Shown here in pieces: positions 1-64,000 of a stretch of 64,000 nt of DNA. Below the pieces are notes generated by a model, which saw nothing but the letters and a program-made list of their open reading frames with translations, had not been told where the DNA came from and ran no database searches. A program made the translations under genes and the position numbers. The DNA is from Naumovozyma dairenensis CBS 421 (taxonomy: Eukaryota > Ascomycota > Saccharomycetes > Saccharomycetales > Saccharomycetaceae): positions 885,259 to 949,258 of the forward strand of contig NC_016481.1 in assembly GCF_000227115.2 (NCBI RefSeq), given 5' to 3'. The stretch's first letter is position 1; each line of letters starts with the position of its first letter.

Positions 1-3000
1 TGAATGGTTGATTAAGGACAAGGAAAGAGTGTCGACTATCGAAATTTGGCATTTCGATTGTTACAATAAATGTTTACTGTCATGGGCAAAAAGGAACAAA
101 TTAAAAAGGAGGAGATTATTGCTAGAAAATTAAGCTTTAGAACTAATCGGGACTCGTGCATTAACAACTCATGAGTGAATTGTGTCATCGATACCTAATG
201 CAATAATCTTAACGTCCTTATGTATAATTTTGTTGGTGATTAAGGCAATTACTATTCCTAAAATGAAAATTATAGTGCTGGTTAAAGTTGTGTCGTCTAC
301 CTTTGAAAATGTAGCGTAGTATTTGAGTTGTTCTATTTTTAGCATAGACCGAGAGACTTTGAATTTTCGGCGGTCATTTTTTACGTCGTCAGAGAAAAGT
401 TAGTAGAACTAGATGGAAAGTCCCTTAATAATAACCACCAGGACTCAGTAATTCAAATACGTATCCATAATTGGTACTGAAGTAGTATACGGAACCCCAA
501 TAGAGCTCTCAATTGTAAAAAAAAGCTAAATGAGACTAACCTAAAAATATCTTATCTCCCAAAAGTTTCTTCTTTTGCCAAAAGGTACGATGATAATTTA
601 GAGTCTATTTATATCTTTAAGACACATGTATGGATTCATTATTTTTTTGAAAAATAAACCAAATATTGGTGATGTTTCAAAAATTTAAATAGGTAGATTT
701 TTTGAGTAATAACATTTTTGCAGTTGCCATAGTTCACCTTGATTTATTACTTCAAGTGAATAATTTCAAATATGAAAATAGTCTATAAATGTGTGCGAAA
801 AAAATTGAAGACGTCGAGTAAATTGCACAACAAACTTAGAGTTAGAAAATTTCCTTGATGTACTCGAAAGTAAAATCTCTGCTTGAAGTCATATACCAAG
901 ATCAATTCGTTTTACAGCAATCTCTAACGTTATAATCAGCGACACACTTCTTCGCTGATTATTTCTATGATTTCACCCTTAGCTGGTCCTCTACCTGTAT
1001 TCATACTTAGTTTTTCACACATATAGGGAAAGATTGCAATTAACCCTCAATTTTAACTAATTGACAGGAAAATATAATAAAAGATAGGAGCTCATAAGAA
1101 AATATGGATAAATTCAGAAGACCAGAGTAAAAAATGGAGATAACGAGAAAGTATAACTTCTTTAGAGTACTGTAGGAAAACCAACCATCTCTATATTTCT
1201 AGAAGAGCTGATAGATAGCCTGAAAGATTGGGTATTTTGACAAATTTATTGAGGATAAACTCGAGATAGTACGAGTTTTTTTTAACAATCAGAAATGAGA
1301 ATTTGCTAGATTGATAAATGTAACACAAATTCGCAACTAATGAGTTAATGTAGCTTAAAGGCACAGTGAAATTAAAACACAAAGTGCGAACTTCGTGACT
1401 AATACCTTTTAAGTTTAAATTTGAGGCCACATGCCTTTGATTTTCGGTAATGATGAATTTATGGTTCCAAATGACTGTGAAAAAGTAGATGATCCTGATC
1501 TTCTAAAAAAATGATTATAAATGAGGTCAAAAATAGATAGATGCGAAGAATGGGTTGTGCATTTGGGCAAGAACAGGATAAAATGTAAGCCTCGTATATG
1601 TAGCTTTGATATATCGCCACAGTTTATTAAAAGAGCAAACTAGGTCTAAATAAGATGCATCAACGTTGCGTATGTGTTTTAGAAACATAATTCTGATCAA
1701 AAGATAAATGTTTCATTGTTCAATTCAATTTTATGAAGGCTGTTTCTTGTAAGTGCACGACAGGATAGAATAATGGGGTATCATGGCAGAATGTTAACTA
1801 GGAATATCCAGATAAAATAAACAAGCAAAATTCCAACCTTTAGCCACTGTTTTTATTAGTTATAGTAACAGATGGAGCTGAAGATATCTAGTTGGTGCCA
1901 GTTCAAATTAGGAAGGTAATCGAGCATAAAGGTCGTCAACAACTATTACAAGTATTCTTTTCTGGAAGTATCCCCAAACTGCTTCAGCTATACATCCAAT
2001 AACGTAAATGTTGCCATGGCATTGGTAAATCGAATGGCAAATGAAATTCCCAGACAATGCTGGGCATATGGTTGGTAAAATTTATCTCGATGACTTACCT
2101 AAAAGTATAGTATTTAAGGAAGCTCCACGGGTTTTTGCTTTTAGTATATGCCCGCATAGCTGGTATTCTTGAGTTTGATCCTAACGAAATCAAGCCTCGA
2201 ATCGACTAATTTGAAATTACTGTGGAACTGGATTACCTTATTGATACCTTTGATCGGGTAGCTCTGAATAGATTCTTAAATATCGAGAATATAAAATTAA
2301 TGATGAAGTACAGTATTTTTGAAGATAAGGATAAAACAATCGGGGTACGATGAGTGTCAGTTTCTGGGGGTTGATATAAACATGTGAGGTCAGATAATCA
2401 TGTCACGCGTAAACCAACAAAATAGGAGATGACGAATAGTATTATTACAGAGATTTCTTTCATGATACATCTTCTCTCTCCAGATTAATGTATTTCTCTG
2501 ATTAACATAAACTGTTTGTTCGATGTACAGGAAGTTAGAGAAATATCGGAGGGGATAAACGACACATTTTTCCCAGGAATATTTAGCGCATCATCGGAAT
2601 TTGACATTCTTAAGCCACTAAACAAAGACACCCATTCGTTTCAACCATATCTATCGCCAAGATCACAAGTAATATAAGCCTATCCCACTCAAATTGAACA
2701 TTCACTGTAATTATTTCCATTTTCTGTATTAGCGAACACCAAAATATTAGAACGAGAAAAGCCGCTTGTCCCACTACTCTAACAATTTTCCCAATATATC
2801 AATGTCTGAATACACAATTCTGGCTTCAAAGGTACATGAATTGCTGTAACTTCATTCAATATAAATTCAAAACATTGTATTTCTTGCAAGAACGTAAGGT
2901 ACCCGAAACTGGAACGTTAAAGAGAATGTATAAATATTTAGCCTTGGTGTAAGATAGCTACGTCTCATTATATAGCAGATCTCTTTCTGTCAGTAATTTA

Positions 3001-3306
3001 TATATAGATATATACCGTACACGAAAATATATTATCTATGTAAATAATATTCTTAACAGTCATTCGATTAGGCATCTGGCGCGCAGTATTTCCACATATA
3101 AATACCTTTCCAGACATTATCTTACGAACCGTTCCTGCTTATGGAACGAAAATAAAAACTTAGATAGTGGAATTTCGAAAGAAGGGTACTTCTTGTACCA
3201 AGTGCATGGATCATTGATATTCTTGCTTATAATTCTGCCATTTCTCTTTGTAAATTAAACAATGAGCATAGCAATATCTAGTATATTCTACTAGCACTTT
3301 TCTAAT
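1..3306. other. Gene-poor left end with decayed coding remnants
   Basis: No intact ATG-initiated gene is visible over 3.3 kb, which is long for a yeast intergenic region. The first ~140 bases read as an open frame (frame 2, starting EWLIKDKERVS) that runs in from outside the window and stops; it could be the end of a gene or more debris. An open frame without ATG runs on the minus strand between about 1505 and 1191. The strongest coding-like signal is at 1858-2670 and is listed separately. No tRNA-like A and B boxes were seen. Confidence 0.6.
1858..2670 (+). pseudogene. Decayed unidentified protein-coding remnant
   Basis: Several consecutive plus-strand stretches read like protein but sit in different frames or carry stops. 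About 1858-2000 reads IVTDGAED, stop, then LVPVQIRKVIEHKGRQQLLQ. About 2043-2170 includes KFPDNAGHMVGKIYLDD. About 2148-2352 includes YARIAGILEFDPNEIKPRID, a stop, then ITVELDYLIDTFDR. About 2455-2670 includes EGINDTFFPGIFSASSEF and ends at a stop. They share one direction and their composition is not that of random AT-rich DNA, so I infer one old gene broken by indels and stops. I do not recognise the family. Chance open frames remain possible. Confidence 0.4.
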
Positions 3307-3933
3307 CTAATCTTCATCATCAAACATTGATTTTGGAGGGAATGCTGTTCTTACTTGTTCCAGCGTCATATGTACCGGCCTATCAGCCTGAGCACATGTA
3401 TCCACCGTAATTCTACCAGATTTTGAATCTATTAATGTATAAGTTCCAGGTTCCTTTAGTGTCTCTTCCCTTAACGTCGTATGTTGCTGTTTTTCATCAT
3501 GCGAAGGATGTGTGAGAGAACTTGGAGGTCCCTCACATTTTGAATAATCAAATTCAGGAGGAGGTGATGCAGGTGGTGAAACTAAAAATAATGTTTCATG
3601 AGGTGGTAACTCAAGATATTTCTTAGGAGCAGCCGTTGCTCTCCCATCCACTAACGAATAACCTATGTTCAAAGGTAAGTTATCTGGCTTGGGTTCCATT
3701 TCTTTAATATATTTTGAGATAGCATGATTTGGACAAATAATCAGAAGTCGTTTCATGCTCCCTAGTATAACGATCTCAATAGGTAGATCAGGAAGAACGT
3801 CGAACTCTAGTAAGACTGTATCAGTTAACCATTTTTGGATCACTTCCACAATGTCACGATCTGTGACGTTCACTTTATCTGATGTAACAATAACGGTATC
3901 TGTCACTGAAGAGTTATTTTCTATACTATCCAT
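3307..3933 (-). CDS. RCN1: Calcipressin, calcineurin regulator Rcn1
   Basis: This 208-residue protein belongs to the RCAN/calcipressin family, which binds calcineurin and inhibits or stimulates it depending on level and phosphorylation. The family signature is clear: an RRM-like N-terminal half, then SPPASPPPEF at residues 119-128, the serine-proline motif that is phosphorylated in the yeast protein, and a C-terminal FPPKSMFDDED tail shared with S. cerevisiae Rcn1 (211 residues). The start chosen is the ATG at 3933; the frame is open two codons further, but only from a TTG. It is divergent from APE2, the same pairing as YKL159C and YKL157W. I saw no perfect Crz1 site in the 330-base shared promoter. 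Confidence 0.93.
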   Translation of the reverse strand: MDSIENNSSVTDTVIVTSDKVNVTDRDIVEVIQKWLTDTVLLEFDVLPDLPIEIVILGSMKRLLIICPNHAISKYIKEMEPKPDNLPLNIGYSLVDGRATAAPKKYLELPPHETLFLVSPPASPPPEFDYSKCEGPPSSLTHPSHDEKQQHTTLREETLKEPGTYTLIDSKSGRITVDTCAQADRPVHMTLEQVRTAFPPKSMFDDED

Positions 3934-4263
3934 AGTCAAAGTTGATAATACTGAATAAACCTTAAACGTGTTTCATAATCTCAGTCTCTGTCTATCTTGA
4001 ACATAGCCCATGAGTCCTCAGGGCACAGTCCTGTAAAAAATGAGATCTAAGTACGTACAATATTCTTGTTTCAGCAAACCAAATCGACGTCTTTAAAATT
4101 GGAATCGCGCTTCGAGACTTCCCTCTGCCTAATGTTAAGGTGAGTGAGTACTTCTACGATTAACCTCCATAGAAGGCTCGAACAAAAGTTAATAGAGTAA
4201 CCTTATTTATCTTGGACTAATAAGTTTATTCCATCTTATTGAGACACCAAGCTGTAGATAACG
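3934..4263. promoter_or_regulatory. Divergent promoter RCN1 / APE2
   Basis: 330 bases separate the two start codons. No gene fits here. I see no perfect calcineurin-response element or general regulatory factor site; the Reb1-type site of this locus lies instead inside the APE2 intron. Confidence 0.5.
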
Positions 4264-7200
4264 ATGTCAATACGACTCTTAGGAACTGGGTTGAAACCTT
4301 GTGTAAGCGCACTAAGTGGTCAATCCAATGGTTTGGCCTTTAAGATCGCATCGGTTTTAACAACAAGACTATATTCAACTAATAAGCTAGCCCAAATAAG
4401 AAACACAGGAACGAATATTGTAAACAAATGGGATATGAACAAAGCTACAAAAATCTACCTGGCGCAAAGATCATTGTTCACAGAGACACTGCATTCTTGT
4501 GCCAAATGTCAGAAAACGTCTGAAATATTGAAACAAAAGTATGTCAATTTCAATTTTAATCTGTTAACTTTTTGTATCTAAAAACATGAGCAATATCAAA
4601 TAACTAAAGCAAACAACAATGATTGGGTCATTATTGAACTTCATACTTCCATATTTCCTGCTTTTTGGCAATATCTTCAGGTACGTAACTTCTAGACACT
4701 ATAGTGACTTCCCTATGTACTGAAATTCTCGGGTAATAACGCCAGCCTTTGAAAAAGTTTACAAGGGATACAGGACCGGTGGCAAAAAAAGACCATTCCT
4801 ACCAAATCTAAAGGACTGGACTGCAAGGAAGAATCACCTAAAATCCCATTAGAAGTACTCAATTGCTCTAGTTGCAAATTGTTATAAGGAACTTTAACTT
4901 GAATTTCTTCATTTTACTAACTTTTTCTATGTCTAGCAAAATTATTGACCGTGAGGTTTTACCTACAAATGTTACTCCATTACATTATGATTTACAGATT
5001 GAACCAAACTTCAAGGATTTTACTTTCAAAGGTATCGCCAAGATTGAATTGAAAATTAATGATAAGAACGTCGATTCCATCCAATTGAATGCTTTAGACA
5101 TTGAAATTCAATCCTCTAAACTTGCATCCAATATTGAACCATCTCAAATTGTCCCAAATAAGGAAACTCAAGTTGTTGATTTTATTTTCCCAGACGGAAC
5201 TCTATCGAAGGTTGGTGAATCAACTACTTTAGAATTAAATTTCACTGGTATTTTGAACGATCAAATGGCAGGTTTCTATAGAGCTAAATATGAAGATAAA
5301 TTGACAGGAGAAATCAAATATATGGCAACAACTCAAATGGAACCAACTGACGCAAGAAGAGCATTCCCATGTTTTGATGAGCCAAATTTGAAGGCTTCCT
5401 TTGGTATCACTCTTGTTTCCGATCCTTCCTTGACTCATTTATCTAATATGGATGTTAAAGAGGAACATGTTGAAAATGGTAAAAAGTTCACCACTTTTAA
5501 CGTTACTCCAAAGATGTCAACTTATCTTGTTGCATTCATTGTTGCTGAATTGAAATACGTGGAGTGCAAAGATTTCAGAATTCCTGTTAGAGTCTACGCT
5601 ACTCCAGGTAGTGAAAAAGATGGTCAATTTGCAGCTGATTTAACTGCTAAGACTTTGGACTTTTTTGAAAATACTTTTGGTATCAAATACCCATTACCAA
5701 AAATGGATAACGTTGCAGTTCATGAATTCTCTGCTGGTGCAATGGAAAATTGGGGGTTAGTTACTTACAGAGTTGTTGATGTACTATTAGATGAGAAAAA
5801 TTCTACATTAGACCGTATCCAAAGAGTTGCTGAAGTTGTTCAACATGAATTGGCTCATCAATGGTTCGGTAATTTGGTTACTATGGACTGGTGGGAAGGT
5901 TTATGGTTAAACGAAGGGTTCGCTACATGGATGTCGTGGTATTCTTGTAATGAATTCCAACCTACATGGAACGTTTGGCAACAATATGTCACTGATACTT
6001 TACAACATGCATTAAATTTGGATTCTTTGAGATCATCTCATCCAATCGAAGTGCCAGTTAAAAGAGCTGAAGATATCAATCAAATTTTCGATGCTATTTC
6101 TTACTCTAAAGGTGCTTCTTTATTAAGAATGATTTCCAAATGGTTAGGTGAAGATGTTTTTATTAAGGGTGTTTCTCAATATTTAAGCCAATTCAAGTAC
6201 GGTAACGCTAAAACTGAAGATTTATGGACAGCTTTATCAAAAGCATCCGGTAAGGATGTCAGTTCTGTCATGAATATCTGGACTAAAAAGGTTGGTTTCC
6301 CAGTCATCTCCGTGAAGGAAGAAAATAATAAAATTACTTTTACTCAAAACCGTTATTTATCTACTGGTGATGTTGAATCTAAAGAAGACAAAACTTTGTA
6401 TCCAGTTTTCTTAGCTTTAAAGAGTAAAGATGGTGTTGATAACTCTTTAGTGTTGAATGAAAGATCCACATCTGTTGTCTTAAAGGACGCCGATTTCTTT
6501 AAGGCGAACAGCGATCAATCTGGTATATACATTACTTCGTATTCAGATGAAAGATGGGCCAAATTCAGTAAACAAGCTCATTTATTATCTGTCGAAGATC
6601 GTACTGGTTTAGTTGCTGATGCAAAGAGTCTTTCTGCCTCTGGTTACACTTCCACTACTAACTTCTTAAATTTGGTTGCTAATTGGAAAGATGAAGAATC
6701 TTTTGTTGTTCTTGATCAAATTATTAACAGTATTAGTTCATTGAAGGCAACTTGGGCATTTGAACCTGAAGAAGTTAGAGATTCCTTAGATGCTTTCACC
6801 AGATCTTTAGTTTCAGAAAAGGCACATACTTTAGGTTGGGAATTCAATGACTCTGATTCATTTGCCACTCAACGTACTAAGGTTGCTCTATTTAGTGCAT
6901 CCTGCGCTGCAAGAGATCCTGTTACTGAAAGGAGTGCTATTGAAATGTTCGAAAAATATGTTGCTGGTGACAAGAAGGCAATTCCAGCCTTAATCAAACC
7001 ATCTGTTTTCAATACTGCCGCAAGAGTTGGTGGTGAGGAAAACTATGAGAAAATTTATCAAATCTATAAAAACCCATCTAATAATGATGAGAAGATTGCT
7101 GCTTTAAGAACTCTAGGTAGATTTAAAGATGCTAAATTATTGGAAAGAACCTTAGGTTACTTATTAGACGGTACTGTTTTGAACCAAGATATCTACATTC

Positions 7201-7517
7201 CAATGCAAGGTATGAGAGCTCATAAGGAAGGTATCGTAGCTCTCTGGGGTTGGTTGCAAGCAAATTGGACAGAAGTCTCCAAGAGATTACCACCAGGATT
7301 ATCTATGTTAGGTTCAGTTGTCACCATTTGTACTTCTGGGTTCACTTCTTTCAAAGCGATCGATGAAATCAAGGCATTCTTTGACAAGATCTCTACGAAG
7401 GGTTTCGATCAAGGTTTAGCTCAATCATTGGATACAATCAAATCCAAGGCCCAATGGGTAAACAGAGATCGCGAAATGGTAAAGCAATACTTAAAAACTA
7501 ATGGATACTCTAAGTAA
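4264..7517 (+). CDS. APE2: M1 zinc aminopeptidase Ape2, one intron
   Basis: This is a puromycin-sensitive-type M1 metallopeptidase that removes N-terminal residues from peptides. Exon 1 (4264-4538) joins exon 2 (4937-7517) to give 951 residues, against 952 in S. cerevisiae Ape2. Exon 1 encodes an arginine-rich, acid-poor presequence-like N-terminus and ends with the conserved FTETLHSCAKCQKTS block. Exon 2 begins IIDREVLPTNVTPLHYD. Catalytic features in the spliced product are the exopeptidase motif GAMEN at residues 359-363, the zinc site HELAH at 395-399 and the third zinc ligand E418. The C-terminal ERAP1-like helical domain ends SKAQWVNRDREMVKQYLK. The 881-codon frame upstream of exon 2 opens with TTG; its first ATG is 4929. 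S. cerevisiae keeps a separate cytosolic paralogue, AAP1; no second copy is in this window. Confidence 0.94.
4730..4736 (+). promoter_or_regulatory. Reb1-type site inside APE2 intron
   Basis: CGGGTAA matches the core bound by the general regulatory factor Reb1, which clears nucleosomes at yeast promoters. It lies 199 bases before the in-frame ATG at 4929. A 7-base match can occur by chance; the nearby PACE element makes it more interesting. Confidence 0.5.
4778..4786 (+). promoter_or_regulatory. PACE element (Rpn4 site) inside APE2 intron
   Basis: GGTGGCAAA is a perfect nonamer of the proteasome-associated control element bound by Rpn4. It lies 151 bases upstream of the ATG at 4929, a normal distance for an activator site in a yeast promoter. 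It suggests a second promoter within the intron that would link a cytosolic aminopeptidase to proteasome demand. Confidence 0.55.
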
Positions 7518-8133
7518 GCCTAACTGAATGGTGCTTTTATGTATGATCAACCAAATAGGTAATCCTCTATATTAATACAATATAATGCTAACAATAAACA
7601 CAAATCTTCTATTCATCTGTATTTTGTACGTACTGGAGTTTGTTCTAATTCAAGTATAAGATCCCAAATCCTCTATCATCCATTTTGATTTAGTGTACTT
7701 CATATCTTTGTAACTGTTCAACGGAGACTTACTGCTTTTACTCGTTAGCCGAACCTTATTTTAGTCTCAATCTATTTTAGAGTTAGTTAATACAGGAAAA
7801 GAACAATCGTCTCAAAAAGGTATCGCGCCCAAAAAATTTGTAGTCGAAATCGGGCCAAAAAACGGGCCAACATCTGTCCCACTCCGGTAGGAGGAGATAA
7901 ATAGGGGACAAATGGATGGTCCAATCGTAATGGAATGTCTCTCAGAATTGTTGGAGTGAGGATTAAATATGTATCAAAAAGCTTAGAACAATAATCTAAG
8001 ATTATTCAGATGTTGTTCAGATGAATGAACAAGAAAGTGTTGGATAGTTGCTTGAAAGATACGAGAGAGATCAACAGAATTTATTTCGCGAAGTAGGCAG
8101 CTCAATTATTCAAAACTTATATATACGCCCCTC
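7518..8133. promoter_or_regulatory. APE2 3' region and SDR-gene promoter
   Basis: This 616-base spacer contains two copies of CGGGCCAA at 7851-7858 and 7863-7870, starting 12 bases apart, and an AGGGG stress-element core near 7902. A TATATA run lies near 8118, just before the ATG at 8134. No gene is seen. Confidence 0.45.
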
Positions 8134-9066
8134 ATGTTTTTTGGAACAAAAAAAGATAACAGTGTTAAATGGGAACATAAAGATATCTCCCAATTAGACT
8201 TATGCAAAGTCAATGCAGTAGTGTTTGGAGGTACTTCCGGTATAGGTAGAGCAATTAGTCATCAGTTGGCTGATCGCGGTGCCAATGTTTTAGTTGTTGG
8301 TAGACATTTTAAAGATGAAGATATGAAAAAGATCAAGTTCTTACATGCAGATTTGAGTTTAATTACTGAAGCTGATAGAATTGCTAACGAGATCCCGGCA
8401 AAGGATATAACTCATATGATCTTTACTACAGGGATCGTTGCCGCTCCTCAAAGGGAGCAGACACCGGAAGGAATTGAGAGAGATATGGCTGTAAGTTATC
8501 TAAGTAGATATATGCTTATTAGAGAACTTGCTGGTAAGATGGGTAAAGGATTGCCTCATAATGCTTCAAAACCAAGAATATTTATAATGGGGTTCCCCGG
8601 ATCTGGACAACTAGGTGATCCTGAAAATCTAAATTCTGACAAGAAAAAATATAATGCGCTCAGTACACATAGTAATACTGTAGCTGCCAATGAAGCTTTA
8701 GTTTTAGATTCCAAAGATAGATACAAAAATGTAGAGGTATTTGGATTAAATCCAGGTATAATAAAAACGGAGATACGTAATAATTATTTAGGTAAAGATT
8801 CAATTTTTTCCAAAGCAGTAGAATGGGTTGTTGGTTGGACTTGTCAAACTCCAGAAGACTATGCTAAAAATATCTGCCCATTACTTGTTTCTCCAGATTT
8901 GGACAATAAAAGTGGAACCATGTTTGATAATAAAGGTAATGCAATCTTACAATCTGCAGGTCTGGCACCAGAGGTTGTCCATAATTTCATTCACAATTCT
9001 GCAGTTTTAGTCACAAAAGTTTTAGCAATGAAACCGAATGAGACAACTTCTAAATTACCTGTCTAA
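8134..9066 (+). CDS. YKL107W: Short-chain dehydrogenase/reductase, YKL107W-like
   Basis: The 310-residue protein has a Rossmann fold with the nucleotide-binding motif GGTSGIG at residues 32-38, and aligns along its length with S. cerevisiae YKL107W (309 residues, a putative aldehyde reductase). Shared features include the MF..K.....W start, DMAVSYLSRY in the middle and the Asn-rich segment after KKKYNALSTH. The usual catalytic YxxxK is not obvious: the tyrosine in KKYNALS is not followed by lysine four positions later, and the same seems true of the S. cerevisiae protein, so the mechanism may be atypical. The substrate is unknown. Membrane association is not evident. Confidence 0.82.
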   Translation: MFFGTKKDNSVKWEHKDISQLDLCKVNAVVFGGTSGIGRAISHQLADRGANVLVVGRHFKDEDMKKIKFLHADLSLITEADRIANEIPAKDITHMIFTTGIVAAPQREQTPEGIERDMAVSYLSRYMLIRELAGKMGKGLPHNASKPRIFIMGFPGSGQLGDPENLNSDKKKYNALSTHSNTVAANEALVLDSKDRYKNVEVFGLNPGIIKTEIRNNYLGKDSIFSKAVEWVVGWTCQTPEDYAKNICPLLVSPDLDNKSGTMFDNKGNAILQSAGLAPEVVHNFIHNSAVLVTKVLAMKPNETTSKLPV

Positions 9067-10157
9067 AATGGAGTCCATTCTCTCTGATGATGTCCCTTTC
9101 TTTTATTATTTTTTTATTTTTATTTTTATTTTTATTTTTATTTTTATTTTTATTTTAATATTCTTACTGGTTTTTAAAACGTTAAATAAAATAACATTCT
9201 AGGTGCCCTGTTTATTTGGTTTCACTTGTAGTAGAGTACATTAATTATCAGGTTTAATATTACATGGGTAGGCTAAATAAGCTTTGAGGTTATGTACTTT
9301 TTTTTGATAGTTGTATATTTTACATACATCAGCGAATGTACGTAGTATCCCCATTTGTATTCAGAGTCTATGCGGCAAATGTGTTTCAGAGAGAGACAAG
9401 GAAAGGAACCGAAGGGAAGCTTACGTATGTACGTACATGTCTACGCTAAATTCTTCAGGCAATGGATAATACAAACACTCACTTTTCTAAAACTTTCACC
9501 TCAACTTTGCTCTATGGGACCTCCCTTTTGATTTATAAATAAAATAAAGTCACGTAATTTGGAGCGACTATAGAGGAGCATTCCATTATCTGAATAAGAG
9601 TCTTTTCTCCTCTTAGAGGCAAATTATCCTTCATTAATGCAAAATAAATATGCTCGCAAAGAACTGACGCATACACAAACAAGTATATGTAGTCTTAACG
9701 TGACGCAGTTCGAAAGTTTGATAAGAATATGTCTTAAAATAGAAATTCCATAGTCTTCATCAGATATGATTAACTATTTGCGCCATTAACACCAAATTTC
9801 CTTCGAACAATTATGGTACAGACGTATTCTATAAACCACGTGCATACGTACTTATACATATTAAGGTTCCTTCCATTCCAGTCGACGTGCCTTTGATATA
9901 TTTTCTATTTTGGTCTTGGCGGAACTTTATTTAGTTTTTACTTTATCGGACGCCGCAACGAGCCTCCGTTACCAAAGGAAATGGATGAATAACTGTCACA
10001 AAAGTATCAGACTAATAATTATTATATAAAAATAGGACTGCGATCTACTATAAAATCCATCTTTGCACTTTTGACTTTTTGTTGACTTTTCGTTTGAGTA
10101 ATTTATACCAAAGAAAAATACTAAATATAATAAAAATAAACTCCCGAAGTATTTAAA
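9067..10157. other. Long spacer with no intact gene
   Basis: About 1.1 kb with no supportable gene. It starts with a (TTTTTA)n tract, contains a CACGTG box at 9837-9842 and an alternating TACGTATGTACGTACATGT stretch near 9423, and ends with a TATATAAAAA box near 10022 that could serve the broken small gene at 10158. Confidence 0.5.
9105..9156. repeat. (TTTTTA)n microsatellite
   Basis: About eight units of TTTTTA lie in tandem roughly 40-90 bases after the stop of the dehydrogenase gene. The tract is likely in its 3' untranslated region; it may vary in length between strains. Confidence 0.85.
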
Positions 10158-10462
10158 ATGACAGTAGAACAAACTCCCGCTTATAGCATTGTTCATGAAA
10201 GATCCGGAGCTGACCTAAACGTCGAAGGGAAAGAAATTATCTATTACAAGATATCAAAAGCAATAGCAGGATTGATTTAGAAGCAGGAGTATTAGAACTA
10301 GGGGAAGAAAATCGAATTACTCTTTCTGATATAAGAGAAAAAATAATTCAAGCTGGATCACACTGTATGCTCGTACTTATATGTATCATCGTATTATATG
10401 GGCTTTCGGCAATAACTGCTTTCTATATCAAAACAATGATAAGTTTATTATATTTGCTATAA
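10158..10462 (+). pseudogene. Small tail-anchored membrane protein gene with a frame break
   Basis: From the ATG at 10158 one frame runs 40 codons (MTVEQTPAYSIVHERSGADL onward) to a TAG at 10278. An overlapping frame, offset by two bases, is open from about 10216 to a TAA at 10460 and reads RNYLLQDIKSNSRIDLEAGV, then LGEENRITLSDIREKII, then a strongly hydrophobic segment MLVLICIIVLYGLSAITAF close to the C-terminus. Joined, they would make a roughly 100-residue protein with one C-terminal membrane span. I infer a one-base indel, or a sequencing error, in an otherwise plausible gene; no intron signals explain the switch. I do not recognise the family. Confidence 0.5.
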
Positions 10463-10825
10463 AACTTTATCATTATTGAAATTATTTGGACAGTCACTGG
10501 CAGGACCACTATTTGGGACCATACTTGAAGGACAAGGTTTTTTATAATATTCATTGAACAGTGGAGATGCAGGGCCTACAAAATATAGTGGTAGCCTTTT
10601 TTTTTTGTGTCGCTGAAGTAGTTCGTATATCCCAGCAAGCTTTTCTCACCTTTTCTCAAACATCACATTACTTTTTCCTAATGTGGTAATGCTTTTAAGA
10701 AATACAAGTGATTATAAATAAATGGAATTCTATATTCTATAATATTAATTAAATAGATGTAATAGACTATGACGAAATGTGAACATCAATGCTATATGAA
10801 ATATCAAATGTATCATAGTCTTTGC
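10463..10825. other. Spacer downstream of NCP1
   Basis: 363 bases of AT-rich sequence between the broken small gene and the 3' end of NCP1. I see no gene or recognisable site beyond a T-rich run near 10602. Confidence 0.5.
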
Positions 10826-12862
10826 CTACCAGACATCTTCTTGGTATTTCCCTGCCGTTTTCAATGCCTTAACCATTTCTAAAGCTTCAGCTTCATTGAT
10901 GCCATGGCCTTTTTGTAATATATTAATAAAAGTACGACTAACATCTTTAGCCATTCTACCCGCGTCACCACATACATAAATATAGGCGCCCTTCTTTAAT
11001 AAATCCCAAATATCAGAAGACATCTCATTTAATTTATCTTGCACATAAACTTTTTTAGTACCCGGTACTCTAGAAAATGCAACGTTCATTTCAAATGATT
11101 CACCCAAAACAGTAGCATATTTAGACCATTCTTCTTGATATAAATAATCTTGCTCGTTTCTACAACCATAGAACAATATATGTTTACCTAATTTGATACT
11201 ATTATCCTTTTCCACTTGCGCAACACGTTCTCTAATAAACCCACGGAAGGGTGCTACACCTGTCCCTGGTCCGATCATAATTACTGGAGTCTCAATGTTC
11301 TGAGGTAATCTAAATGTTGATTGACGGACATGGACTGGTAACTTATAATTGGCAAATAAATCTCTTGGTCCATTTAAATCATAATGAACGGGCAATGGAT
11401 TTATTTCAGTAGATTGTAATTGCTTATTTTGAGCCAATTGAATATTCCTCAATAAATTAGTAGTGACACCAACAATATTAGAACCTGTTTTTGGATTTGG
11501 TGTATTTTCAACAACTGATGTGACATGGATGGTATTCCTTTCTGATAATGAGGATGATGAAATGGAGTAATAACGTGGTTGTAATTTTGGAATATTTTCA
11601 ATTAAGAATTCCCATGGAATGCTTTCCCATTTGGAACCGCCAGACAAGTATAATAAAGCGTCTGCAAGATTGAAATATTTGGATGTGATTTCTTGTTGGA
11701 ATGCATCTTTATCTTTAGCTAGTTTGGTCAATTTTTCCTTGATGGAACTATTTGGTGCAAATTGGATTAAATGTTCGAAAAACTGTCTTGACACAGGACC
11801 TGTAATCTCTAAATAATGTCTAATAACAGCACCGACGGTTGTTGGGCATGGAAAGGGAACCTTGATAGTCTTATCTTGGGATACCAAATTGAAAATTGTA
11901 TCTGGATTCAAGTTAAAGACATTCAAAAATTGTTGTACTTTTTCAGTAGCATTAGATGGCCAAATACCTAAATGGTCACCGGTGGAATATGAAATGTTAG
12001 AACTGGAAATATCAAATTCAGAATGGATACAATTACGTTCAACGGACGTGAATAATTCGTGAGATTTTATAATTGGTGCAATAAATGGTTGTGCAGCAGT
12101 GAATGGACCTGTAAATGCTGGTTCACTAGGTAAATACTTAGAAGTTGGTTCACCTAAGGAAACATGAGAATTAATTTCAGGTAACGTTTCATATTTGAAA
12201 GTAGATTTGAATTTATGTTCTTGTTCTTCCAGATGCAGTTTATTTTTCAATTCGGCCATAATACTTTCTTTCCAAGTTAGATAATCTTCATCGGTGGAAC
12301 CAGTAGCATCATCACCTTCTCCAATACTACCGAGCAAATTACCACCAGCACTTTGTAAATATTTCAAGACTTTTCTTGCAGCACCATTATAGAATTCATA
12401 AGTGGAGTTACCTAAACCAAAAATACTAAAGTTCAAGTTTGTTAATGAATTTTCGCCGGTAGTTGTAAGAAACGTTTCAAATGGAATGGCGCCATCGGGG
12501 AAATCACCTTCGCCATAAGTGGACATAAATATGGAAACCAAGACGTTATTTGGTAATTCACTTAGAGTGTCATAATCATAAAGTTCCAAGTCCGCACATA
12601 ATACATTCAGATTAAATTTGGATGATAATTCTTTAGAAAATTTCTTGGCATAATCTTCAGCGGTACCTGTTTGTGAACCAAATAGGACTAAATAGTTTTT
12701 ATTATTTTCTAATACCACTTGTACAATATCTCTAGAACCGGAATTGACAGCCGATATATGGTCGTCATTAGAAAAAATGAGTTCCTTTATAACGTCCCAT
12801 TTTTTATAGATGAAAAACAATATACAGATAACTGCAACTGTAAGTAAGTCTGTACTGTTCAT
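10826..12862 (-). CDS. NCP1: NADPH-cytochrome P450 reductase Ncp1
   Basis: This 678-residue diflavin reductase passes electrons from NADPH through FAD and FMN to P450 enzymes such as Erg11 in ergosterol synthesis, at the ER and outer mitochondrial membranes. Residues about 5-20 form a short membrane anchor. The FMN-binding FGSQTGTAEDYA lies at 61-72, the FAD motif RYYSISSSS near 430, the NADPH motif GPGTGVAPFRGF near 530, and the protein ends in the typical YQEDVW with C-terminal tryptophan. The frame is open 14 codons further upstream but only from TTG; the ATG at 12862 matches the S. cerevisiae start (691 residues). In S. cerevisiae this is YHR042W on chromosome VIII, yet here it sits beside chromosome IV genes. 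Confidence 0.95.
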   Translation of the reverse strand: MNSTDLLTVAVICILFFIYKKWDVIKELIFSNDDHISAVNSGSRDIVQVVLENNKNYLVLFGSQTGTAEDYAKKFSKELSSKFNLNVLCADLELYDYDTLSELPNNVLVSIFMSTYGEGDFPDGAIPFETFLTTTGENSLTNLNFSIFGLGNSTYEFYNGAARKVLKYLQSAGGNLLGSIGEGDDATGSTDEDYLTWKESIMAELKNKLHLEEQEHKFKSTFKYETLPEINSHVSLGEPTSKYLPSEPAFTGPFTAAQPFIAPIIKSHELFTSVERNCIHSEFDISSSNISYSTGDHLGIWPSNATEKVQQFLNVFNLNPDTIFNLVSQDKTIKVPFPCPTTVGAVIRHYLEITGPVSRQFFEHLIQFAPNSSIKEKLTKLAKDKDAFQQEITSKYFNLADALLYLSGGSKWESIPWEFLIENIPKLQPRYYSISSSSLSERNTIHVTSVVENTPNPKTGSNIVGVTTNLLRNIQLAQNKQLQSTEINPLPVHYDLNGPRDLFANYKLPVHVRQSTFRLPQNIETPVIMIGPGTGVAPFRGFIRERVAQVEKDNSIKLGKHILFYGCRNEQDYLYQEEWSKYATVLGESFEMNVAFSRVPGTKKVYVQDKLNEMSSDIWDLLKKGAYIYVCGDAGRMAKDVSRTFINILQKGHGINEAEALEMVKALKTAGKYQEDVW

Positions 12863-13559
12863 GCCTGATTGTACTGTTTTTTTGAAAGATCGTTTCAGTT
12901 GCAAGGATCAATTGAAACGTCTGGCTTCCCAATTCTTCAGATGTGGTGGATGAGCATTCACTTGTACTTCGAGATATACTCATGTTAAATTTATATATAG
13001 TCATGGCGAATCTACATCTCCCTTATCCTTATAATATTCATTTGCATAAACGACAAACTTCGAGGAATTTTTCAGTTTCGTTTAAAGACATACATATGTA
13101 CGTCGTTAAAATGCCTCTTTTTTTCTTTCGGCAGTGCGTTTTTTCGAAGTAGTACGAAGCAGCAGTGGAACTCTGCCCATTTACTTACTTACTTGAGTAA
13201 TTGGGTACTTGGCCATAGTATGCATATTGATTTGAAAGAAGATACGATCTGCTACCGGAGATAGTGGGGAAGATCTAGATATATATAATATAATACGGTG
13301 TACATCATAATTTTGAATTAGAAACTTTTTTTGTATTGTACATCAGAACAAAGGTTATTGAGTAGTTTTTATTACTGTTCCTATAGAATAGGTGACCACA
13401 GTCACTTGAATAGAAGAAAGTTTAATATTAGAGACATGGAGTCTAGTGTCTGATTATTTCTATATTTTTTCTGTCATAGTCCCTATGTTACAATTACAAT
13501 CACAAGCTCAAAATTCTAGGTCTTGTTCTTTAGTGATATTATTACATTATCACCTTCAT
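12863..13559. promoter_or_regulatory. NCP1 promoter and NSE3 3' region
   Basis: 697 bases. Two TCGTTTA boxes, like the core of the yeast sterol regulatory element bound by Upc2 and Ecm22, lie in opposite orientations at 13047-13053 (as TAAACGA) and 13078-13084, about 190-220 bases before the NCP1 start. A TTAC repeat lies near 13180. Short frames here look spurious. Confidence 0.5.
13047..13084. promoter_or_regulatory. Paired sterol-element-like TCGTTTA boxes
   Basis: Inverted copies of TCGTTTA, 31 bases apart, in the NCP1 promoter. Upc2/Ecm22 sites in ergosterol genes have the core TCGTATA or TCGTTTA/G. NCP1 is the electron donor of Erg11 and Erg1, so sterol control would make sense. Binding is inferred only. 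Confidence 0.4.
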
Positions 13560-14492
13560 TTAGACATGCACAGCTGGACCATATGCGTCTCCTATACTTT
13601 TTTGAATATCTTCTTTTAAACCTTCTGCCTCTGGTCCATCTAAATTCATTATTTCTTGTACTAACATCAGTAAAGAATCCAAACCAAACTCTGCCTGCGT
13701 TCTTCTCCCTATACGATATAAAATGAGACTGCCTTCGATATCAGATTTCTCCTCCAATTTGACAAGGTATTCCTTCTTCTCCAAGTTTTTCATTAAGTCA
13801 TCAATACTCCATTTCAAAATCGGTATTTTGGTACCATCTGTTGGTACCCCAAATTTTTCTAATGCAGATAGTAATTCTTGATGAAGAATATTATTCTTGG
13901 AAAATAAAACAATACACAATATGACACTCAAGAGACCTTTGAATACTAAATCTTGATCCACACTCAATTTATTTTCCAAAGTGTTCAAATTCTCTAAACC
14001 AACATCATCACCAACATACTGACCGTCAACTACTAAATCTTCATATGTCCTTATACTTTGTAACAATTTAAATTCGTCGAAATTCTTCAAATATGGCATC
14101 TTGTTGACAAGAATATAGCATGTTGCTCTGTAGCCCAATGCTTCTTCAACTTCCTTAGTTCTGTTCCCTGGATTCTTGTTGGAATTGTTATTACTGTTCG
14201 TAACATTGTTATTAACAATCTTAGATGGCAAACCTTTCAGTTCATATCCATACACATCACCCAATATATTATTGATCTCAGCAAAAACTTTATTAAAAGG
14301 AATATTCGAGATTTTCTGTTGGGAATAAATATCTCGTAGAACAGTCTTCAATTTGCTCTGAGTGATTATAGTATTTTGCGATTCAGCTGACGATAATAAA
14401 TACCTGACGGCCATAATAGCTACTGTATTCGTTTTATTTTGGCCATATGTTGGTGTGGCTGATTGTTCAATATACTCCTCACTATCGCTCAT
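13560..14492 (-). CDS. NSE3: Smc5/6 complex subunit Nse3 (MAGE family)
   Basis: This 310-residue protein is the MAGE-domain subunit of the Smc5/6 complex, which with Nse1 and Nse4 bridges the SMC heads and binds DNA during repair and replication. Blocks shared with S. cerevisiae Nse3 (303 residues) are YLLSSAESQNTIITQSKL, YGYELKGLPSK, DLVFKGLLSVILCIVLFSKN with NILHQEL, and YRIGRRTQAEFGL. A low-complexity asparagine run occurs near residue 100. The ATG at 14492 was chosen; the 13-codon upstream extension begins at TTG. It is followed on the same strand by NCP1. An MCB box and a Reb1-type site lie upstream. Confidence 0.93.
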   Translation of the reverse strand: MSDSEEYIEQSATPTYGQNKTNTVAIMAVRYLLSSAESQNTIITQSKLKTVLRDIYSQQKISNIPFNKVFAEINNILGDVYGYELKGLPSKIVNNNVTNSNNNSNKNPGNRTKEVEEALGYRATCYILVNKMPYLKNFDEFKLLQSIRTYEDLVVDGQYVGDDVGLENLNTLENKLSVDQDLVFKGLLSVILCIVLFSKNNILHQELLSALEKFGVPTDGTKIPILKWSIDDLMKNLEKKEYLVKLEEKSDIEGSLILYRIGRRTQAEFGLDSLLMLVQEIMNLDGPEAEGLKEDIQKSIGDAYGPAVHV

Positions 14493-14862
14493 TTTTTCTT
14501 TTAGATTCTTCTTTCTTTGTGTAGTTATCAAGCTAAGTATATTACTCGTCTTTCTAGGGTAATGATTGCTCTTCTATTACTACATCCATTACCCGTTGGT
14601 GTTGATTAGGCATTTCTGAAGCTGCTTATCAATAATTTTTCACTAACGCGTAAACAACGACGTCTCATATTATATATATACTTCTACAAACCATAATCTG
14701 GTGTAGCGCTAACACAGAAGACAAATCTGATATGGCTACCTATATCAATTAAAAAATAGTTCAAAGAAAAGCTTTTTTGTGGATATATATTACTGAATAA
14801 CTAAAAAAATAGAAAATTCCAAGTAGTTCTTTTTAGATGAGTCGGGAAACAAAACAATATAT
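14493..14862. promoter_or_regulatory. NSE3 promoter with Reb1 and MCB sites
   Basis: TTACCCG at 14589-14595 is a Reb1 core 97 bases before the NSE3 start, and ACGCGT at 14646-14651 is a perfect MCB box 154 bases before it. The far part is the 3' region of the inositol phosphatase gene. MCB boxes bind MBF and drive late-G1 expression, which would fit an Smc5/6 subunit. Confidence 0.55.
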
Positions 14863-15738
14863 CTAATACTCTAATGGACCAGCAACATGAGGCCAAAAGG
14901 ATTCTACATAATCTTTTTGTTCTTCTTTGGTACATCCCCCTCTAACTGCAAAATAACATCTCCTGTCGATGGGAATTTCCCATTCATTTGGATTACCACC
15001 AACCATCTTACCTCCTGTTTCCTCTAAGATACACCAACCTGCACAAACATCCCATGCCCAGCAACCACCTTCCCAATACGAATCCAACATCCCATTAGCA
15101 ACGTAACACATATTCATTGCTGCACTTCCTACACTTCTAAACCCGTGAATATATCCACCTTTGTCACTCAACAAATTTTTATAGGTAGCCATCTTCTTAT
15201 CGAAATTCCCTGAACCTTCAGATCTTTCAGCACCACCTTCTAATCCTACAACAGATTTTTGTAAAGTTAAAGGTCTCTTTGGGACATTAATCTTGAATGA
15301 ATTCAAATAAGCACCATTACCCTTAGAAGCATGGAATAATTGATTCAAATGAGGATTGAAAACTACACCAACAACAGGTTTTCCGTCCTCAGCTAACCCC
15401 AAAGAGGTACAACTATAAGGATATCCATGGATGAAATTAGTAGTACCATCAATTGGATCAACGATAAAAGTAGGGTCCTTAGAAATCTTAGTCTGGCCAG
15501 GGACATAACTTTCCTCCCCAATGAATTTAAAAGTAGGGTATTTCTTGTTTAGAGCTTCTTTGATGATCGATTCAACTTTCTTATCTACCACAGTGACCAG
15601 ATCCACCTGATTGGCTTTATCTTCGTAAGTGTCAAATTTTGTCCCAGTATGCTCTTTGATAATGGGGCCAATTTCTTCTTGGACTAATTTGACTAATGTT
15701 AATTCGATTTCTTTTAATTCTTCTTTTGATAATACCAT
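14863..15738 (-). CDS. INM2: Inositol monophosphatase (Inm1/Inm2)
   Basis: The 291-residue enzyme hydrolyses inositol monophosphates to free inositol with Mg2+ and is the classic lithium-sensitive target. Metal-site motifs are present: GEES at residues 74-77, DPIDGTTNF at 94-102 and WAWDVCAGW at 227-235. The lengths of S. cerevisiae Inm1 and Inm2 are 295 and 292. Position decides the name only weakly: flanking NSE3 and the YDR286C-like gene match INM2 (YDR287W), while YHR046C/INM1 neighbours NCP1 and AAP1 in S. cerevisiae. This may be the only copy retained here. Confidence 0.92.
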   Translation of the reverse strand: MVLSKEELKEIELTLVKLVQEEIGPIIKEHTGTKFDTYEDKANQVDLVTVVDKKVESIIKEALNKKYPTFKFIGEESYVPGQTKISKDPTFIVDPIDGTTNFIHGYPYSCTSLGLAEDGKPVVGVVFNPHLNQLFHASKGNGAYLNSFKINVPKRPLTLQKSVVGLEGGAERSEGSGNFDKKMATYKNLLSDKGGYIHGFRSVGSAAMNMCYVANGMLDSYWEGGCWAWDVCAGWCILEETGGKMVGGNPNEWEIPIDRRCYFAVRGGCTKEEQKDYVESFWPHVAGPLEY

Positions 15739-16159
15739 TTTGTGTTAAAATTTTTATTCTCCTTTGTGTGTATTCTTGATTAATTGAGAATATAACTTGC
15801 AATTGAATACTCTTATTCAAAACTGAGAGGTTGGCTATCCAAGTACTTCTTCCTTTAATATATACCCTTCCTTAATTTTAATAGTGAAAAGTTTCGGAGT
15901 GCAGTGCTCCAGAGAACGGGGAACTTCTATGTGTTAGTAGAATATTTCTCCAGGATTTTAAGCAGCAATTCGTACGGATGACACATTATCTATTCAACGT
16001 TGCATAGTCCAGCTAGTGCCTACGTAATTAACACGGAGATAATTGTTATCCAGACATATAGCTTTAAGGAAATAACTCCTAGACGTTTTTGGAAGGCTTA
16101 CTGTCGTGGCACCGTCGTTAAGTGAACGATAAATTACAACCAACCTTTGGAGGAACATT
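15739..16159. promoter_or_regulatory. Divergent promoter INM / YDR286C-like
   Basis: 421 bases between two divergent start codons. No further gene and no strong named site is seen. Confidence 0.5.
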
Positions 16160-16525
16160 ATGATTAGAAACTTACAAAGTATATCATCAAAAGTGTCTAT
16201 ACGGCCATTTAGTAGAGCATCAATTTTGTACAAGATCAGTGATATTCGATTAACATTGTATAGTAAACCCAACTGTGGATTATGTGAAGAAGCGAAAGAA
16301 ATAATCCAAGAAGATATATTGTCACAGGAGAAATTTAAAAGATATAAAGTTAAATTGAAAATAGTAAATATTGATGATTTGAAAAATAAAAAATGGTGGA
16401 TTAAATATTGTTTTGATGTCCCTGTACTTCATATTGAGAATGAGTCCAAGAAGGGGCAATTAGAGAGGGTTTTTCATAAAATGGATGAGAAGGAGATCCT
16501 AGATAAAATTGAAAAGATGAGATAG
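16160..16525 (+). CDS. YDR286C: Glutaredoxin-like protein, YDR286C family
   Basis: This 121-residue protein has a basic, serine-rich N-terminus that looks like a mitochondrial presequence (no acidic residue in the first 27), then a short thioredoxin fold with the CxxC motif CGLC at residues 39-42 in LTLYSKPNCGLCEEAKE. The later DVPVLHIEN block carries the cis-proline typical of thioredoxin folds. It resembles S. cerevisiae YDR286C (114 residues), a glutaredoxin-like protein of unknown substrate. Its 3' region holds a perfect Puf3 site, in keeping with a mitochondrial product. Confidence 0.85.
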   Translation: MIRNLQSISSKVSIRPFSRASILYKISDIRLTLYSKPNCGLCEEAKEIIQEDILSQEKFKRYKVKLKIVNIDDLKNKKWWIKYCFDVPVLHIENESKKGQLERVFHKMDEKEILDKIEKMR

Positions 16526-16548
16526 TAGTATCATACGGTTGTTAACAG

Positions 16549-16558
16549 CATGTAAATA
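16549..16558 (+). promoter_or_regulatory. Puf3 binding site in 3' UTR
   Basis: CATGTAAATA, the full Puf3 consensus with the extra upstream cytosine, starts 24 bases after the stop of the YDR286C-like gene. Puf3 binds messages of nuclear-encoded mitochondrial proteins. Confidence 0.65.
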
Positions 16559-16723
16559 TTAAAGGAGTCAGTAATATGGCTTAGTTAAAAGCTAGAGTAT
16601 CATCTATTACTACATTTAAAAAGTATGTTACATATTTCTTTGTACAAATTAGACCTCGTAGGTTCCCCTTTTGTTTACTTCAAAATGATTACTAATTTTT
16701 ATTTTACAAGCAAAACGAGTACG

Positions 16724-19444
16724 TTAATGTCTCCTCTTTTTTCTTCTTGTGTCAGCCTTTGAAAATTCTTCATCTTCTAGCAATAACAATTTTTTGCGTC
16801 CATGCCCTGGTGGTTTCATTGACGTATTACTTCTCTTAGTCTGTGTTTTAACAGTCTTGATTTGAATAGGGGAGGGATTCGTCAATTCTAAATCGTCATT
16901 CGATGACGAGGAAAGATCAAACTCATCACTATGATTTACAGATATAGATTGCGATAATATATCCTCTTTATGCTTGTTGTTCCTAAGATTGTTCTCATCC
17001 TTATTATCTTCATTGAACGTTCTCATATTTCCTTTAGTTATAGATACTGGAGGTGAATCATTGGTTCTTGTTGGTATCTTTAATTTTTCGTTTATTTCTA
17101 ACTGCTGTTTTAATTTGGTTTCCAACATAATAATTCGCTGATTTTTACTTTTCACTAGCGACTCGATCTCTTCTTTTTTATCACGAATTTCCAACTTCTC
17201 TGCTACAAGGTTTTGTTTCTCACAATTAAGTGAAATTATTTTCTCTTTCAGAACTCTTAATTCATTCACATTTTCCTCGTCCCCAAATGATTTTTCTTCT
17301 AGCGCTCTCTTTAATTTCCTGTTATCCTCTTCTAATTCCAGCTCCTGTGCTTTCAATTGAACTAATTCAACATTTAACCTTTGTACTTGTTCATTATTCT
17401 TTTGGAATTTATCCAACCTATCATTGTGATCCTTCTCATAACTAGCTTTAGATGCTTCTAATTGTTCCACCCTTTTTTTCAACATTTCATTCTTAGAATT
17501 CAAAACATTTGTTATCTCATTTTGTGATAATATCTTATTTTCACAATTTGATTTTTCAATTTTACTTACTTCTTGAACTTTTTCCAATTGTTCCTTATAA
17601 GACCTAACATTTTCTTGAAGTTCTTGTATGGTATCATTTAATTTCTGGTTCTTATCGACATGTCGAGATAATTCAATTGTTTTTTCTTCCAAAGATTTGA
17701 CAAGTTCATCATACTGAGCTTCTTTTGTACCTAGCTCTCTGATATTTTCTGTCTTCTGCTGTTGTAAAGAAGCCACTTGATTTTGCAGTTCTCCGATATC
17801 TGATTTGTACTTTTCACTAGTTGTCAACTGCAATTGATATTCTTGAATTAATTTGTTCAAATCATTAACCAATTGTACGGGTTCGGAGTTACTAATAAAA
17901 ATGGTCTCTTTGATATCTTTGACTATTTTGGATAATGCTTCTTGAGTTGTTTCATTACCATCGCATATTTTACCTTGAAGATTGTTCAATAATTGTGAAA
18001 TGTTCACTTTCTGCTCGAGGAATTGTTCTAGGATTTCTTTATGTGTTTCAATACCAGCTTTCTCAGACCGATCAGTTGTTTCCGTCCATAGTTGGTTTAA
18101 TTTAGTTGAAAGACTATATTTAAAGTATAAGTTAGTAACAAAAAATTCCATGGCTTCAAATTTGGAGTAAAAGTGTCTTATTAAATGTATAGTTACCANT
18201 TTATTTGCATCAGAAAGTTTGCCGACCAATATATTTTCGTATTTACCATATTGTTCTAACAATTGGCTACTAAGTTCAGTTTGTAACATAGTTTGTAAAT
18301 TTTCTTCTAAAAGGTTATTCCGATCCATATAATTCTTTCCTTGTATTTCCAAAAGGTGCTTAAATTCCTCTCTTAGCTCGATAAACTCTTGGAATAAAGA
18401 ACTATTTTTTATCTTTTCTTCACTCAATTGACCTGAATAATCATCTACTTCTCTCTTGAGATATTCAATTTCTTTATTTTTCTTGATAATTTCTATGTCT
18501 GTTTGCTTTTTGGAAACTTGCAACTTGTTCATTGAACTTTTCAGTTCCTCGATATCTGTATTATATTGATATATTCTCCTTTGTATCGATTCATGGGATT
18601 TTTTGAAGTCTGATAACTGTTGATCATTGACTGTTTTTTTACTTTTCAGATATTTTGATGATTCTTCTAAGTTCGAGAGCAATCGTTTAAACTGGTTAAC
18701 TTTCTCAGAGATTTTTTTAGAATCATTTTCGTAGTTACGTAATTGTGATTTCAACTTGTTGTTCTCTGTTTGTTGAAGTTGAACTTCATGTTTTAAATTT
18801 GCACATATTTTTTGTGTATTTGTAAAAGCTTCCAATAATACATCATTGGAGGTTGCATTTTCAGTAGTATTAGTAGTATTACTCTTGTTTAATTGAGCGA
18901 CATTTAATTTGCTTTTTGAGCTACTTAATTTAGCTTTAATATCACCATTATCAGGGTTTTTATTCTTCGATTTCGAGGTGGTTTTATTCTCCTTTGGAGG
19001 AATAGATACACTACGAACTTCTGTTATCTCAAAGTCCCCGTCATCTTCATCCTCATCGTCATCGTGTTCTGTATCATCAATTTGATCTTGACCATCTCCC
19101 GCTTCTTCATTTACAATGCGTTTAGATGTAGTGCGAACGTTATTGATAGAATGTTTAAAAGATTTTTGATGGTTCTTTTGGAATTCATAGTTACTATCTG
19201 TATATGAACCGTTAGATTCCATCAAAGATGTAAGGTCTGTAGTGTTAGTCCCATACGACTGGCCATCTTCTTGTTTATCATTTAGAAGTAGATCATCTAA
19301 AATGGATGAACTGCCCTCTCCCCCCGTGAGTGATAGATTTACCCCTTGATCATTCAAATCAGTCTCTTTGCCACGTAATTTTGAGAAAATATTATTGGAC
19401 CTTGCTTTGAATCCTAAAGAACTATCTCTAAAAAAATTCGACAT
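16724..19444 (-). CDS. ZIP1: Synaptonemal complex transverse filament protein Zip1
   Basis: The 906-residue protein has an unstructured acidic N-terminus (about 1-200, with an Asp/Glu run near 126-140), a very long coiled coil from about 205 to 790, and a basic Ser/Thr-rich C-terminus ending in RRKKRRH. This is the architecture of Zip1 (875 residues), which links homologous chromosome axes in meiosis. The start MSNFFRDSSLGFKAR and the position between YDR286C and DPP1 match ZIP1 (YDR285W). One base at 18199 is ambiguous (N) and leaves one residue unassigned; the frame is intact. Two URS1-like boxes lie upstream, as expected for an early meiotic gene. Confidence 0.9.
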   Translation of the reverse strand: MSNFFRDSSLGFKARSNNIFSKLRGKETDLNDQGVNLSLTGGEGSSSILDDLLLNDKQEDGQSYGTNTTDLTSLMESNGSYTDSNYEFQKNHQKSFKHSINNVRTTSKRIVNEEAGDGQDQIDDTEHDDDEDEDDGDFEITEVRSVSIPPKENKTTSKSKNKNPDNGDIKAKLSSSKSKLNVAQLNKSNTTNTTENATSNDVLLEAFTNTQKICANLKHEVQLQQTENNKLKSQLRNYENDSKKISEKVNQFKRLLSNLEESSKYLKSKKTVNDQQLSDFKKSHESIQRRIYQYNTDIEELKSSMNKLQVSKKQTDIEIIKKNKEIEYLKREVDDYSGQLSEEKIKNSSLFQEFIELREEFKHLLEIQGKNYMDRNNLLEENLQTMLQTELSSQLLEQYGKYENILVGKLSDANKXVTIHLIRHFYSKFEAMEFFVTNLYFKYSLSTKLNQLWTETTDRSEKAGIETHKEILEQFLEQKVNISQLLNNLQGKICDGNETTQEALSKIVKDIKETIFISNSEPVQLVNDLNKLIQEYQLQLTTSEKYKSDIGELQNQVASLQQQKTENIRELGTKEAQYDELVKSLEEKTIELSRHVDKNQKLNDTIQELQENVRSYKEQLEKVQEVSKIEKSNCENKILSQNEITNVLNSKNEMLKKRVEQLEASKASYEKDHNDRLDKFQKNNEQVQRLNVELVQLKAQELELEEDNRKLKRALEEKSFGDEENVNELRVLKEKIISLNCEKQNLVAEKLEIRDKKEEIESLVKSKNQRIIMLETKLKQQLEINEKLKIPTRTNDSPPVSITKGNMRTFNEDNKDENNLRNNKHKEDILSQSISVNHSDEFDLSSSSNDDLELTNPSPIQIKTVKTQTKRSNTSMKPPGHGRKKLLLLEDEEFSKADTRRKKRRH

Positions 19445-19504
19445 CCGTTTTCTTTCTTTCGATAGTATTGTTTTCTTCGATTATATCAACAGAGATATTA
19501 GAAT

Positions 19505-19514
19505 TAGCCGCCCA
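19505..19514 (+). promoter_or_regulatory. URS1-like site, ZIP1 promoter (proximal)
   Basis: TAGCCGCCCA matches the Ume6 consensus TAGCCGCCGA at 9 of 10 positions and lies about 60 bases before the ZIP1 start. Ume6 represses early meiotic genes in mitosis and, with Ime1, activates them in meiosis. Confidence 0.65.
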
Positions 19515-19778
19515 AGTTAAAGCACTGATCGAGTTATTCAAGAGGCAAAAAAAAAGGGGCGCTAGAAAGATCAATGGACAAAATACCAACTTTATAAAGT
19601 ACCTATAATCCTTTAAGTTCTAGTTCCTGGCTAATTATGATCGGTTACATCCTTTTTCCATGTACAATCGATAATGGCGGTCGATTTGTTTATGGTCGCC
19701 ACCAAAAATGATCTATTAACTCCATGCGTAAACTACCTTAATGATATCAAAGCCTGACAACGCGACTCAGCGGAGAAT

Positions 19779-19788
19779 TAGCCGCCAT
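19779..19788 (+). promoter_or_regulatory. URS1-like site, ZIP1 promoter (distal)
   Basis: TAGCCGCCAT keeps the invariant GCCGCC core of the Ume6 site and lies about 335 bases upstream of ZIP1. With the proximal copy, it makes meiotic control likely. Confidence 0.5.
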
Positions 19789-20580
19789 CGGCAGTTTTGT
19801 GAATCGCGGAATTGATTGAGCGTATAATCAAGCTGAAGATGCTTAGGAGTGTTTTATTCCTTTCTTCAAAAGGTATTTGGTTGACACTAGTGAATTTAAC
19901 ATTGAGTAAAGTAGTTTTACAAATTTAAAAACCGTAATAAAACCAAATGGACGAAATATATCACTACTTGGAACAAATGCGATGCCAATTCCCATATCAT
20001 ACTCTTTGGGTAATTAGTAGTCCATACTTCTAGGATTGACAAGATCAAAGCTTGCAGAGCCCAAATTTTCCTCTAATCTTGACGTAACTATATAATTAAG
20101 CTCGTATATCTTTTTCAAGAGACTCTGCAGTCCCAGCACATAACCCTCCTTTATAGATACATCTCTGAGTATTTTGACTTCTGTAGAATTTAGGGGCCAT
20201 TATCTCTCATATGATACATATATTCGTGTATACTAGGTTATATCACAAATTTCCTTATTTGATCTCCTATTGTCATTTGTATTACGGAAATGGGAAGATA
20301 ATCCGGCAATAGCTGCGATATACATTCGCATTTTTATTTGGGAAGGACTTGAGAAATATTAACTCCTTTTCCCTTGTGCTACTCACGACATATATTTTTT
20401 TCTTGGAGATCCAGTTCATCTGGAGAGTTTAGTATTTTTTAATTTACTAGGTTCTAATGAGAGTTGACTTAAACTAGGTCAGCTTATACGGGTACTTCCT
20501 AATAAAAGGTCTTTCATGTATGACTGAACACCCGGAACGGTCTCAAACTGTATAAAAGAACAAGCATTGAACTTTAATTC

Positions 20581-20742
20581 ATGTACACATATATGACGGA
20601 AAATTTAAAGGAAAATGATAAAGTGACCTGGGGGAACGCAGTTCACATTGTGTACGTTACCAATTCAACAGGAGAAATTCAAACTGTGTATTTGAAATTG
20701 AGCTTGATGATACTTTTTAGCACCTCTATTGACCGTACATAG
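20581..20742 (+). pseudogene. Small ORF or decayed gene, possibly TUDOR-like
   Basis: A 53-codon ATG frame begins MYTYMTENLKENDKVTWGN and has a TATAAAA box about 30 bases upstream. The segment LKENDKVTWGN resembles the start of the small fungal Hva1/DUF2945 TUDOR-like domain (pattern: GD.V.W..G), but the expected continuation is missing. It could be a decayed copy or chance. There is no support from codon patterns beyond this. Confidence 0.3.
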
Positions 20743-21085
20743 ATAACTTGAGCTGTTGCAACGAAGATGAACATTTTAACTTCCAAATCGAGGCTCATGC
20801 ATTGGTGATTAATCAGAGCACCTCATCGTTATGTATTAATATTTCTCATCGTTACTGAAACATCCGCACACCCTGTTCCCTTTCGCTGTCTGAAATATTT
20901 TGACCAGGAATTCCAAGTTATTCACATAAAAGCATTTATGATAAAGTGACAACAAAGATATATATCCTTCCACAGTTTGATCAGCACTGACCAGTACAGC
21001 GACTAAAATAGTTAAAGCTAGCTAAGCAGATTTTTAGGTATAGATTTTTGGCATCTTTTTAGACGAAAAAAATATACCTACAGAT

Positions 21086-22015
21086 ATGGCTGTTAATCGT
21101 CTAACATTAGGAGGAAACCCCAATAGTTTTTCCAATAGGAATCCCAAATGGAGGATTACAGATGTAATTGTATTGCTCATTTTCATGATAATAAGCTATC
21201 CGGTCTATTACCAAGAACCATTCCAAAGGCAATTTTATCTAAATGATTTAACCATTTCACATCCATATGCCTTAAATCAAAGAGTGAGTGATACAATGTT
21301 ATTCGTCTACACTTTAGTCATCCCCCTCATTGCTATTGTAATAATGACATTAATTCTAGCTCATCCACATCATAGATGGTTTTTATTATACATATCGGTA
21401 TTGGGCCTTTTCCTTGCCTGGTTTGCAACAAGTTTATTCACTAATTTTATTAAAAACTGGATCGGAAGATTAAGACCAGATTTTCTTGACCGTTGCCAAC
21501 CAAAGCCTGGTTTACCTGTAGATATGTTATTTACTGCATCTGAAGTTTGTACCACTGATAATAAAGAAATTTTACTGGATGGTTTTAGAACAACACCTTC
21601 TGGTCATTCAAGTGAAAGTTTTGCGGGCTTAGGTTACTTATATCTTTGGACATGTGGTCAATTATTGACCGAAAATAAAGAAATGGGATACTGGAGGAAA
21701 CTAGTTGCCCTCTTGCCATTATTAGGTGCATCTTTGATTGCATTATCTAGAACTCAAGATTATAGACATCATTTTGTTGATGTATTATTAGGTTCCATCT
21801 TTGGTTACGTAGTTGCGTATTTCAACTATAGAAGAAACTTCCCACCTATTAATGATCCAATACCATTTAAACCTATCTTAGATGATTCCGATGTTACTTT
21901 GGAGGAAGAAGAACAGGAACTGACTACGCATACAACAACTCCAGCAGGCCCTGAATTCAGACGTATTCCATTACAACATACAGATGAAGAGGCGCTACCA
22001 CTGACTGGTAATTGA
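21086..22015 (+). CDS. DPP1: Diacylglycerol pyrophosphate phosphatase Dpp1
   Basis: This 309-residue integral membrane enzyme of the PAP2 superfamily removes phosphate from diacylglycerol pyrophosphate, phosphatidate and lysophosphatidate, in the vacuolar membrane in S. cerevisiae. The three catalytic motifs are KNWIGRLRP at residues 123-131, PSGHS at 171-175 and SR-x5-H-x3-D at 221-232. About six hydrophobic spans are visible (near 24-40, 70-92, 98-115, 180-192, 206-220, 230-246). The C-terminal 60 residues are acidic and cytosolic-looking. The S. cerevisiae protein has 289 residues. No perfect Zap1 site is seen upstream. Confidence 0.92.
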   Translation: MAVNRLTLGGNPNSFSNRNPKWRITDVIVLLIFMIISYPVYYQEPFQRQFYLNDLTISHPYALNQRVSDTMLFVYTLVIPLIAIVIMTLILAHPHHRWFLLYISVLGLFLAWFATSLFTNFIKNWIGRLRPDFLDRCQPKPGLPVDMLFTASEVCTTDNKEILLDGFRTTPSGHSSESFAGLGYLYLWTCGQLLTENKEMGYWRKLVALLPLLGASLIALSRTQDYRHHFVDVLLGSIFGYVVAYFNYRRNFPPINDPIPFKPILDDSDVTLEEEEQELTTHTTTPAGPEFRRIPLQHTDEEALPLTGN

Positions 22016-27554
<5,539 letters not shown>

Positions 27555-27704
27555 AATTGAAAACTTTTGCATCTAGTGAGTAATGTATTTATATGTATAT
27601 ATTTACATTTTTCATTATCTGTTCAATTATTTACGTTATTAAATTTATAGATAAAATAATTCATAATTATGCTCTCATTTATTTTTGATTGTATTTATAG
27701 TTTG

Positions 27705-28817
27705 TTAATTTGCAAGTCTACTTAGAAGATCTTGAATGGATGAAGTCATACCAGCATTTGCAGCAATGTCATTTCCACTTTCTGGTGTCCCCGTCTGAGA
27801 TGTAACGTCCTCACTGTTTGACTCAGAGGTATTATTTTCTCCAATTTTTGCCCTCTTATGGTTGTCATGTGAAGATTCATCATTAAGCTCTGAAGATGAA
27901 TCGTTGATTGTACGTTTAACATTGTCCGTTTCTTTCGATTCTTCTTTTTCTTTGATTTTATCGTCATTGTCAGAGCTAGCTTCAATATCTTCACTATCGT
28001 TGTCGTCATTGTCATTTTCATCAACTTCGTACGAAGGAAGAACGTCCTCTTCGTCAGTACCTTTTCGCATCGTTTCGGGATTCTTCGATAGTAATGAAAA
28101 TTCGACTTCAGATAAAAGCATTTTCTCTTGCTCAAGCCCTTTCCTTTCGCCTTCGAGCATTTTTTCTAGTTTACTAATATTTTCCTCCCTCAATTTGAGA
28201 GATTTTGTAATGGTATCTTTCGTTAATTGTCCGATTTTTGAAACTGTCTTATAATTCTCTTCGTATACCATACTCGATGGATCTAACTCTTGAACCGATT
28301 TGTCAAACCTGGCTTTAACTGCTTGTATATGGTGTTTATTATTGTCTAACTGAATATAGTTGTCAGCTATTGCTTTTACATGAGGCGGTAAAGCTACATT
28401 ATCTGTACTTGATGAACCTTGCTCAAGAGCACGATCAATTTCCTTTAAAATATCTGGTGAAAATATTCTTCTTTCCTTCCAAATATTAGTAACTCTTTTG
28501 ACCTTCTTCTTCAAATCGCTTGGAAATGTCGAATATATAGAACCAATGGCTTCAGCAGACACTTTACCGAAGGATTCCTGGAATTGGGTTATTTGTTGGC
28601 TCTTGGCTTGTTGAACTACATGGTTTGCCAAATATAGAGCCAATAACTTCCTTCTTGTATTTATACTTGATTTTAACATGTAGCCCTTCCAACAGTTCGC
28701 TACCTCTGAGGCTTCTCTATATTGCGAAACAAGCCATTTTGCAGCGCTAGATATAGATTCTTGGGTATCTTCCAGGTTATTAAGTTTGTTGACAAACTGC
28801 TGAGTTGAAAAGGACAT
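27705..28817 (-). CDS. RTT103: Transcription termination factor Rtt103
   Basis: The 370-residue protein starts with a CTD-interacting domain (about 1-135, beginning MSFSTQQFVNKLNNLEDTQE), which binds RNA polymerase II tails phosphorylated on Ser2. A coiled segment (about 170-245) and a long acidic Asp/Glu/Ser stretch (about 255-320) follow. It ends DLLSRLAN. Rtt103 recruits the Rat1-Rai1 exonuclease for termination. S. cerevisiae Rtt103 has 409 residues, so the acidic tail is shorter here. It is divergent from HRQ1 with a PAC box between them. Confidence 0.92.
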   Translation of the reverse strand: MSFSTQQFVNKLNNLEDTQESISSAAKWLVSQYREASEVANCWKGYMLKSSINTRRKLLALYLANHVVQQAKSQQITQFQESFGKVSAEAIGSIYSTFPSDLKKKVKRVTNIWKERRIFSPDILKEIDRALEQGSSSTDNVALPPHVKAIADNYIQLDNNKHHIQAVKARFDKSVQELDPSSMVYEENYKTVSKIGQLTKDTITKSLKLREENISKLEKMLEGERKGLEQEKMLLSEVEFSLLSKNPETMRKGTDEEDVLPSYEVDENDNDDNDSEDIEASSDNDDKIKEKEESKETDNVKRTINDSSSELNDESSHDNHKRAKIGENNTSESNSEDVTSQTGTPESGNDIAANAGMTSSIQDLLSRLAN

Positions 28818-29125
28818 TTATCTGCGAGACAATAGGTTTCTCTGACTGATGTAATTGGGGTTTCAGTAATTATTTATTTTGCTTAAGTCTTATATATTTC
28901 CACTGTTTATCAAATTTATATTGATTTTTTATAAAGGAAAATTTCAACAGACTTTATGTAACAACTCCATTGAGCGATGAGCGTTTTTTCAGGGAAGAGA
29001 CTGATGGTAAAAGAAATCTATATAGAAATAAAAAAGTAGAGATAGATTAAATGGTCCGTATCATTTTTTCATAGCTGGTATCATTGCTGCAAATACATTG
29101 ACGTCGACAGGTTGTTGCTTTTACC
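28818..29125. promoter_or_regulatory. Divergent promoter RTT103 / HRQ1 with PAC box
   Basis: 308 bases. GCGATGAG at 28974-28981 is a perfect PAC core, about 150 bases from both start codons. A GAAAATTTC run near 28937 resembles half of an RRPE. PAC boxes bind Dot6 and Tod6 in ribosome-biogenesis promoters; a role here is unexpected. Confidence 0.55.
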
Positions 29126-32100
29126 ATGGAACCAGCTAACAAGAAAATCAAGCTGGAAGATAAAGATAATAATGCGATTGATGAATATAAAAACATAAGA
29201 TCCCTCTTTTTCAGATTAAATACGATCTATACATTCCTCATATGTAGAAAACATGTTATTCCCACATTTAAAACGCTTACTGAACCAATATCTGCTGCTT
29301 TGAAGAGGCCAGTGACAGAATTGGATCTCGCAAAGATTGCCGTCCTGATGCCTCGAGGATGTGTGTTTAGGTACATTGATGAGAATCAAATACACACTGA
29401 AACCAAAGTATTTGATTGGAATAATGGCGGATATCAACAAAAGGAAAATGATATATTTCAACTAAAAGAGGTAGCTGACCAATTTTCGGATAGTAAATCA
29501 ACTCAAGTACTTATTTTTGAGTTCATTGATGGTAATATGAAAAGATCATGGACTTCCGGTGATCCAAATTCGCAGGTAAAGTTACCAACATACTCTACAG
29601 AGGAAATGAAGAAGATGATCTCTAAAAGAGAGGATTTTTTCAGAATTAACCTAGACGCATTTATAGATAAGGCTTTGAAAGAAGGATTTGATCCATACAA
29701 ACATTTAACTGCATTGGCTGAGAAAGTTTTACCCAAAGAAAAATCATATGAAGATCCAATTGAACAGATGATGAAAATCAAAGCTGAACAAAATAATGAG
29801 AACGTTTTGGATGAAGAGACAGGCCTAACTAGACCCAGTATTGATAATATGATCAAAAAATTAATGAAACTAGACTGGTATACAGATCAAATCAAAGAGC
29901 ATTATACAATCCCAGAAAGAAGTGCAGCATATGGAGAGCTTGATTTTGAACTGTCACCCAATATATATTCAATTTTAGAACATGAGCGCTTTTATTCACA
30001 TCAAGCTCATGCGATCAATGCCATCCATGCAGGTCAAAATGTCATAATTACAACGTCCACTTCATCGGGTAAATCTCTTATATATCAATTATCTGCGATA
30101 GATATATTATTGAAGGACCCTGAGGCCACATGTATGTATATTTTTCCCACGAAGGCTTTAGCACAAGATCAGAAAAGAGCATTTGAGGACCTTATTTCTA
30201 AAATCCCAGAATTACGTGAAATGCGTGTCGATACATACGATGGAGACACAGAACAACATGAGAGATCGGTTATTAGGAAAAACGCAAGAGTTATATTCAC
30301 AAACCCCGATATGATACATGCAAGCATTCTACCGAATCATACTAATTGGAGACATTTCCTTTATAATCTAAAAATAGTGGTTGTCGATGAATTGCACGTT
30401 TACAGAGGTTTGTTTGGTTCCAATGTAGCATTGGTTATGAGACGATTGCTAAGACTAAGCAAATGTTTCTATGAAAATAAGTCCATACGGTTTATCTCCT
30501 GTTCTGCAACGTTACGGGAGCCTATTCAACACATGAAAAATATGTTTGGTATTGAAGACGTCAAGCTGGTTCATGAAGACGGATCCCCAAGAGGTACAAA
30601 ACATTTGGTTGTATGGAATCCACCAGTATTATCTCAACATGAAAGGAAAAGAGAAAATTTTATCCGTGAAAGTGCAAAAAATCTGGTAGAGTTAATCCTT
30701 AGAAATATAAGAACGATAGCATTCTGTTTTGTGAGAAGAGTATGTGAATTACTAATGAAAGAGGTAAGAAATATACTTTCCGATATGGGGAGGGAAGATC
30801 TTTTGGTTGATGTTATGTCCTATAGAGGTGGTTACTCTGCTTCAGATAGACGTAAGATTGAACGTGAGATGTTCCATGGAAACTTAAAAGCGGTTATTTC
30901 AACCAATGCTTTGGAATTAGGTATTGACATTGGTGGTCTGGATGCGGTCCTCATGTGTGGATTTCCCTTATCAATGGCAAACTTCCATCAACAAAGTGGG
31001 AGGGCTGGGAGAAGAAATCAAGATTCTTTGACTTTAGTTGTTGCTAGTGATTCGCCAGTAGATCAACACTATGTTGCACATCCGGATATATTATTACATG
31101 GTGATGATCCTGAGTCATACCAAGATTTGGTTCTAGATTTCGATAATTTACTAGTACTCGAGGGACATGTTCAATGCGCTGCTTTTGAACTACCGATAGA
31201 TATTGAACGAGATAAAGTTTTTTTTAAAGAAGAACACTTAATTAAAATTTGTCAAGAAAGGCTACAGTATAATAAAGAAGGTTATCATGCAAACAATAGG
31301 TTTTTACCTTGGCCACCAAAAGAAGTTTCTCTACGAGGAGTTGAAGAAGATAAATATGCGGTAATCGATATAACCAACGGTAGAAATATTGTAATCGAAG
31401 AAATTGAAGCATCTAGAACTAGTTTTACCTTATATGATGGGGGTATCTTTATTCATCAAGGTTATCCATACCTTGTGAAAGAGTTTGACACTGATGAGAG
31501 GTATGCCCTTGTTCAAAGAGTTGATGTCGATTGGGTTACAAATCAAAGAGATTTCACCGACGTCGATCCTCAGTTGATAGAAATGGTTAGATCGCTAGAT
31601 GATAGTGATGTTCCTGTTTATTATGGTAAAATACGAACTACAATTATAGTCTTTGGATTTTTCAAAATTGATAAATATAAGAGAATTATTGATGCAGTAG
31701 AGACCAATAATCAGCCAATTGTTTTTTATTCGAAAGGGTTATGGATTGATATTCCAGCAAAGGCCTTAGAGATTTGTGAAGCTAAACAATTGAATGCTCC
31801 AGGTGCGATTCATGCAGCTCAACATGCAATCATGGGGTTATTCCCAAGATTTATAGTGTCAGGTGTCGATGAAATCCAGACTGAATGTAAAGCCCCGGAA
31901 AAGGAGTTTGCTGAACGACAAACGAAAAGAATACGACCAGCCAGACTTATTTTTTATGATTCAAAAGGGGGCGAATACGGTTCTGGATTGTCTACGAAAG
32001 CTTTTGAACATGTTGATGATATACTTGAGGCAACTTTAGAACGTATAGACGAGTGTACCTGTGAAGATGGATGTCCCGATTGTGTCGCCGCTACATATTG

Positions 32101-32317
32101 TAAGGAACGTAGTATGGTTCTTTCCAAGCCTGGGGCACAAGTATTACTGCGTTGCATTCTTGGGAAAGATGATTCGATGTATATTGACAAGATTAAAGAT
32201 GGACCAGAGCCCAACTTACCCGATATTAAAGTGCAAACAATAGCCCCAGTAAGGGAACACGTTAAATTTTCGAAAGAGTTGAAAATTATTGACTCAAGAA
32301 ATGTAGATACCAATTAA
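29126..32317 (+). CDS. HRQ1: RecQ4-type DNA helicase Hrq1
   Basis: The 1063-residue 3'-5' helicase (1077 in S. cerevisiae) acts in crosslink repair and telomere maintenance. The N-terminal third is specific to the family. The helicase core has Walker A TSTSSGKSL near residue 312, DELH near 420, SATL near 458, and the C-terminal lobe with STNALELGIDIGGLD and QQSGRAGRRNQD. The C-terminal domain carries the conserved cysteine cluster CTCEDGCPDC of the MrfA/Hrq1 zinc site, near residue 980. The gene is intact. Confidence 0.94.
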   Translation: MEPANKKIKLEDKDNNAIDEYKNIRSLFFRLNTIYTFLICRKHVIPTFKTLTEPISAALKRPVTELDLAKIAVLMPRGCVFRYIDENQIHTETKVFDWNNGGYQQKENDIFQLKEVADQFSDSKSTQVLIFEFIDGNMKRSWTSGDPNSQVKLPTYSTEEMKKMISKREDFFRINLDAFIDKALKEGFDPYKHLTALAEKVLPKEKSYEDPIEQMMKIKAEQNNENVLDEETGLTRPSIDNMIKKLMKLDWYTDQIKEHYTIPERSAAYGELDFELSPNIYSILEHERFYSHQAHAINAIHAGQNVIITTSTSSGKSLIYQLSAIDILLKDPEATCMYIFPTKALAQDQKRAFEDLISKIPELREMRVDTYDGDTEQHERSVIRKNARVIFTNPDMIHASILPNHTNWRHFLYNLKIVVVDELHVYRGLFGSNVALVMRRLLRLSKCFYENKSIRFISCSATLREPIQHMKNMFGIEDVKLVHEDGSPRGTKHLVVWNPPVLSQHERKRENFIRESAKNLVELILRNIRTIAFCFVRRVCELLMKEVRNILSDMGREDLLVDVMSYRGGYSASDRRKIEREMFHGNLKAVISTNALELGIDIGGLDAVLMCGFPLSMANFHQQSGRAGRRNQDSLTLVVASDSPVDQHYVAHPDILLHGDDPESYQDLVLDFDNLLVLEGHVQCAAFELPIDIERDKVFFKEEHLIKICQERLQYNKEGYHANNRFLPWPPKEVSLRGVEEDKYAVIDITNGRNIVIEEIEASRTSFTLYDGGIFIHQGYPYLVKEFDTDERYALVQRVDVDWVTNQRDFTDVDPQLIEMVRSLDDSDVPVYYGKIRTTIIVFGFFKIDKYKRIIDAVETNNQPIVFYSKGLWIDIPAKALEICEAKQLNAPGAIHAAQHAIMGLFPRFIVSGVDEIQTECKAPEKEFAERQTKRIRPARLIFYDSKGGEYGSGLSTKAFEHVDDILEATLERIDECTCEDGCPDCVAATYCKERSMVLSKPGAQVLLRCILGKDDSMYIDKIKDGPEPNLPDIKVQTIAPVREHVKFSKELKIIDSRNVDTN

Positions 32318-32467
32318 GCTATTACTTGCTCTATAAATGAGACGTTAGGTTGCAATTTATGTGAGATGTATAAACGTACAAAATAAATAAATATAATATT
32401 ATTTATGTGGACAGCACATTAATCCGAACAAATTAAAAATATAGAACCCTGTCTATCAACTTTCTAC

Positions 32468-34303
32468 TTACGCCATCAATGTATTGACTGCCCATTTAAT
32501 ACTCAATGTTCTTAAATCTGTATATGTTTGACCGACACCTACAAATAAGATTGGAATTCCTGTTGCATAAACCATATTTACCATTGTTCCTAACATTTCT
32601 CCTACTGTATCACATTTAGAAATTATGAAGAAATCTAGATTTCTTACTTTACCAAAGGCATTATTGAAGTTCTTTGCTTGTTGTACAGAATCTGTACCAA
32701 CTAATGCTTCACCCACCATGATTATTTTGTCAGGCTGAGCTTGTTCTGCAAAAGATTTTAGAGGAGACATTAAAGTAGGATCATTATGTCTTCTACCGGC
32801 AGTATCCATTAGGACAATGTCAAAATCTTGATCATGGGCATATTTGATAGCTTGTTTCGCAATTTTTGTCACCAAATCTGAACCACCGTAGCCTGCTTCG
32901 AATAATTCAACATAATCATTCCCACTTTTACCTCTTCTGTTTTTTGAGCCACGAACGTGCGACTCATCCATTAATTGGGCTAGATTTTCAACATGAACTC
33001 TAAGTTGTTCAACCGCACCGGATCTAAATGTATCACAGGCAACAATTAAAACTTTAAAGTTATTTTGTAATAGCCAGAAAGCCAATTTAGAAAGATTTGT
33101 AGACTTACCAACGCCGTTCACACCTACAATAGAAAATACATACGGTTGTTTCTTACCTTCTGAATCTTTAACACTTGTCTTTTTCTGTATCTCATGTAGC
33201 AGGTCTACTGAAACACCTGGAGTTAAAATTTGAGTTAAAGCCTTTGTTAATGATTTACGGGCTGTTATTTCAACACTTGTCCAATTAGCAGTTTTGGTGC
33301 CAACCAAATCTTTACTCACTTGTTCAACTAAAAAAGTAGCTGCTTCTGGAGCGACATTCTTTGTGATCAATTTTTGCTTTAGTTTATCAAGTACTGATTT
33401 TAAATCACTAGCCGATATAGTTTTATTCCCAGTAAAGTTCCTTCTTAAGAACGATGTCAAGGAACCTAGGTAAGTTTGTTCGTTCTCGGTCTCATTAGAA
33501 CTGTCCCCATCTGTAGCTGAAGATAAAAGATCGTCGATTTCCTTGATTAAAAATTCACCTTTTATTGTTCTATTTCCGAAAGCTTCCTTATTGAAAGCTG
33601 GATCTATAGTCCTCTCATTTCCTGACACATTATTAGAAGATTCAGAAAAGTCTAGTACTGAAGAATCTAAAGCAGTTGTTTCCTCCATTATACCATTACG
33701 TCCCCACTTTCTTCCCCCGCCGTTATTTAATGTTCTGTTCTTTGCTTGATTCTTTTTCTTGGGATTTATAGTTTTTGGAGAAGCTTCTTTCCCTGGGACT
33801 TCGTCAACGGGTGTAAAAGCAACGGATTTGATAGATTCTTCATATTTCGCTTTAAAGTACTGGTCGAATTTAGATATGCCATCATTTACTCCATCCAATA
33901 TGTCTATGTGGTCTCTTGAATTTAGATTTTCTTGGATAGATTTATTAATTTCTAATGAGTTCCAAAGTTTGGTTGCCAAGTCTAGTGTTTTTTCAGCTTC
34001 TTTATCTAATTCAATAGTTTGTTCAGCATATGTTATAACGAAATATATTTCTGGTTGTTTTGTCTTATAAAACATTGAGCAAAACGAACGAGAATAGGCA
34101 TTCGTCGTAGATAGCGTACTATCATTGGTAACGTTCAAGATGGTAAATTTACCGCCAGCAGTAGTAGTATCTCTCGTGGCAGGTGCTGTAATTAGCTTAG
34201 AGATGAATGCATTTATTTGATGTTCTGAGAACTTCTTGCCTTGACAATTATATTGATAAAGAATGATCCCTTGAAGTGTAAAAATAGCCAATTGTTCAAA
34301 CAT
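32468..34303 (-). CDS. SRP101: Signal recognition particle receptor alpha, Srp101
   Basis: The 611-residue GTPase (621 in S. cerevisiae) docks SRP-ribosome complexes at the ER with Srp102. An N-terminal SRX longin-like domain (about 1-130) is followed by a charged linker with a KNQAKNR-type basic patch near 185-200, then the four-helix N domain and the G domain with P-loop VNGVGKST near 397, DTAGRR near 499 and the SKCDTVG guanine-specificity motif near 560. It is convergent with HRQ1. Confidence 0.95.
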   Translation of the reverse strand: MFEQLAIFTLQGIILYQYNCQGKKFSEHQINAFISKLITAPATRDTTTAGGKFTILNVTNDSTLSTTNAYSRSFCSMFYKTKQPEIYFVITYAEQTIELDKEAEKTLDLATKLWNSLEINKSIQENLNSRDHIDILDGVNDGISKFDQYFKAKYEESIKSVAFTPVDEVPGKEASPKTINPKKKNQAKNRTLNNGGGRKWGRNGIMEETTALDSSVLDFSESSNNVSGNERTIDPAFNKEAFGNRTIKGEFLIKEIDDLLSSATDGDSSNETENEQTYLGSLTSFLRRNFTGNKTISASDLKSVLDKLKQKLITKNVAPEAATFLVEQVSKDLVGTKTANWTSVEITARKSLTKALTQILTPGVSVDLLHEIQKKTSVKDSEGKKQPYVFSIVGVNGVGKSTNLSKLAFWLLQNNFKVLIVACDTFRSGAVEQLRVHVENLAQLMDESHVRGSKNRRGKSGNDYVELFEAGYGGSDLVTKIAKQAIKYAHDQDFDIVLMDTAGRRHNDPTLMSPLKSFAEQAQPDKIIMVGEALVGTDSVQQAKNFNNAFGKVRNLDFFIISKCDTVGEMLGTMVNMVYATGIPILFVGVGQTYTDLRTLSIKWAVNTLMA

Positions 34304-34739
34304 TAGTGATTATTTTGCTTGATCTTTTGTGCTCTAGTGCCTTCTTCCTCTTTCTAGGTTGCAACTGATACTATGTGTCTTGACCGTGTTATATATTTGA
34401 CGTTGTTACCTTTATATTTCCAACAACTTTCAAATTTTCCAATTTACGACAAAAACGTCAAAAAAGTGATGATTTTCTCAGTTTGAATTGGAAGAAGAAG
34501 AAGAAGAAGAGGATAATAGGTAAAGATAAATGTGTAATTATTGTATAAAGTAGACTCGGTGTTAAACTTCTTATAAAAGAAGAGTGATTTTTGGGAATAT
34601 ATTTTATATTCAATAAAGTATATCCCGATTTCAAGAGATTATCCATTTTTTTGATAGAAAGAAATGCAAAAACCGACTTTATCGTAAAAGAATGCCAATA
34701 ATAAAAATCTATAAATAATATTAAAAATGCAAAATGTAT
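34304..34739. other. SRP101 promoter and BCD1 3' region
   Basis: 436 bases. A short (GAA)n tract at about 34489-34512 is the only notable element. No gene is seen. Confidence 0.5.
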
Positions 34740-35918
34740 CTAGCTAGCGAGGAAATCAATATTTAAGCCAGGTTCATAATCGTCACTATCCTCATCACTG
34801 ACAGGAGCTATGATGGACTTCTTCTCTTTCGCAACATCATTCTCAGTATTTTTATGACCTATTCTAATAGCTTCTTCTTCAGGCGGTTCGTTATCGTCAG
34901 CATCATTAACTTGTATATTCAATTTCTTCGTTATGTGTTTCCTGTTTTCATTCGAAGATGATACAGTACTTTCAGAACCAAATGTCCGTGTTCTCTCCTC
35001 ATATTTAGGTTCTTCAATGACAGTAAAATCATTTGGTAAATTAGCTTCCGTCTGACTTATAAAAATTGTCGGATATTCGATGACAGTCTTGTCTCTTAAT
35101 ATTTCTCCTATACATTTTTCAGATGCATCGATTTGTATCAAATTTTTGGAATCCATCACCATCGTGTTATTATAAGGAAACCATTTTATATAAAATTTCC
35201 AGTTATTTTCTTTTATGATAGCTGCCTTGTCAACATCGGGTGTATTACTACCTTTCTCTGGGGTTGGAATGCCAAATTCATTACAACATTTTTCAAATAC
35301 GATATTACTCATTCCTCCCACAATAGAATCAGTTTCCTTAAATCTATGACTGACATATTTTACCACTGACTTCTCCTTGGAAAGATTATTGGAGGTATCT
35401 TCTTTACTTTGATCATTCTTTCCTACAGAACAGATTATCCATTCTATCGACCATACGAATACATCCAGAGGTTTATCCCATTTACTTCTATTCTGTACAG
35501 AACGTTGCATACCCCTTGGTAGCAAAAGGCAATTAACGCCTCTCCTAACTACTCTATTACTTTCTGAAACTGGTCCATTATTAAACCTCGCTCTCTTATT
35601 TGTATTATTATTATTGAAACTTTGTAAGGTTCTTTTATTTTTGGTTTTCCCATCGACTTTCTGTAGCTCTACCACTCTTTTAAGGTTTGTCAAATAATTG
35701 AAATCCCTCTGAACCAATACATTGCTCTCATGATTTTCATCATCAGCTTCTTTCAATGTATCATGGGGAATATAAACAGTGGGATCGTGAGCGATTCCTG
35801 AACAGTTATCATCTTTCTTGTGGGCTTGAGAACATTTTAAGGAACAGGTTTTTTTCAAACATTTAGGACATTTATACTTGAATTCAATCTCATGACATAT
35901 TTCACATTTGCTAGACAT
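34740..35918 (-). CDS. BCD1: Box C/D snoRNP assembly factor Bcd1
   Basis: The 392-residue protein begins with a HIT-type zinc finger (residues about 4-38, CEICHEIEFKYKCPKC and C-x3-C-x3-H pairs), the hallmark of Bcd1 (366 residues), needed for accumulation of C/D snoRNAs. A structured middle region (about 150-300) binds the chaperone Rtt106 in S. cerevisiae. The C-terminus is acidic. In S. cerevisiae this is YHR040W on chromosome VIII; here it lies between SRP101 and SSD1, which are chromosome IV genes, so its duplicate was retained on the other copy. Confidence 0.9.
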   Translation of the reverse strand: MSSKCEICHEIEFKYKCPKCLKKTCSLKCSQAHKKDDNCSGIAHDPTVYIPHDTLKEADDENHESNVLVQRDFNYLTNLKRVVELQKVDGKTKNKRTLQSFNNNNTNKRARFNNGPVSESNRVVRRGVNCLLLPRGMQRSVQNRSKWDKPLDVFVWSIEWIICSVGKNDQSKEDTSNNLSKEKSVVKYVSHRFKETDSIVGGMSNIVFEKCCNEFGIPTPEKGSNTPDVDKAAIIKENNWKFYIKWFPYNNTMVMDSKNLIQIDASEKCIGEILRDKTVIEYPTIFISQTEANLPNDFTVIEEPKYEERTRTFGSESTVSSSNENRKHITKKLNIQVNDADDNEPPEEEAIRIGHKNTENDVAKEKKSIIAPVSDEDSDDYEPGLNIDFLAS

Positions 35919-36448
35919 GGTTATTATCTTTCTAGGCCCTAATCTTCATTTATTTTGCTGTTCCTAAAATAGATGCTTTTGTAAGTGGAAAGCTGTCTCT
36001 CATCTCACATTTTTATCTTTTAATAATAAAAATTTCATTTTCCGGAAAAGGAAGGATAATAAGGAAAAGAAGAATACAAAGAAAAGATTTATGAAATGAT
36101 CCACAACTGAACTGGTTGGAAATGAGACATGTATTTCAACTGTGAGATGTAACCGCTTAGAAATACCCAAAGTTCACGAAAGTTATATGATTTTTTTTAT
36201 TGAATGTCAGATAAACATTATGTACATAAGTAAAAATATAAAGTGGGTTTAAAAAAATGTGAGGTATATAAGAAAAGTTTGAAATAAAACAAAAAGAAAA
36301 TGAATTTAACGAATGCATTCACCAATACTTTCGTTAGATGCAAAATAAGGTTGATTGGAAGGAAAGAGACCCTCCCTCCCCCATAAAATGGTAAGTTCGT
36401 GTCAAAAGTCATTATAGTGTCTATAACATGGTTCATTTTAGCAAATGT
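35919..36448. promoter_or_regulatory. BCD1 promoter and SSD1 3' region
   Basis: 530 bases. Within 120 bases of the BCD1 start are CTCATCTC (one mismatch from the reversed PAC core) and AAAAATTTCA (close to an RRPE), the usual pair for ribosome-biogenesis genes. No gene is seen. Confidence 0.4.
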
Positions 36449-39400
36449 TTATTCTCTTCTAATGAATGGATTTAGGGCACGAACAGATAGACATGGTAAA
36501 GCCATACCAATTTCTGCTCTTAATAGTATTGGGATCTTTTGCAACTCATGGATTTCTTGGATGCAATTATCTCCTTCCCTTCTTGTGATTGTACTTGAAA
36601 TAAACTTATCTAACGGATCAGTAGCCTTTTCATTCTCAGGAAGTCTTAGTCTTGGAACATCTAAGTTTAGATTAGAAAGTTCTTTACTTAAACTATCACT
36701 TATGAAATCTTCACTATTAGAATTTATTTCCATTGCTGCAATTTCTGCCGTTGTTGACCTGAACTTATTCTTGATGGAATTTCTATAAGATTTTGGATTC
36801 TTTTCATCAGCTGGGACGAATGTGGCACTATCCACACCAGGCTGCCAATGTAATTCTAACACTCTACTGACACCATCGAATTCAGCTTTAAGCAATGGTA
36901 ATTGATCACCATGAACTCTTTTTTCTACACCAAACTCTGGAATGAAAACATCGAATGAGGATTCGTAGACTTGTAACACAGTAGCCATAGTTAGTAATTG
37001 TCCAGTCGCATTACCCATATCATTAATTGTTTTACAAAGTAACAAATGAATGGCTTGTTCTTGAGATTGATATGCACAATCCTTCTTAAAATTACAATAT
37101 TCAGAAGTAATCTTTAATGCATCAATATCTTCAGTATATGGAACACCTCTGATGGCAGACCTTAGTTGCCTATGTACCACATGGTCCGCATATCTTCTTA
37201 ACGGAGATGTGAAATGTGTATAAATTGGTAGGTTTAATGAATAATGACTATATTGATCAGGATCAACTTTACCAGCAACAAAATATTTGGCTCTTGACAT
37301 TGTCTTAAAAAGCAAGATTTCAACACCAACCCTAACATCAGAATCTTCGATCTTCAAAATGGATTGTATTATCGTAGCAATTGAGGTAATATCAATGTCT
37401 AAACCAAACTTTTGAATCTTGTTCTTAAATAATGACATCTTTGTGATCACTGGTTGAGCTTCTCTTCTTAAGAATGATGAATCGCCTAATTTGGTATATA
37501 TTTTTTCCGCTATTGTAGAATTAACCTTATGTTGGATCTCATTTATTACTACATATCCTAAAGTTCTGTCTAGTATATTCAAATCGACGTTAACCTTCTC
37601 GTCATCAATACTCTCAAACAAGGATAAGGTTGGCATTAGTTTCGCTTCCGGATACTCTATTCTTGTAGCATAAAAGGATGTAGCAATTTTTTCAACGATC
37701 GATAGATATGGATCAACATCATCAGATGCCAAATTATCATCTATTTCTTTTGCAGTCATAAACCTTGATGGTAAAATGATAGATTCACAAACAGTTGTAG
37801 ATCTAATTTCTAAAGTTTCTGCGTTTAAAGTATATATGACAGATAAAGTAGCCGATTTCTTATCCTTTTTCAAGCTTAGGGATTCATTAAGTGCCTTTGG
37901 TAATAAGTTAACAACCTTTTGTGGCATGAACACACCGGATGATCTCTTCCTTGCTCTTCTGTCCAAGGAAGAATTCTCCTCGATGTGTGCTGTGGCATCG
38001 ACAACATGACAACCTAATTCAAATGTTCCATCATTGTTATTTTTAACATGTAAAGCAAATTCAGAAAGTGAATCATTTTCAGCAATAGCTAAGATGCTAT
38101 ATTCAGATGGATCTGTGAAATCAGTTCTCACAGCCAATTCATTTTCAGGAATTGGTAAAGCTTGAAACATTGCCTTTTCCTTTGTTGGATCTTTATTGTC
38201 TAAATACTCATTAGATAAGAAATTGTTATCTCTCAAGATAGAATCAATTTCAGTATTTGGATCATTAATTTCACCCAATTCTGAAACTAAGATACCGAAT
38301 GGATGTAAAGAAGTTATTGGCCAACGTTTAATAGATGCAACGAATAATTTATCAGAGTACTTGTCAGCATTTTCAACAAAATCTTTTGGTGCTAATTCAG
38401 TAGGAATGGCGATTAGTGGAACTTTTTTATCAGTAGGCTTAAACCATGCAATCTTTGGAGCTTTAGGTGGTTTATCATCACTATGGTTTTGTTGAGATGG
38501 TCTTAGTAAACCTAATGTACCACTGAATAGTTGACCTGGAATACGATCCAAGACTGCAACAACATGACCAGCATATAACGGTTTATATTTATCGTTAATT
38601 TCTTCTTCTTCGACTAGTAATAATGATTGACCCTCCACTTCAACATCGTCATTCTTCTTTTGGGTTGGACGTTGCTTCAATGAACCCTTTCTCTTAAGAC
38701 TAGATTTGGTTGGTGATTTATCATTATCCATACCTCTTGATCTATTTGGAGTAGAAAGTATGTTATCTTCATTAGATGTTGAAGAAGAATTGAAATTAGA
38801 AGCCAAAAAATTACTGCTCAAAGCATTAGCAGAAGCATCGTTATGATAATCATCGTTGCCATTCAATGGTATAATATCCTGTTGTAAAGAAGCGTCTTTT
38901 CTTCTCTTTTTTTCCTCTTTTTCCTTTTTAGAATCCCAAACATCATCGACTACTAACAATTCTACAGCGACTAAATCACCTTCTAAGGCTCTATTACGAT
39001 CTTTGGAACCACAAATATAGATATCTGCATCTAATGCACCATCTGTGGAGACCCATGCGTCAGATCTGTTTTTCTTGTTAACTCGTAAGATACCTGCTAC
39101 CAACTTCCCTTCTTGAATTAATCCTGGGATATTTGCTTGTGGTAAATATGGAGCGAACAAAGATTTACGTGTGCTTTGGTTTTGATTACCACCACTGTTA
39201 GATGAGAAACTTTGGACTGAAGCGTTTGATCCGCGAGGATGATGACCTTGGAAGAAAGCAGGGGGCTCTAAGTTATTGGATGAATTATAATCTCTTGAGT
39301 TTGTTTGTCTATGACGAAATGGCGATTGTTGTTGTTGCTGTTGAATTTGGGATTGAGTTTGAGATTGATTTCTCCAATTGGAGTTGATACCAGGGGAGGA

Positions 39401-40231
39401 AAACTCGTTGTTTCTTGTTTTAGAGCGACGATGTGTGGAAGATGTTGGTGTAAAATCATCATCTTGATTATTATTATTATAACTAGTTGGTGTAGGTGGA
39501 AATTTAAAAGTCGGTGGTGATAAGTTTGAGTTTGATCGGCGGTGACTTTGACCAGATCCTTGCTGTTGTTGTTGTTGTTGTTGTTGCAATTGAACTGGTG
39601 CAGGTGGGAACTTGAATGAAGATTGTTCTATAGGAAGTTCTTCTGGTGAAGCGCTTTCATCTTTAGATTTTGGATTAAATTCATTACCATTAAAAGATGA
39701 TGATCCTCCTCTTTTCGCTTGTTCTTCTGCAGCTGCCCTTTTAGCTTCATTCAAAACTAACGAATGTCTTCTGGAATGACCATATACACTTGATTGAGAG
39801 CCAGTTTTCCTGTGTGTGTTTACACCCAAGTTATTAGGATTGTTATTGTTATCATATGAGTTTTGGTAATAACCAGAGTTATCTCTAGAATGTGATCTAC
39901 TTCTATTACCAGCAGACATGTTTGGCGTATTATAGTGGGATGGAGGTATAAATCCTTGATTCTTATTGTTATTATTGGTATTGTTATTAGTAGCAATGAA
40001 TTGGCCAGTTTGTTGGGCCAATTGTTGTTGTTGTGCAAGTAATTGTTGTTGTTGGGCTTGAACTGCCTCCAATTGCTTTTGTAAAGTCAGTTGTTCAATC
40101 ATCAAATTTGTTAATTCACTTTGAGATCTTCTATGTGCAACGTGTATTTGCTTTGGTACATTTTTACCTCCACCTGTTGTCTTCACATAGACATTTTCTT
40201 GGTAATTATTATTGTTACTATTTTTAGACAT
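36449..40231 (-). CDS. SSD1: RNA-binding translational regulator Ssd1
   Basis: The 1260-residue protein (1250 in S. cerevisiae) is an RNase II-fold pseudonuclease that binds 5' leaders of cell-wall mRNAs and represses them under control of the kinase Cbk1. The disordered N-terminus (about 1-370) has poly-Gln and poly-Asn runs and at least five Cbk1-type H-x-R-x-x-S/T sites: HRRSQS ending at residue 38, HSRDNS, HSRRHS, HRRSNS and HRRSKT. Cold-shock domains and the RNB-like barrel follow, ending RALNPFIRRE. The ATG at 40231 was chosen; the four-codon extension upstream begins with TTG. Confidence 0.96.
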   Translation of the reverse strand: MSKNSNNNNYQENVYVKTTGGGKNVPKQIHVAHRRSQSELTNLMIEQLTLQKQLEAVQAQQQQLLAQQQQLAQQTGQFIATNNNTNNNNKNQGFIPPSHYNTPNMSAGNRSRSHSRDNSGYYQNSYDNNNNPNNLGVNTHRKTGSQSSVYGHSRRHSLVLNEAKRAAAEEQAKRGGSSSFNGNEFNPKSKDESASPEELPIEQSSFKFPPAPVQLQQQQQQQQQGSGQSHRRSNSNLSPPTFKFPPTPTSYNNNNQDDDFTPTSSTHRRSKTRNNEFSSPGINSNWRNQSQTQSQIQQQQQQSPFRHRQTNSRDYNSSNNLEPPAFFQGHHPRGSNASVQSFSSNSGGNQNQSTRKSLFAPYLPQANIPGLIQEGKLVAGILRVNKKNRSDAWVSTDGALDADIYICGSKDRNRALEGDLVAVELLVVDDVWDSKKEKEEKKRRKDASLQQDIIPLNGNDDYHNDASANALSSNFLASNFNSSSTSNEDNILSTPNRSRGMDNDKSPTKSSLKRKGSLKQRPTQKKNDDVEVEGQSLLLVEEEEINDKYKPLYAGHVVAVLDRIPGQLFSGTLGLLRPSQQNHSDDKPPKAPKIAWFKPTDKKVPLIAIPTELAPKDFVENADKYSDKLFVASIKRWPITSLHPFGILVSELGEINDPNTEIDSILRDNNFLSNEYLDNKDPTKEKAMFQALPIPENELAVRTDFTDPSEYSILAIAENDSLSEFALHVKNNNDGTFELGCHVVDATAHIEENSSLDRRARKRSSGVFMPQKVVNLLPKALNESLSLKKDKKSATLSVIYTLNAETLEIRSTTVCESIILPSRFMTAKEIDDNLASDDVDPYLSIVEKIATSFYATRIEYPEAKLMPTLSLFESIDDEKVNVDLNILDRTLGYVVINEIQHKVNSTIAEKIYTKLGDSSFLRREAQPVITKMSLFKNKIQKFGLDIDITSIATIIQSILKIEDSDVRVGVEILLFKTMSRAKYFVAGKVDPDQYSHYSLNLPIYTHFTSPLRRYADHVVHRQLRSAIRGVPYTEDIDALKITSEYCNFKKDCAYQSQEQAIHLLLCKTINDMGNATGQLLTMATVLQVYESSFDVFIPEFGVEKRVHGDQLPLLKAEFDGVSRVLELHWQPGVDSATFVPADEKNPKSYRNSIKNKFRSTTAEIAAMEINSNSEDFISDSLSKELSNLNLDVPRLRLPENEKATDPLDKFISSTITRREGDNCIQEIHELQKIPILLRAEIGMALPCLSVRALNPFIRRE

Positions 40232-41316
40232 TATAATTTCCAAAGAATTTCTTCTTCTTGATGGTAGATACCTTTCGATACTTGATGGATTCCAAAATAG
40301 TCGTTATGGTAAATAATAGTAAGCAAAGAAAAGAAAGGCTTGGTATTCTAACTGTAATGTAGGTAAATTTGCAATGGACGAAAAATTCGTAATATAATGT
40401 TTTCCAGGATCTATTTGATAATTTTTTTTCTTTCCCTTTTTGTTTGAAGTCGGAAGGAAAAAAATACGATCTGAAAATGTGCGTGAACGTCAGTGTATGC
40501 GTTAGGGAGTATAAATCCACAGGGTTTAACCAAAGACTAACGTGTAATAAAAAGAGAAGAAGATCAAACTATGAACGTCACAGATCTTCTTAATATTCTA
40601 ATTGTATTGTGAATGTATCTCTTTAAAAATATCAGAAGAGTAATACCGCTGTTTGGGTAATGAATGAACGGAGATATATCAGATTTTACGTAATCCTTGA
40701 GTTTATAAAAAAGAAAGATCAACTGAAAGGAGGATCTGTAGGTTCAGTAGAAGAGTGAAAGTATACTATTCTCTTTAGCTTTTCTGAAATGAATGAAGAA
40801 AAATCTAAAATGTTTGTATTAATCAGATCTTCTTAGTTTCCTAGAACAAATTTCTTTTTATTTTTATACTTTCTTGGGGAAGTCTAGTGACGCTGATGAT
40901 GAAAAATATTTAACAGTTGTGGTCTCTTTAGAGATAATACAGATATTTTCTTTATATATATACATATATATGTATGTTTTTGCTAGATATGAACTTAATA
41001 AGGATATGTATCTAGTTTGCCACCAATTAAGTAAATAATATCCCTAATCAGGCATCGTCACATTATATAAAATTTTGAAATTATATAGTATGTGCATGAA
41101 CAGCTTCTTGCCCCCCTTCTTCTTCTTCATCTTCCGCGCTTAAGGACCCTGCAGCCACACACCACAAAGAAAACAAACAACTATATATATATATGAATCC
41201 TTGTCTGACGTTTTTTATCATGAATTGTCATAAATTATTATTGTTATATCTATATATATATATATTAAACGTATCATCATATTTATTTATAAGTAAGCAG
41301 TTCAAAGCTTGAATCT
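40232..41316. promoter_or_regulatory. SSD1 promoter/long leader and DPL1 3' region
   Basis: 1.08 kb with no gene. TATATA-rich stretches occur near 40950-40975, 41180 and 41250. TTTGCCACC at 41016-41024 is a perfect reversed PACE nonamer, but it is 785 bases from SSD1, so its relevance is doubtful. Confidence 0.45.
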
Positions 41317-43194
41317 TCATTTCTCAAAGTCGTTGTGGGTGTCGTTGTCTGGCTTCAATTTGTATAATGCATTTAAAAATGCAACGATTAATCTATCAGC
41401 TACACCAGCTGTTTGAACACTTCCTGCCACCCCATATAGAGAGCTAGTACCATCTGGAGATGGTTTACTATTAACTTCCAATTTCATAGTATTGACCTCT
41501 TCAGATAGTAATTGACATAAGGAGTCAATGGAATTCACCGTTAATCTTGTTACTGCCAAATGTAAAGCTGGTGGGTTTTGTAAACTATTTAAATGCCAAC
41601 CTTTCTTGGTTAGTCTATCAGATAATTCATAAATATCAATAACTTTGGAACTAAATGAAAGAACAGAAAATTTTGGGTCTCCTAATATTTCTAAATCAGG
41701 TAATTTCTCGTCAATATATCTTTTCAATTTTCTTGTTGCTGTAACGATAGATCTACAAGATTCAATATAACCATTTTCACCAATATTGATCATAGTGGCC
41801 CAACATCCAACAACTAAGGCACCCGGTCTTGACCCAGCAAGAGTAGGTGAACCGTATAATCCACCAGTCCATTCTGAATTGATATAATATTGATGCATTC
41901 TTAAATCTTCATTACGATACATAATCACTGAAGAACCCTTTGGTGCAAACCCATATTTATGTGTATCGCATGATATGGAGGTAACGCCAGGTACTCTAAA
42001 ATCAGATAATGGTAATTGTCCATCTTCATTAAAACCCGCTTTTTCCATAAATGCAACAATAAAGGAACCAAGACAACAATCAACATGTAATGGTATATTA
42101 TTAAGAAGAGCTAATTTACCCAATCCTTCAATATCGTCAGCAATCCCATGAGGGAAATTTGGAACAGAACCGACCAACAACACAGTGTTTTTATTGATGA
42201 ACTTTTCAACTTTTTTCAAATCAACTTTAAACGTAACAGGATCCAATTCAACATGATGTAATTTAATACCAAAATAATAAGCAGCTTTATCAAACCCAGC
42301 ATGGGCAGTCTTTGGTATAATCATTTCAGGTTCAGTAATCCCCTTATGTTCATACCCATACATCTTGGCACTTAAACAAGCCAATAGTAACGATTCAGTC
42401 CCACCAGACGTAGTTGTCCCACAACTTGTTTCTTCAGGACCATGAAATAATTTAAGAATCATAGAAACCACTTCAGCTTCCATCTTACGTACTGCGGGGA
42501 ACACATCAGGATGTAGTTGATTTGCTACACAATATTTTTCAAATGCCACACTTTGTAAATGGATCAAATCAGAACCACCATGATATACTGCCCCTGATAC
42601 TTTACCTTGTTCCCATTCAGTATGAGTTAGAACTTCATTTAATAAATCTAGTTGAGATATGACGGAATCTTGAGTGAGTCCCAAGGATGGTAATTGTGGG
42701 AATTGTGATATTGTTGAATCATTTTTGATTAAACTTTCTTCAATGGAAGATGTGACTTTTAAAACTTGTTTATCAACTTTTGATTTTAAGAATGGTGAGT
42801 TTAATAATTTTTTAAAAAGGAACTTGCAATTGCTTTTATATGTTCTTCTTAGAGAACCGATGACTCCGTATACTCTAACGTGGAACCATATTGTGGAAAG
42901 TATCTTGAGAAGAAACATAATGAAGAGGTAGTCTTTAACTAATGAATACCATGGAGTTCTCTTCACGTACCTTTGGATACAATCAATTAGACAGTATGCC
43001 AATACCTTTAAATCAATTGTAGCTGGGTTTTTGGACATTAGGTACAATGGCGGACATGATTCAATGATTGGATCAATTACTTTCCCTTGTAACCATTGGA
43101 GATTGAGGAGTTGCCGTGAAGTTCCGGTAGCAGCAGCAGCAGTGGTAGTAGCAGACGTACCAATAAAAGCAGAATTATCAAGTTGAACGTCCAT
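41317..43194 (-). CDS. DPL1: Dihydrosphingosine-1-phosphate lyase Dpl1
   Basis: The 625-residue PLP enzyme of the ER cleaves phosphorylated long-chain bases to ethanolamine phosphate and a fatty aldehyde, the exit step of sphingolipid breakdown. A membrane span lies near residues 84-108. The catalytic block CDTHKYGFAPKG places the PLP-binding lysine at K413. TTTSGGTES and HVDCCLGSF are further family blocks. It is longer than S. cerevisiae Dpl1 (589) mainly by a Thr/Ala-rich N-terminus and the C-terminal tail. Confidence 0.94.
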   Translation of the reverse strand: MDVQLDNSAFIGTSATTTAAAATGTSRQLLNLQWLQGKVIDPIIESCPPLYLMSKNPATIDLKVLAYCLIDCIQRYVKRTPWYSLVKDYLFIMFLLKILSTIWFHVRVYGVIGSLRRTYKSNCKFLFKKLLNSPFLKSKVDKQVLKVTSSIEESLIKNDSTISQFPQLPSLGLTQDSVISQLDLLNEVLTHTEWEQGKVSGAVYHGGSDLIHLQSVAFEKYCVANQLHPDVFPAVRKMEAEVVSMILKLFHGPEETSCGTTTSGGTESLLLACLSAKMYGYEHKGITEPEMIIPKTAHAGFDKAAYYFGIKLHHVELDPVTFKVDLKKVEKFINKNTVLLVGSVPNFPHGIADDIEGLGKLALLNNIPLHVDCCLGSFIVAFMEKAGFNEDGQLPLSDFRVPGVTSISCDTHKYGFAPKGSSVIMYRNEDLRMHQYYINSEWTGGLYGSPTLAGSRPGALVVGCWATMINIGENGYIESCRSIVTATRKLKRYIDEKLPDLEILGDPKFSVLSFSSKVIDIYELSDRLTKKGWHLNSLQNPPALHLAVTRLTVNSIDSLCQLLSEEVNTMKLEVNSKPSPDGTSSLYGVAGSVQTAGVADRLIVAFLNALYKLKPDNDTHNDFEK

Positions 43195-43729
43195 TATAAT
43201 TATTTGTGTATATCGCTCAGTATCGGATGTACTCTATAATTTCTTCTTAACCACTAAGGAAAACTTCTCAGTTTGGTGTTGAATCTTTGGAAGTTAAAGC
43301 TACCTTTAGTAATATAATTTTCACTGAACCAGTATTTAACGGTTATAATAATTTTAGTGGTTAAGATATTTTTCAATTTCCTAATTAAAATAAGCTTTAT
43401 TTACTTTTCACAGGGGGGAAGGACTTTTGCTGCGGTCATTTCTCAGAGTCCGCCAATGGGGGAGTGGTGGAGTACCGTAAATTATGTAAGGGATTACACG
43501 ATGCTAAAAAAACAGACGTCAAAACTATGTGGGAAAGAGAAAGATATTATAAAAACGAACTTTTAGTGAGATTTATAGGACAATAAAACATTCATAGAAA
43601 TGTAGTAATTGGGCATGGGTATATGGTATCTGTCGTTGTTATTATGATTATTATAATGAAGCGTAGGTAGGTAGGAAGAAAGATTATAAACTATAAACAC
43701 GGAGGCGTAACGTTAATATTCTGAATCTC
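43195..43729. other. DPL1 promoter and HDA2 3' region
   Basis: 535 bases. A short plus-strand frame at 43357 opens with GTG and is not credible as a gene. No known site stands out. Confidence 0.45.
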
Positions 43730-46012
43730 TTATCTTGTGTAATTTGGAGTATTTGATCGCGTGGATCTATATCTCCCATTATTGCTCGATTCTCTGGTAG
43801 ACTTCTTGGTATTCTTTTTCGTAGTCAAATCTACAGGATACTTGTTATTCAAACTTTCAACCAAACTTTTCAAGAATATGGTCTTTCTCTTCCATGAATC
43901 TAATTCCATTTTCAAAATTCTTTCACGATCACTTAACAATTCAAGATCAACCTTCAAACTAATAGGATCCTTTTCCCTCTTTTGAACATTTTTCAAATCA
44001 TCTTTCAATTTCTCTAAAGAATGGCCCATATCAGCTGCTAAAGTTGATTTCAATTGATACTGACTTCTCAACTCATCATTCAATTGATTCTTCTTCTCAT
44101 TCTCCATTTGCAATTCATTCAACTTAATGTTCTTAAAAGTCCTATCCCTCTCCAATTCTTGCAATTTCCCCCCCACATCTTGCGTAGAAACCAGTTCTAA
44201 CTCCTTCGCCTTAAGCGCTTCAAATTGATCTTTCGTTTTCAAAAAATCGAAAATAACCTTATTCTTCCTCTTATCAGATTCAATCTCCTCCTTTTCATTC
44301 TTATCCTTTAACAATTTAAAAGTACGACCAATATCAAATTTAATTGAATCAATTTTATTCTGTCTTTCACTTTCATTTATTCGTTCATCGTATAACAATC
44401 GTTCATTCACGGAATGTTCATTTTGTAAATCATGATATCTTTTCAATGCCATTTGCATCAGTGCCGTCTGATATTGTGATATTGTCATCGTTACGTTGTG
44501 TTCATTCCCGTTTGGATTGGTTGCATTGGGTGTCCGCGTGTGGGCTAAGTATGATAAATGAGGAGTTAGATATTCTTGTTCCGTTCCTATGGGGAGGTGG
44601 GATAATTTGGGTATCGTTTCTGGTGAATTCGATTCGTTATTGAATATGTTCTGTACGAAAGTTTTGATTGGTGCATTCTGTTGAGCGGTGGTATTTGATG
44701 ATGATGACGATGATGACGATGATGATGATGATCTTGTTTTTAAGAAGTGATCTAATGATTTTATCATGTTTGAGTATTGTAAGTCATCATTGTTGTAGTG
44801 CTCTTCTTGTCCTTCTTCCTGTGGATTAGTTTGTGAGAGAATATAATGATCTGGTGAGTCATTAACTAATAACTTAATGATTGGGATGAAATGGTTTTGT
44901 TCATGTAATAAATACCTTTGTGGAGAGCGAATGTTTTGAATGGCTGATAAATGTGGATCTAACATGGGATCGAAACTGATTATCAAGTTTATTTTATAAT
45001 TTGACAATAATGATGGATCATTTTTCAAATGGGTAGTTGTAGTTAAGAATATCCAATTTTTATCCCTGGTCACGTTTCCATGTTCATGTTCCAATTTTCT
45101 TTTCCTTGAATTTCTTTTCATGGAATAATCATAATCATCCCTTGCGTATGTTGATGTCGATGTAGAAGAAGAAGGTGTTGGATGATGATTATTATGATGA
45201 CCGCTATTTTTCAAGATTCCAAATGTGGCAGGATTTATCGAGGATGCAATTGGGTTTACTATGGAGGAAGATGAAGTTGTTGATGATGAGGAGGAGGCTG
45301 AAGAATATGGAGTCATTGAATTTTCTCTTGAATTGTTTCTAGTATTTTTACTTAGTTTATTCACATTGTTTTTCTTTAGTTTTTTACCATTAGTTGTGGT
45401 AGTTGACTTCGATCTAGTGGTTGAGGAATCATATTCTTGTTTTTGTGTCTGTTTCTGTTGTAGTTGCAGATTCTCTGGTTCCTCTTCTATGGGATAGATG
45501 TGCTCTTCATCGTATAATGAAGTTCCAGAGAATCTTTTCAATTTAAAATTTTGACCCAATAATAAACCTTCGACGATATCTAATTCTTTAATATTGTGAG
45601 AAGTCAATAATATTTGTAAATTAGGATAATTTTGCAAGATGAATAATAGATTTTGTAATTTTTGGAATTTATCACTTGTACTAATCAATGATTCATTTGG
45701 TTCCATTCTTAAATATTGTCTTGGCATATAATGGTCCACTAAGAGAGAGGGATGATTTATGACAGCTTTTATATTTGAATTCAATAGGTATGTCATTTGT
45801 CTAGTGGAGAAGGCGTTTGATGTATTGGATTTAAGTATTTGAGGTTTAGTAGCGGCAGAAGAAGAAGAAGACGATATTTTATCCAATTCTAATTTAAAGG
45901 ATTCTGAATGCAATGAGATTAATATTTCTATTAGATCCCTTTGGAAAGTGGTTAGACCAACAGGTAGATAAAATATTTTGGTATCTAATTTTGTGGGCGA
46001 TTGTTTATTCAT
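43730..46012 (-). CDS. HDA2: Hda1 histone deacetylase complex subunit Hda2
   Basis: This 760-residue subunit pairs with Hda3 to hold the Hda1 deacetylase on chromatin. It has the family layout: an N-terminal Snf2-like lobe (IFYLPVGLTTFQRDL at the start, LLVDHYMPRQYLRMEP near 100, IISFDPMLDP near 345) and a C-terminal coiled coil (about 540-725). The end, RYRSTRSNTPNYT, is nearly identical to S. cerevisiae Hda2 (674 residues). The extra length is in low-complexity inserts: a Ser/Thr/Asn linker near 195-285 and about twelve serines near residue 430. Confidence 0.93.
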   Translation of the reverse strand: MNKQSPTKLDTKIFYLPVGLTTFQRDLIEILISLHSESFKLELDKISSSSSSAATKPQILKSNTSNAFSTRQMTYLLNSNIKAVINHPSLLVDHYMPRQYLRMEPNESLISTSDKFQKLQNLLFILQNYPNLQILLTSHNIKELDIVEGLLLGQNFKLKRFSGTSLYDEEHIYPIEEEPENLQLQQKQTQKQEYDSSTTRSKSTTTTNGKKLKKNNVNKLSKNTRNNSRENSMTPYSSASSSSSTTSSSSIVNPIASSINPATFGILKNSGHHNNHHPTPSSSTSTSTYARDDYDYSMKRNSRKRKLEHEHGNVTRDKNWIFLTTTTHLKNDPSLLSNYKINLIISFDPMLDPHLSAIQNIRSPQRYLLHEQNHFIPIIKLLVNDSPDHYILSQTNPQEEGQEEHYNNDDLQYSNMIKSLDHFLKTRSSSSSSSSSSSSNTTAQQNAPIKTFVQNIFNNESNSPETIPKLSHLPIGTEQEYLTPHLSYLAHTRTPNATNPNGNEHNVTMTISQYQTALMQMALKRYHDLQNEHSVNERLLYDERINESERQNKIDSIKFDIGRTFKLLKDKNEKEEIESDKRKNKVIFDFLKTKDQFEALKAKELELVSTQDVGGKLQELERDRTFKNIKLNELQMENEKKNQLNDELRSQYQLKSTLAADMGHSLEKLKDDLKNVQKREKDPISLKVDLELLSDRERILKMELDSWKRKTIFLKSLVESLNNKYPVDLTTKKNTKKSTRESSNNGRYRSTRSNTPNYTR
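44697..44734. repeat. GAT/GAC triplet repeat coding poly-Ser in HDA2
   Basis: A run of GAT and GAC triplets on the plus strand encodes about twelve consecutive serines of Hda2 on the minus strand. The mix of synonymous codons suggests an older, partly stabilised expansion. Confidence 0.8.
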
Positions 46013-46498
46013 AATGGAGGAAGGAAGTTTGTATATGTCTCTGCATGCAGGTTGATTAATAAATCGGGAACAGTGAGCTTGGAATATAGTAGTATATCTA
46101 GAGGTTTACAAATGAATAAATGAATGAATAAATGAATAAATGAATGAATGAAAGCATGCACCAACAGCAATATACAATATATTCAATAGCAACAAGAATG
46201 ATTCATGCATGTACAAGTAAAGATTATATAACTTGCATTAATCTAACCGTCAAAATAGTTTCTTGTAGTCTGTTTCTCCGTCGCTGGCACGAAAATTTGT
46301 TCGAGCTGTTTTTTCCCGTTCGGAATTACTCTAGTATGTGAAAGCAAAGGAAAGGAAAGGAAAGGTTGGTCTATGTATGATATTTGGGTACAAGAAGGAC
46401 ATGGATGAAGGGATACAGGAAGGGGCAAGAGAAGGAGCCGGTTAAGAAAGTATCAAGAAGATAAGGGGAACAATCAAACAAACTCAGACCAACCACGA
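46013..46498. promoter_or_regulatory. Divergent promoter HDA2 / MHR1
   Basis: 486 bases including an AATG-type tetranucleotide tract at about 46108-46153 and a short GGAAA repeat near 46345. No gene is seen. Confidence 0.5.
46108..46153. repeat. (AATG/AATA)n tetranucleotide repeat
   Basis: About eleven AATG or AATA units in tandem about 100-140 bases upstream of the HDA2 start. It places many ATG triplets on the plus strand, but these are far upstream of the MHR1 start. Confidence 0.8.
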
Positions 46499-47200
46499 AT
46501 GAACAAACTAAAAGTCAGTACTGCCAGCTCCCGGTTCCGTCCGGCCACATGGTTAAAGAAATCAGGCTATGCCCCACATGTTTATCTCTTTAGGAATCTA
46601 GAACAGGGCCAAGTACTCTACAGTCAATTACCACAGGTCACTAATCATATGATTGAGAAGACATTCAAGAAGAAAGTGGATAGTTGGATGTATAAGAAAC
46701 CCTCCACGAGGAGAGATCTTTGGAAATGTATGTGTGTAGTGAATATGAAAGATTACGATGATGGTGTATTGTTATTTCAAAATTTACAAAGGTTGAGGTT
46801 TTTAAGAGATTTTGCGCAGTTAGATAAAGCTAATGAGTTTAGAAAGAAAGATTCAAATGGTCATGTTTGGTATAGTGGGAAATTTAGACCTACTTTCGCT
46901 CAAGAAGCTGTGGCGGATTTAAGGGAATCCTTAATTAAAATGCAAAAACATGATAAAATTGAACAAGAAAAAGATACAAATGAGATTGATATATATTGGG
47001 AAGACCCGTGGAGAATGGGGGATCTAGATAAATATTGGACCCCCGTTTTGTCAAATGTGAATCACAAACTTATAAATAATTCCGGCAACACGGCGAGAGA
47101 GGAAAGTGTAATTTTGAAAGAAATAAGTACTCAAACATTGAATGAATTATCAATATCATCATCCTCATCATCTAAAGTTCCATTTTCGCCAGTTTTATGA
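46499..47200 (+). CDS. MHR1: Mitochondrial Mhr1 (mL67), recombination and ribosome protein
   Basis: The 233-residue protein matches Mhr1 (226 residues), first described as a mitochondrial DNA pairing factor and later found in the large mitoribosomal subunit. Shared blocks are FRPATWLKKSGYAPHVYLFR, GQVLYSQLPQ, YKKPSTRRDLWKCMCVV and RPTFAQEAVADLRE. The basic N-terminus serves as a targeting signal. A Puf3 site begins five bases after the stop. Confidence 0.93.
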   Translation: MNKLKVSTASSRFRPATWLKKSGYAPHVYLFRNLEQGQVLYSQLPQVTNHMIEKTFKKKVDSWMYKKPSTRRDLWKCMCVVNMKDYDDGVLLFQNLQRLRFLRDFAQLDKANEFRKKDSNGHVWYSGKFRPTFAQEAVADLRESLIKMQKHDKIEQEKDTNEIDIYWEDPWRMGDLDKYWTPVLSNVNHKLINNSGNTAREESVILKEISTQTLNELSISSSSSSKVPFSPVL

Positions 47201-47204
47201 AGGT

Positions 47205-47214
47205 CATGTAAATA
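47205..47214 (+). promoter_or_regulatory. Puf3 binding site in MHR1 3' UTR
   Basis: CATGTAAATA starts five bases after the MHR1 stop and matches the full Puf3 consensus including the upstream cytosine. This fits a mitoribosomal protein message. Confidence 0.7.
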
Positions 47215-47394
47215 TAAAAAAAAAACGAACTTATGATTGATATAATTAATGGAAATCTCTTTTAATTGTATACGCATGTATATATAAATATATCAAAGTA
47301 TATCTATATTACTATTAAGAAGAAGAAAAAAACGTATACATATATATTCACTCACACTATCTATTAAAACCTTCATTATTCAAAGGGTAGCTTT

Positions 47395-48090
47395 TCAAAT
47401 CGTTTCATTTAGTATCTTATTCAAATTTTGAATCTTAGTTGAAAGACTCAAATCTACAGTCTTATCATCAATCTCCACAATCAATCCTCCCAAAATATCT
47501 GGTCTAACCAAATTATTCAACTTCAAAACCTGTCCCTCCTTAACGATAGACTTTGATTGCAAAATACCATTATGTAACCTTTTCATAACTTTATCATCCA
47601 ATTGTTTCGAACTAATGATATTCCCTTGCACAATTCCCTGTTGTGCATCATTCAATTTATTATATTGTTCACAAATGACACTCAACAGATTCAACCTATT
47701 ATTATCAGCCAAAACTTTCAAAAAATTATCAACATCCTTATTTGATTTCCCATTGATACCCTTCAATAATGAATTAACGATGGATACACGGTCATCAGGT
47801 GACAAAGCTGGATTCTCAAGGATACTCTTCAAAGAGGAATCCTTATGGATCAAATTTTGTATGGAGTTCAAAGATGAAGCAGTGGAATCAATAGTAGAGT
47901 CCATATAAGCTGCCTTAAATAGAGCAGTAGCATAGGTTCCTTCTAATCCAAACAATTGAATTGGTGGGACAAACGTTTTCGATTGTTGTTGGTATTTGAT
48001 CGGAGTAGTCCATAGGGAACGCGCTAGCAATGTAGTGGCAGATTTGGATGTTAATAATCTTCTATTCATTGACATCATCATCATCATCAT
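47395..48090 (-). CDS. ATP5: ATP synthase OSCP subunit Atp5
   Basis: The 231-residue subunit joins the F1 head to the peripheral stalk of mitochondrial ATP synthase (212 residues in S. cerevisiae). The mature domain begins near PPIQLFGLEGTYATALFKAA. Other conserved blocks are VLADNNRLNLL and GGLIVEIDDKTVDLSLSTKI near the end. Residues about 8-45 are basic, serine-rich and lack acidic residues, as in a presequence. The message begins with six consecutive ATG codons, then S-M, so the exact start is uncertain; any of them gives the same mature protein. It is divergent from BFR2. Confidence 0.94.
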   Translation of the reverse strand: MMMMMMSMNRRLLTSKSATTLLARSLWTTPIKYQQQSKTFVPPIQLFGLEGTYATALFKAAYMDSTIDSTASSLNSIQNLIHKDSSLKSILENPALSPDDRVSIVNSLLKGINGKSNKDVDNFLKVLADNNRLNLLSVICEQYNKLNDAQQGIVQGNIISSKQLDDKVMKRLHNGILQSKSIVKEGQVLKLNNLVRPDILGGLIVEIDDKTVDLSLSTKIQNLNKILNETI

Positions 48091-48709
48091 TATCGTTATA
48101 ATTTTCGTGGATAGTTTGTTGTATTATATAATATCGTTTGTCAATTGGAAAGAAGGAAAAAAATGAGGTGGAATCTATGAATATATGATTTTACTTGTTG
48201 GAAATGGTAATAATGAATATATGATAAAATACGGGTTATTCACTTGCAATATATTCTGTAGCCTATATTATTATTCTTTTACAGCACAGAATGGCAAACA
48301 TCTACAAGAATAGTACTTCTTCCCTTACCCTTATGTCTTCAGTATATAGACGAGTATATGTTTCTGTGTGGAATTCTGGTTTGTCATTGGAGGAGGAATA
48401 AAGGGAAAATAAAAATATCAGGTCACCTGACCTGGAGGTATCTGGAAGAATAGAAGTTCAAAAGTGGATTTCTAGAAACATGTATCCGTTTAAGTATCCA
48501 CGGATAATTTCCGAATTTTTTTCAGATTTTTTTTTTTTGAAAAATTTGAAAAATTTGGAAAATTCGATGAGGTTACATAATTGAATGATAAAGTATAGCT
48601 ATGTACAAGACTAGCGAAGAGAACAACTATATTGAAGAAAGGGTGATAAAACCAACCAAGTAAGAGTAAGCATAATCACACACTTCTATCCTCCCTTCGA
48701 CTGAATATT
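48091..48709. promoter_or_regulatory. Divergent promoter ATP5 / BFR2
   Basis: 619 bases. The BFR2 side has tandem RRPE-like boxes and a PAC core, listed separately. The ATP5 side shows no site I can name. Confidence 0.55.
48538..48571 (+). promoter_or_regulatory. RRPE and PAC elements of BFR2
   Basis: TGAAAAATTT occurs twice, at 48538-48547 and 48547-48556, and CGATGAG, the PAC core, at 48565-48571. RRPE upstream of PAC at 100-170 bases before the start is the standard arrangement of ribosome-biogenesis promoters (Stb3 and Dot6/Tod6 sites). Confidence 0.75.
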
Positions 48710-50392
48710 ATGACTAAAAAACAAGTACTATTGGCGGACAAGATTGCCAGCAAAATCAATAGACCAAAGATTCAGGATTTCGATATAGAAGATGAAGAGC
48801 ACTTCACCACGTCAAAAAGCAAAGATGTTTTCCAACATAAATCCGATGATGGGTCCTCAAATTCAGATTCAGATATAGATAACGAGGGTGAAGATGAATT
48901 GGAAAAGGCTCATTATTTGGAGGTTGGAAAATCAAAATTGAGGGCTGATACTCTTGAATTGAATGATACTAAATATCACGGTGCTGTTGGTTCAAGAAAG
49001 GATCTTTTCAATAACGAGGAGCCTTCAAGAGATGAACTTTCAGAACAAGATGATGAAGAAAATAGCAGTGATGCGTTATCTTTCAAGACGGATTCTGAAG
49101 ATGAAATAATGGATGTAAATGACAACGGAAATGATTCCGAATCTAGTAACAATGAAGAGGAAGAAGAGCGTGAGGATAACGACGAAGAACTGCAAAGACT
49201 TCGTCTTGCTAAATTGATCAAACAAGAGACAAAACAATCAATGAATAAATTATCTCAATCCATTCAACGTGACGCTTCTAAAGGTTATTCCATCACCAAA
49301 CAAAATAAATTGTTTGATAATATTATAGATTTAAGAATTAAATTACAAAAAGCTGTAACAAATGCAAACAAATTACCTATAACAAAGGAATCATGGGAGC
49401 AATATGAACAAGATAATAATAAATCAAATTCATTATTGACAGAAAATTCAAACTTATTAACCAAAGTTTTATCACAATTAATAGATTTTAGAAAAGACAT
49501 TCAAAAATTTGATAACATAAATCAAAACAATGGTGAAGAACATGAGGAAATGAAAGCCACCGACAAGAAGAGAACATTCAAATCACTAACAAACGAAACA
49601 AACCAGTTAGATTCAAACTTACAAAAATATAGGAAAGTCGTCTTACATAAATGGTCTAAGAAGATCGATGCAACATCGGGTAATTCCGCATTATCATCTA
49701 ATAAGTTTAAATCCATAAATCAACCAACTGATATTCAAGTGGAAAATCAATTATCTGATTTGACAAGATTAAGGAAACGAACTTTATTAAATAGAAGAAA
49801 TGTCATCCCATTAGGTTTTCAATCTGACTTGAAAGCAAACAGATTGCAATATTTTAATGAAATGACAAATCAAGAAGGTAACAACGATAAAGAAGAAGAG
49901 GATGAGAATTTAGATATCCCAAAGAATTATGACCCAAGAAGGAAAGATAATAATGCCATTGATACTACTGAAAATCCATACATTTTCGATGATGAAGATT
50001 TCTACCGTGTATTATTGAACGATATGGTTGATAAGAAAATTGCAAACGTTCAAAATAACAACGGTTCTGCAAATAATAATAGTGCCAATGTTGCAGTGAC
50101 GTTGACTTCTCGTTCCAATAATAAATTAAAGAAAAACATTGATACTAAGGCATCTAAGGGTAGGAAATTAAACTATTCCATTCAAGAATCGATCGCTAAT
50201 TATGAAACTCCAATAAATAATGGTAATTATAAGTGGAATGATGATCAAATTGACGAATTCTTTGCAGGTTTATTGGGTCAAAGAATTAATTTCAACGAAG
50301 ATGATGAAGAAGAAGAAGAGAATAATAATGATGAAGAACAACAGGAAGATGTTGAAGCCATCAAGAATGACGACATTCAAATTTTCGGTTGA
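48710..50392 (+). CDS. BFR2: Small-subunit processome protein Bfr2 (AATF/TRAUB)
   Basis: The 560-residue nucleolar protein (534 in S. cerevisiae) belongs to the AATF family and acts in early 18S rRNA processing. After a basic start it has two long acidic Ser/Asp/Glu stretches (about 40-155), an AATF central domain (about 165-350) with DNIIDLRIKLQKAV, and the C-terminal TRAUB domain (about 415-535) containing NPYIFDDEDFYRVLL. It ends in another acidic tract. RRPE and PAC boxes upstream agree with this role. Confidence 0.92.
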   Translation: MTKKQVLLADKIASKINRPKIQDFDIEDEEHFTTSKSKDVFQHKSDDGSSNSDSDIDNEGEDELEKAHYLEVGKSKLRADTLELNDTKYHGAVGSRKDLFNNEEPSRDELSEQDDEENSSDALSFKTDSEDEIMDVNDNGNDSESSNNEEEEEREDNDEELQRLRLAKLIKQETKQSMNKLSQSIQRDASKGYSITKQNKLFDNIIDLRIKLQKAVTNANKLPITKESWEQYEQDNNKSNSLLTENSNLLTKVLSQLIDFRKDIQKFDNINQNNGEEHEEMKATDKKRTFKSLTNETNQLDSNLQKYRKVVLHKWSKKIDATSGNSALSSNKFKSINQPTDIQVENQLSDLTRLRKRTLLNRRNVIPLGFQSDLKANRLQYFNEMTNQEGNNDKEEEDENLDIPKNYDPRRKDNNAIDTTENPYIFDDEDFYRVLLNDMVDKKIANVQNNNGSANNNSANVAVTLTSRSNNKLKKNIDTKASKGRKLNYSIQESIANYETPINNGNYKWNDDQIDEFFAGLLGQRINFNEDDEEEEENNNDEEQQEDVEAIKNDDIQIFG

Positions 50393-50533
50393 ACGCGATA
50401 GAACTACTAATAATACTATACAAAAGCGTGCCCTCTATTTGTATTTAGTGTGTTTTATAGAAAGAAAAAAAAGCTTATGCATTGTTAATATACTAACTAT
50501 AATCCTACATGTACCTACATATGAATAAATAAT

Positions 50534-51604
50534 TTATTTCTTCTTCGCTTTAAAAAAGCCATCGATTGCTCCTTTCCCTTTCGCGACTTTTTTCTTAACT
50601 ATTGTAGTTTTCTTTTTAACTATTTTCCCTTTAGTAGTTGTCCCATTGTTTAGGCCGACAGTTGTAACAGATTTTAAAAGTATTTCCTTTTCTCTAGAAG
50701 TAACTCTTCTTTCTTCCTTATATTTTATGTATGAAGCATGTGCATCTTTAATGGAAAGTTGAACAGTACTATTTTCATCTGGATGGAATTGTATCAAATC
50801 ATCATAAACCCTTTTCGGTATCAAAGAAATCAATAAATTACATGATAATACAGTTTTCATACTTTCTTTTATATCTTCTCTATAATCATAAGGAATCGGT
50901 ATACTTTTCGGGAAATTATCGTTTATCTTTTCCACTTTACGAACTAGAAATTCTGTAATCTTCACTGGATTAATTTTGTAATATGTATCACCAGCTTCTT
51001 GAATACAATCACAAATTTTATTTAATGCATTTTCTAAAACATTTAACGATATTTTACTCCAATTCTTATCATGGGAATCGACCAAAGTATCATGGAAGTC
51101 CCTCAATGTTAAAAACCTATCACTTGTTATACTCTCCATGTTGTTTTCATTATCATTAGATGGTAATGCTTTTACGTAATCATTTTCATTTTCAACAACT
51201 TCAGTCTTCCTATAGAGAAATCCAATTAAATTATAGGTAATATCATATTTTGTTGAAAATTGAAAATAACTTGATTCCATAATGTAACCTTGCGATCTAT
51301 CATTTTCATCAATTAAGAATGTAGACTTAATAGGTGAATCATCATTAGTATAGTGATATTTCCCATTAGCTAGATCAAATTGATGAGTATATTTAGAACC
51401 TTTACTGAAACTATGTGATATTAATTGGAATGTTTCATTCGTGGTTATGTTTTGAATTATGGGGATTCGTGATTTTGTTGGATTGTTTGTTGGATGCGGT
51501 AATGTGAATATTTCAATATCTTTTTCAGTTTCTGCGTCATTCAATTGTGTTATGGATTTCGGTAAAATTACAATATGTTTTGGTTCTAATTTTTCAACTG
51601 TCAT
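50534..51604 (-). CDS. RNH202: Ribonuclease H2 subunit B Rnh202
   Basis: The 356-residue accessory subunit of RNase H2, which removes ribonucleotides from DNA, matches Rnh202 (350 residues): FTLPHPTNNPTKSRIP near the start, DLANGKYHYTNDDSPIKSTF, FLTLRDFHDTLVDSHDKNW, and a basic C-terminus. The last residues GAIDGFFKAKKK form the PCNA-interacting motif typical of this subunit. In S. cerevisiae the gene is YDR279W, twenty positions away from BFR2, so its place between BFR2 and PRO1 is a rearrangement. G1/S boxes lie upstream. Confidence 0.94.
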   Translation of the reverse strand: MTVEKLEPKHIVILPKSITQLNDAETEKDIEIFTLPHPTNNPTKSRIPIIQNITTNETFQLISHSFSKGSKYTHQFDLANGKYHYTNDDSPIKSTFLIDENDRSQGYIMESSYFQFSTKYDITYNLIGFLYRKTEVVENENDYVKALPSNDNENNMESITSDRFLTLRDFHDTLVDSHDKNWSKISLNVLENALNKICDCIQEAGDTYYKINPVKITEFLVRKVEKINDNFPKSIPIPYDYREDIKESMKTVLSCNLLISLIPKRVYDDLIQFHPDENSTVQLSIKDAHASYIKYKEERRVTSREKEILLKSVTTVGLNNGTTTKGKIVKKKTTIVKKKVAKGKGAIDGFFKAKKK

Positions 51605-52230
51605 TTTCTTTTGCTTTAATGTTGGTAATTAATGTGCGAGGTAATATTTTCTGGCGAATTCTGTAGATAGATATCATCTCCATACGATTAGTCCATCATC
51701 CTCTGTAGATGCCTATAACTTAACAATTACATATTTAATTGTATTTGAGATTTCTCTCGACCAGTTTTTGCGACGCGAAACTTGATGATTTTTCAGCCTT
51801 TACGCGTCTTGGTTTCCCTGGTTTATTTACATAAACGTTGCCTTTAACAATGTGTTATATTGAATAAAGCAAATGTGTTTGTCATATTCAGTTTAGTTTA
51901 ACACGAAGGACGCAGTTATGCATCAGCGTTCACGTGTTTAATACCTTACATAAAGATTCCACATATATATGATAATTACAATTCATATTGGAGTTGTTTG
52001 ATGGTATTTTGAATAATACAATAAATTGCAGAGTAGAAATGATATCGTTAATCATAATGTTATATAACCTACATATACTCACATAAGTATACAGGAAAGA
52101 TATGTCTAGCATATATAGGAATTTAGGAAATCATGTTTGTGATGAGGTTTGAAAAACAAATAAGACAAAAATAAATGATAATTATGGATCTAGAAATGGT
52201 ATAATATGATAGAAAATGAAGAATTTTTTA
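51605..52230. promoter_or_regulatory. RNH202 promoter and PRO1 3' region
   Basis: 626 bases with ACGCGAAA at 51773-51780, ACGCGT at 51802-51807 and CACGTG at 51931-51936. No gene is seen. Confidence 0.55.
51773..51807. promoter_or_regulatory. SCB/MCB cell-cycle boxes upstream of RNH202
   Basis: CGCGAAA (SBF-type, overlapping a partial MCB) and a perfect MCB ACGCGT lie 29 bases apart, about 170-200 bases before the RNH202 start. Such pairs drive late-G1 transcription through MBF and SBF, which fits a replication-linked nuclease. Confidence 0.6.
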
Positions 52231-53517
52231 TTATGTATGAGGAGGAAATGCTAAGTTTTCTCTATGAGCTGCATATTCACTATCAGCATAACCTAGTACA
52301 TCTTCAATTTGATCACTTTGTAAACCTTTAATCTTGCTTAATTCGATACTTGTATAATTACATCTAGCTCTACCAACAGTTACTAGAGGAACAGATGGAT
52401 CTAATTCCCCATTTTCTAATTTTTTACCTAATTTCAAATCAACACATTCTAGTTCATGGAAAGTTCCTTCTATATCAATGATTCCGACAGGTAATAATCC
52501 AGCTTTATTTTTACGTGTCAAAGCATTATATGCACCTTGATCAATAATGATAGAACCTCTTGTGACAAGACCGTGCAGTATCCAAAATTCTCTGTTTTTC
52601 AAATGATGTAAATTATCATTAGCAATGAATTTAGTATGCAATGGGACATTTAAAGAATTTAGTTTCGTCAATTCCTTTTCTTGAAGAGCAGCTAAATCTA
52701 TGTTAGTGGTACCAAATTTCAATTTCCTACTATCTCCATCCAAATCTAAAGTTTGCATATATTCAACAATTTTCAATATATTAGCAGGAACGTCACTCTT
52801 CATAATAATTGTATGTACCCCGGCATTGGTAGCCAGATCCGCTGCTATCAATTTGGTTTCCATACCACCAGTGCCGACATCTGAACCAGCGCCATTTGTC
52901 GTAGTAACACCTGGTAATCCCTTTGTTAAATCTGGTACAACCAATATAGGTTTAGCATCTGGATTTGTTCTTGGATTATCGGTATACAGACAATCCACAT
53001 CAGTTAACAAGAACAAATAATCTGCGCCGACCAATGCGGAAGTAATTGCTGACAAAGTATCATTANCTCCAAATTTAATCTCACTAATAGACAACGTATC
53101 ATTTTCATTAACGATTGGTACAACCCCCATTTTCAACAATTCATTAATAGTATTCTGAGCATTCTTATATTGAGTCCAATCAACGATATCATTTCTCGTG
53201 ATAAGAATTTGAGCGATCCGTTGATTAAATTGAGAGAATAAAAGATCCCATCTACCAATCAACCTACCTTGACCGACAGCAGCGATAGCTTGTACTTCAG
53301 CCAGATGTTTTGGTCTTTTATCCAAATTTAGAGTCTTTAATCCAACAGCGATACCACCACTGGAAACAATGATGACTTTGTGACCTAAACGTCTTAATTT
53401 CACTACTGTTTCCACTATTAGGGACATGATTGCCAGTTTTGGTTCTTTGGTCTTTTCATCCACTAAGGAGGATGAACCTAACTTGATCACTAACGTGTAT
53501 GTTTTATTCATTGTCAT
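52231..53517 (-). CDS. PRO1: Gamma-glutamyl kinase Pro1
   Basis: The 428-residue enzyme, the same length as in S. cerevisiae, phosphorylates glutamate in the first step of proline synthesis. The amino-acid kinase domain (about 8-270) has [10 protein letters not shown] near 11, SSGGIAVG near 53, NENDTLS near 140 and GTGGMETK near 215. A C-terminal PUA domain (about 310-410) includes [13 protein letters not shown]. The base at 53066 is N, giving one unassigned residue in KFG-x-ND; the codon GNT would be aspartate if N is A, as conserved in the family. Confidence 0.95.
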
Positions 53518-54619
53518 AGTTTTTTGTATGCGTGTGTGTGTGTCTCTGCTCTATAATTATAGTTTATTCTTCGTTTTTCCTAGTTTCTTAGTAGAAGATG
53601 GGTATGTATGTAACGTGAATGAAGAGGACTAAAATATGTATTCAAATACGAGTGTAGTATCAATGGGAACCAGTCAACCTAAACCAAGGAATGTAGATGC
53701 GAACCTTTTGTTTTTTCCTAGCTTTTTAAGACTTTATTGACAGTTTTTCAAATCAAAATTACGTATTACGTACTTTCTTGTAGTTAGTTTTTTCCTTCTC
53801 CTCGGTGGACAGGAAAACTATGCGTAATTACCTTATTGAGCTTCGAGAAGGGTGTGTGGGTCTATGCACGTGATATCCATCTGTTTTTATTACTATCGTT
53901 GTTATTACGTCCGGGTAATATGGAGCCAATCAGATTCTCACATGGGATTGAGGCCAACTTCTTTTGTTATGTCTGTAGTGTAGTATAGTATAGCATATGT
54001 GTTTTTGGTCCTTGTCTCAACACTTATTATAACTACACCCTTAAAATAACCCAGTTGAATTTGAACTTAGAGGTTTTATTACTTCCATAAGTCATTACGA
54101 GCATTGACCGAAAGACATGAAAACATAAGGGTAGATTCTATTTTTTTTATTACTGGAGCTTTCGATTTCTTAACTTCAAATCCTAATCTATACTGTAACT
54201 GGTTTGTTTACTGTCCCATATATTTGTACATTGTATATGCATAGGCATCTTTACCAGAAACGGTGTTTGCTGTATTCTTTTAGCCGCCCATAGACTATAT
54301 GGGCCATAGTCGCCCAGAAAGTACCCGCATATTATTTCGCGGGTAGTTTTTCTCCCAGTCTGTCTGTTTGGGATAACTTTTCACTTCGAAATTGAACGTG
54401 TGATTAAATCAATCCAATACAATCGTAATTGCAAACTAATATCCTAAGAAATTAAACCTCAGGTAAAGTACTTTTTGGTTAAGCATATAGGCTTCGAGAA
54501 CAGGATTGTATTACGACGTTCGCACCAAACCCAACCAACTTGCTCATCCATACTCTACTCTATCTCTGCTTTCTTTTAGTCAAACGACAACGACTACGCA
54601 TCACTATTGCTCTTCTATC
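53518..54619. promoter_or_regulatory. Divergent promoter PRO1 / CFT1
   Basis: 1.1 kb. It has a CACGTGAT Cbf1-type site at 53867-53874, CGGGTAA (Reb1 core) at 53912-53918, and TAGCCGCCCA, URS1-like, at 54281-54290. The CFT1 frame extends upstream to 54506 only from a TTG codon. No gene is seen. Confidence 0.5.
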
Positions 54620-57600
54620 ATGAATGTATATGATGACGTCTTGGATCCAACTGTCGTGTCTCATTCAATAACAGGACATTTCACCACAAGGGCAGAACTA
54701 GAATTGTTAGTAATAAGAACGAACATTCTTTCAATTTATCATCTGGAAACAATACTGTCTCCTCGGAGCAATACCTCCTCCTCTCAACTCGAAACAATCG
54801 AAGATGCTACAGTAACTACATCAAAACAAGCGAAATTGTTCCTCATCAATGAATTCAAGCTCAATGGTAAAGTACAAGATATAGCATCAATACCTCTAGG
54901 GAATTCATCATCATTAGAATGTATACTACTCTCTACAGGGACAGCAAAATTATCAATATTGAACTTTGATCCATCTATAAACTCATTCGAAACTTTAAGC
55001 TTACATTACTATGAGGAAAAATTCAAAGATATTTCATTGGTTTCATTAGCAAAAAAATCACAATTAAGAATGGACCCATTAAATAGATGTCTCCTCATGT
55101 TCAACAATGATGTAATGGCATTATTACCCTTACATTCCAATAATGAAGACGAAGAAGAAGAAGAAGAAGACGAGAATGAAGAAGATGAGGTATTGGATAA
55201 TTATGAAGCTAACTTATCGAAAACAAGTCCCAATAAGAGAATAAAATATAATAATAATCAATTTGAAGGGAAGAGTAAAATCTTCAATATAAATAAATTA
55301 CATGAAGACGTTAAAAATATTTCAGACATTCAATTTCTAAATAATTTCAATAAACCAACAATCGCTGTCTTATATCAACCAACATTGACTTGGGCTGGTA
55401 ATGTTCAATTAAACCCCTTGCCCACTCATTTCATGATATTCACTTTAGATATCCTATCGGAAAACAGTACAAACAATGCGAATCACACAACGGAGAACAA
55501 TAATAATGATCTTAATTTGATCATTATTGCCAAATTGAAAGAATTAGCGTGGGATTGGTTCAAAATAATCCCCATATCAAACGGATGTGTCGTCATTGGG
55601 AACAATGAAATAGCATATATAGATAATACAGGCGTATTACAATCTATAATCTTACTAAATTCATTCGCTGATAAAAATTTGAAAAAGACAAGGATCATTG
55701 ATGAATCTAAATTTCAAATATTTTTTAATGAGAACGTTACTCATGTTTGGTCACCTTCCACAAGTAAAAATAAAACTACGGAAGATGATGAGACATTGTT
55801 ACTTATGGACGCTCAGTCGAATCTATATTATGTTCGTTTGGAAGCGGAGGGAAGATTATTGACGAAATTCGATATTATTAACTTACCTATCGTTAACGAT
55901 GTCCTGAGGGAAAATTGTAACCCAACATGTATCTCAAGATTGGATTCTAATGCAACAAATTCAACAATGGACCTTTTCATCGGGTTCTTGTCTGGTGATA
56001 GTTTGGTAGTTAGGTTGAATAATTTGAAATCTGCAATAGATACGAGAGATGAACATAGTGAAAGTAATGAGCATACACAATTGAACGGATTTGATGAAGA
56101 AGATGAAGATAATTTATACTCAGACGATGAGGTTGATGTGGAGGATGCTCGTTCAAAACGTGATATGGAAACTATAATTCATACTGTCCAACCATTCGAC
56201 ATTGAATATTTAACTTCATTAAAGAATATTGGTCCTATTACATCCTTAACTGTGGGGAAAGTTAGTTCTTTGGATTTAAATGTCAAAGGTTTACAAAACC
56301 CTAATAAAAATGAATTTTCCATAGTGACTACGTCAGGTAATTCAACTGGTTCTCATTTAAACGTAATTCAACAAACTGTACAACCAATTGTGGAAAAAGC
56401 TTTGAAATTTATAAGTGTGACTCAAATCTGGAATTTGAAAATAAAAAATAAAGATAAATATTTAGTTACTACAGATTCAACAAAATCTAAAAGTGATATT
56501 TATGATATTGACAATAATTTTTCACTGCATAAAGAAGGTCGTTTGAGGAGAGACGCAACGACAGTTTATATAGCCATGTTTGGCGACGGTAAGAGAGTAG
56601 TACAAATCACCACCAACCATTTATATTTGTTCGATACTAATTTTAGAAGATTGACGGCAATAAAATTTGATTTCGAAGTAGTTCATGTCTCTGTAATGGA
56701 TCCTTACATTTTAATTACCGTCTCCAGAGGTGATATCAAAATCTATGAATTAGATGCTACACATAAAAGAAAATTATTTAGAGTGGATTTACCAGATATT
56801 TTGAAAGAAATGGTTATAACTTCCGGTGTTATACTGAAGAGTAATATGTGTAATGAATTTTTAAATCCTTCTGACGATTCTGATGAAGAACATCTTCTTT
56901 TCACCTTCGTAACAGCAGATAATCAAATTATATTCTTTACCAGACAACATAATGATCGAATTTTCCAATTAAATGGCGTCGATCAATTAAAAGAAAGTCT
57001 TTTCGTTAGCACATATCAATTACCAGACGAAGTGATACCCGATCCATCTATAAAACAAGTTATGATAAATAAAATAGGGCAAAATAATAAAGAAGAATAT
57101 TTAACTATTTTAACATTCGGAGGTGAAATTTACCAATACAAAAAATCATCAAGTAGACATAGTAGATTCTTTAAGAGCATCACAAGAAGTGGTTTAGCTA
57201 TTACGGGTGCACCAAATAACGCATATGCCAAAGGTGTAAGCTCTATTGAAAGAGTTATGCATTATATATCAGATTACAATGGATATTCAGTAATTTTCAT
57301 TACAGGTAGCGTTCCTTATATGCTAATACGAGAAGATGATTCTGTTCCTAGAATTTTCCAATTTGCAAATCTATCAATCGTTTCCATGGCAAGGTGGGGC
57401 AAAAACTCAATAATGTGTGTTGATAATTTAAAAAATGCAAGAATTTATGGACTCGATCATGCTAATATATATTATGGTAATAAGCTTTCAATACGAAAGA
57501 TTAAAATTAGTGATTCATTAGAAGATTATATGACCCTTACGAAGATAACTTACCATGAAAAGACACAAATGTTTTTAGTTTCGTATGCTAAAGAAACGGA

Positions 57601-58786
57601 ATATGATGCGTTAGGTGAAGATGATGAAAGAATTGTAGGTTATGATGAGGATGTACCGCATGCAAAATCTTTCCAAAGTGGTGTTCTATTGATTAACCCC
57701 TTGACTTGGAATGTTATTGACTCTAAAACCTTTGGCAAAAACACATTGGTAAATGATATGCGTTCAATGCTAATTCAAGTGAATTCAAAAGCAAGAAGGA
57801 AGAGGGAATATATAATAGCAGGTGTAACACATATTGGCACTGAAGATTTACCACCAACTGGAGCATTCCACATTTATGATATAACAGAAGTTGTCCCTGA
57901 ACCTGGTAAGCCAGATACCAACTATAGGCTTAAAGAAGTTTTCAAAGAAGAAGTAAGGGGAATTGTGAGTACTGTTTGTGAGATAAGTGGTAGGTTTTTG
58001 GTAAATCAAAGTCAAAAAGTAATGGTTAGAGATGCTCAAGAAGATAACTCTGTGGTTCCCGTTGCATTCTTAGATATCCCTGTTTTTATCAATGATGCAA
58101 AAAGTTTTGGTGATTTTTTAATATTAGGTGATGCTATGCAAGGGTTACATTTTATTGGGTTTGATGCTGAACCATATAGAATGATCAATCTTGGTAAATC
58201 TGTAACCAAATTCGAAACTGTTTCAGTGGAATTTGTAGTAAATGGTGGAGATCTTTATTTTGCTCTTACTGATAGGAATAATATTTTACATGTTCTCAAG
58301 TATGCGCCAGACGAATTGAATTCTCTTTCTGGTCAAAAACTAGTCCATTGTTCTAGTTTTAATCTCTTTTCCGGTAATTCATCTCTTCTCTTACTGCCTA
58401 AAAATGAAGAATTTGAGGACACAAAGAATGCACCACTGACGTTCCAAACTATCGGTGGCCAAGTTGATGGATCTATCTTTAAGGTAATACCATTAAGAGA
58501 AGATACATATAGAAGACTATATGTTATTCAACAACACATGAATGATAAAGAACCCCAGTTAGGTGGGTTGAACCCCAGAATGGAGAGATTAAGTAATGAA
58601 TACTACCAACTTTGTCATGTTATGAGACCAATGCTAGATTTTAACATTATACGAAGGTTTTCCGAGCTACCTATTGATAGAAGGACAAGAGTTGCAAAGA
58701 GAGCCGGTCAAAGAGCCCATTATGAAATATGGAGAGATATGATTAACGTCGAATTTTCTTTAAGATCTTTGCGTGCGAATGACTAG
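54620..58786 (+). CDS. CFT1: Cleavage and polyadenylation factor subunit Cft1
   Basis: The 1388-residue protein (1357 in S. cerevisiae) is the CPSF160 orthologue, a three-beta-propeller scaffold of the polymerase module of CPF that with Pfs2 and Yth1 binds pre-mRNA 3' ends. It starts MNVYDDVLDPTVVSHS as in S. cerevisiae. Acidic loops lie near 175-195 and 500-520. Strongly conserved blocks are LRRDATTVY, HVSVMDPYIL, NPRMERL near the end and LDFNIIRRF. The ATG at 54620 was chosen over the upstream TTG extension because it matches the known start. Confidence 0.95.
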   Translation: MNVYDDVLDPTVVSHSITGHFTTRAELELLVIRTNILSIYHLETILSPRSNTSSSQLETIEDATVTTSKQAKLFLINEFKLNGKVQDIASIPLGNSSSLECILLSTGTAKLSILNFDPSINSFETLSLHYYEEKFKDISLVSLAKKSQLRMDPLNRCLLMFNNDVMALLPLHSNNEDEEEEEEDENEEDEVLDNYEANLSKTSPNKRIKYNNNQFEGKSKIFNINKLHEDVKNISDIQFLNNFNKPTIAVLYQPTLTWAGNVQLNPLPTHFMIFTLDILSENSTNNANHTTENNNNDLNLIIIAKLKELAWDWFKIIPISNGCVVIGNNEIAYIDNTGVLQSIILLNSFADKNLKKTRIIDESKFQIFFNENVTHVWSPSTSKNKTTEDDETLLLMDAQSNLYYVRLEAEGRLLTKFDIINLPIVNDVLRENCNPTCISRLDSNATNSTMDLFIGFLSGDSLVVRLNNLKSAIDTRDEHSESNEHTQLNGFDEEDEDNLYSDDEVDVEDARSKRDMETIIHTVQPFDIEYLTSLKNIGPITSLTVGKVSSLDLNVKGLQNPNKNEFSIVTTSGNSTGSHLNVIQQTVQPIVEKALKFISVTQIWNLKIKNKDKYLVTTDSTKSKSDIYDIDNNFSLHKEGRLRRDATTVYIAMFGDGKRVVQITTNHLYLFDTNFRRLTAIKFDFEVVHVSVMDPYILITVSRGDIKIYELDATHKRKLFRVDLPDILKEMVITSGVILKSNMCNEFLNPSDDSDEEHLLFTFVTADNQIIFFTRQHNDRIFQLNGVDQLKESLFVSTYQLPDEVIPDPSIKQVMINKIGQNNKEEYLTILTFGGEIYQYKKSSSRHSRFFKSITRSGLAITGAPNNAYAKGVSSIERVMHYISDYNGYSVIFITGSVPYMLIREDDSVPRIFQFANLSIVSMARWGKNSIMCVDNLKNARIYGLDHANIYYGNKLSIRKIKISDSLEDYMTLTKITYHEKTQMFLVSYAKETEYDALGEDDERIVGYDEDVPHAKSFQSGVLLINPLTWNVIDSKTFGKNTLVNDMRSMLIQVNSKARRKREYIIAGVTHIGTEDLPPTGAFHIYDITEVVPEPGKPDTNYRLKEVFKEEVRGIVSTVCEISGRFLVNQSQKVMVRDAQEDNSVVPVAFLDIPVFINDAKSFGDFLILGDAMQGLHFIGFDAEPYRMINLGKSVTKFETVSVEFVVNGGDLYFALTDRNNILHVLKYAPDELNSLSGQKLVHCSSFNLFSGNSSLLLLPKNEEFEDTKNAPLTFQTIGGQVDGSIFKVIPLREDTYRRLYVIQQHMNDKEPQLGGLNPRMERLSNEYYQLCHVMRPMLDFNIIRRFSELPIDRRTRVAKRAGQRAHYEIWRDMINVEFSLRSLRAND

Positions 58787-59129
58787 ATATATTGCTCTTC
58801 GTAAAGAATGAATATTTTATAGACAGACTTTTCTACAAGATATATAACACTGGTTAAACGCTACTTACTATGTACGCACATTGTGCGAATATACATATAT
58901 ATATATATAATCCGTATGAACTTGCTGTTCTCCGAAGCGAACACCCATATAGAGCATATAAGAACAATGAATGACACAGACAAAATATTGAACTACTCCC
59001 TAGTATATAAAAAGAATCATCAATTGAAGAACAAATCGTTACAACGGCAATTATCACCATCGATTGGCATCATGAAGAATAATAAGGTGAGGAATGACGA
59101 TAGGGATAATTCTCAGATAAGTGAATAGA
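58787..59129. other. Junction between CFT1 and retrotransposon remnant
   Basis: An ATG frame at 58916-59128 (70 codons, MNLLFSEANTHIEHIRTMND onward) ends exactly where sequence similar to the retrotransposon begins. It may be the truncated 5' part of a gene or chance. A TATATATATATA run precedes it. It does not resemble GPI11, the neighbour of CFT1 in S. cerevisiae. Confidence 0.3.
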
Positions 59130-60175
59130 CAGGCCCCGTCTCATATAAAGGGTTAGCAGTCCCTGAACAGTCTTCCACAAATTTTCGATAGAACCCAGCC
59201 AAACGTAAGAAACTAGCAGCATCTTTTGGTTCTGGGTTTAGGTCAGTCTACCATAGCTTTCACCTTCCTACTGTCCACATGAATTCCATCTTTGTCAATA
59301 GTATGTCCTAAGAGGTTCACTTTATCCATATAAAAACGACACTCGCTTTTCATTGCATATAATTGAGCCCTTGGAAGACAATCCGATACTAATCCTAAAT
59401 GCATGGTATGCTCATTTTCATTTTTGGAAAATAGCAAAGTATCATCCAAGTATATTGTAACGAAGTTACCAATATAACCCTTTAAAGTTTCATTCATTAA
59501 TCTTTGAAACGTAAAAGGTTCATTAGTTAACCCAAATGGCATAACTTTCCAAATATAGTGACGTTCGTGCGCTACAACGGCAGTCTTATACTGATCCCTA
59601 GGTTTCACTTCTACTTGATGGTAACCACTAACCAGATACAACTAACTAAACATGCAAGCGCCTGACAACATATCAAATAAGTCATCAATCCTCGGTAAAG
59701 GAAATTCACTTTAAACGTTCAACCTTCTAAAATCACAACACAGCCTTTTGGATCCATCTTTCTTGACAACAAATAATACTGGAGCAGCAAATGGAGAGTT
59801 TCCTACTTCAATTCTGCCAGCATCTAAAAGTTCTTGCAGTTGTTTTTCCAGTTCTTTCCTTTCACTAGCACTCGAATACGATATGGTCGCGTAGCAACTG
59901 GGCGACTTCCGGGCAGCAACTTAATTAGATGTTTGATGATCCAACTTCGTGTGGATAAATCGGGTAACTTATCAACAATCACTTTTCCATTTCTCTTAAG
60001 TAATTCTTTTGTCAATTTATGTGATACATTTATCTTTTCATTACAACCTGGTGAAACCCAATATAAATGAGCTTCCATAGCATCCTTAATAGTAAACGAC
60101 GTTTTTAATGCACCGATCATTTTACTTGATCGCTACTTGCCACTAACTTGACTTCTCTAGAGATTATAGACATAG
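59130..60175 (-). pseudogene. Retrotransposon pol remnant (RT)
   Basis: The 5' part (60120-59824) has the protease-RT linker with [15 protein letters not shown], then a frame change near 59870. The next frame has [20 protein letters not shown] and hits a stop at 59711-59713; another stop lies near 59645. The 59641-59243 frame carries SGYHQVEVKPRDQYKTAVV, VMPFGLTNEPFTFQRLMNE and the YLDD catalytic motif. The residue normally an aspartate before LVSGYHQ is tyrosine, so the active site is also damaged. After a stop at 59243, FLRLAGFYRKFVEDC shows the RT connection region. Confidence 0.85.
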
Positions 60176-60239
60176 CATAAATTATTGTAACCAAATATTA
60201 AATCAACATCAAGTTTATTGTTTATTACTATTTTTCTTG

Positions 60240-61019
60240 AAAGGGTTGTTTTGATGTTCCTTGGGACACTCAGCTTTTTATGACCGATTTCACCACATGC
60301 AAAACATTTCAACAATTTGAGTCATGGTCTGGGTATAATTCATATTTAACCCCCTGATTTGGTCAGCCATGGCTTGGTCTTCACGCCCTAACTTCGCCAA
60401 CATTAAACTCCGAGCACTATCCTTTTTGAAGAAGCTTAGAATCAAGTTACGAAGCAGCATTTCTAGTTGTTCAATTGCTTTCGATGACTTAAGTCTCAAA
60501 AACAAGACATCTTGTAATTGAACATCTAAAACATTGGCATTCACGTATTTGTCCTCTAAAATCTTGACAGAATACTCCAGGTCCTGCTTTGAAAGGTCCA
60601 CATGATGTTCTTTCTCCCTGATTTGGCAAGACCACATGAAGAAACTATACGCAGATCCTGTTAAAGATAAACGTACTAAACTTCTAGCGTCCTCACCAAT
60701 CCAAGGTATAGTACCCGCTGCTCTGCTCAACTCATTTTTCAATGTATCGAAAGGGAATTCCGACATAGTTGCACTATCGAACGGTTTTGCCCAATTCTTC
60801 ACATTATCTACAGCTTTCTTTACGTTCTCTAGCTGTTTCCTCATCGTCACTTTCCTTGGATTGTCCTTCTTTAGTGACGTTAGGAACTGGATCAGGACGA
60901 GGCAATCTACTATCAATTTCAACCATCATATGATCTTCAAACTGTTTCGTCATTCCGGTGACCTGATCCAGAATCATTGAGTTAGCTCCTTTAGCATTAG
61001 TACTAGCAGCATCCTCCAT
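60240..61019 (-). pseudogene. Retrotransposon gag remnant
   Basis: Two overlapping frames, 61019-60804 and 60922-60290, cover a Gag capsid-like protein; the coding sense passes from the first to the second near 60830. Capsid-type segments include LVRLSLTGSAYSFFMWSCQI and KQDLEYSVKILEDKYVN. A zinc knuckle starting CFACGEIGHKK is read at 60300-60260, but a further one-base change separates its last cysteine from the rest. Confidence 0.75.
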
Positions 61020-61139
61020 GTCGACATCGTTATCTATAACGCTCCATCAGTAGTCATGACCACTTCATCAGTGTTCACGTCATGCACTACATTGATACCC
61101 TTTTAAATAGGAGTAGTTCCCTAATTCAAAGTATTCTTG

Positions 61140-61543
61140 ATTTATTACGTAAGTAATATATAGTATAATAAATATAACAGATACCCAAAGGGTCCAGCAG
61201 TCAAAGATGTCCCAACATGGTTGCTTATATACGTTACTTTATGACATAGTGTCCAATACAATACAGAACCCTGGCTGCATACTAAGTGGTAATGACACGT
61301 CCGGTGATCAGTCTGACGGAGTCGTTCCGATGGTTGGCCGAACAGTCGATAATCCGTATTGAAAGACTTATAACAAACAGGCTTGGATACAGTGTAGTAA
61401 TGCTAACAGCTAGTTCCTAGACGTAAATTACTTTTATTGGCACTGCAGGTTTGTGCAGTGACCATATTGAGGTAATAGGAGAAACAATGCAATACCGAAA
61501 CAACTTTTACGCCTTACCCGACACTTTTTTGGGAACACTAACA
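61140..61543 (-). repeat. Probable 5' LTR of the retrotransposon
   Basis: The minus-strand sequence from 61543 begins TGTTAGTGTTCCC, as LTRs begin with TG, and has a TATATAAG box at 61231-61224 about 210 bases before gag. The inner end is uncertain because I could not fix a terminal CA or a primer-binding site, and no second LTR is present for comparison. Confidence 0.5.
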
Positions 61544-63105
61544 GGCGAAAAAAGACTGCAATATTTTGTAATGATAACACACTTTTATGTTATCTTGTCA
61601 TAGTGTTACTCAATTTCTTTGGATTTGAAAATAGGATCACGCTTTTAGGAATAAATAAAAGTTTAAAAATTTACCTAAAAGTCTGCGCAAAAAAATGGCC
61701 TTATTTATGAATGGCTTTAACCTCTTAATTCTATTTCAGTTTACTTCAATCCATAACATCTCTGACATTTTTCCTTTGAATGCTTATCTTCAGATCTTTG
61801 TTTAAAGTCCGTCGTTTTAGAAACTACGTAGCTTTCTCTGGGTGATTTCTCGGAGTTTTCTTTTCGAATTGTAGAGGCGTGAGATTGATATTATTATTCG
61901 GTAGTAGGCACATAACCCAGTATAACAGAAAGAAAAACAAAAAAGATAGTTAAGTCAATGCTCCTTCTTTTTATTCGCTAAAGTGGGAAGTGTAAGTCTT
62001 AGGTAAAGCCTTGATGATCAGGCTGTTATGGTTATTTCTCCAAAACAACGTTATGCTATTATATAATATTATTATGTAATGTAAAAAGTCCATAAATAGC
62101 CAAAGGTCCAGTAACCGATGCCTAACGGGTCAAAAATCCCTTAAAATATTATTAGATGACAGAATGTGTGATCTCCATAGCATGTGTGGAAGTAGACTAA
62201 AGGGGCTGAGACTGAGTTGAGCGAGCTCATTATGTCTCCTACGGTATAGCTAGTCCCATATACCTTCCTTAAAGATAATATAAGGTGATACGCATGGACT
62301 ATTGAAATATACTAACCTAATTTCATCAGCTCTGGATGATTCTCTTTATTCCTTTACCAACATAATAGAATCATAATTTCCCTCTTAGCACTCGAGTAAT
62401 CATAAAAGACAGCCTAATAGAGTCGATGAAACACCTATAGTGCAATAACGAAGAAGTAGTTGGCATAATGAAATACAAGACAAAACAAAGTTATGAAGCT
62501 TCCCCATTTATTACTAATAAAAGATACCCCAGGGTTATGCATAATGGTTAAGTAAGTAAAAAAATAGGACATTTAGGAATGTTTTATGTTTTCCAACCAT
62601 ACTCTTATTTACGAAGTTTCTTGTGGGTAAGCCCTACTCGTACACAGATAATAGATATGATGACAAAAAGTGTCCAGGAAATTTTTCCATCGGTGGTATA
62701 CGGCTGTATTTACTTTCTACCATGGTTCAGACATAATGTTACCATCGTCCCCCCGAGTTTGAGTGTTATGATTACAAAAAAGAATTTGCTTTGGTCCAGA
62801 AAAGGCTTCATTTAAGAAAAAGAATAAAGAGTATAAAATCACGTTTGTGTGTATTATTGACTATATACCAGATTTACAACCGTATACTACTGTCAATCAG
62901 ATCATTTTGTGTCTATTTCCAACACTTCTCTCTGTCGACAATAAATGTGTAACATCCTTCTGTGTGGGTAAAGCCATTTATTTCTCGCGACGCACCTGTA
63001 TCTTCAATAAAGTTTCACTTAAAACTCTTTCAACAATGATAATACCAAGTTCTTCTTCTCTAATAAAAGAATTCAGCAAAAACCAATTTAATATATACCA
63101 AAACG
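61544..63105. other. Gene-poor spacer
   Basis: 1.56 kb with no supported gene. A 78-codon ATG frame at 62579-62815 is the longest and has no recognisable features. The stretch 62060-62120 faintly resembles the retrotransposon LTR around 61145-61200, but not enough to call a solo LTR. Confidence 0.45.
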
Positions 63106-63119
63106 ATGCTATCTGCTGA
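63036..63119 (+). promoter_or_regulatory. uORF overlapping the start of the 204-codon gene
   Basis: ATG at 63036 opens a 27-codon frame that ends at TGA 63117-63119, 12 bases past the main ATG at 63106 and in another frame. If present in the mRNA it would strongly limit translation of the main frame. The transcription start is unknown. Confidence 0.35.
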
Positions 63120-63720
63120 TGTAGATAAAGTATTGTCGTTAGAACTACCGTCTTCGACTGAATTGGATTGGTCCCCGTTGGCTCTCTTAGAAGAGAAAAA
63201 GAGAGATTTAAACATGAAAATCAAAGAATTATTATCTACTATTCATGAACGTCAATTCCAAAGTTTCGACGATTATTTCTTGATGCATTATCATAAGTAC
63301 GAACTTACTGCCAACACGGAACCATGTGTTGACGAAACGAGTGTAGTTGAAGAAGATGAACATAAAAACCCAATGATGATTGATACCTCTGATTTACAAA
63401 AAAATAGAGTAACAGCTGGTCTCTCAATGGATTCAATCATCCCAGATATGGTTCAAAGAAGATCAGCGAAGTCAATCGTTAAAGATAATGAAGAAATATC
63501 GGGTAAAATAAGGAAACTTAAACATATTCCCTCTTTACCTAGCGTTGTCGTTCCCAAAATTAGAAAGCCATATAGAATTTCTGATACTTTATTACCTGGA
63601 AACGCAAAATCTAAACTAGAACATGATACCACGTTGTTATATCCAATTAATAATCCAGTTAGCTTAGAAGAAGTCTTCTCAAATGATAAAATCAAGCTCC
63701 TTTTATCTAAGTTTCCTTAA
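63106..63720 (+). CDS. Unrecognised 204-residue protein
   Basis: I do not recognise this family. The frame is intact and ATG-initiated, with low stop density and a mix of conserved-looking blocks, so it is likely a real gene. Residues about 15-60 include LDWSPLALLEEKKRDLNMKI and KELLSTIHERQF, predicted helical or short coiled coil. An acidic linker (about 75-90) follows. A basic patch RRSAKSIVKDN and the block VVVPKIRKPYRISDTLLPGN lie near 125-175, and the end is EEVFSNDKIKLLLSKF. There is no signal peptide, membrane span or zinc motif. The composition would suit a nuclear complex subunit, but that is only a guess. It is not GPI11 or RSC3, the expected next genes. Confidence 0.6.
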   Translation: MLSADVDKVLSLELPSSTELDWSPLALLEEKKRDLNMKIKELLSTIHERQFQSFDDYFLMHYHKYELTANTEPCVDETSVVEEDEHKNPMMIDTSDLQKNRVTAGLSMDSIIPDMVQRRSAKSIVKDNEEISGKIRKLKHIPSLPSVVVPKIRKPYRISDTLLPGNAKSKLEHDTTLLYPINNPVSLEEVFSNDKIKLLLSKFP

Positions 63721-64000
63721 TTTGGATGTGTTAGTAAGTGTTGCCTGGGATAATTACATCTAAATCCCCAAAGGCCAAGGAGAAAACTAGCCAAAGGCTC
63801 TTAGTTGATAATATCAACTTGATAGATACCTGAATCAAGAAAGGATATAGGCCCTTGGTGCATCTCGTATGCAATTTTATGGGCAGGAATGGATAACATA
63901 GAAATTGTCAAAACTAGTCAGTCCATTGATATCACTAACATCATTATTCAAATGTATAGAAAAATAAAGAAATGAAATAGGAACTTTAGTCCGTAATTCT
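63721..64000. other. Right-end non-coding sequence
   Basis: 280 bases to the window edge; I see no gene, RNA or recognisable site. Confidence 0.5.

What the first reader, a model, noticed from the sequence alone, without database searches (positions are those of the whole stretch)
4264..4940. One aminopeptidase gene built to make two isoforms
Splicing 4539-4936 gives a presequence-bearing Ape2 of 951 residues. The first ATG in the exon 2 frame is at 4929 and overlaps the 3' splice site (ATGTCTAG|C), so a transcript starting in the intron would give an 862-residue protein beginning MSSKIIDREV, very like cytosolic Aap1 (MSREVLP). S. cerevisiae uses two paralogues, AAP1 and APE2, for this. Here one locus could do both, either as the ancestral state or as regained after loss of the duplicate.
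Basis: partly seen in the sequence, partly recalled or inferred. Interest (0 to 1): 0.75.

Follow-up and report, generated by a model that had tools for sequence, protein, structure and literature searches.

The report
Yeast aminopeptidase gene with two starts
A yeast aminopeptidase gene carries a spliced start that adds a probable mitochondrial leader and, inside its intron, a second start next to a proteasome-gene control site, so one gene may make a cytosolic and a mitochondrial form; baker's yeast seems to keep the same layout in APE2, so the arrangement is probably inherited rather than unique.

Summary
Splicing 4539-4936 gives 951 residues; ATG 4929 lies in the last 8 bases of the intron and opens an 862-residue frame; no AAP1 copy was found in the genome. 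The contrast with S. cerevisiae does not hold: its Ape2p has the same leader, and a 99%-identical protein (P0103) starts with a Met at the same offset. Many relatives show the same start, so the layout is probably ancestral. ATG 4929 is spliced out, and nine ATGs precede it from 4264 on, so the short form needs a transcript starting inside the intron, 3' of 4715. New here: the intron carries an exact GGTGGCAAA (PACE, the recalled Rpn4 site) 151 bp before ATG 4929. In this genome 11 of 14 20S proteasome loci have that site 102-223 bp before their ATG; 38 of 100 fetched sites (this one included) are noncoding and 100-249 bp before an ORF start, against 2 of 20 control sites. Best reading: an Rpn4-responsive intronic promoter makes the cytosolic enzyme, the outer promoter the leader-bearing one. 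No transcript data; motif found post hoc. MRK1 of S. cerevisiae is a tested precedent.

The parts
4264..4538 (+). Exon 1: 91 codons plus two bases, encoding the N-terminal leader (MSIRLLGTG... RSLFTETLHSCAKCQKTSEILKQ), ATG 4264
   Evidence: motif R.LFT....C.KC shared with S. cerevisiae Ape2p P0013 and, in looser form, P0008, P0022, P0023 and P0039
4539..4936 (+). Intron, 398 bases: GTATGT at 4539, TACTAAC 4915-4921, TAG 4934-4936
4778..4786 (+). Exact PACE motif GGTGGCAAA (consensus recalled as the Rpn4 binding site), 151 bp upstream of ATG 4929; proposed activating site of the short transcript
4718..4928 (+). 211-base stretch with no ATG in any + frame; proposed to hold the intronic transcript start(s) and 5' leader
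   Evidence: ATG list; 67 of 1564 overlapping 211-base noncoding windows from 1-22583 are ATG-free (4.3%)
4929..7517 (+). Short-form ORF, 862 aa, MSSKIIDREVLP...; ATG overlaps the 3' splice site (ATGTCTAG|C)
   Evidence: M1 aminopeptidase domains
4937..7517 (+). Exon 2, shared by both forms (Peptidase_M1_N, Peptidase_M1, ERAP1_C)
3307..3933 (-). Neighbour: calcipressin family gene (RCN1-like), divergent; S. cerevisiae APE2 is recalled to lie beside RCN1

Best explanation
This is an APE2-type M1 aminopeptidase gene with two promoters and two translation starts. The outer promoter gives a pre-mRNA whose intron is removed, joining a leader with no acidic residue in its first 40 (probably mitochondrial) to the enzyme: 951 residues. 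A second promoter inside the intron, carrying a PACE site for Rpn4, gives a shorter mRNA that begins within the 211 ATG-free bases after position 4717, has no 5' splice site and so is not spliced, and is translated from ATG 4929 into the 862-residue cytosolic enzyme. Cytosolic synthesis would then rise with proteasome synthesis, and the enzyme would trim proteasome products, as is recalled for its relative puromycin-sensitive aminopeptidase. The layout is probably ancestral in the family; this genome has lost the duplicate (AAP1) that elsewhere is a permanently short form. Shown: frames, splice signals, motif, no AAP1 found, conservation at protein level. Inferred: intronic start, Rpn4 control, compartments, ancestry.
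For: Structure. Single AAP1/APE2 locus. Same layout in S. cerevisiae, judged from proteins: P0013 reads LLNKTPKREILP, P0103, 99% identical, reads MTSKTPNREILP, the same offset as MSSKIIDREVLP against KQNKIIDREVLP here. Residue 3 of short forms is Ser or Arg, as expected where ATGNNNAG|N spans a 3' splice site, in 41 of 49 non-AAP1 rows (window included) and 4 of 18 AAP1-clade rows; 26 of 34 against 4 of 13 after collapsing similar rows. PACE: 161 exact sites against 62 for the reversed pattern; 11 of 14 20S proteasome loci have an exact site 102-223 bp before the ATG; 38 of 100 fetched sites (69 noncoding; the window site is one of the 38) lie noncoding and 100-249 bp before an ORF ATG, against 2 of 20 control sites (7 noncoding) and 95 of 1500 random window positions (461 noncoding). 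Expected exact sites in 398 bases at the control rate: 0.0018. The intron's last 211 bases before ATG 4929 lack any ATG. Precedent: MRK1 of S. cerevisiae, passages of PMC5685637.
Against: No transcript or protein data. The motif was noticed post hoc; over a hundred yeast factor motifs (recalled order of magnitude) could have been noticed, which brings chance to the order of 0.1-0.2. The control is small: 20 of 62 sites; among noncoding sites alone the contrast is 38 of 69 against 2 of 7 and 95 of 461. The base at -3 of ATG 4929 is T, a poor context (yeast preference for A recalled). The ATG-free stretch is only mildly unusual (0.044 of shuffles). The leader's helical moment is not unusual (541 of 2000 shuffles as high). 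The S. cerevisiae APE2 intron segments printed in PMC2536676 (86 of 383 bases) contain no PACE; the other bases were not seen. P0002, the nearest relative in the tree, is listed with a start further downstream, so the short start is not confirmed there.
Confidence: 0.5

Rival explanations
1. One product only: all functional mRNA starts upstream of 4264 and is spliced; ATG 4929 is a by-product of a short 3' splice site region and the PACE match is chance.
For: Canonical splice signals. Weak start context at 4929. GFP-tagged AAP1 and APE2 of S. cerevisiae showed no scored redistribution on loss of the paralogue (PMC12405880, one table passage), which does not call for shared isoforms.
Against: A Met recurs at the same place in a protein 99% identical to S. 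cerevisiae Ape2p and in many relatives (gene-caller starts, so this leans towards having a Met). No cytosolic enzyme of this group would remain, since no AAP1 was found.
Confidence: 0.27
2. The short form exists, but from unregulated intronic initiation or from retained intron, not from an Rpn4-driven promoter.
For: The start recurs in relatives, whereas conservation of PACE is not known; the S. cerevisiae intron pieces seen (86 of 383 bases) hold none.
Against: Exact PACE at the spacing used by the proteasome genes of this genome. Retained intron from the outer promoter would put nine ATGs (4264 to 4715) ahead of 4929.
Confidence: 0.18
3. Dual location by other means: one long protein, made from spliced mRNA only, partly imported and partly left in the cytosol.
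For: Dual targeting of single products is common in yeast (recalled; not tested here).
Against: Does not explain the start that recurs at the splice site.
Confidence: 0.05

Closest known systems
S. cerevisiae APE2 (YKL157W), aminopeptidase II
   Same: Same leader end RPLFTETSHACAKCQKTS and, judged from P0013 and P0103, an in-frame Met at the same offset before the shared exon; one intron of 383 nt per PMC2536676, which also notes that an old annotation mapped two genes to the locus (passages)
   Different: Here the branch site is close to the 3' splice site with a single AG between; S. cerevisiae has an alternative 3' splice site 18 bases upstream (PMC4607428 passages), used more on heat shock (PMC5793784 passages). 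S. cerevisiae also keeps AAP1; none was found here
S. cerevisiae AAP1 (YHR047C)
   Same: Short-form protein 69% identical to P0051, which I take as AAP1
   Different: Window gene falls outside the AAP1 clade (18 rows, SH-aLRT 100) and has an intron and leader
MRK1 of S. cerevisiae, intronic Ndt80-driven promoter
   Same: Factor site in the intron, then an in-frame ATG in the intron, giving an N-terminally truncated product (PMC5685637 passages)
   Different: Factor here would be Rpn4, not Ndt80; the products would differ in location rather than meiotic timing; not tested experimentally
PTC7 and SKI7/HBS1 (isoforms split between duplicates)
   Same: One gene making two forms, later divided between duplicate genes (PMC3597508 passages)
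   Different: There by alternative splicing; here by alternative promoter; APE2 and AAP1 have 0 occurrences in the main text of that paper
Puromycin-sensitive aminopeptidase
   Same: Best-scoring solved relative, residues 9-856 of the short form aligned
   Different: Animal enzyme; a two-start layout there is recalled only

Membership tests
APE2/AAP1 group of M1 aminopeptidases | Peptidase_M1_N, Peptidase_M1 and ERAP1_C domains; HELAHQWFGNLV zinc site; GAMEN (motifs recalled as M1 hallmarks) | tested here: met
   domains; motifs visible in the translation
APE2 rather than AAP1 orthologue | Leader exon homologous to Ape2p and position outside the AAP1 clade | tested here: met
Intronic-promoter isoform gene (MRK1 type) | In-frame start in the intron, after the last out-of-frame ATG, and a factor site upstream of it in the intron | tested here: met
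Intronic-promoter isoform gene (MRK1 type) | Transcript starting in the intron, dependent on the site | not testable with these tools
   no transcript data held
Rpn4/PACE regulon | Exact GGTGGCAAA at the spacing used by proteasome genes of the same genome | tested here: met
   -151 here; -102 to -223 in 11 of 14 20S loci
Rpn4/PACE regulon | Site conserved in the APE2 intron of related species | tested here: inconclusive
   I had no yeast DNA other than this genome; 86 of 383 S. cerevisiae intron bases seen in PMC2536676, no PACE
Mitochondrial presequence | Basic, acid-free, amphipathic N-terminus | tested here: inconclusive
   4 K/R and 0 D/E in first 40; helical moment not above shuffles, 541 of 2000

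The most novel reading that the evidence does not exclude
The APE2 intron is a proteasome-linked promoter: Rpn4 acts through an intronic PACE so that the cytosolic peptidase is made in step with the proteasome whose products it trims, while the outer promoter sets the mitochondrial form. This two-promoter gene is ancestral to the family; after genome duplication AAP1 froze the short form in some lineages, and Naumovozyma went back to one gene for both.
Probability: 0.4. Interest if true: 0.6.

Novelty: new member of a known kind. Interest (0 to 1): 0.45.

Why it matters
If true, it explains why an otherwise ordinary intron has been kept, gives a clear case of a two-promoter ancestor behind a yeast duplicate pair, and links peptide trimming to proteasome supply by a nine-base site that can be tested with one small mutation. 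It also suggests checking whether S. cerevisiae APE2, whose intron has served in splicing studies (PMC2536676), makes an unspliced short protein that would confound such assays.

Tried and rejected
The repeat with the correct sequence and residues 66-200 gave 17 proteins, few of them long forms.

Literature: searches found no paper. Searches listed papers that hold the terms, several of them about other genes called APE2. I saw passages of PMC4607428, PMC2536676, PMC5793784, PMC12405880, PMC3567348 (gene lists only), PMC3597508 and PMC5685637, and only listings of the rest. Nothing seen describes a short APE2 isoform or Rpn4 control. The library lacks most subscription papers, so this is not proof of absence in print.

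Rejected: leaky scanning on the spliced mRNA (ATG 4929 is not in it); a hidden AAP1 elsewhere; regulation of the calcipressin gene by the PACE (its ATG is 845 bases away). A 20-site control was used in place of the planned 60.

Full report
What is there. The window belongs to a 13.53 Mb, 11-contig genome; size, contig number and gene content fit Naumovozyma dairenensis (inference from recall; the lineage is). At 4264-7517 lies an M1 aminopeptidase gene with one 5' intron. One search confirms GTATGT at 4539, TACTAAC at 4915-4921 and TAG ending at 4936, and one frame of 951 residues after joining. Exon 2, with the last 8 bases of the intron, is an ORF of 862 residues from ATG 4929. The domains are Peptidase_M1_N, Peptidase_M1 and ERAP1_C, and the best-scoring solved relative is puromycin-sensitive aminopeptidase.

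No second copy found. Four loci in the genome match Peptidase_M1. An 856-aa protein that I take to be AAP1 (P0051; the listing gives it no name) finds the window locus at 70% over 2-855 and then two M1 genes at 28%. In a tree of 84 rows the window gene groups with P0002 (SH-aLRT 99), outside an 18-row clade (support 100) that holds P0051 and two records named after YHR047C AAP1, P0071 and P0074 (quick method). So AAP1 appears to have been lost here.

Not unique to this species. S. cerevisiae Ape2p (P0013, 952 aa) has the same leader end, RPLFTETSHACAKCQKTSQLLNK. In one search a pattern picked 22 rows, out of 122 proteins plus the spliced window protein, with an extension of 40 or more residues; 6 carry a motif of the type R.(L/F/M)....C.KC: window, P0008, P0013, P0022, P0023, P0039. 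The other 16 do not; of the 8 of these with an organism name, 7 are from outside the family by recalled taxonomy and one (P0054, Ashbya) is from inside it. The pattern dropped P0052 and P0029, which read RTLITTTRPPCNKC and RSFFRESCHKC. P0103, 99% identical to P0013 over 625 residues, begins MTSKTPNREILP where the spliced form reads LLNKTPKREILP: by inference an in-frame Met in the APE2 intron at the same offset as in the window; the DNA behind P0103 was not seen. PMC2536676 states that an older S. cerevisiae annotation mapped two genes to this locus (passage). Short forms with a Met 2-12 residues before the RE(V/I)LP-like motif are general: 67 of the first 80 listed proteins, the window's own included. 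These are gene-caller starts, so the count leans towards having a Met. Their third residue is Ser or Arg in 41 of 49 non-AAP1 rows and 4 of 18 AAP1 rows (26 of 34 and 4 of 13 after collapsing), as expected if ATGNNNAG| is held at a 3' splice site in the first group only. MSS is also a common yeast N-terminus (recalled) and the rows are related, so this is suggestive. In some long forms of more distant yeasts the frame runs through, with an internal Met where the short record starts (P0108 and P0109).

How a short form can arise. ATG 4929 is removed with the intron, so the mature long mRNA cannot give it. From 4264 to 4715 there are nine ATGs; without splicing each opens a frame that ends early. 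After 4715 there is none before 4929. A transcript must therefore start in 4718-4928. ATG-free stretches of this length are 4.3% of noncoding windows here (67 of 1564 overlapping windows).

A candidate promoter. The intron carries GGTGGCAAA at 4778-4786, the PACE element bound by Rpn4 (consensus recalled). One other exact site is in the 64 kb. Genome-wide there are 161 exact sites against 62 for the reversed pattern. Of 14 loci matching the Proteasome family, 11 have an exact site 102-223 bp before the ATG, 2 (L006, L014) have one-mismatch sites only, and one (L016) had no start resolved, though an exact site lies 333 bp before its domain match. For the 100 sites that the search listed (of 161), 69 are noncoding by an ORF test (ATG-started frames of 80 codons or more) and 38 of these, the window site included, lie 100-249 bp before the nearest ORF ATG. 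Of 20 control sites fetched (of 62), 7 are noncoding and 2 lie in that range; of 1500 random window positions, 461 are noncoding and 95 lie in that range. The window site is at -151. By location alone about nine in ten such sites exceed chance (my arithmetic: 38 seen, 2 to 4 expected from the 38% chance share). That estimate rests on a small control, counts ATG 4929 as an ORF start, which is the point at issue, and the motif was noticed after reading the intron; I therefore hold the Rpn4 step at about even odds.

Precedent. In S. cerevisiae MRK1 an Ndt80 site in the intron and an in-frame ATG in the intron give a truncated kinase, tested by mutation of the site (PMC5685637, passages). Splitting of a two-product gene between duplicate copies is described for SKI7/HBS1 and PTC7 (PMC3597508, passages), where APE2 and AAP1 do not occur in the main text. 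The present gene is thus a likely new member of a known kind.

Against. No transcript data; T at -3 of ATG 4929; helical moment of the leader not unusual (541 of 2000 shuffles); PACE conservation in other species not testable here and not seen in the 86 of 383 bases of the S. cerevisiae intron printed in PMC2536676; the nearest relative in the tree, P0002, is listed with a start further downstream.

Noticed in passing
window 1-3306: No complete ATG-started ORF of 100 codons or more in the first 3.3 kb, a gene-poor stretch left of the calcipressin gene (frames running off the left end are not listed by that call).
   Followed up: no
L002 946-2931 (-), C4:295618 region: Another M1 gene (leukotriene A4 hydrolase-like by recall, not tested) also opens with a basic extension (MYSLLKAFPPRTRVRSISLVPPRKIRMNAM...) containing internal Met codons; possibly a second two-start aminopeptidase. 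No exact PACE in its 720 upstream bases.
   Followed up: partly
window 41016-41024 (-): Second exact PACE of the window, 793 bp before the SSD1-like start (name recalled), outside the usual range (L076).
   Followed up: partly
window 38758 (+): The only other GTATGT...TACTAAC...YAG set in the window, inside the 36449-40231 ORF and on the opposite strand, so probably chance.
   Followed up: no
L016, C4:848100-850100: One 20S proteasome locus has no in-frame ATG upstream of its domain match; a 5' intron or an upstream exon is possible.
   Followed up: no
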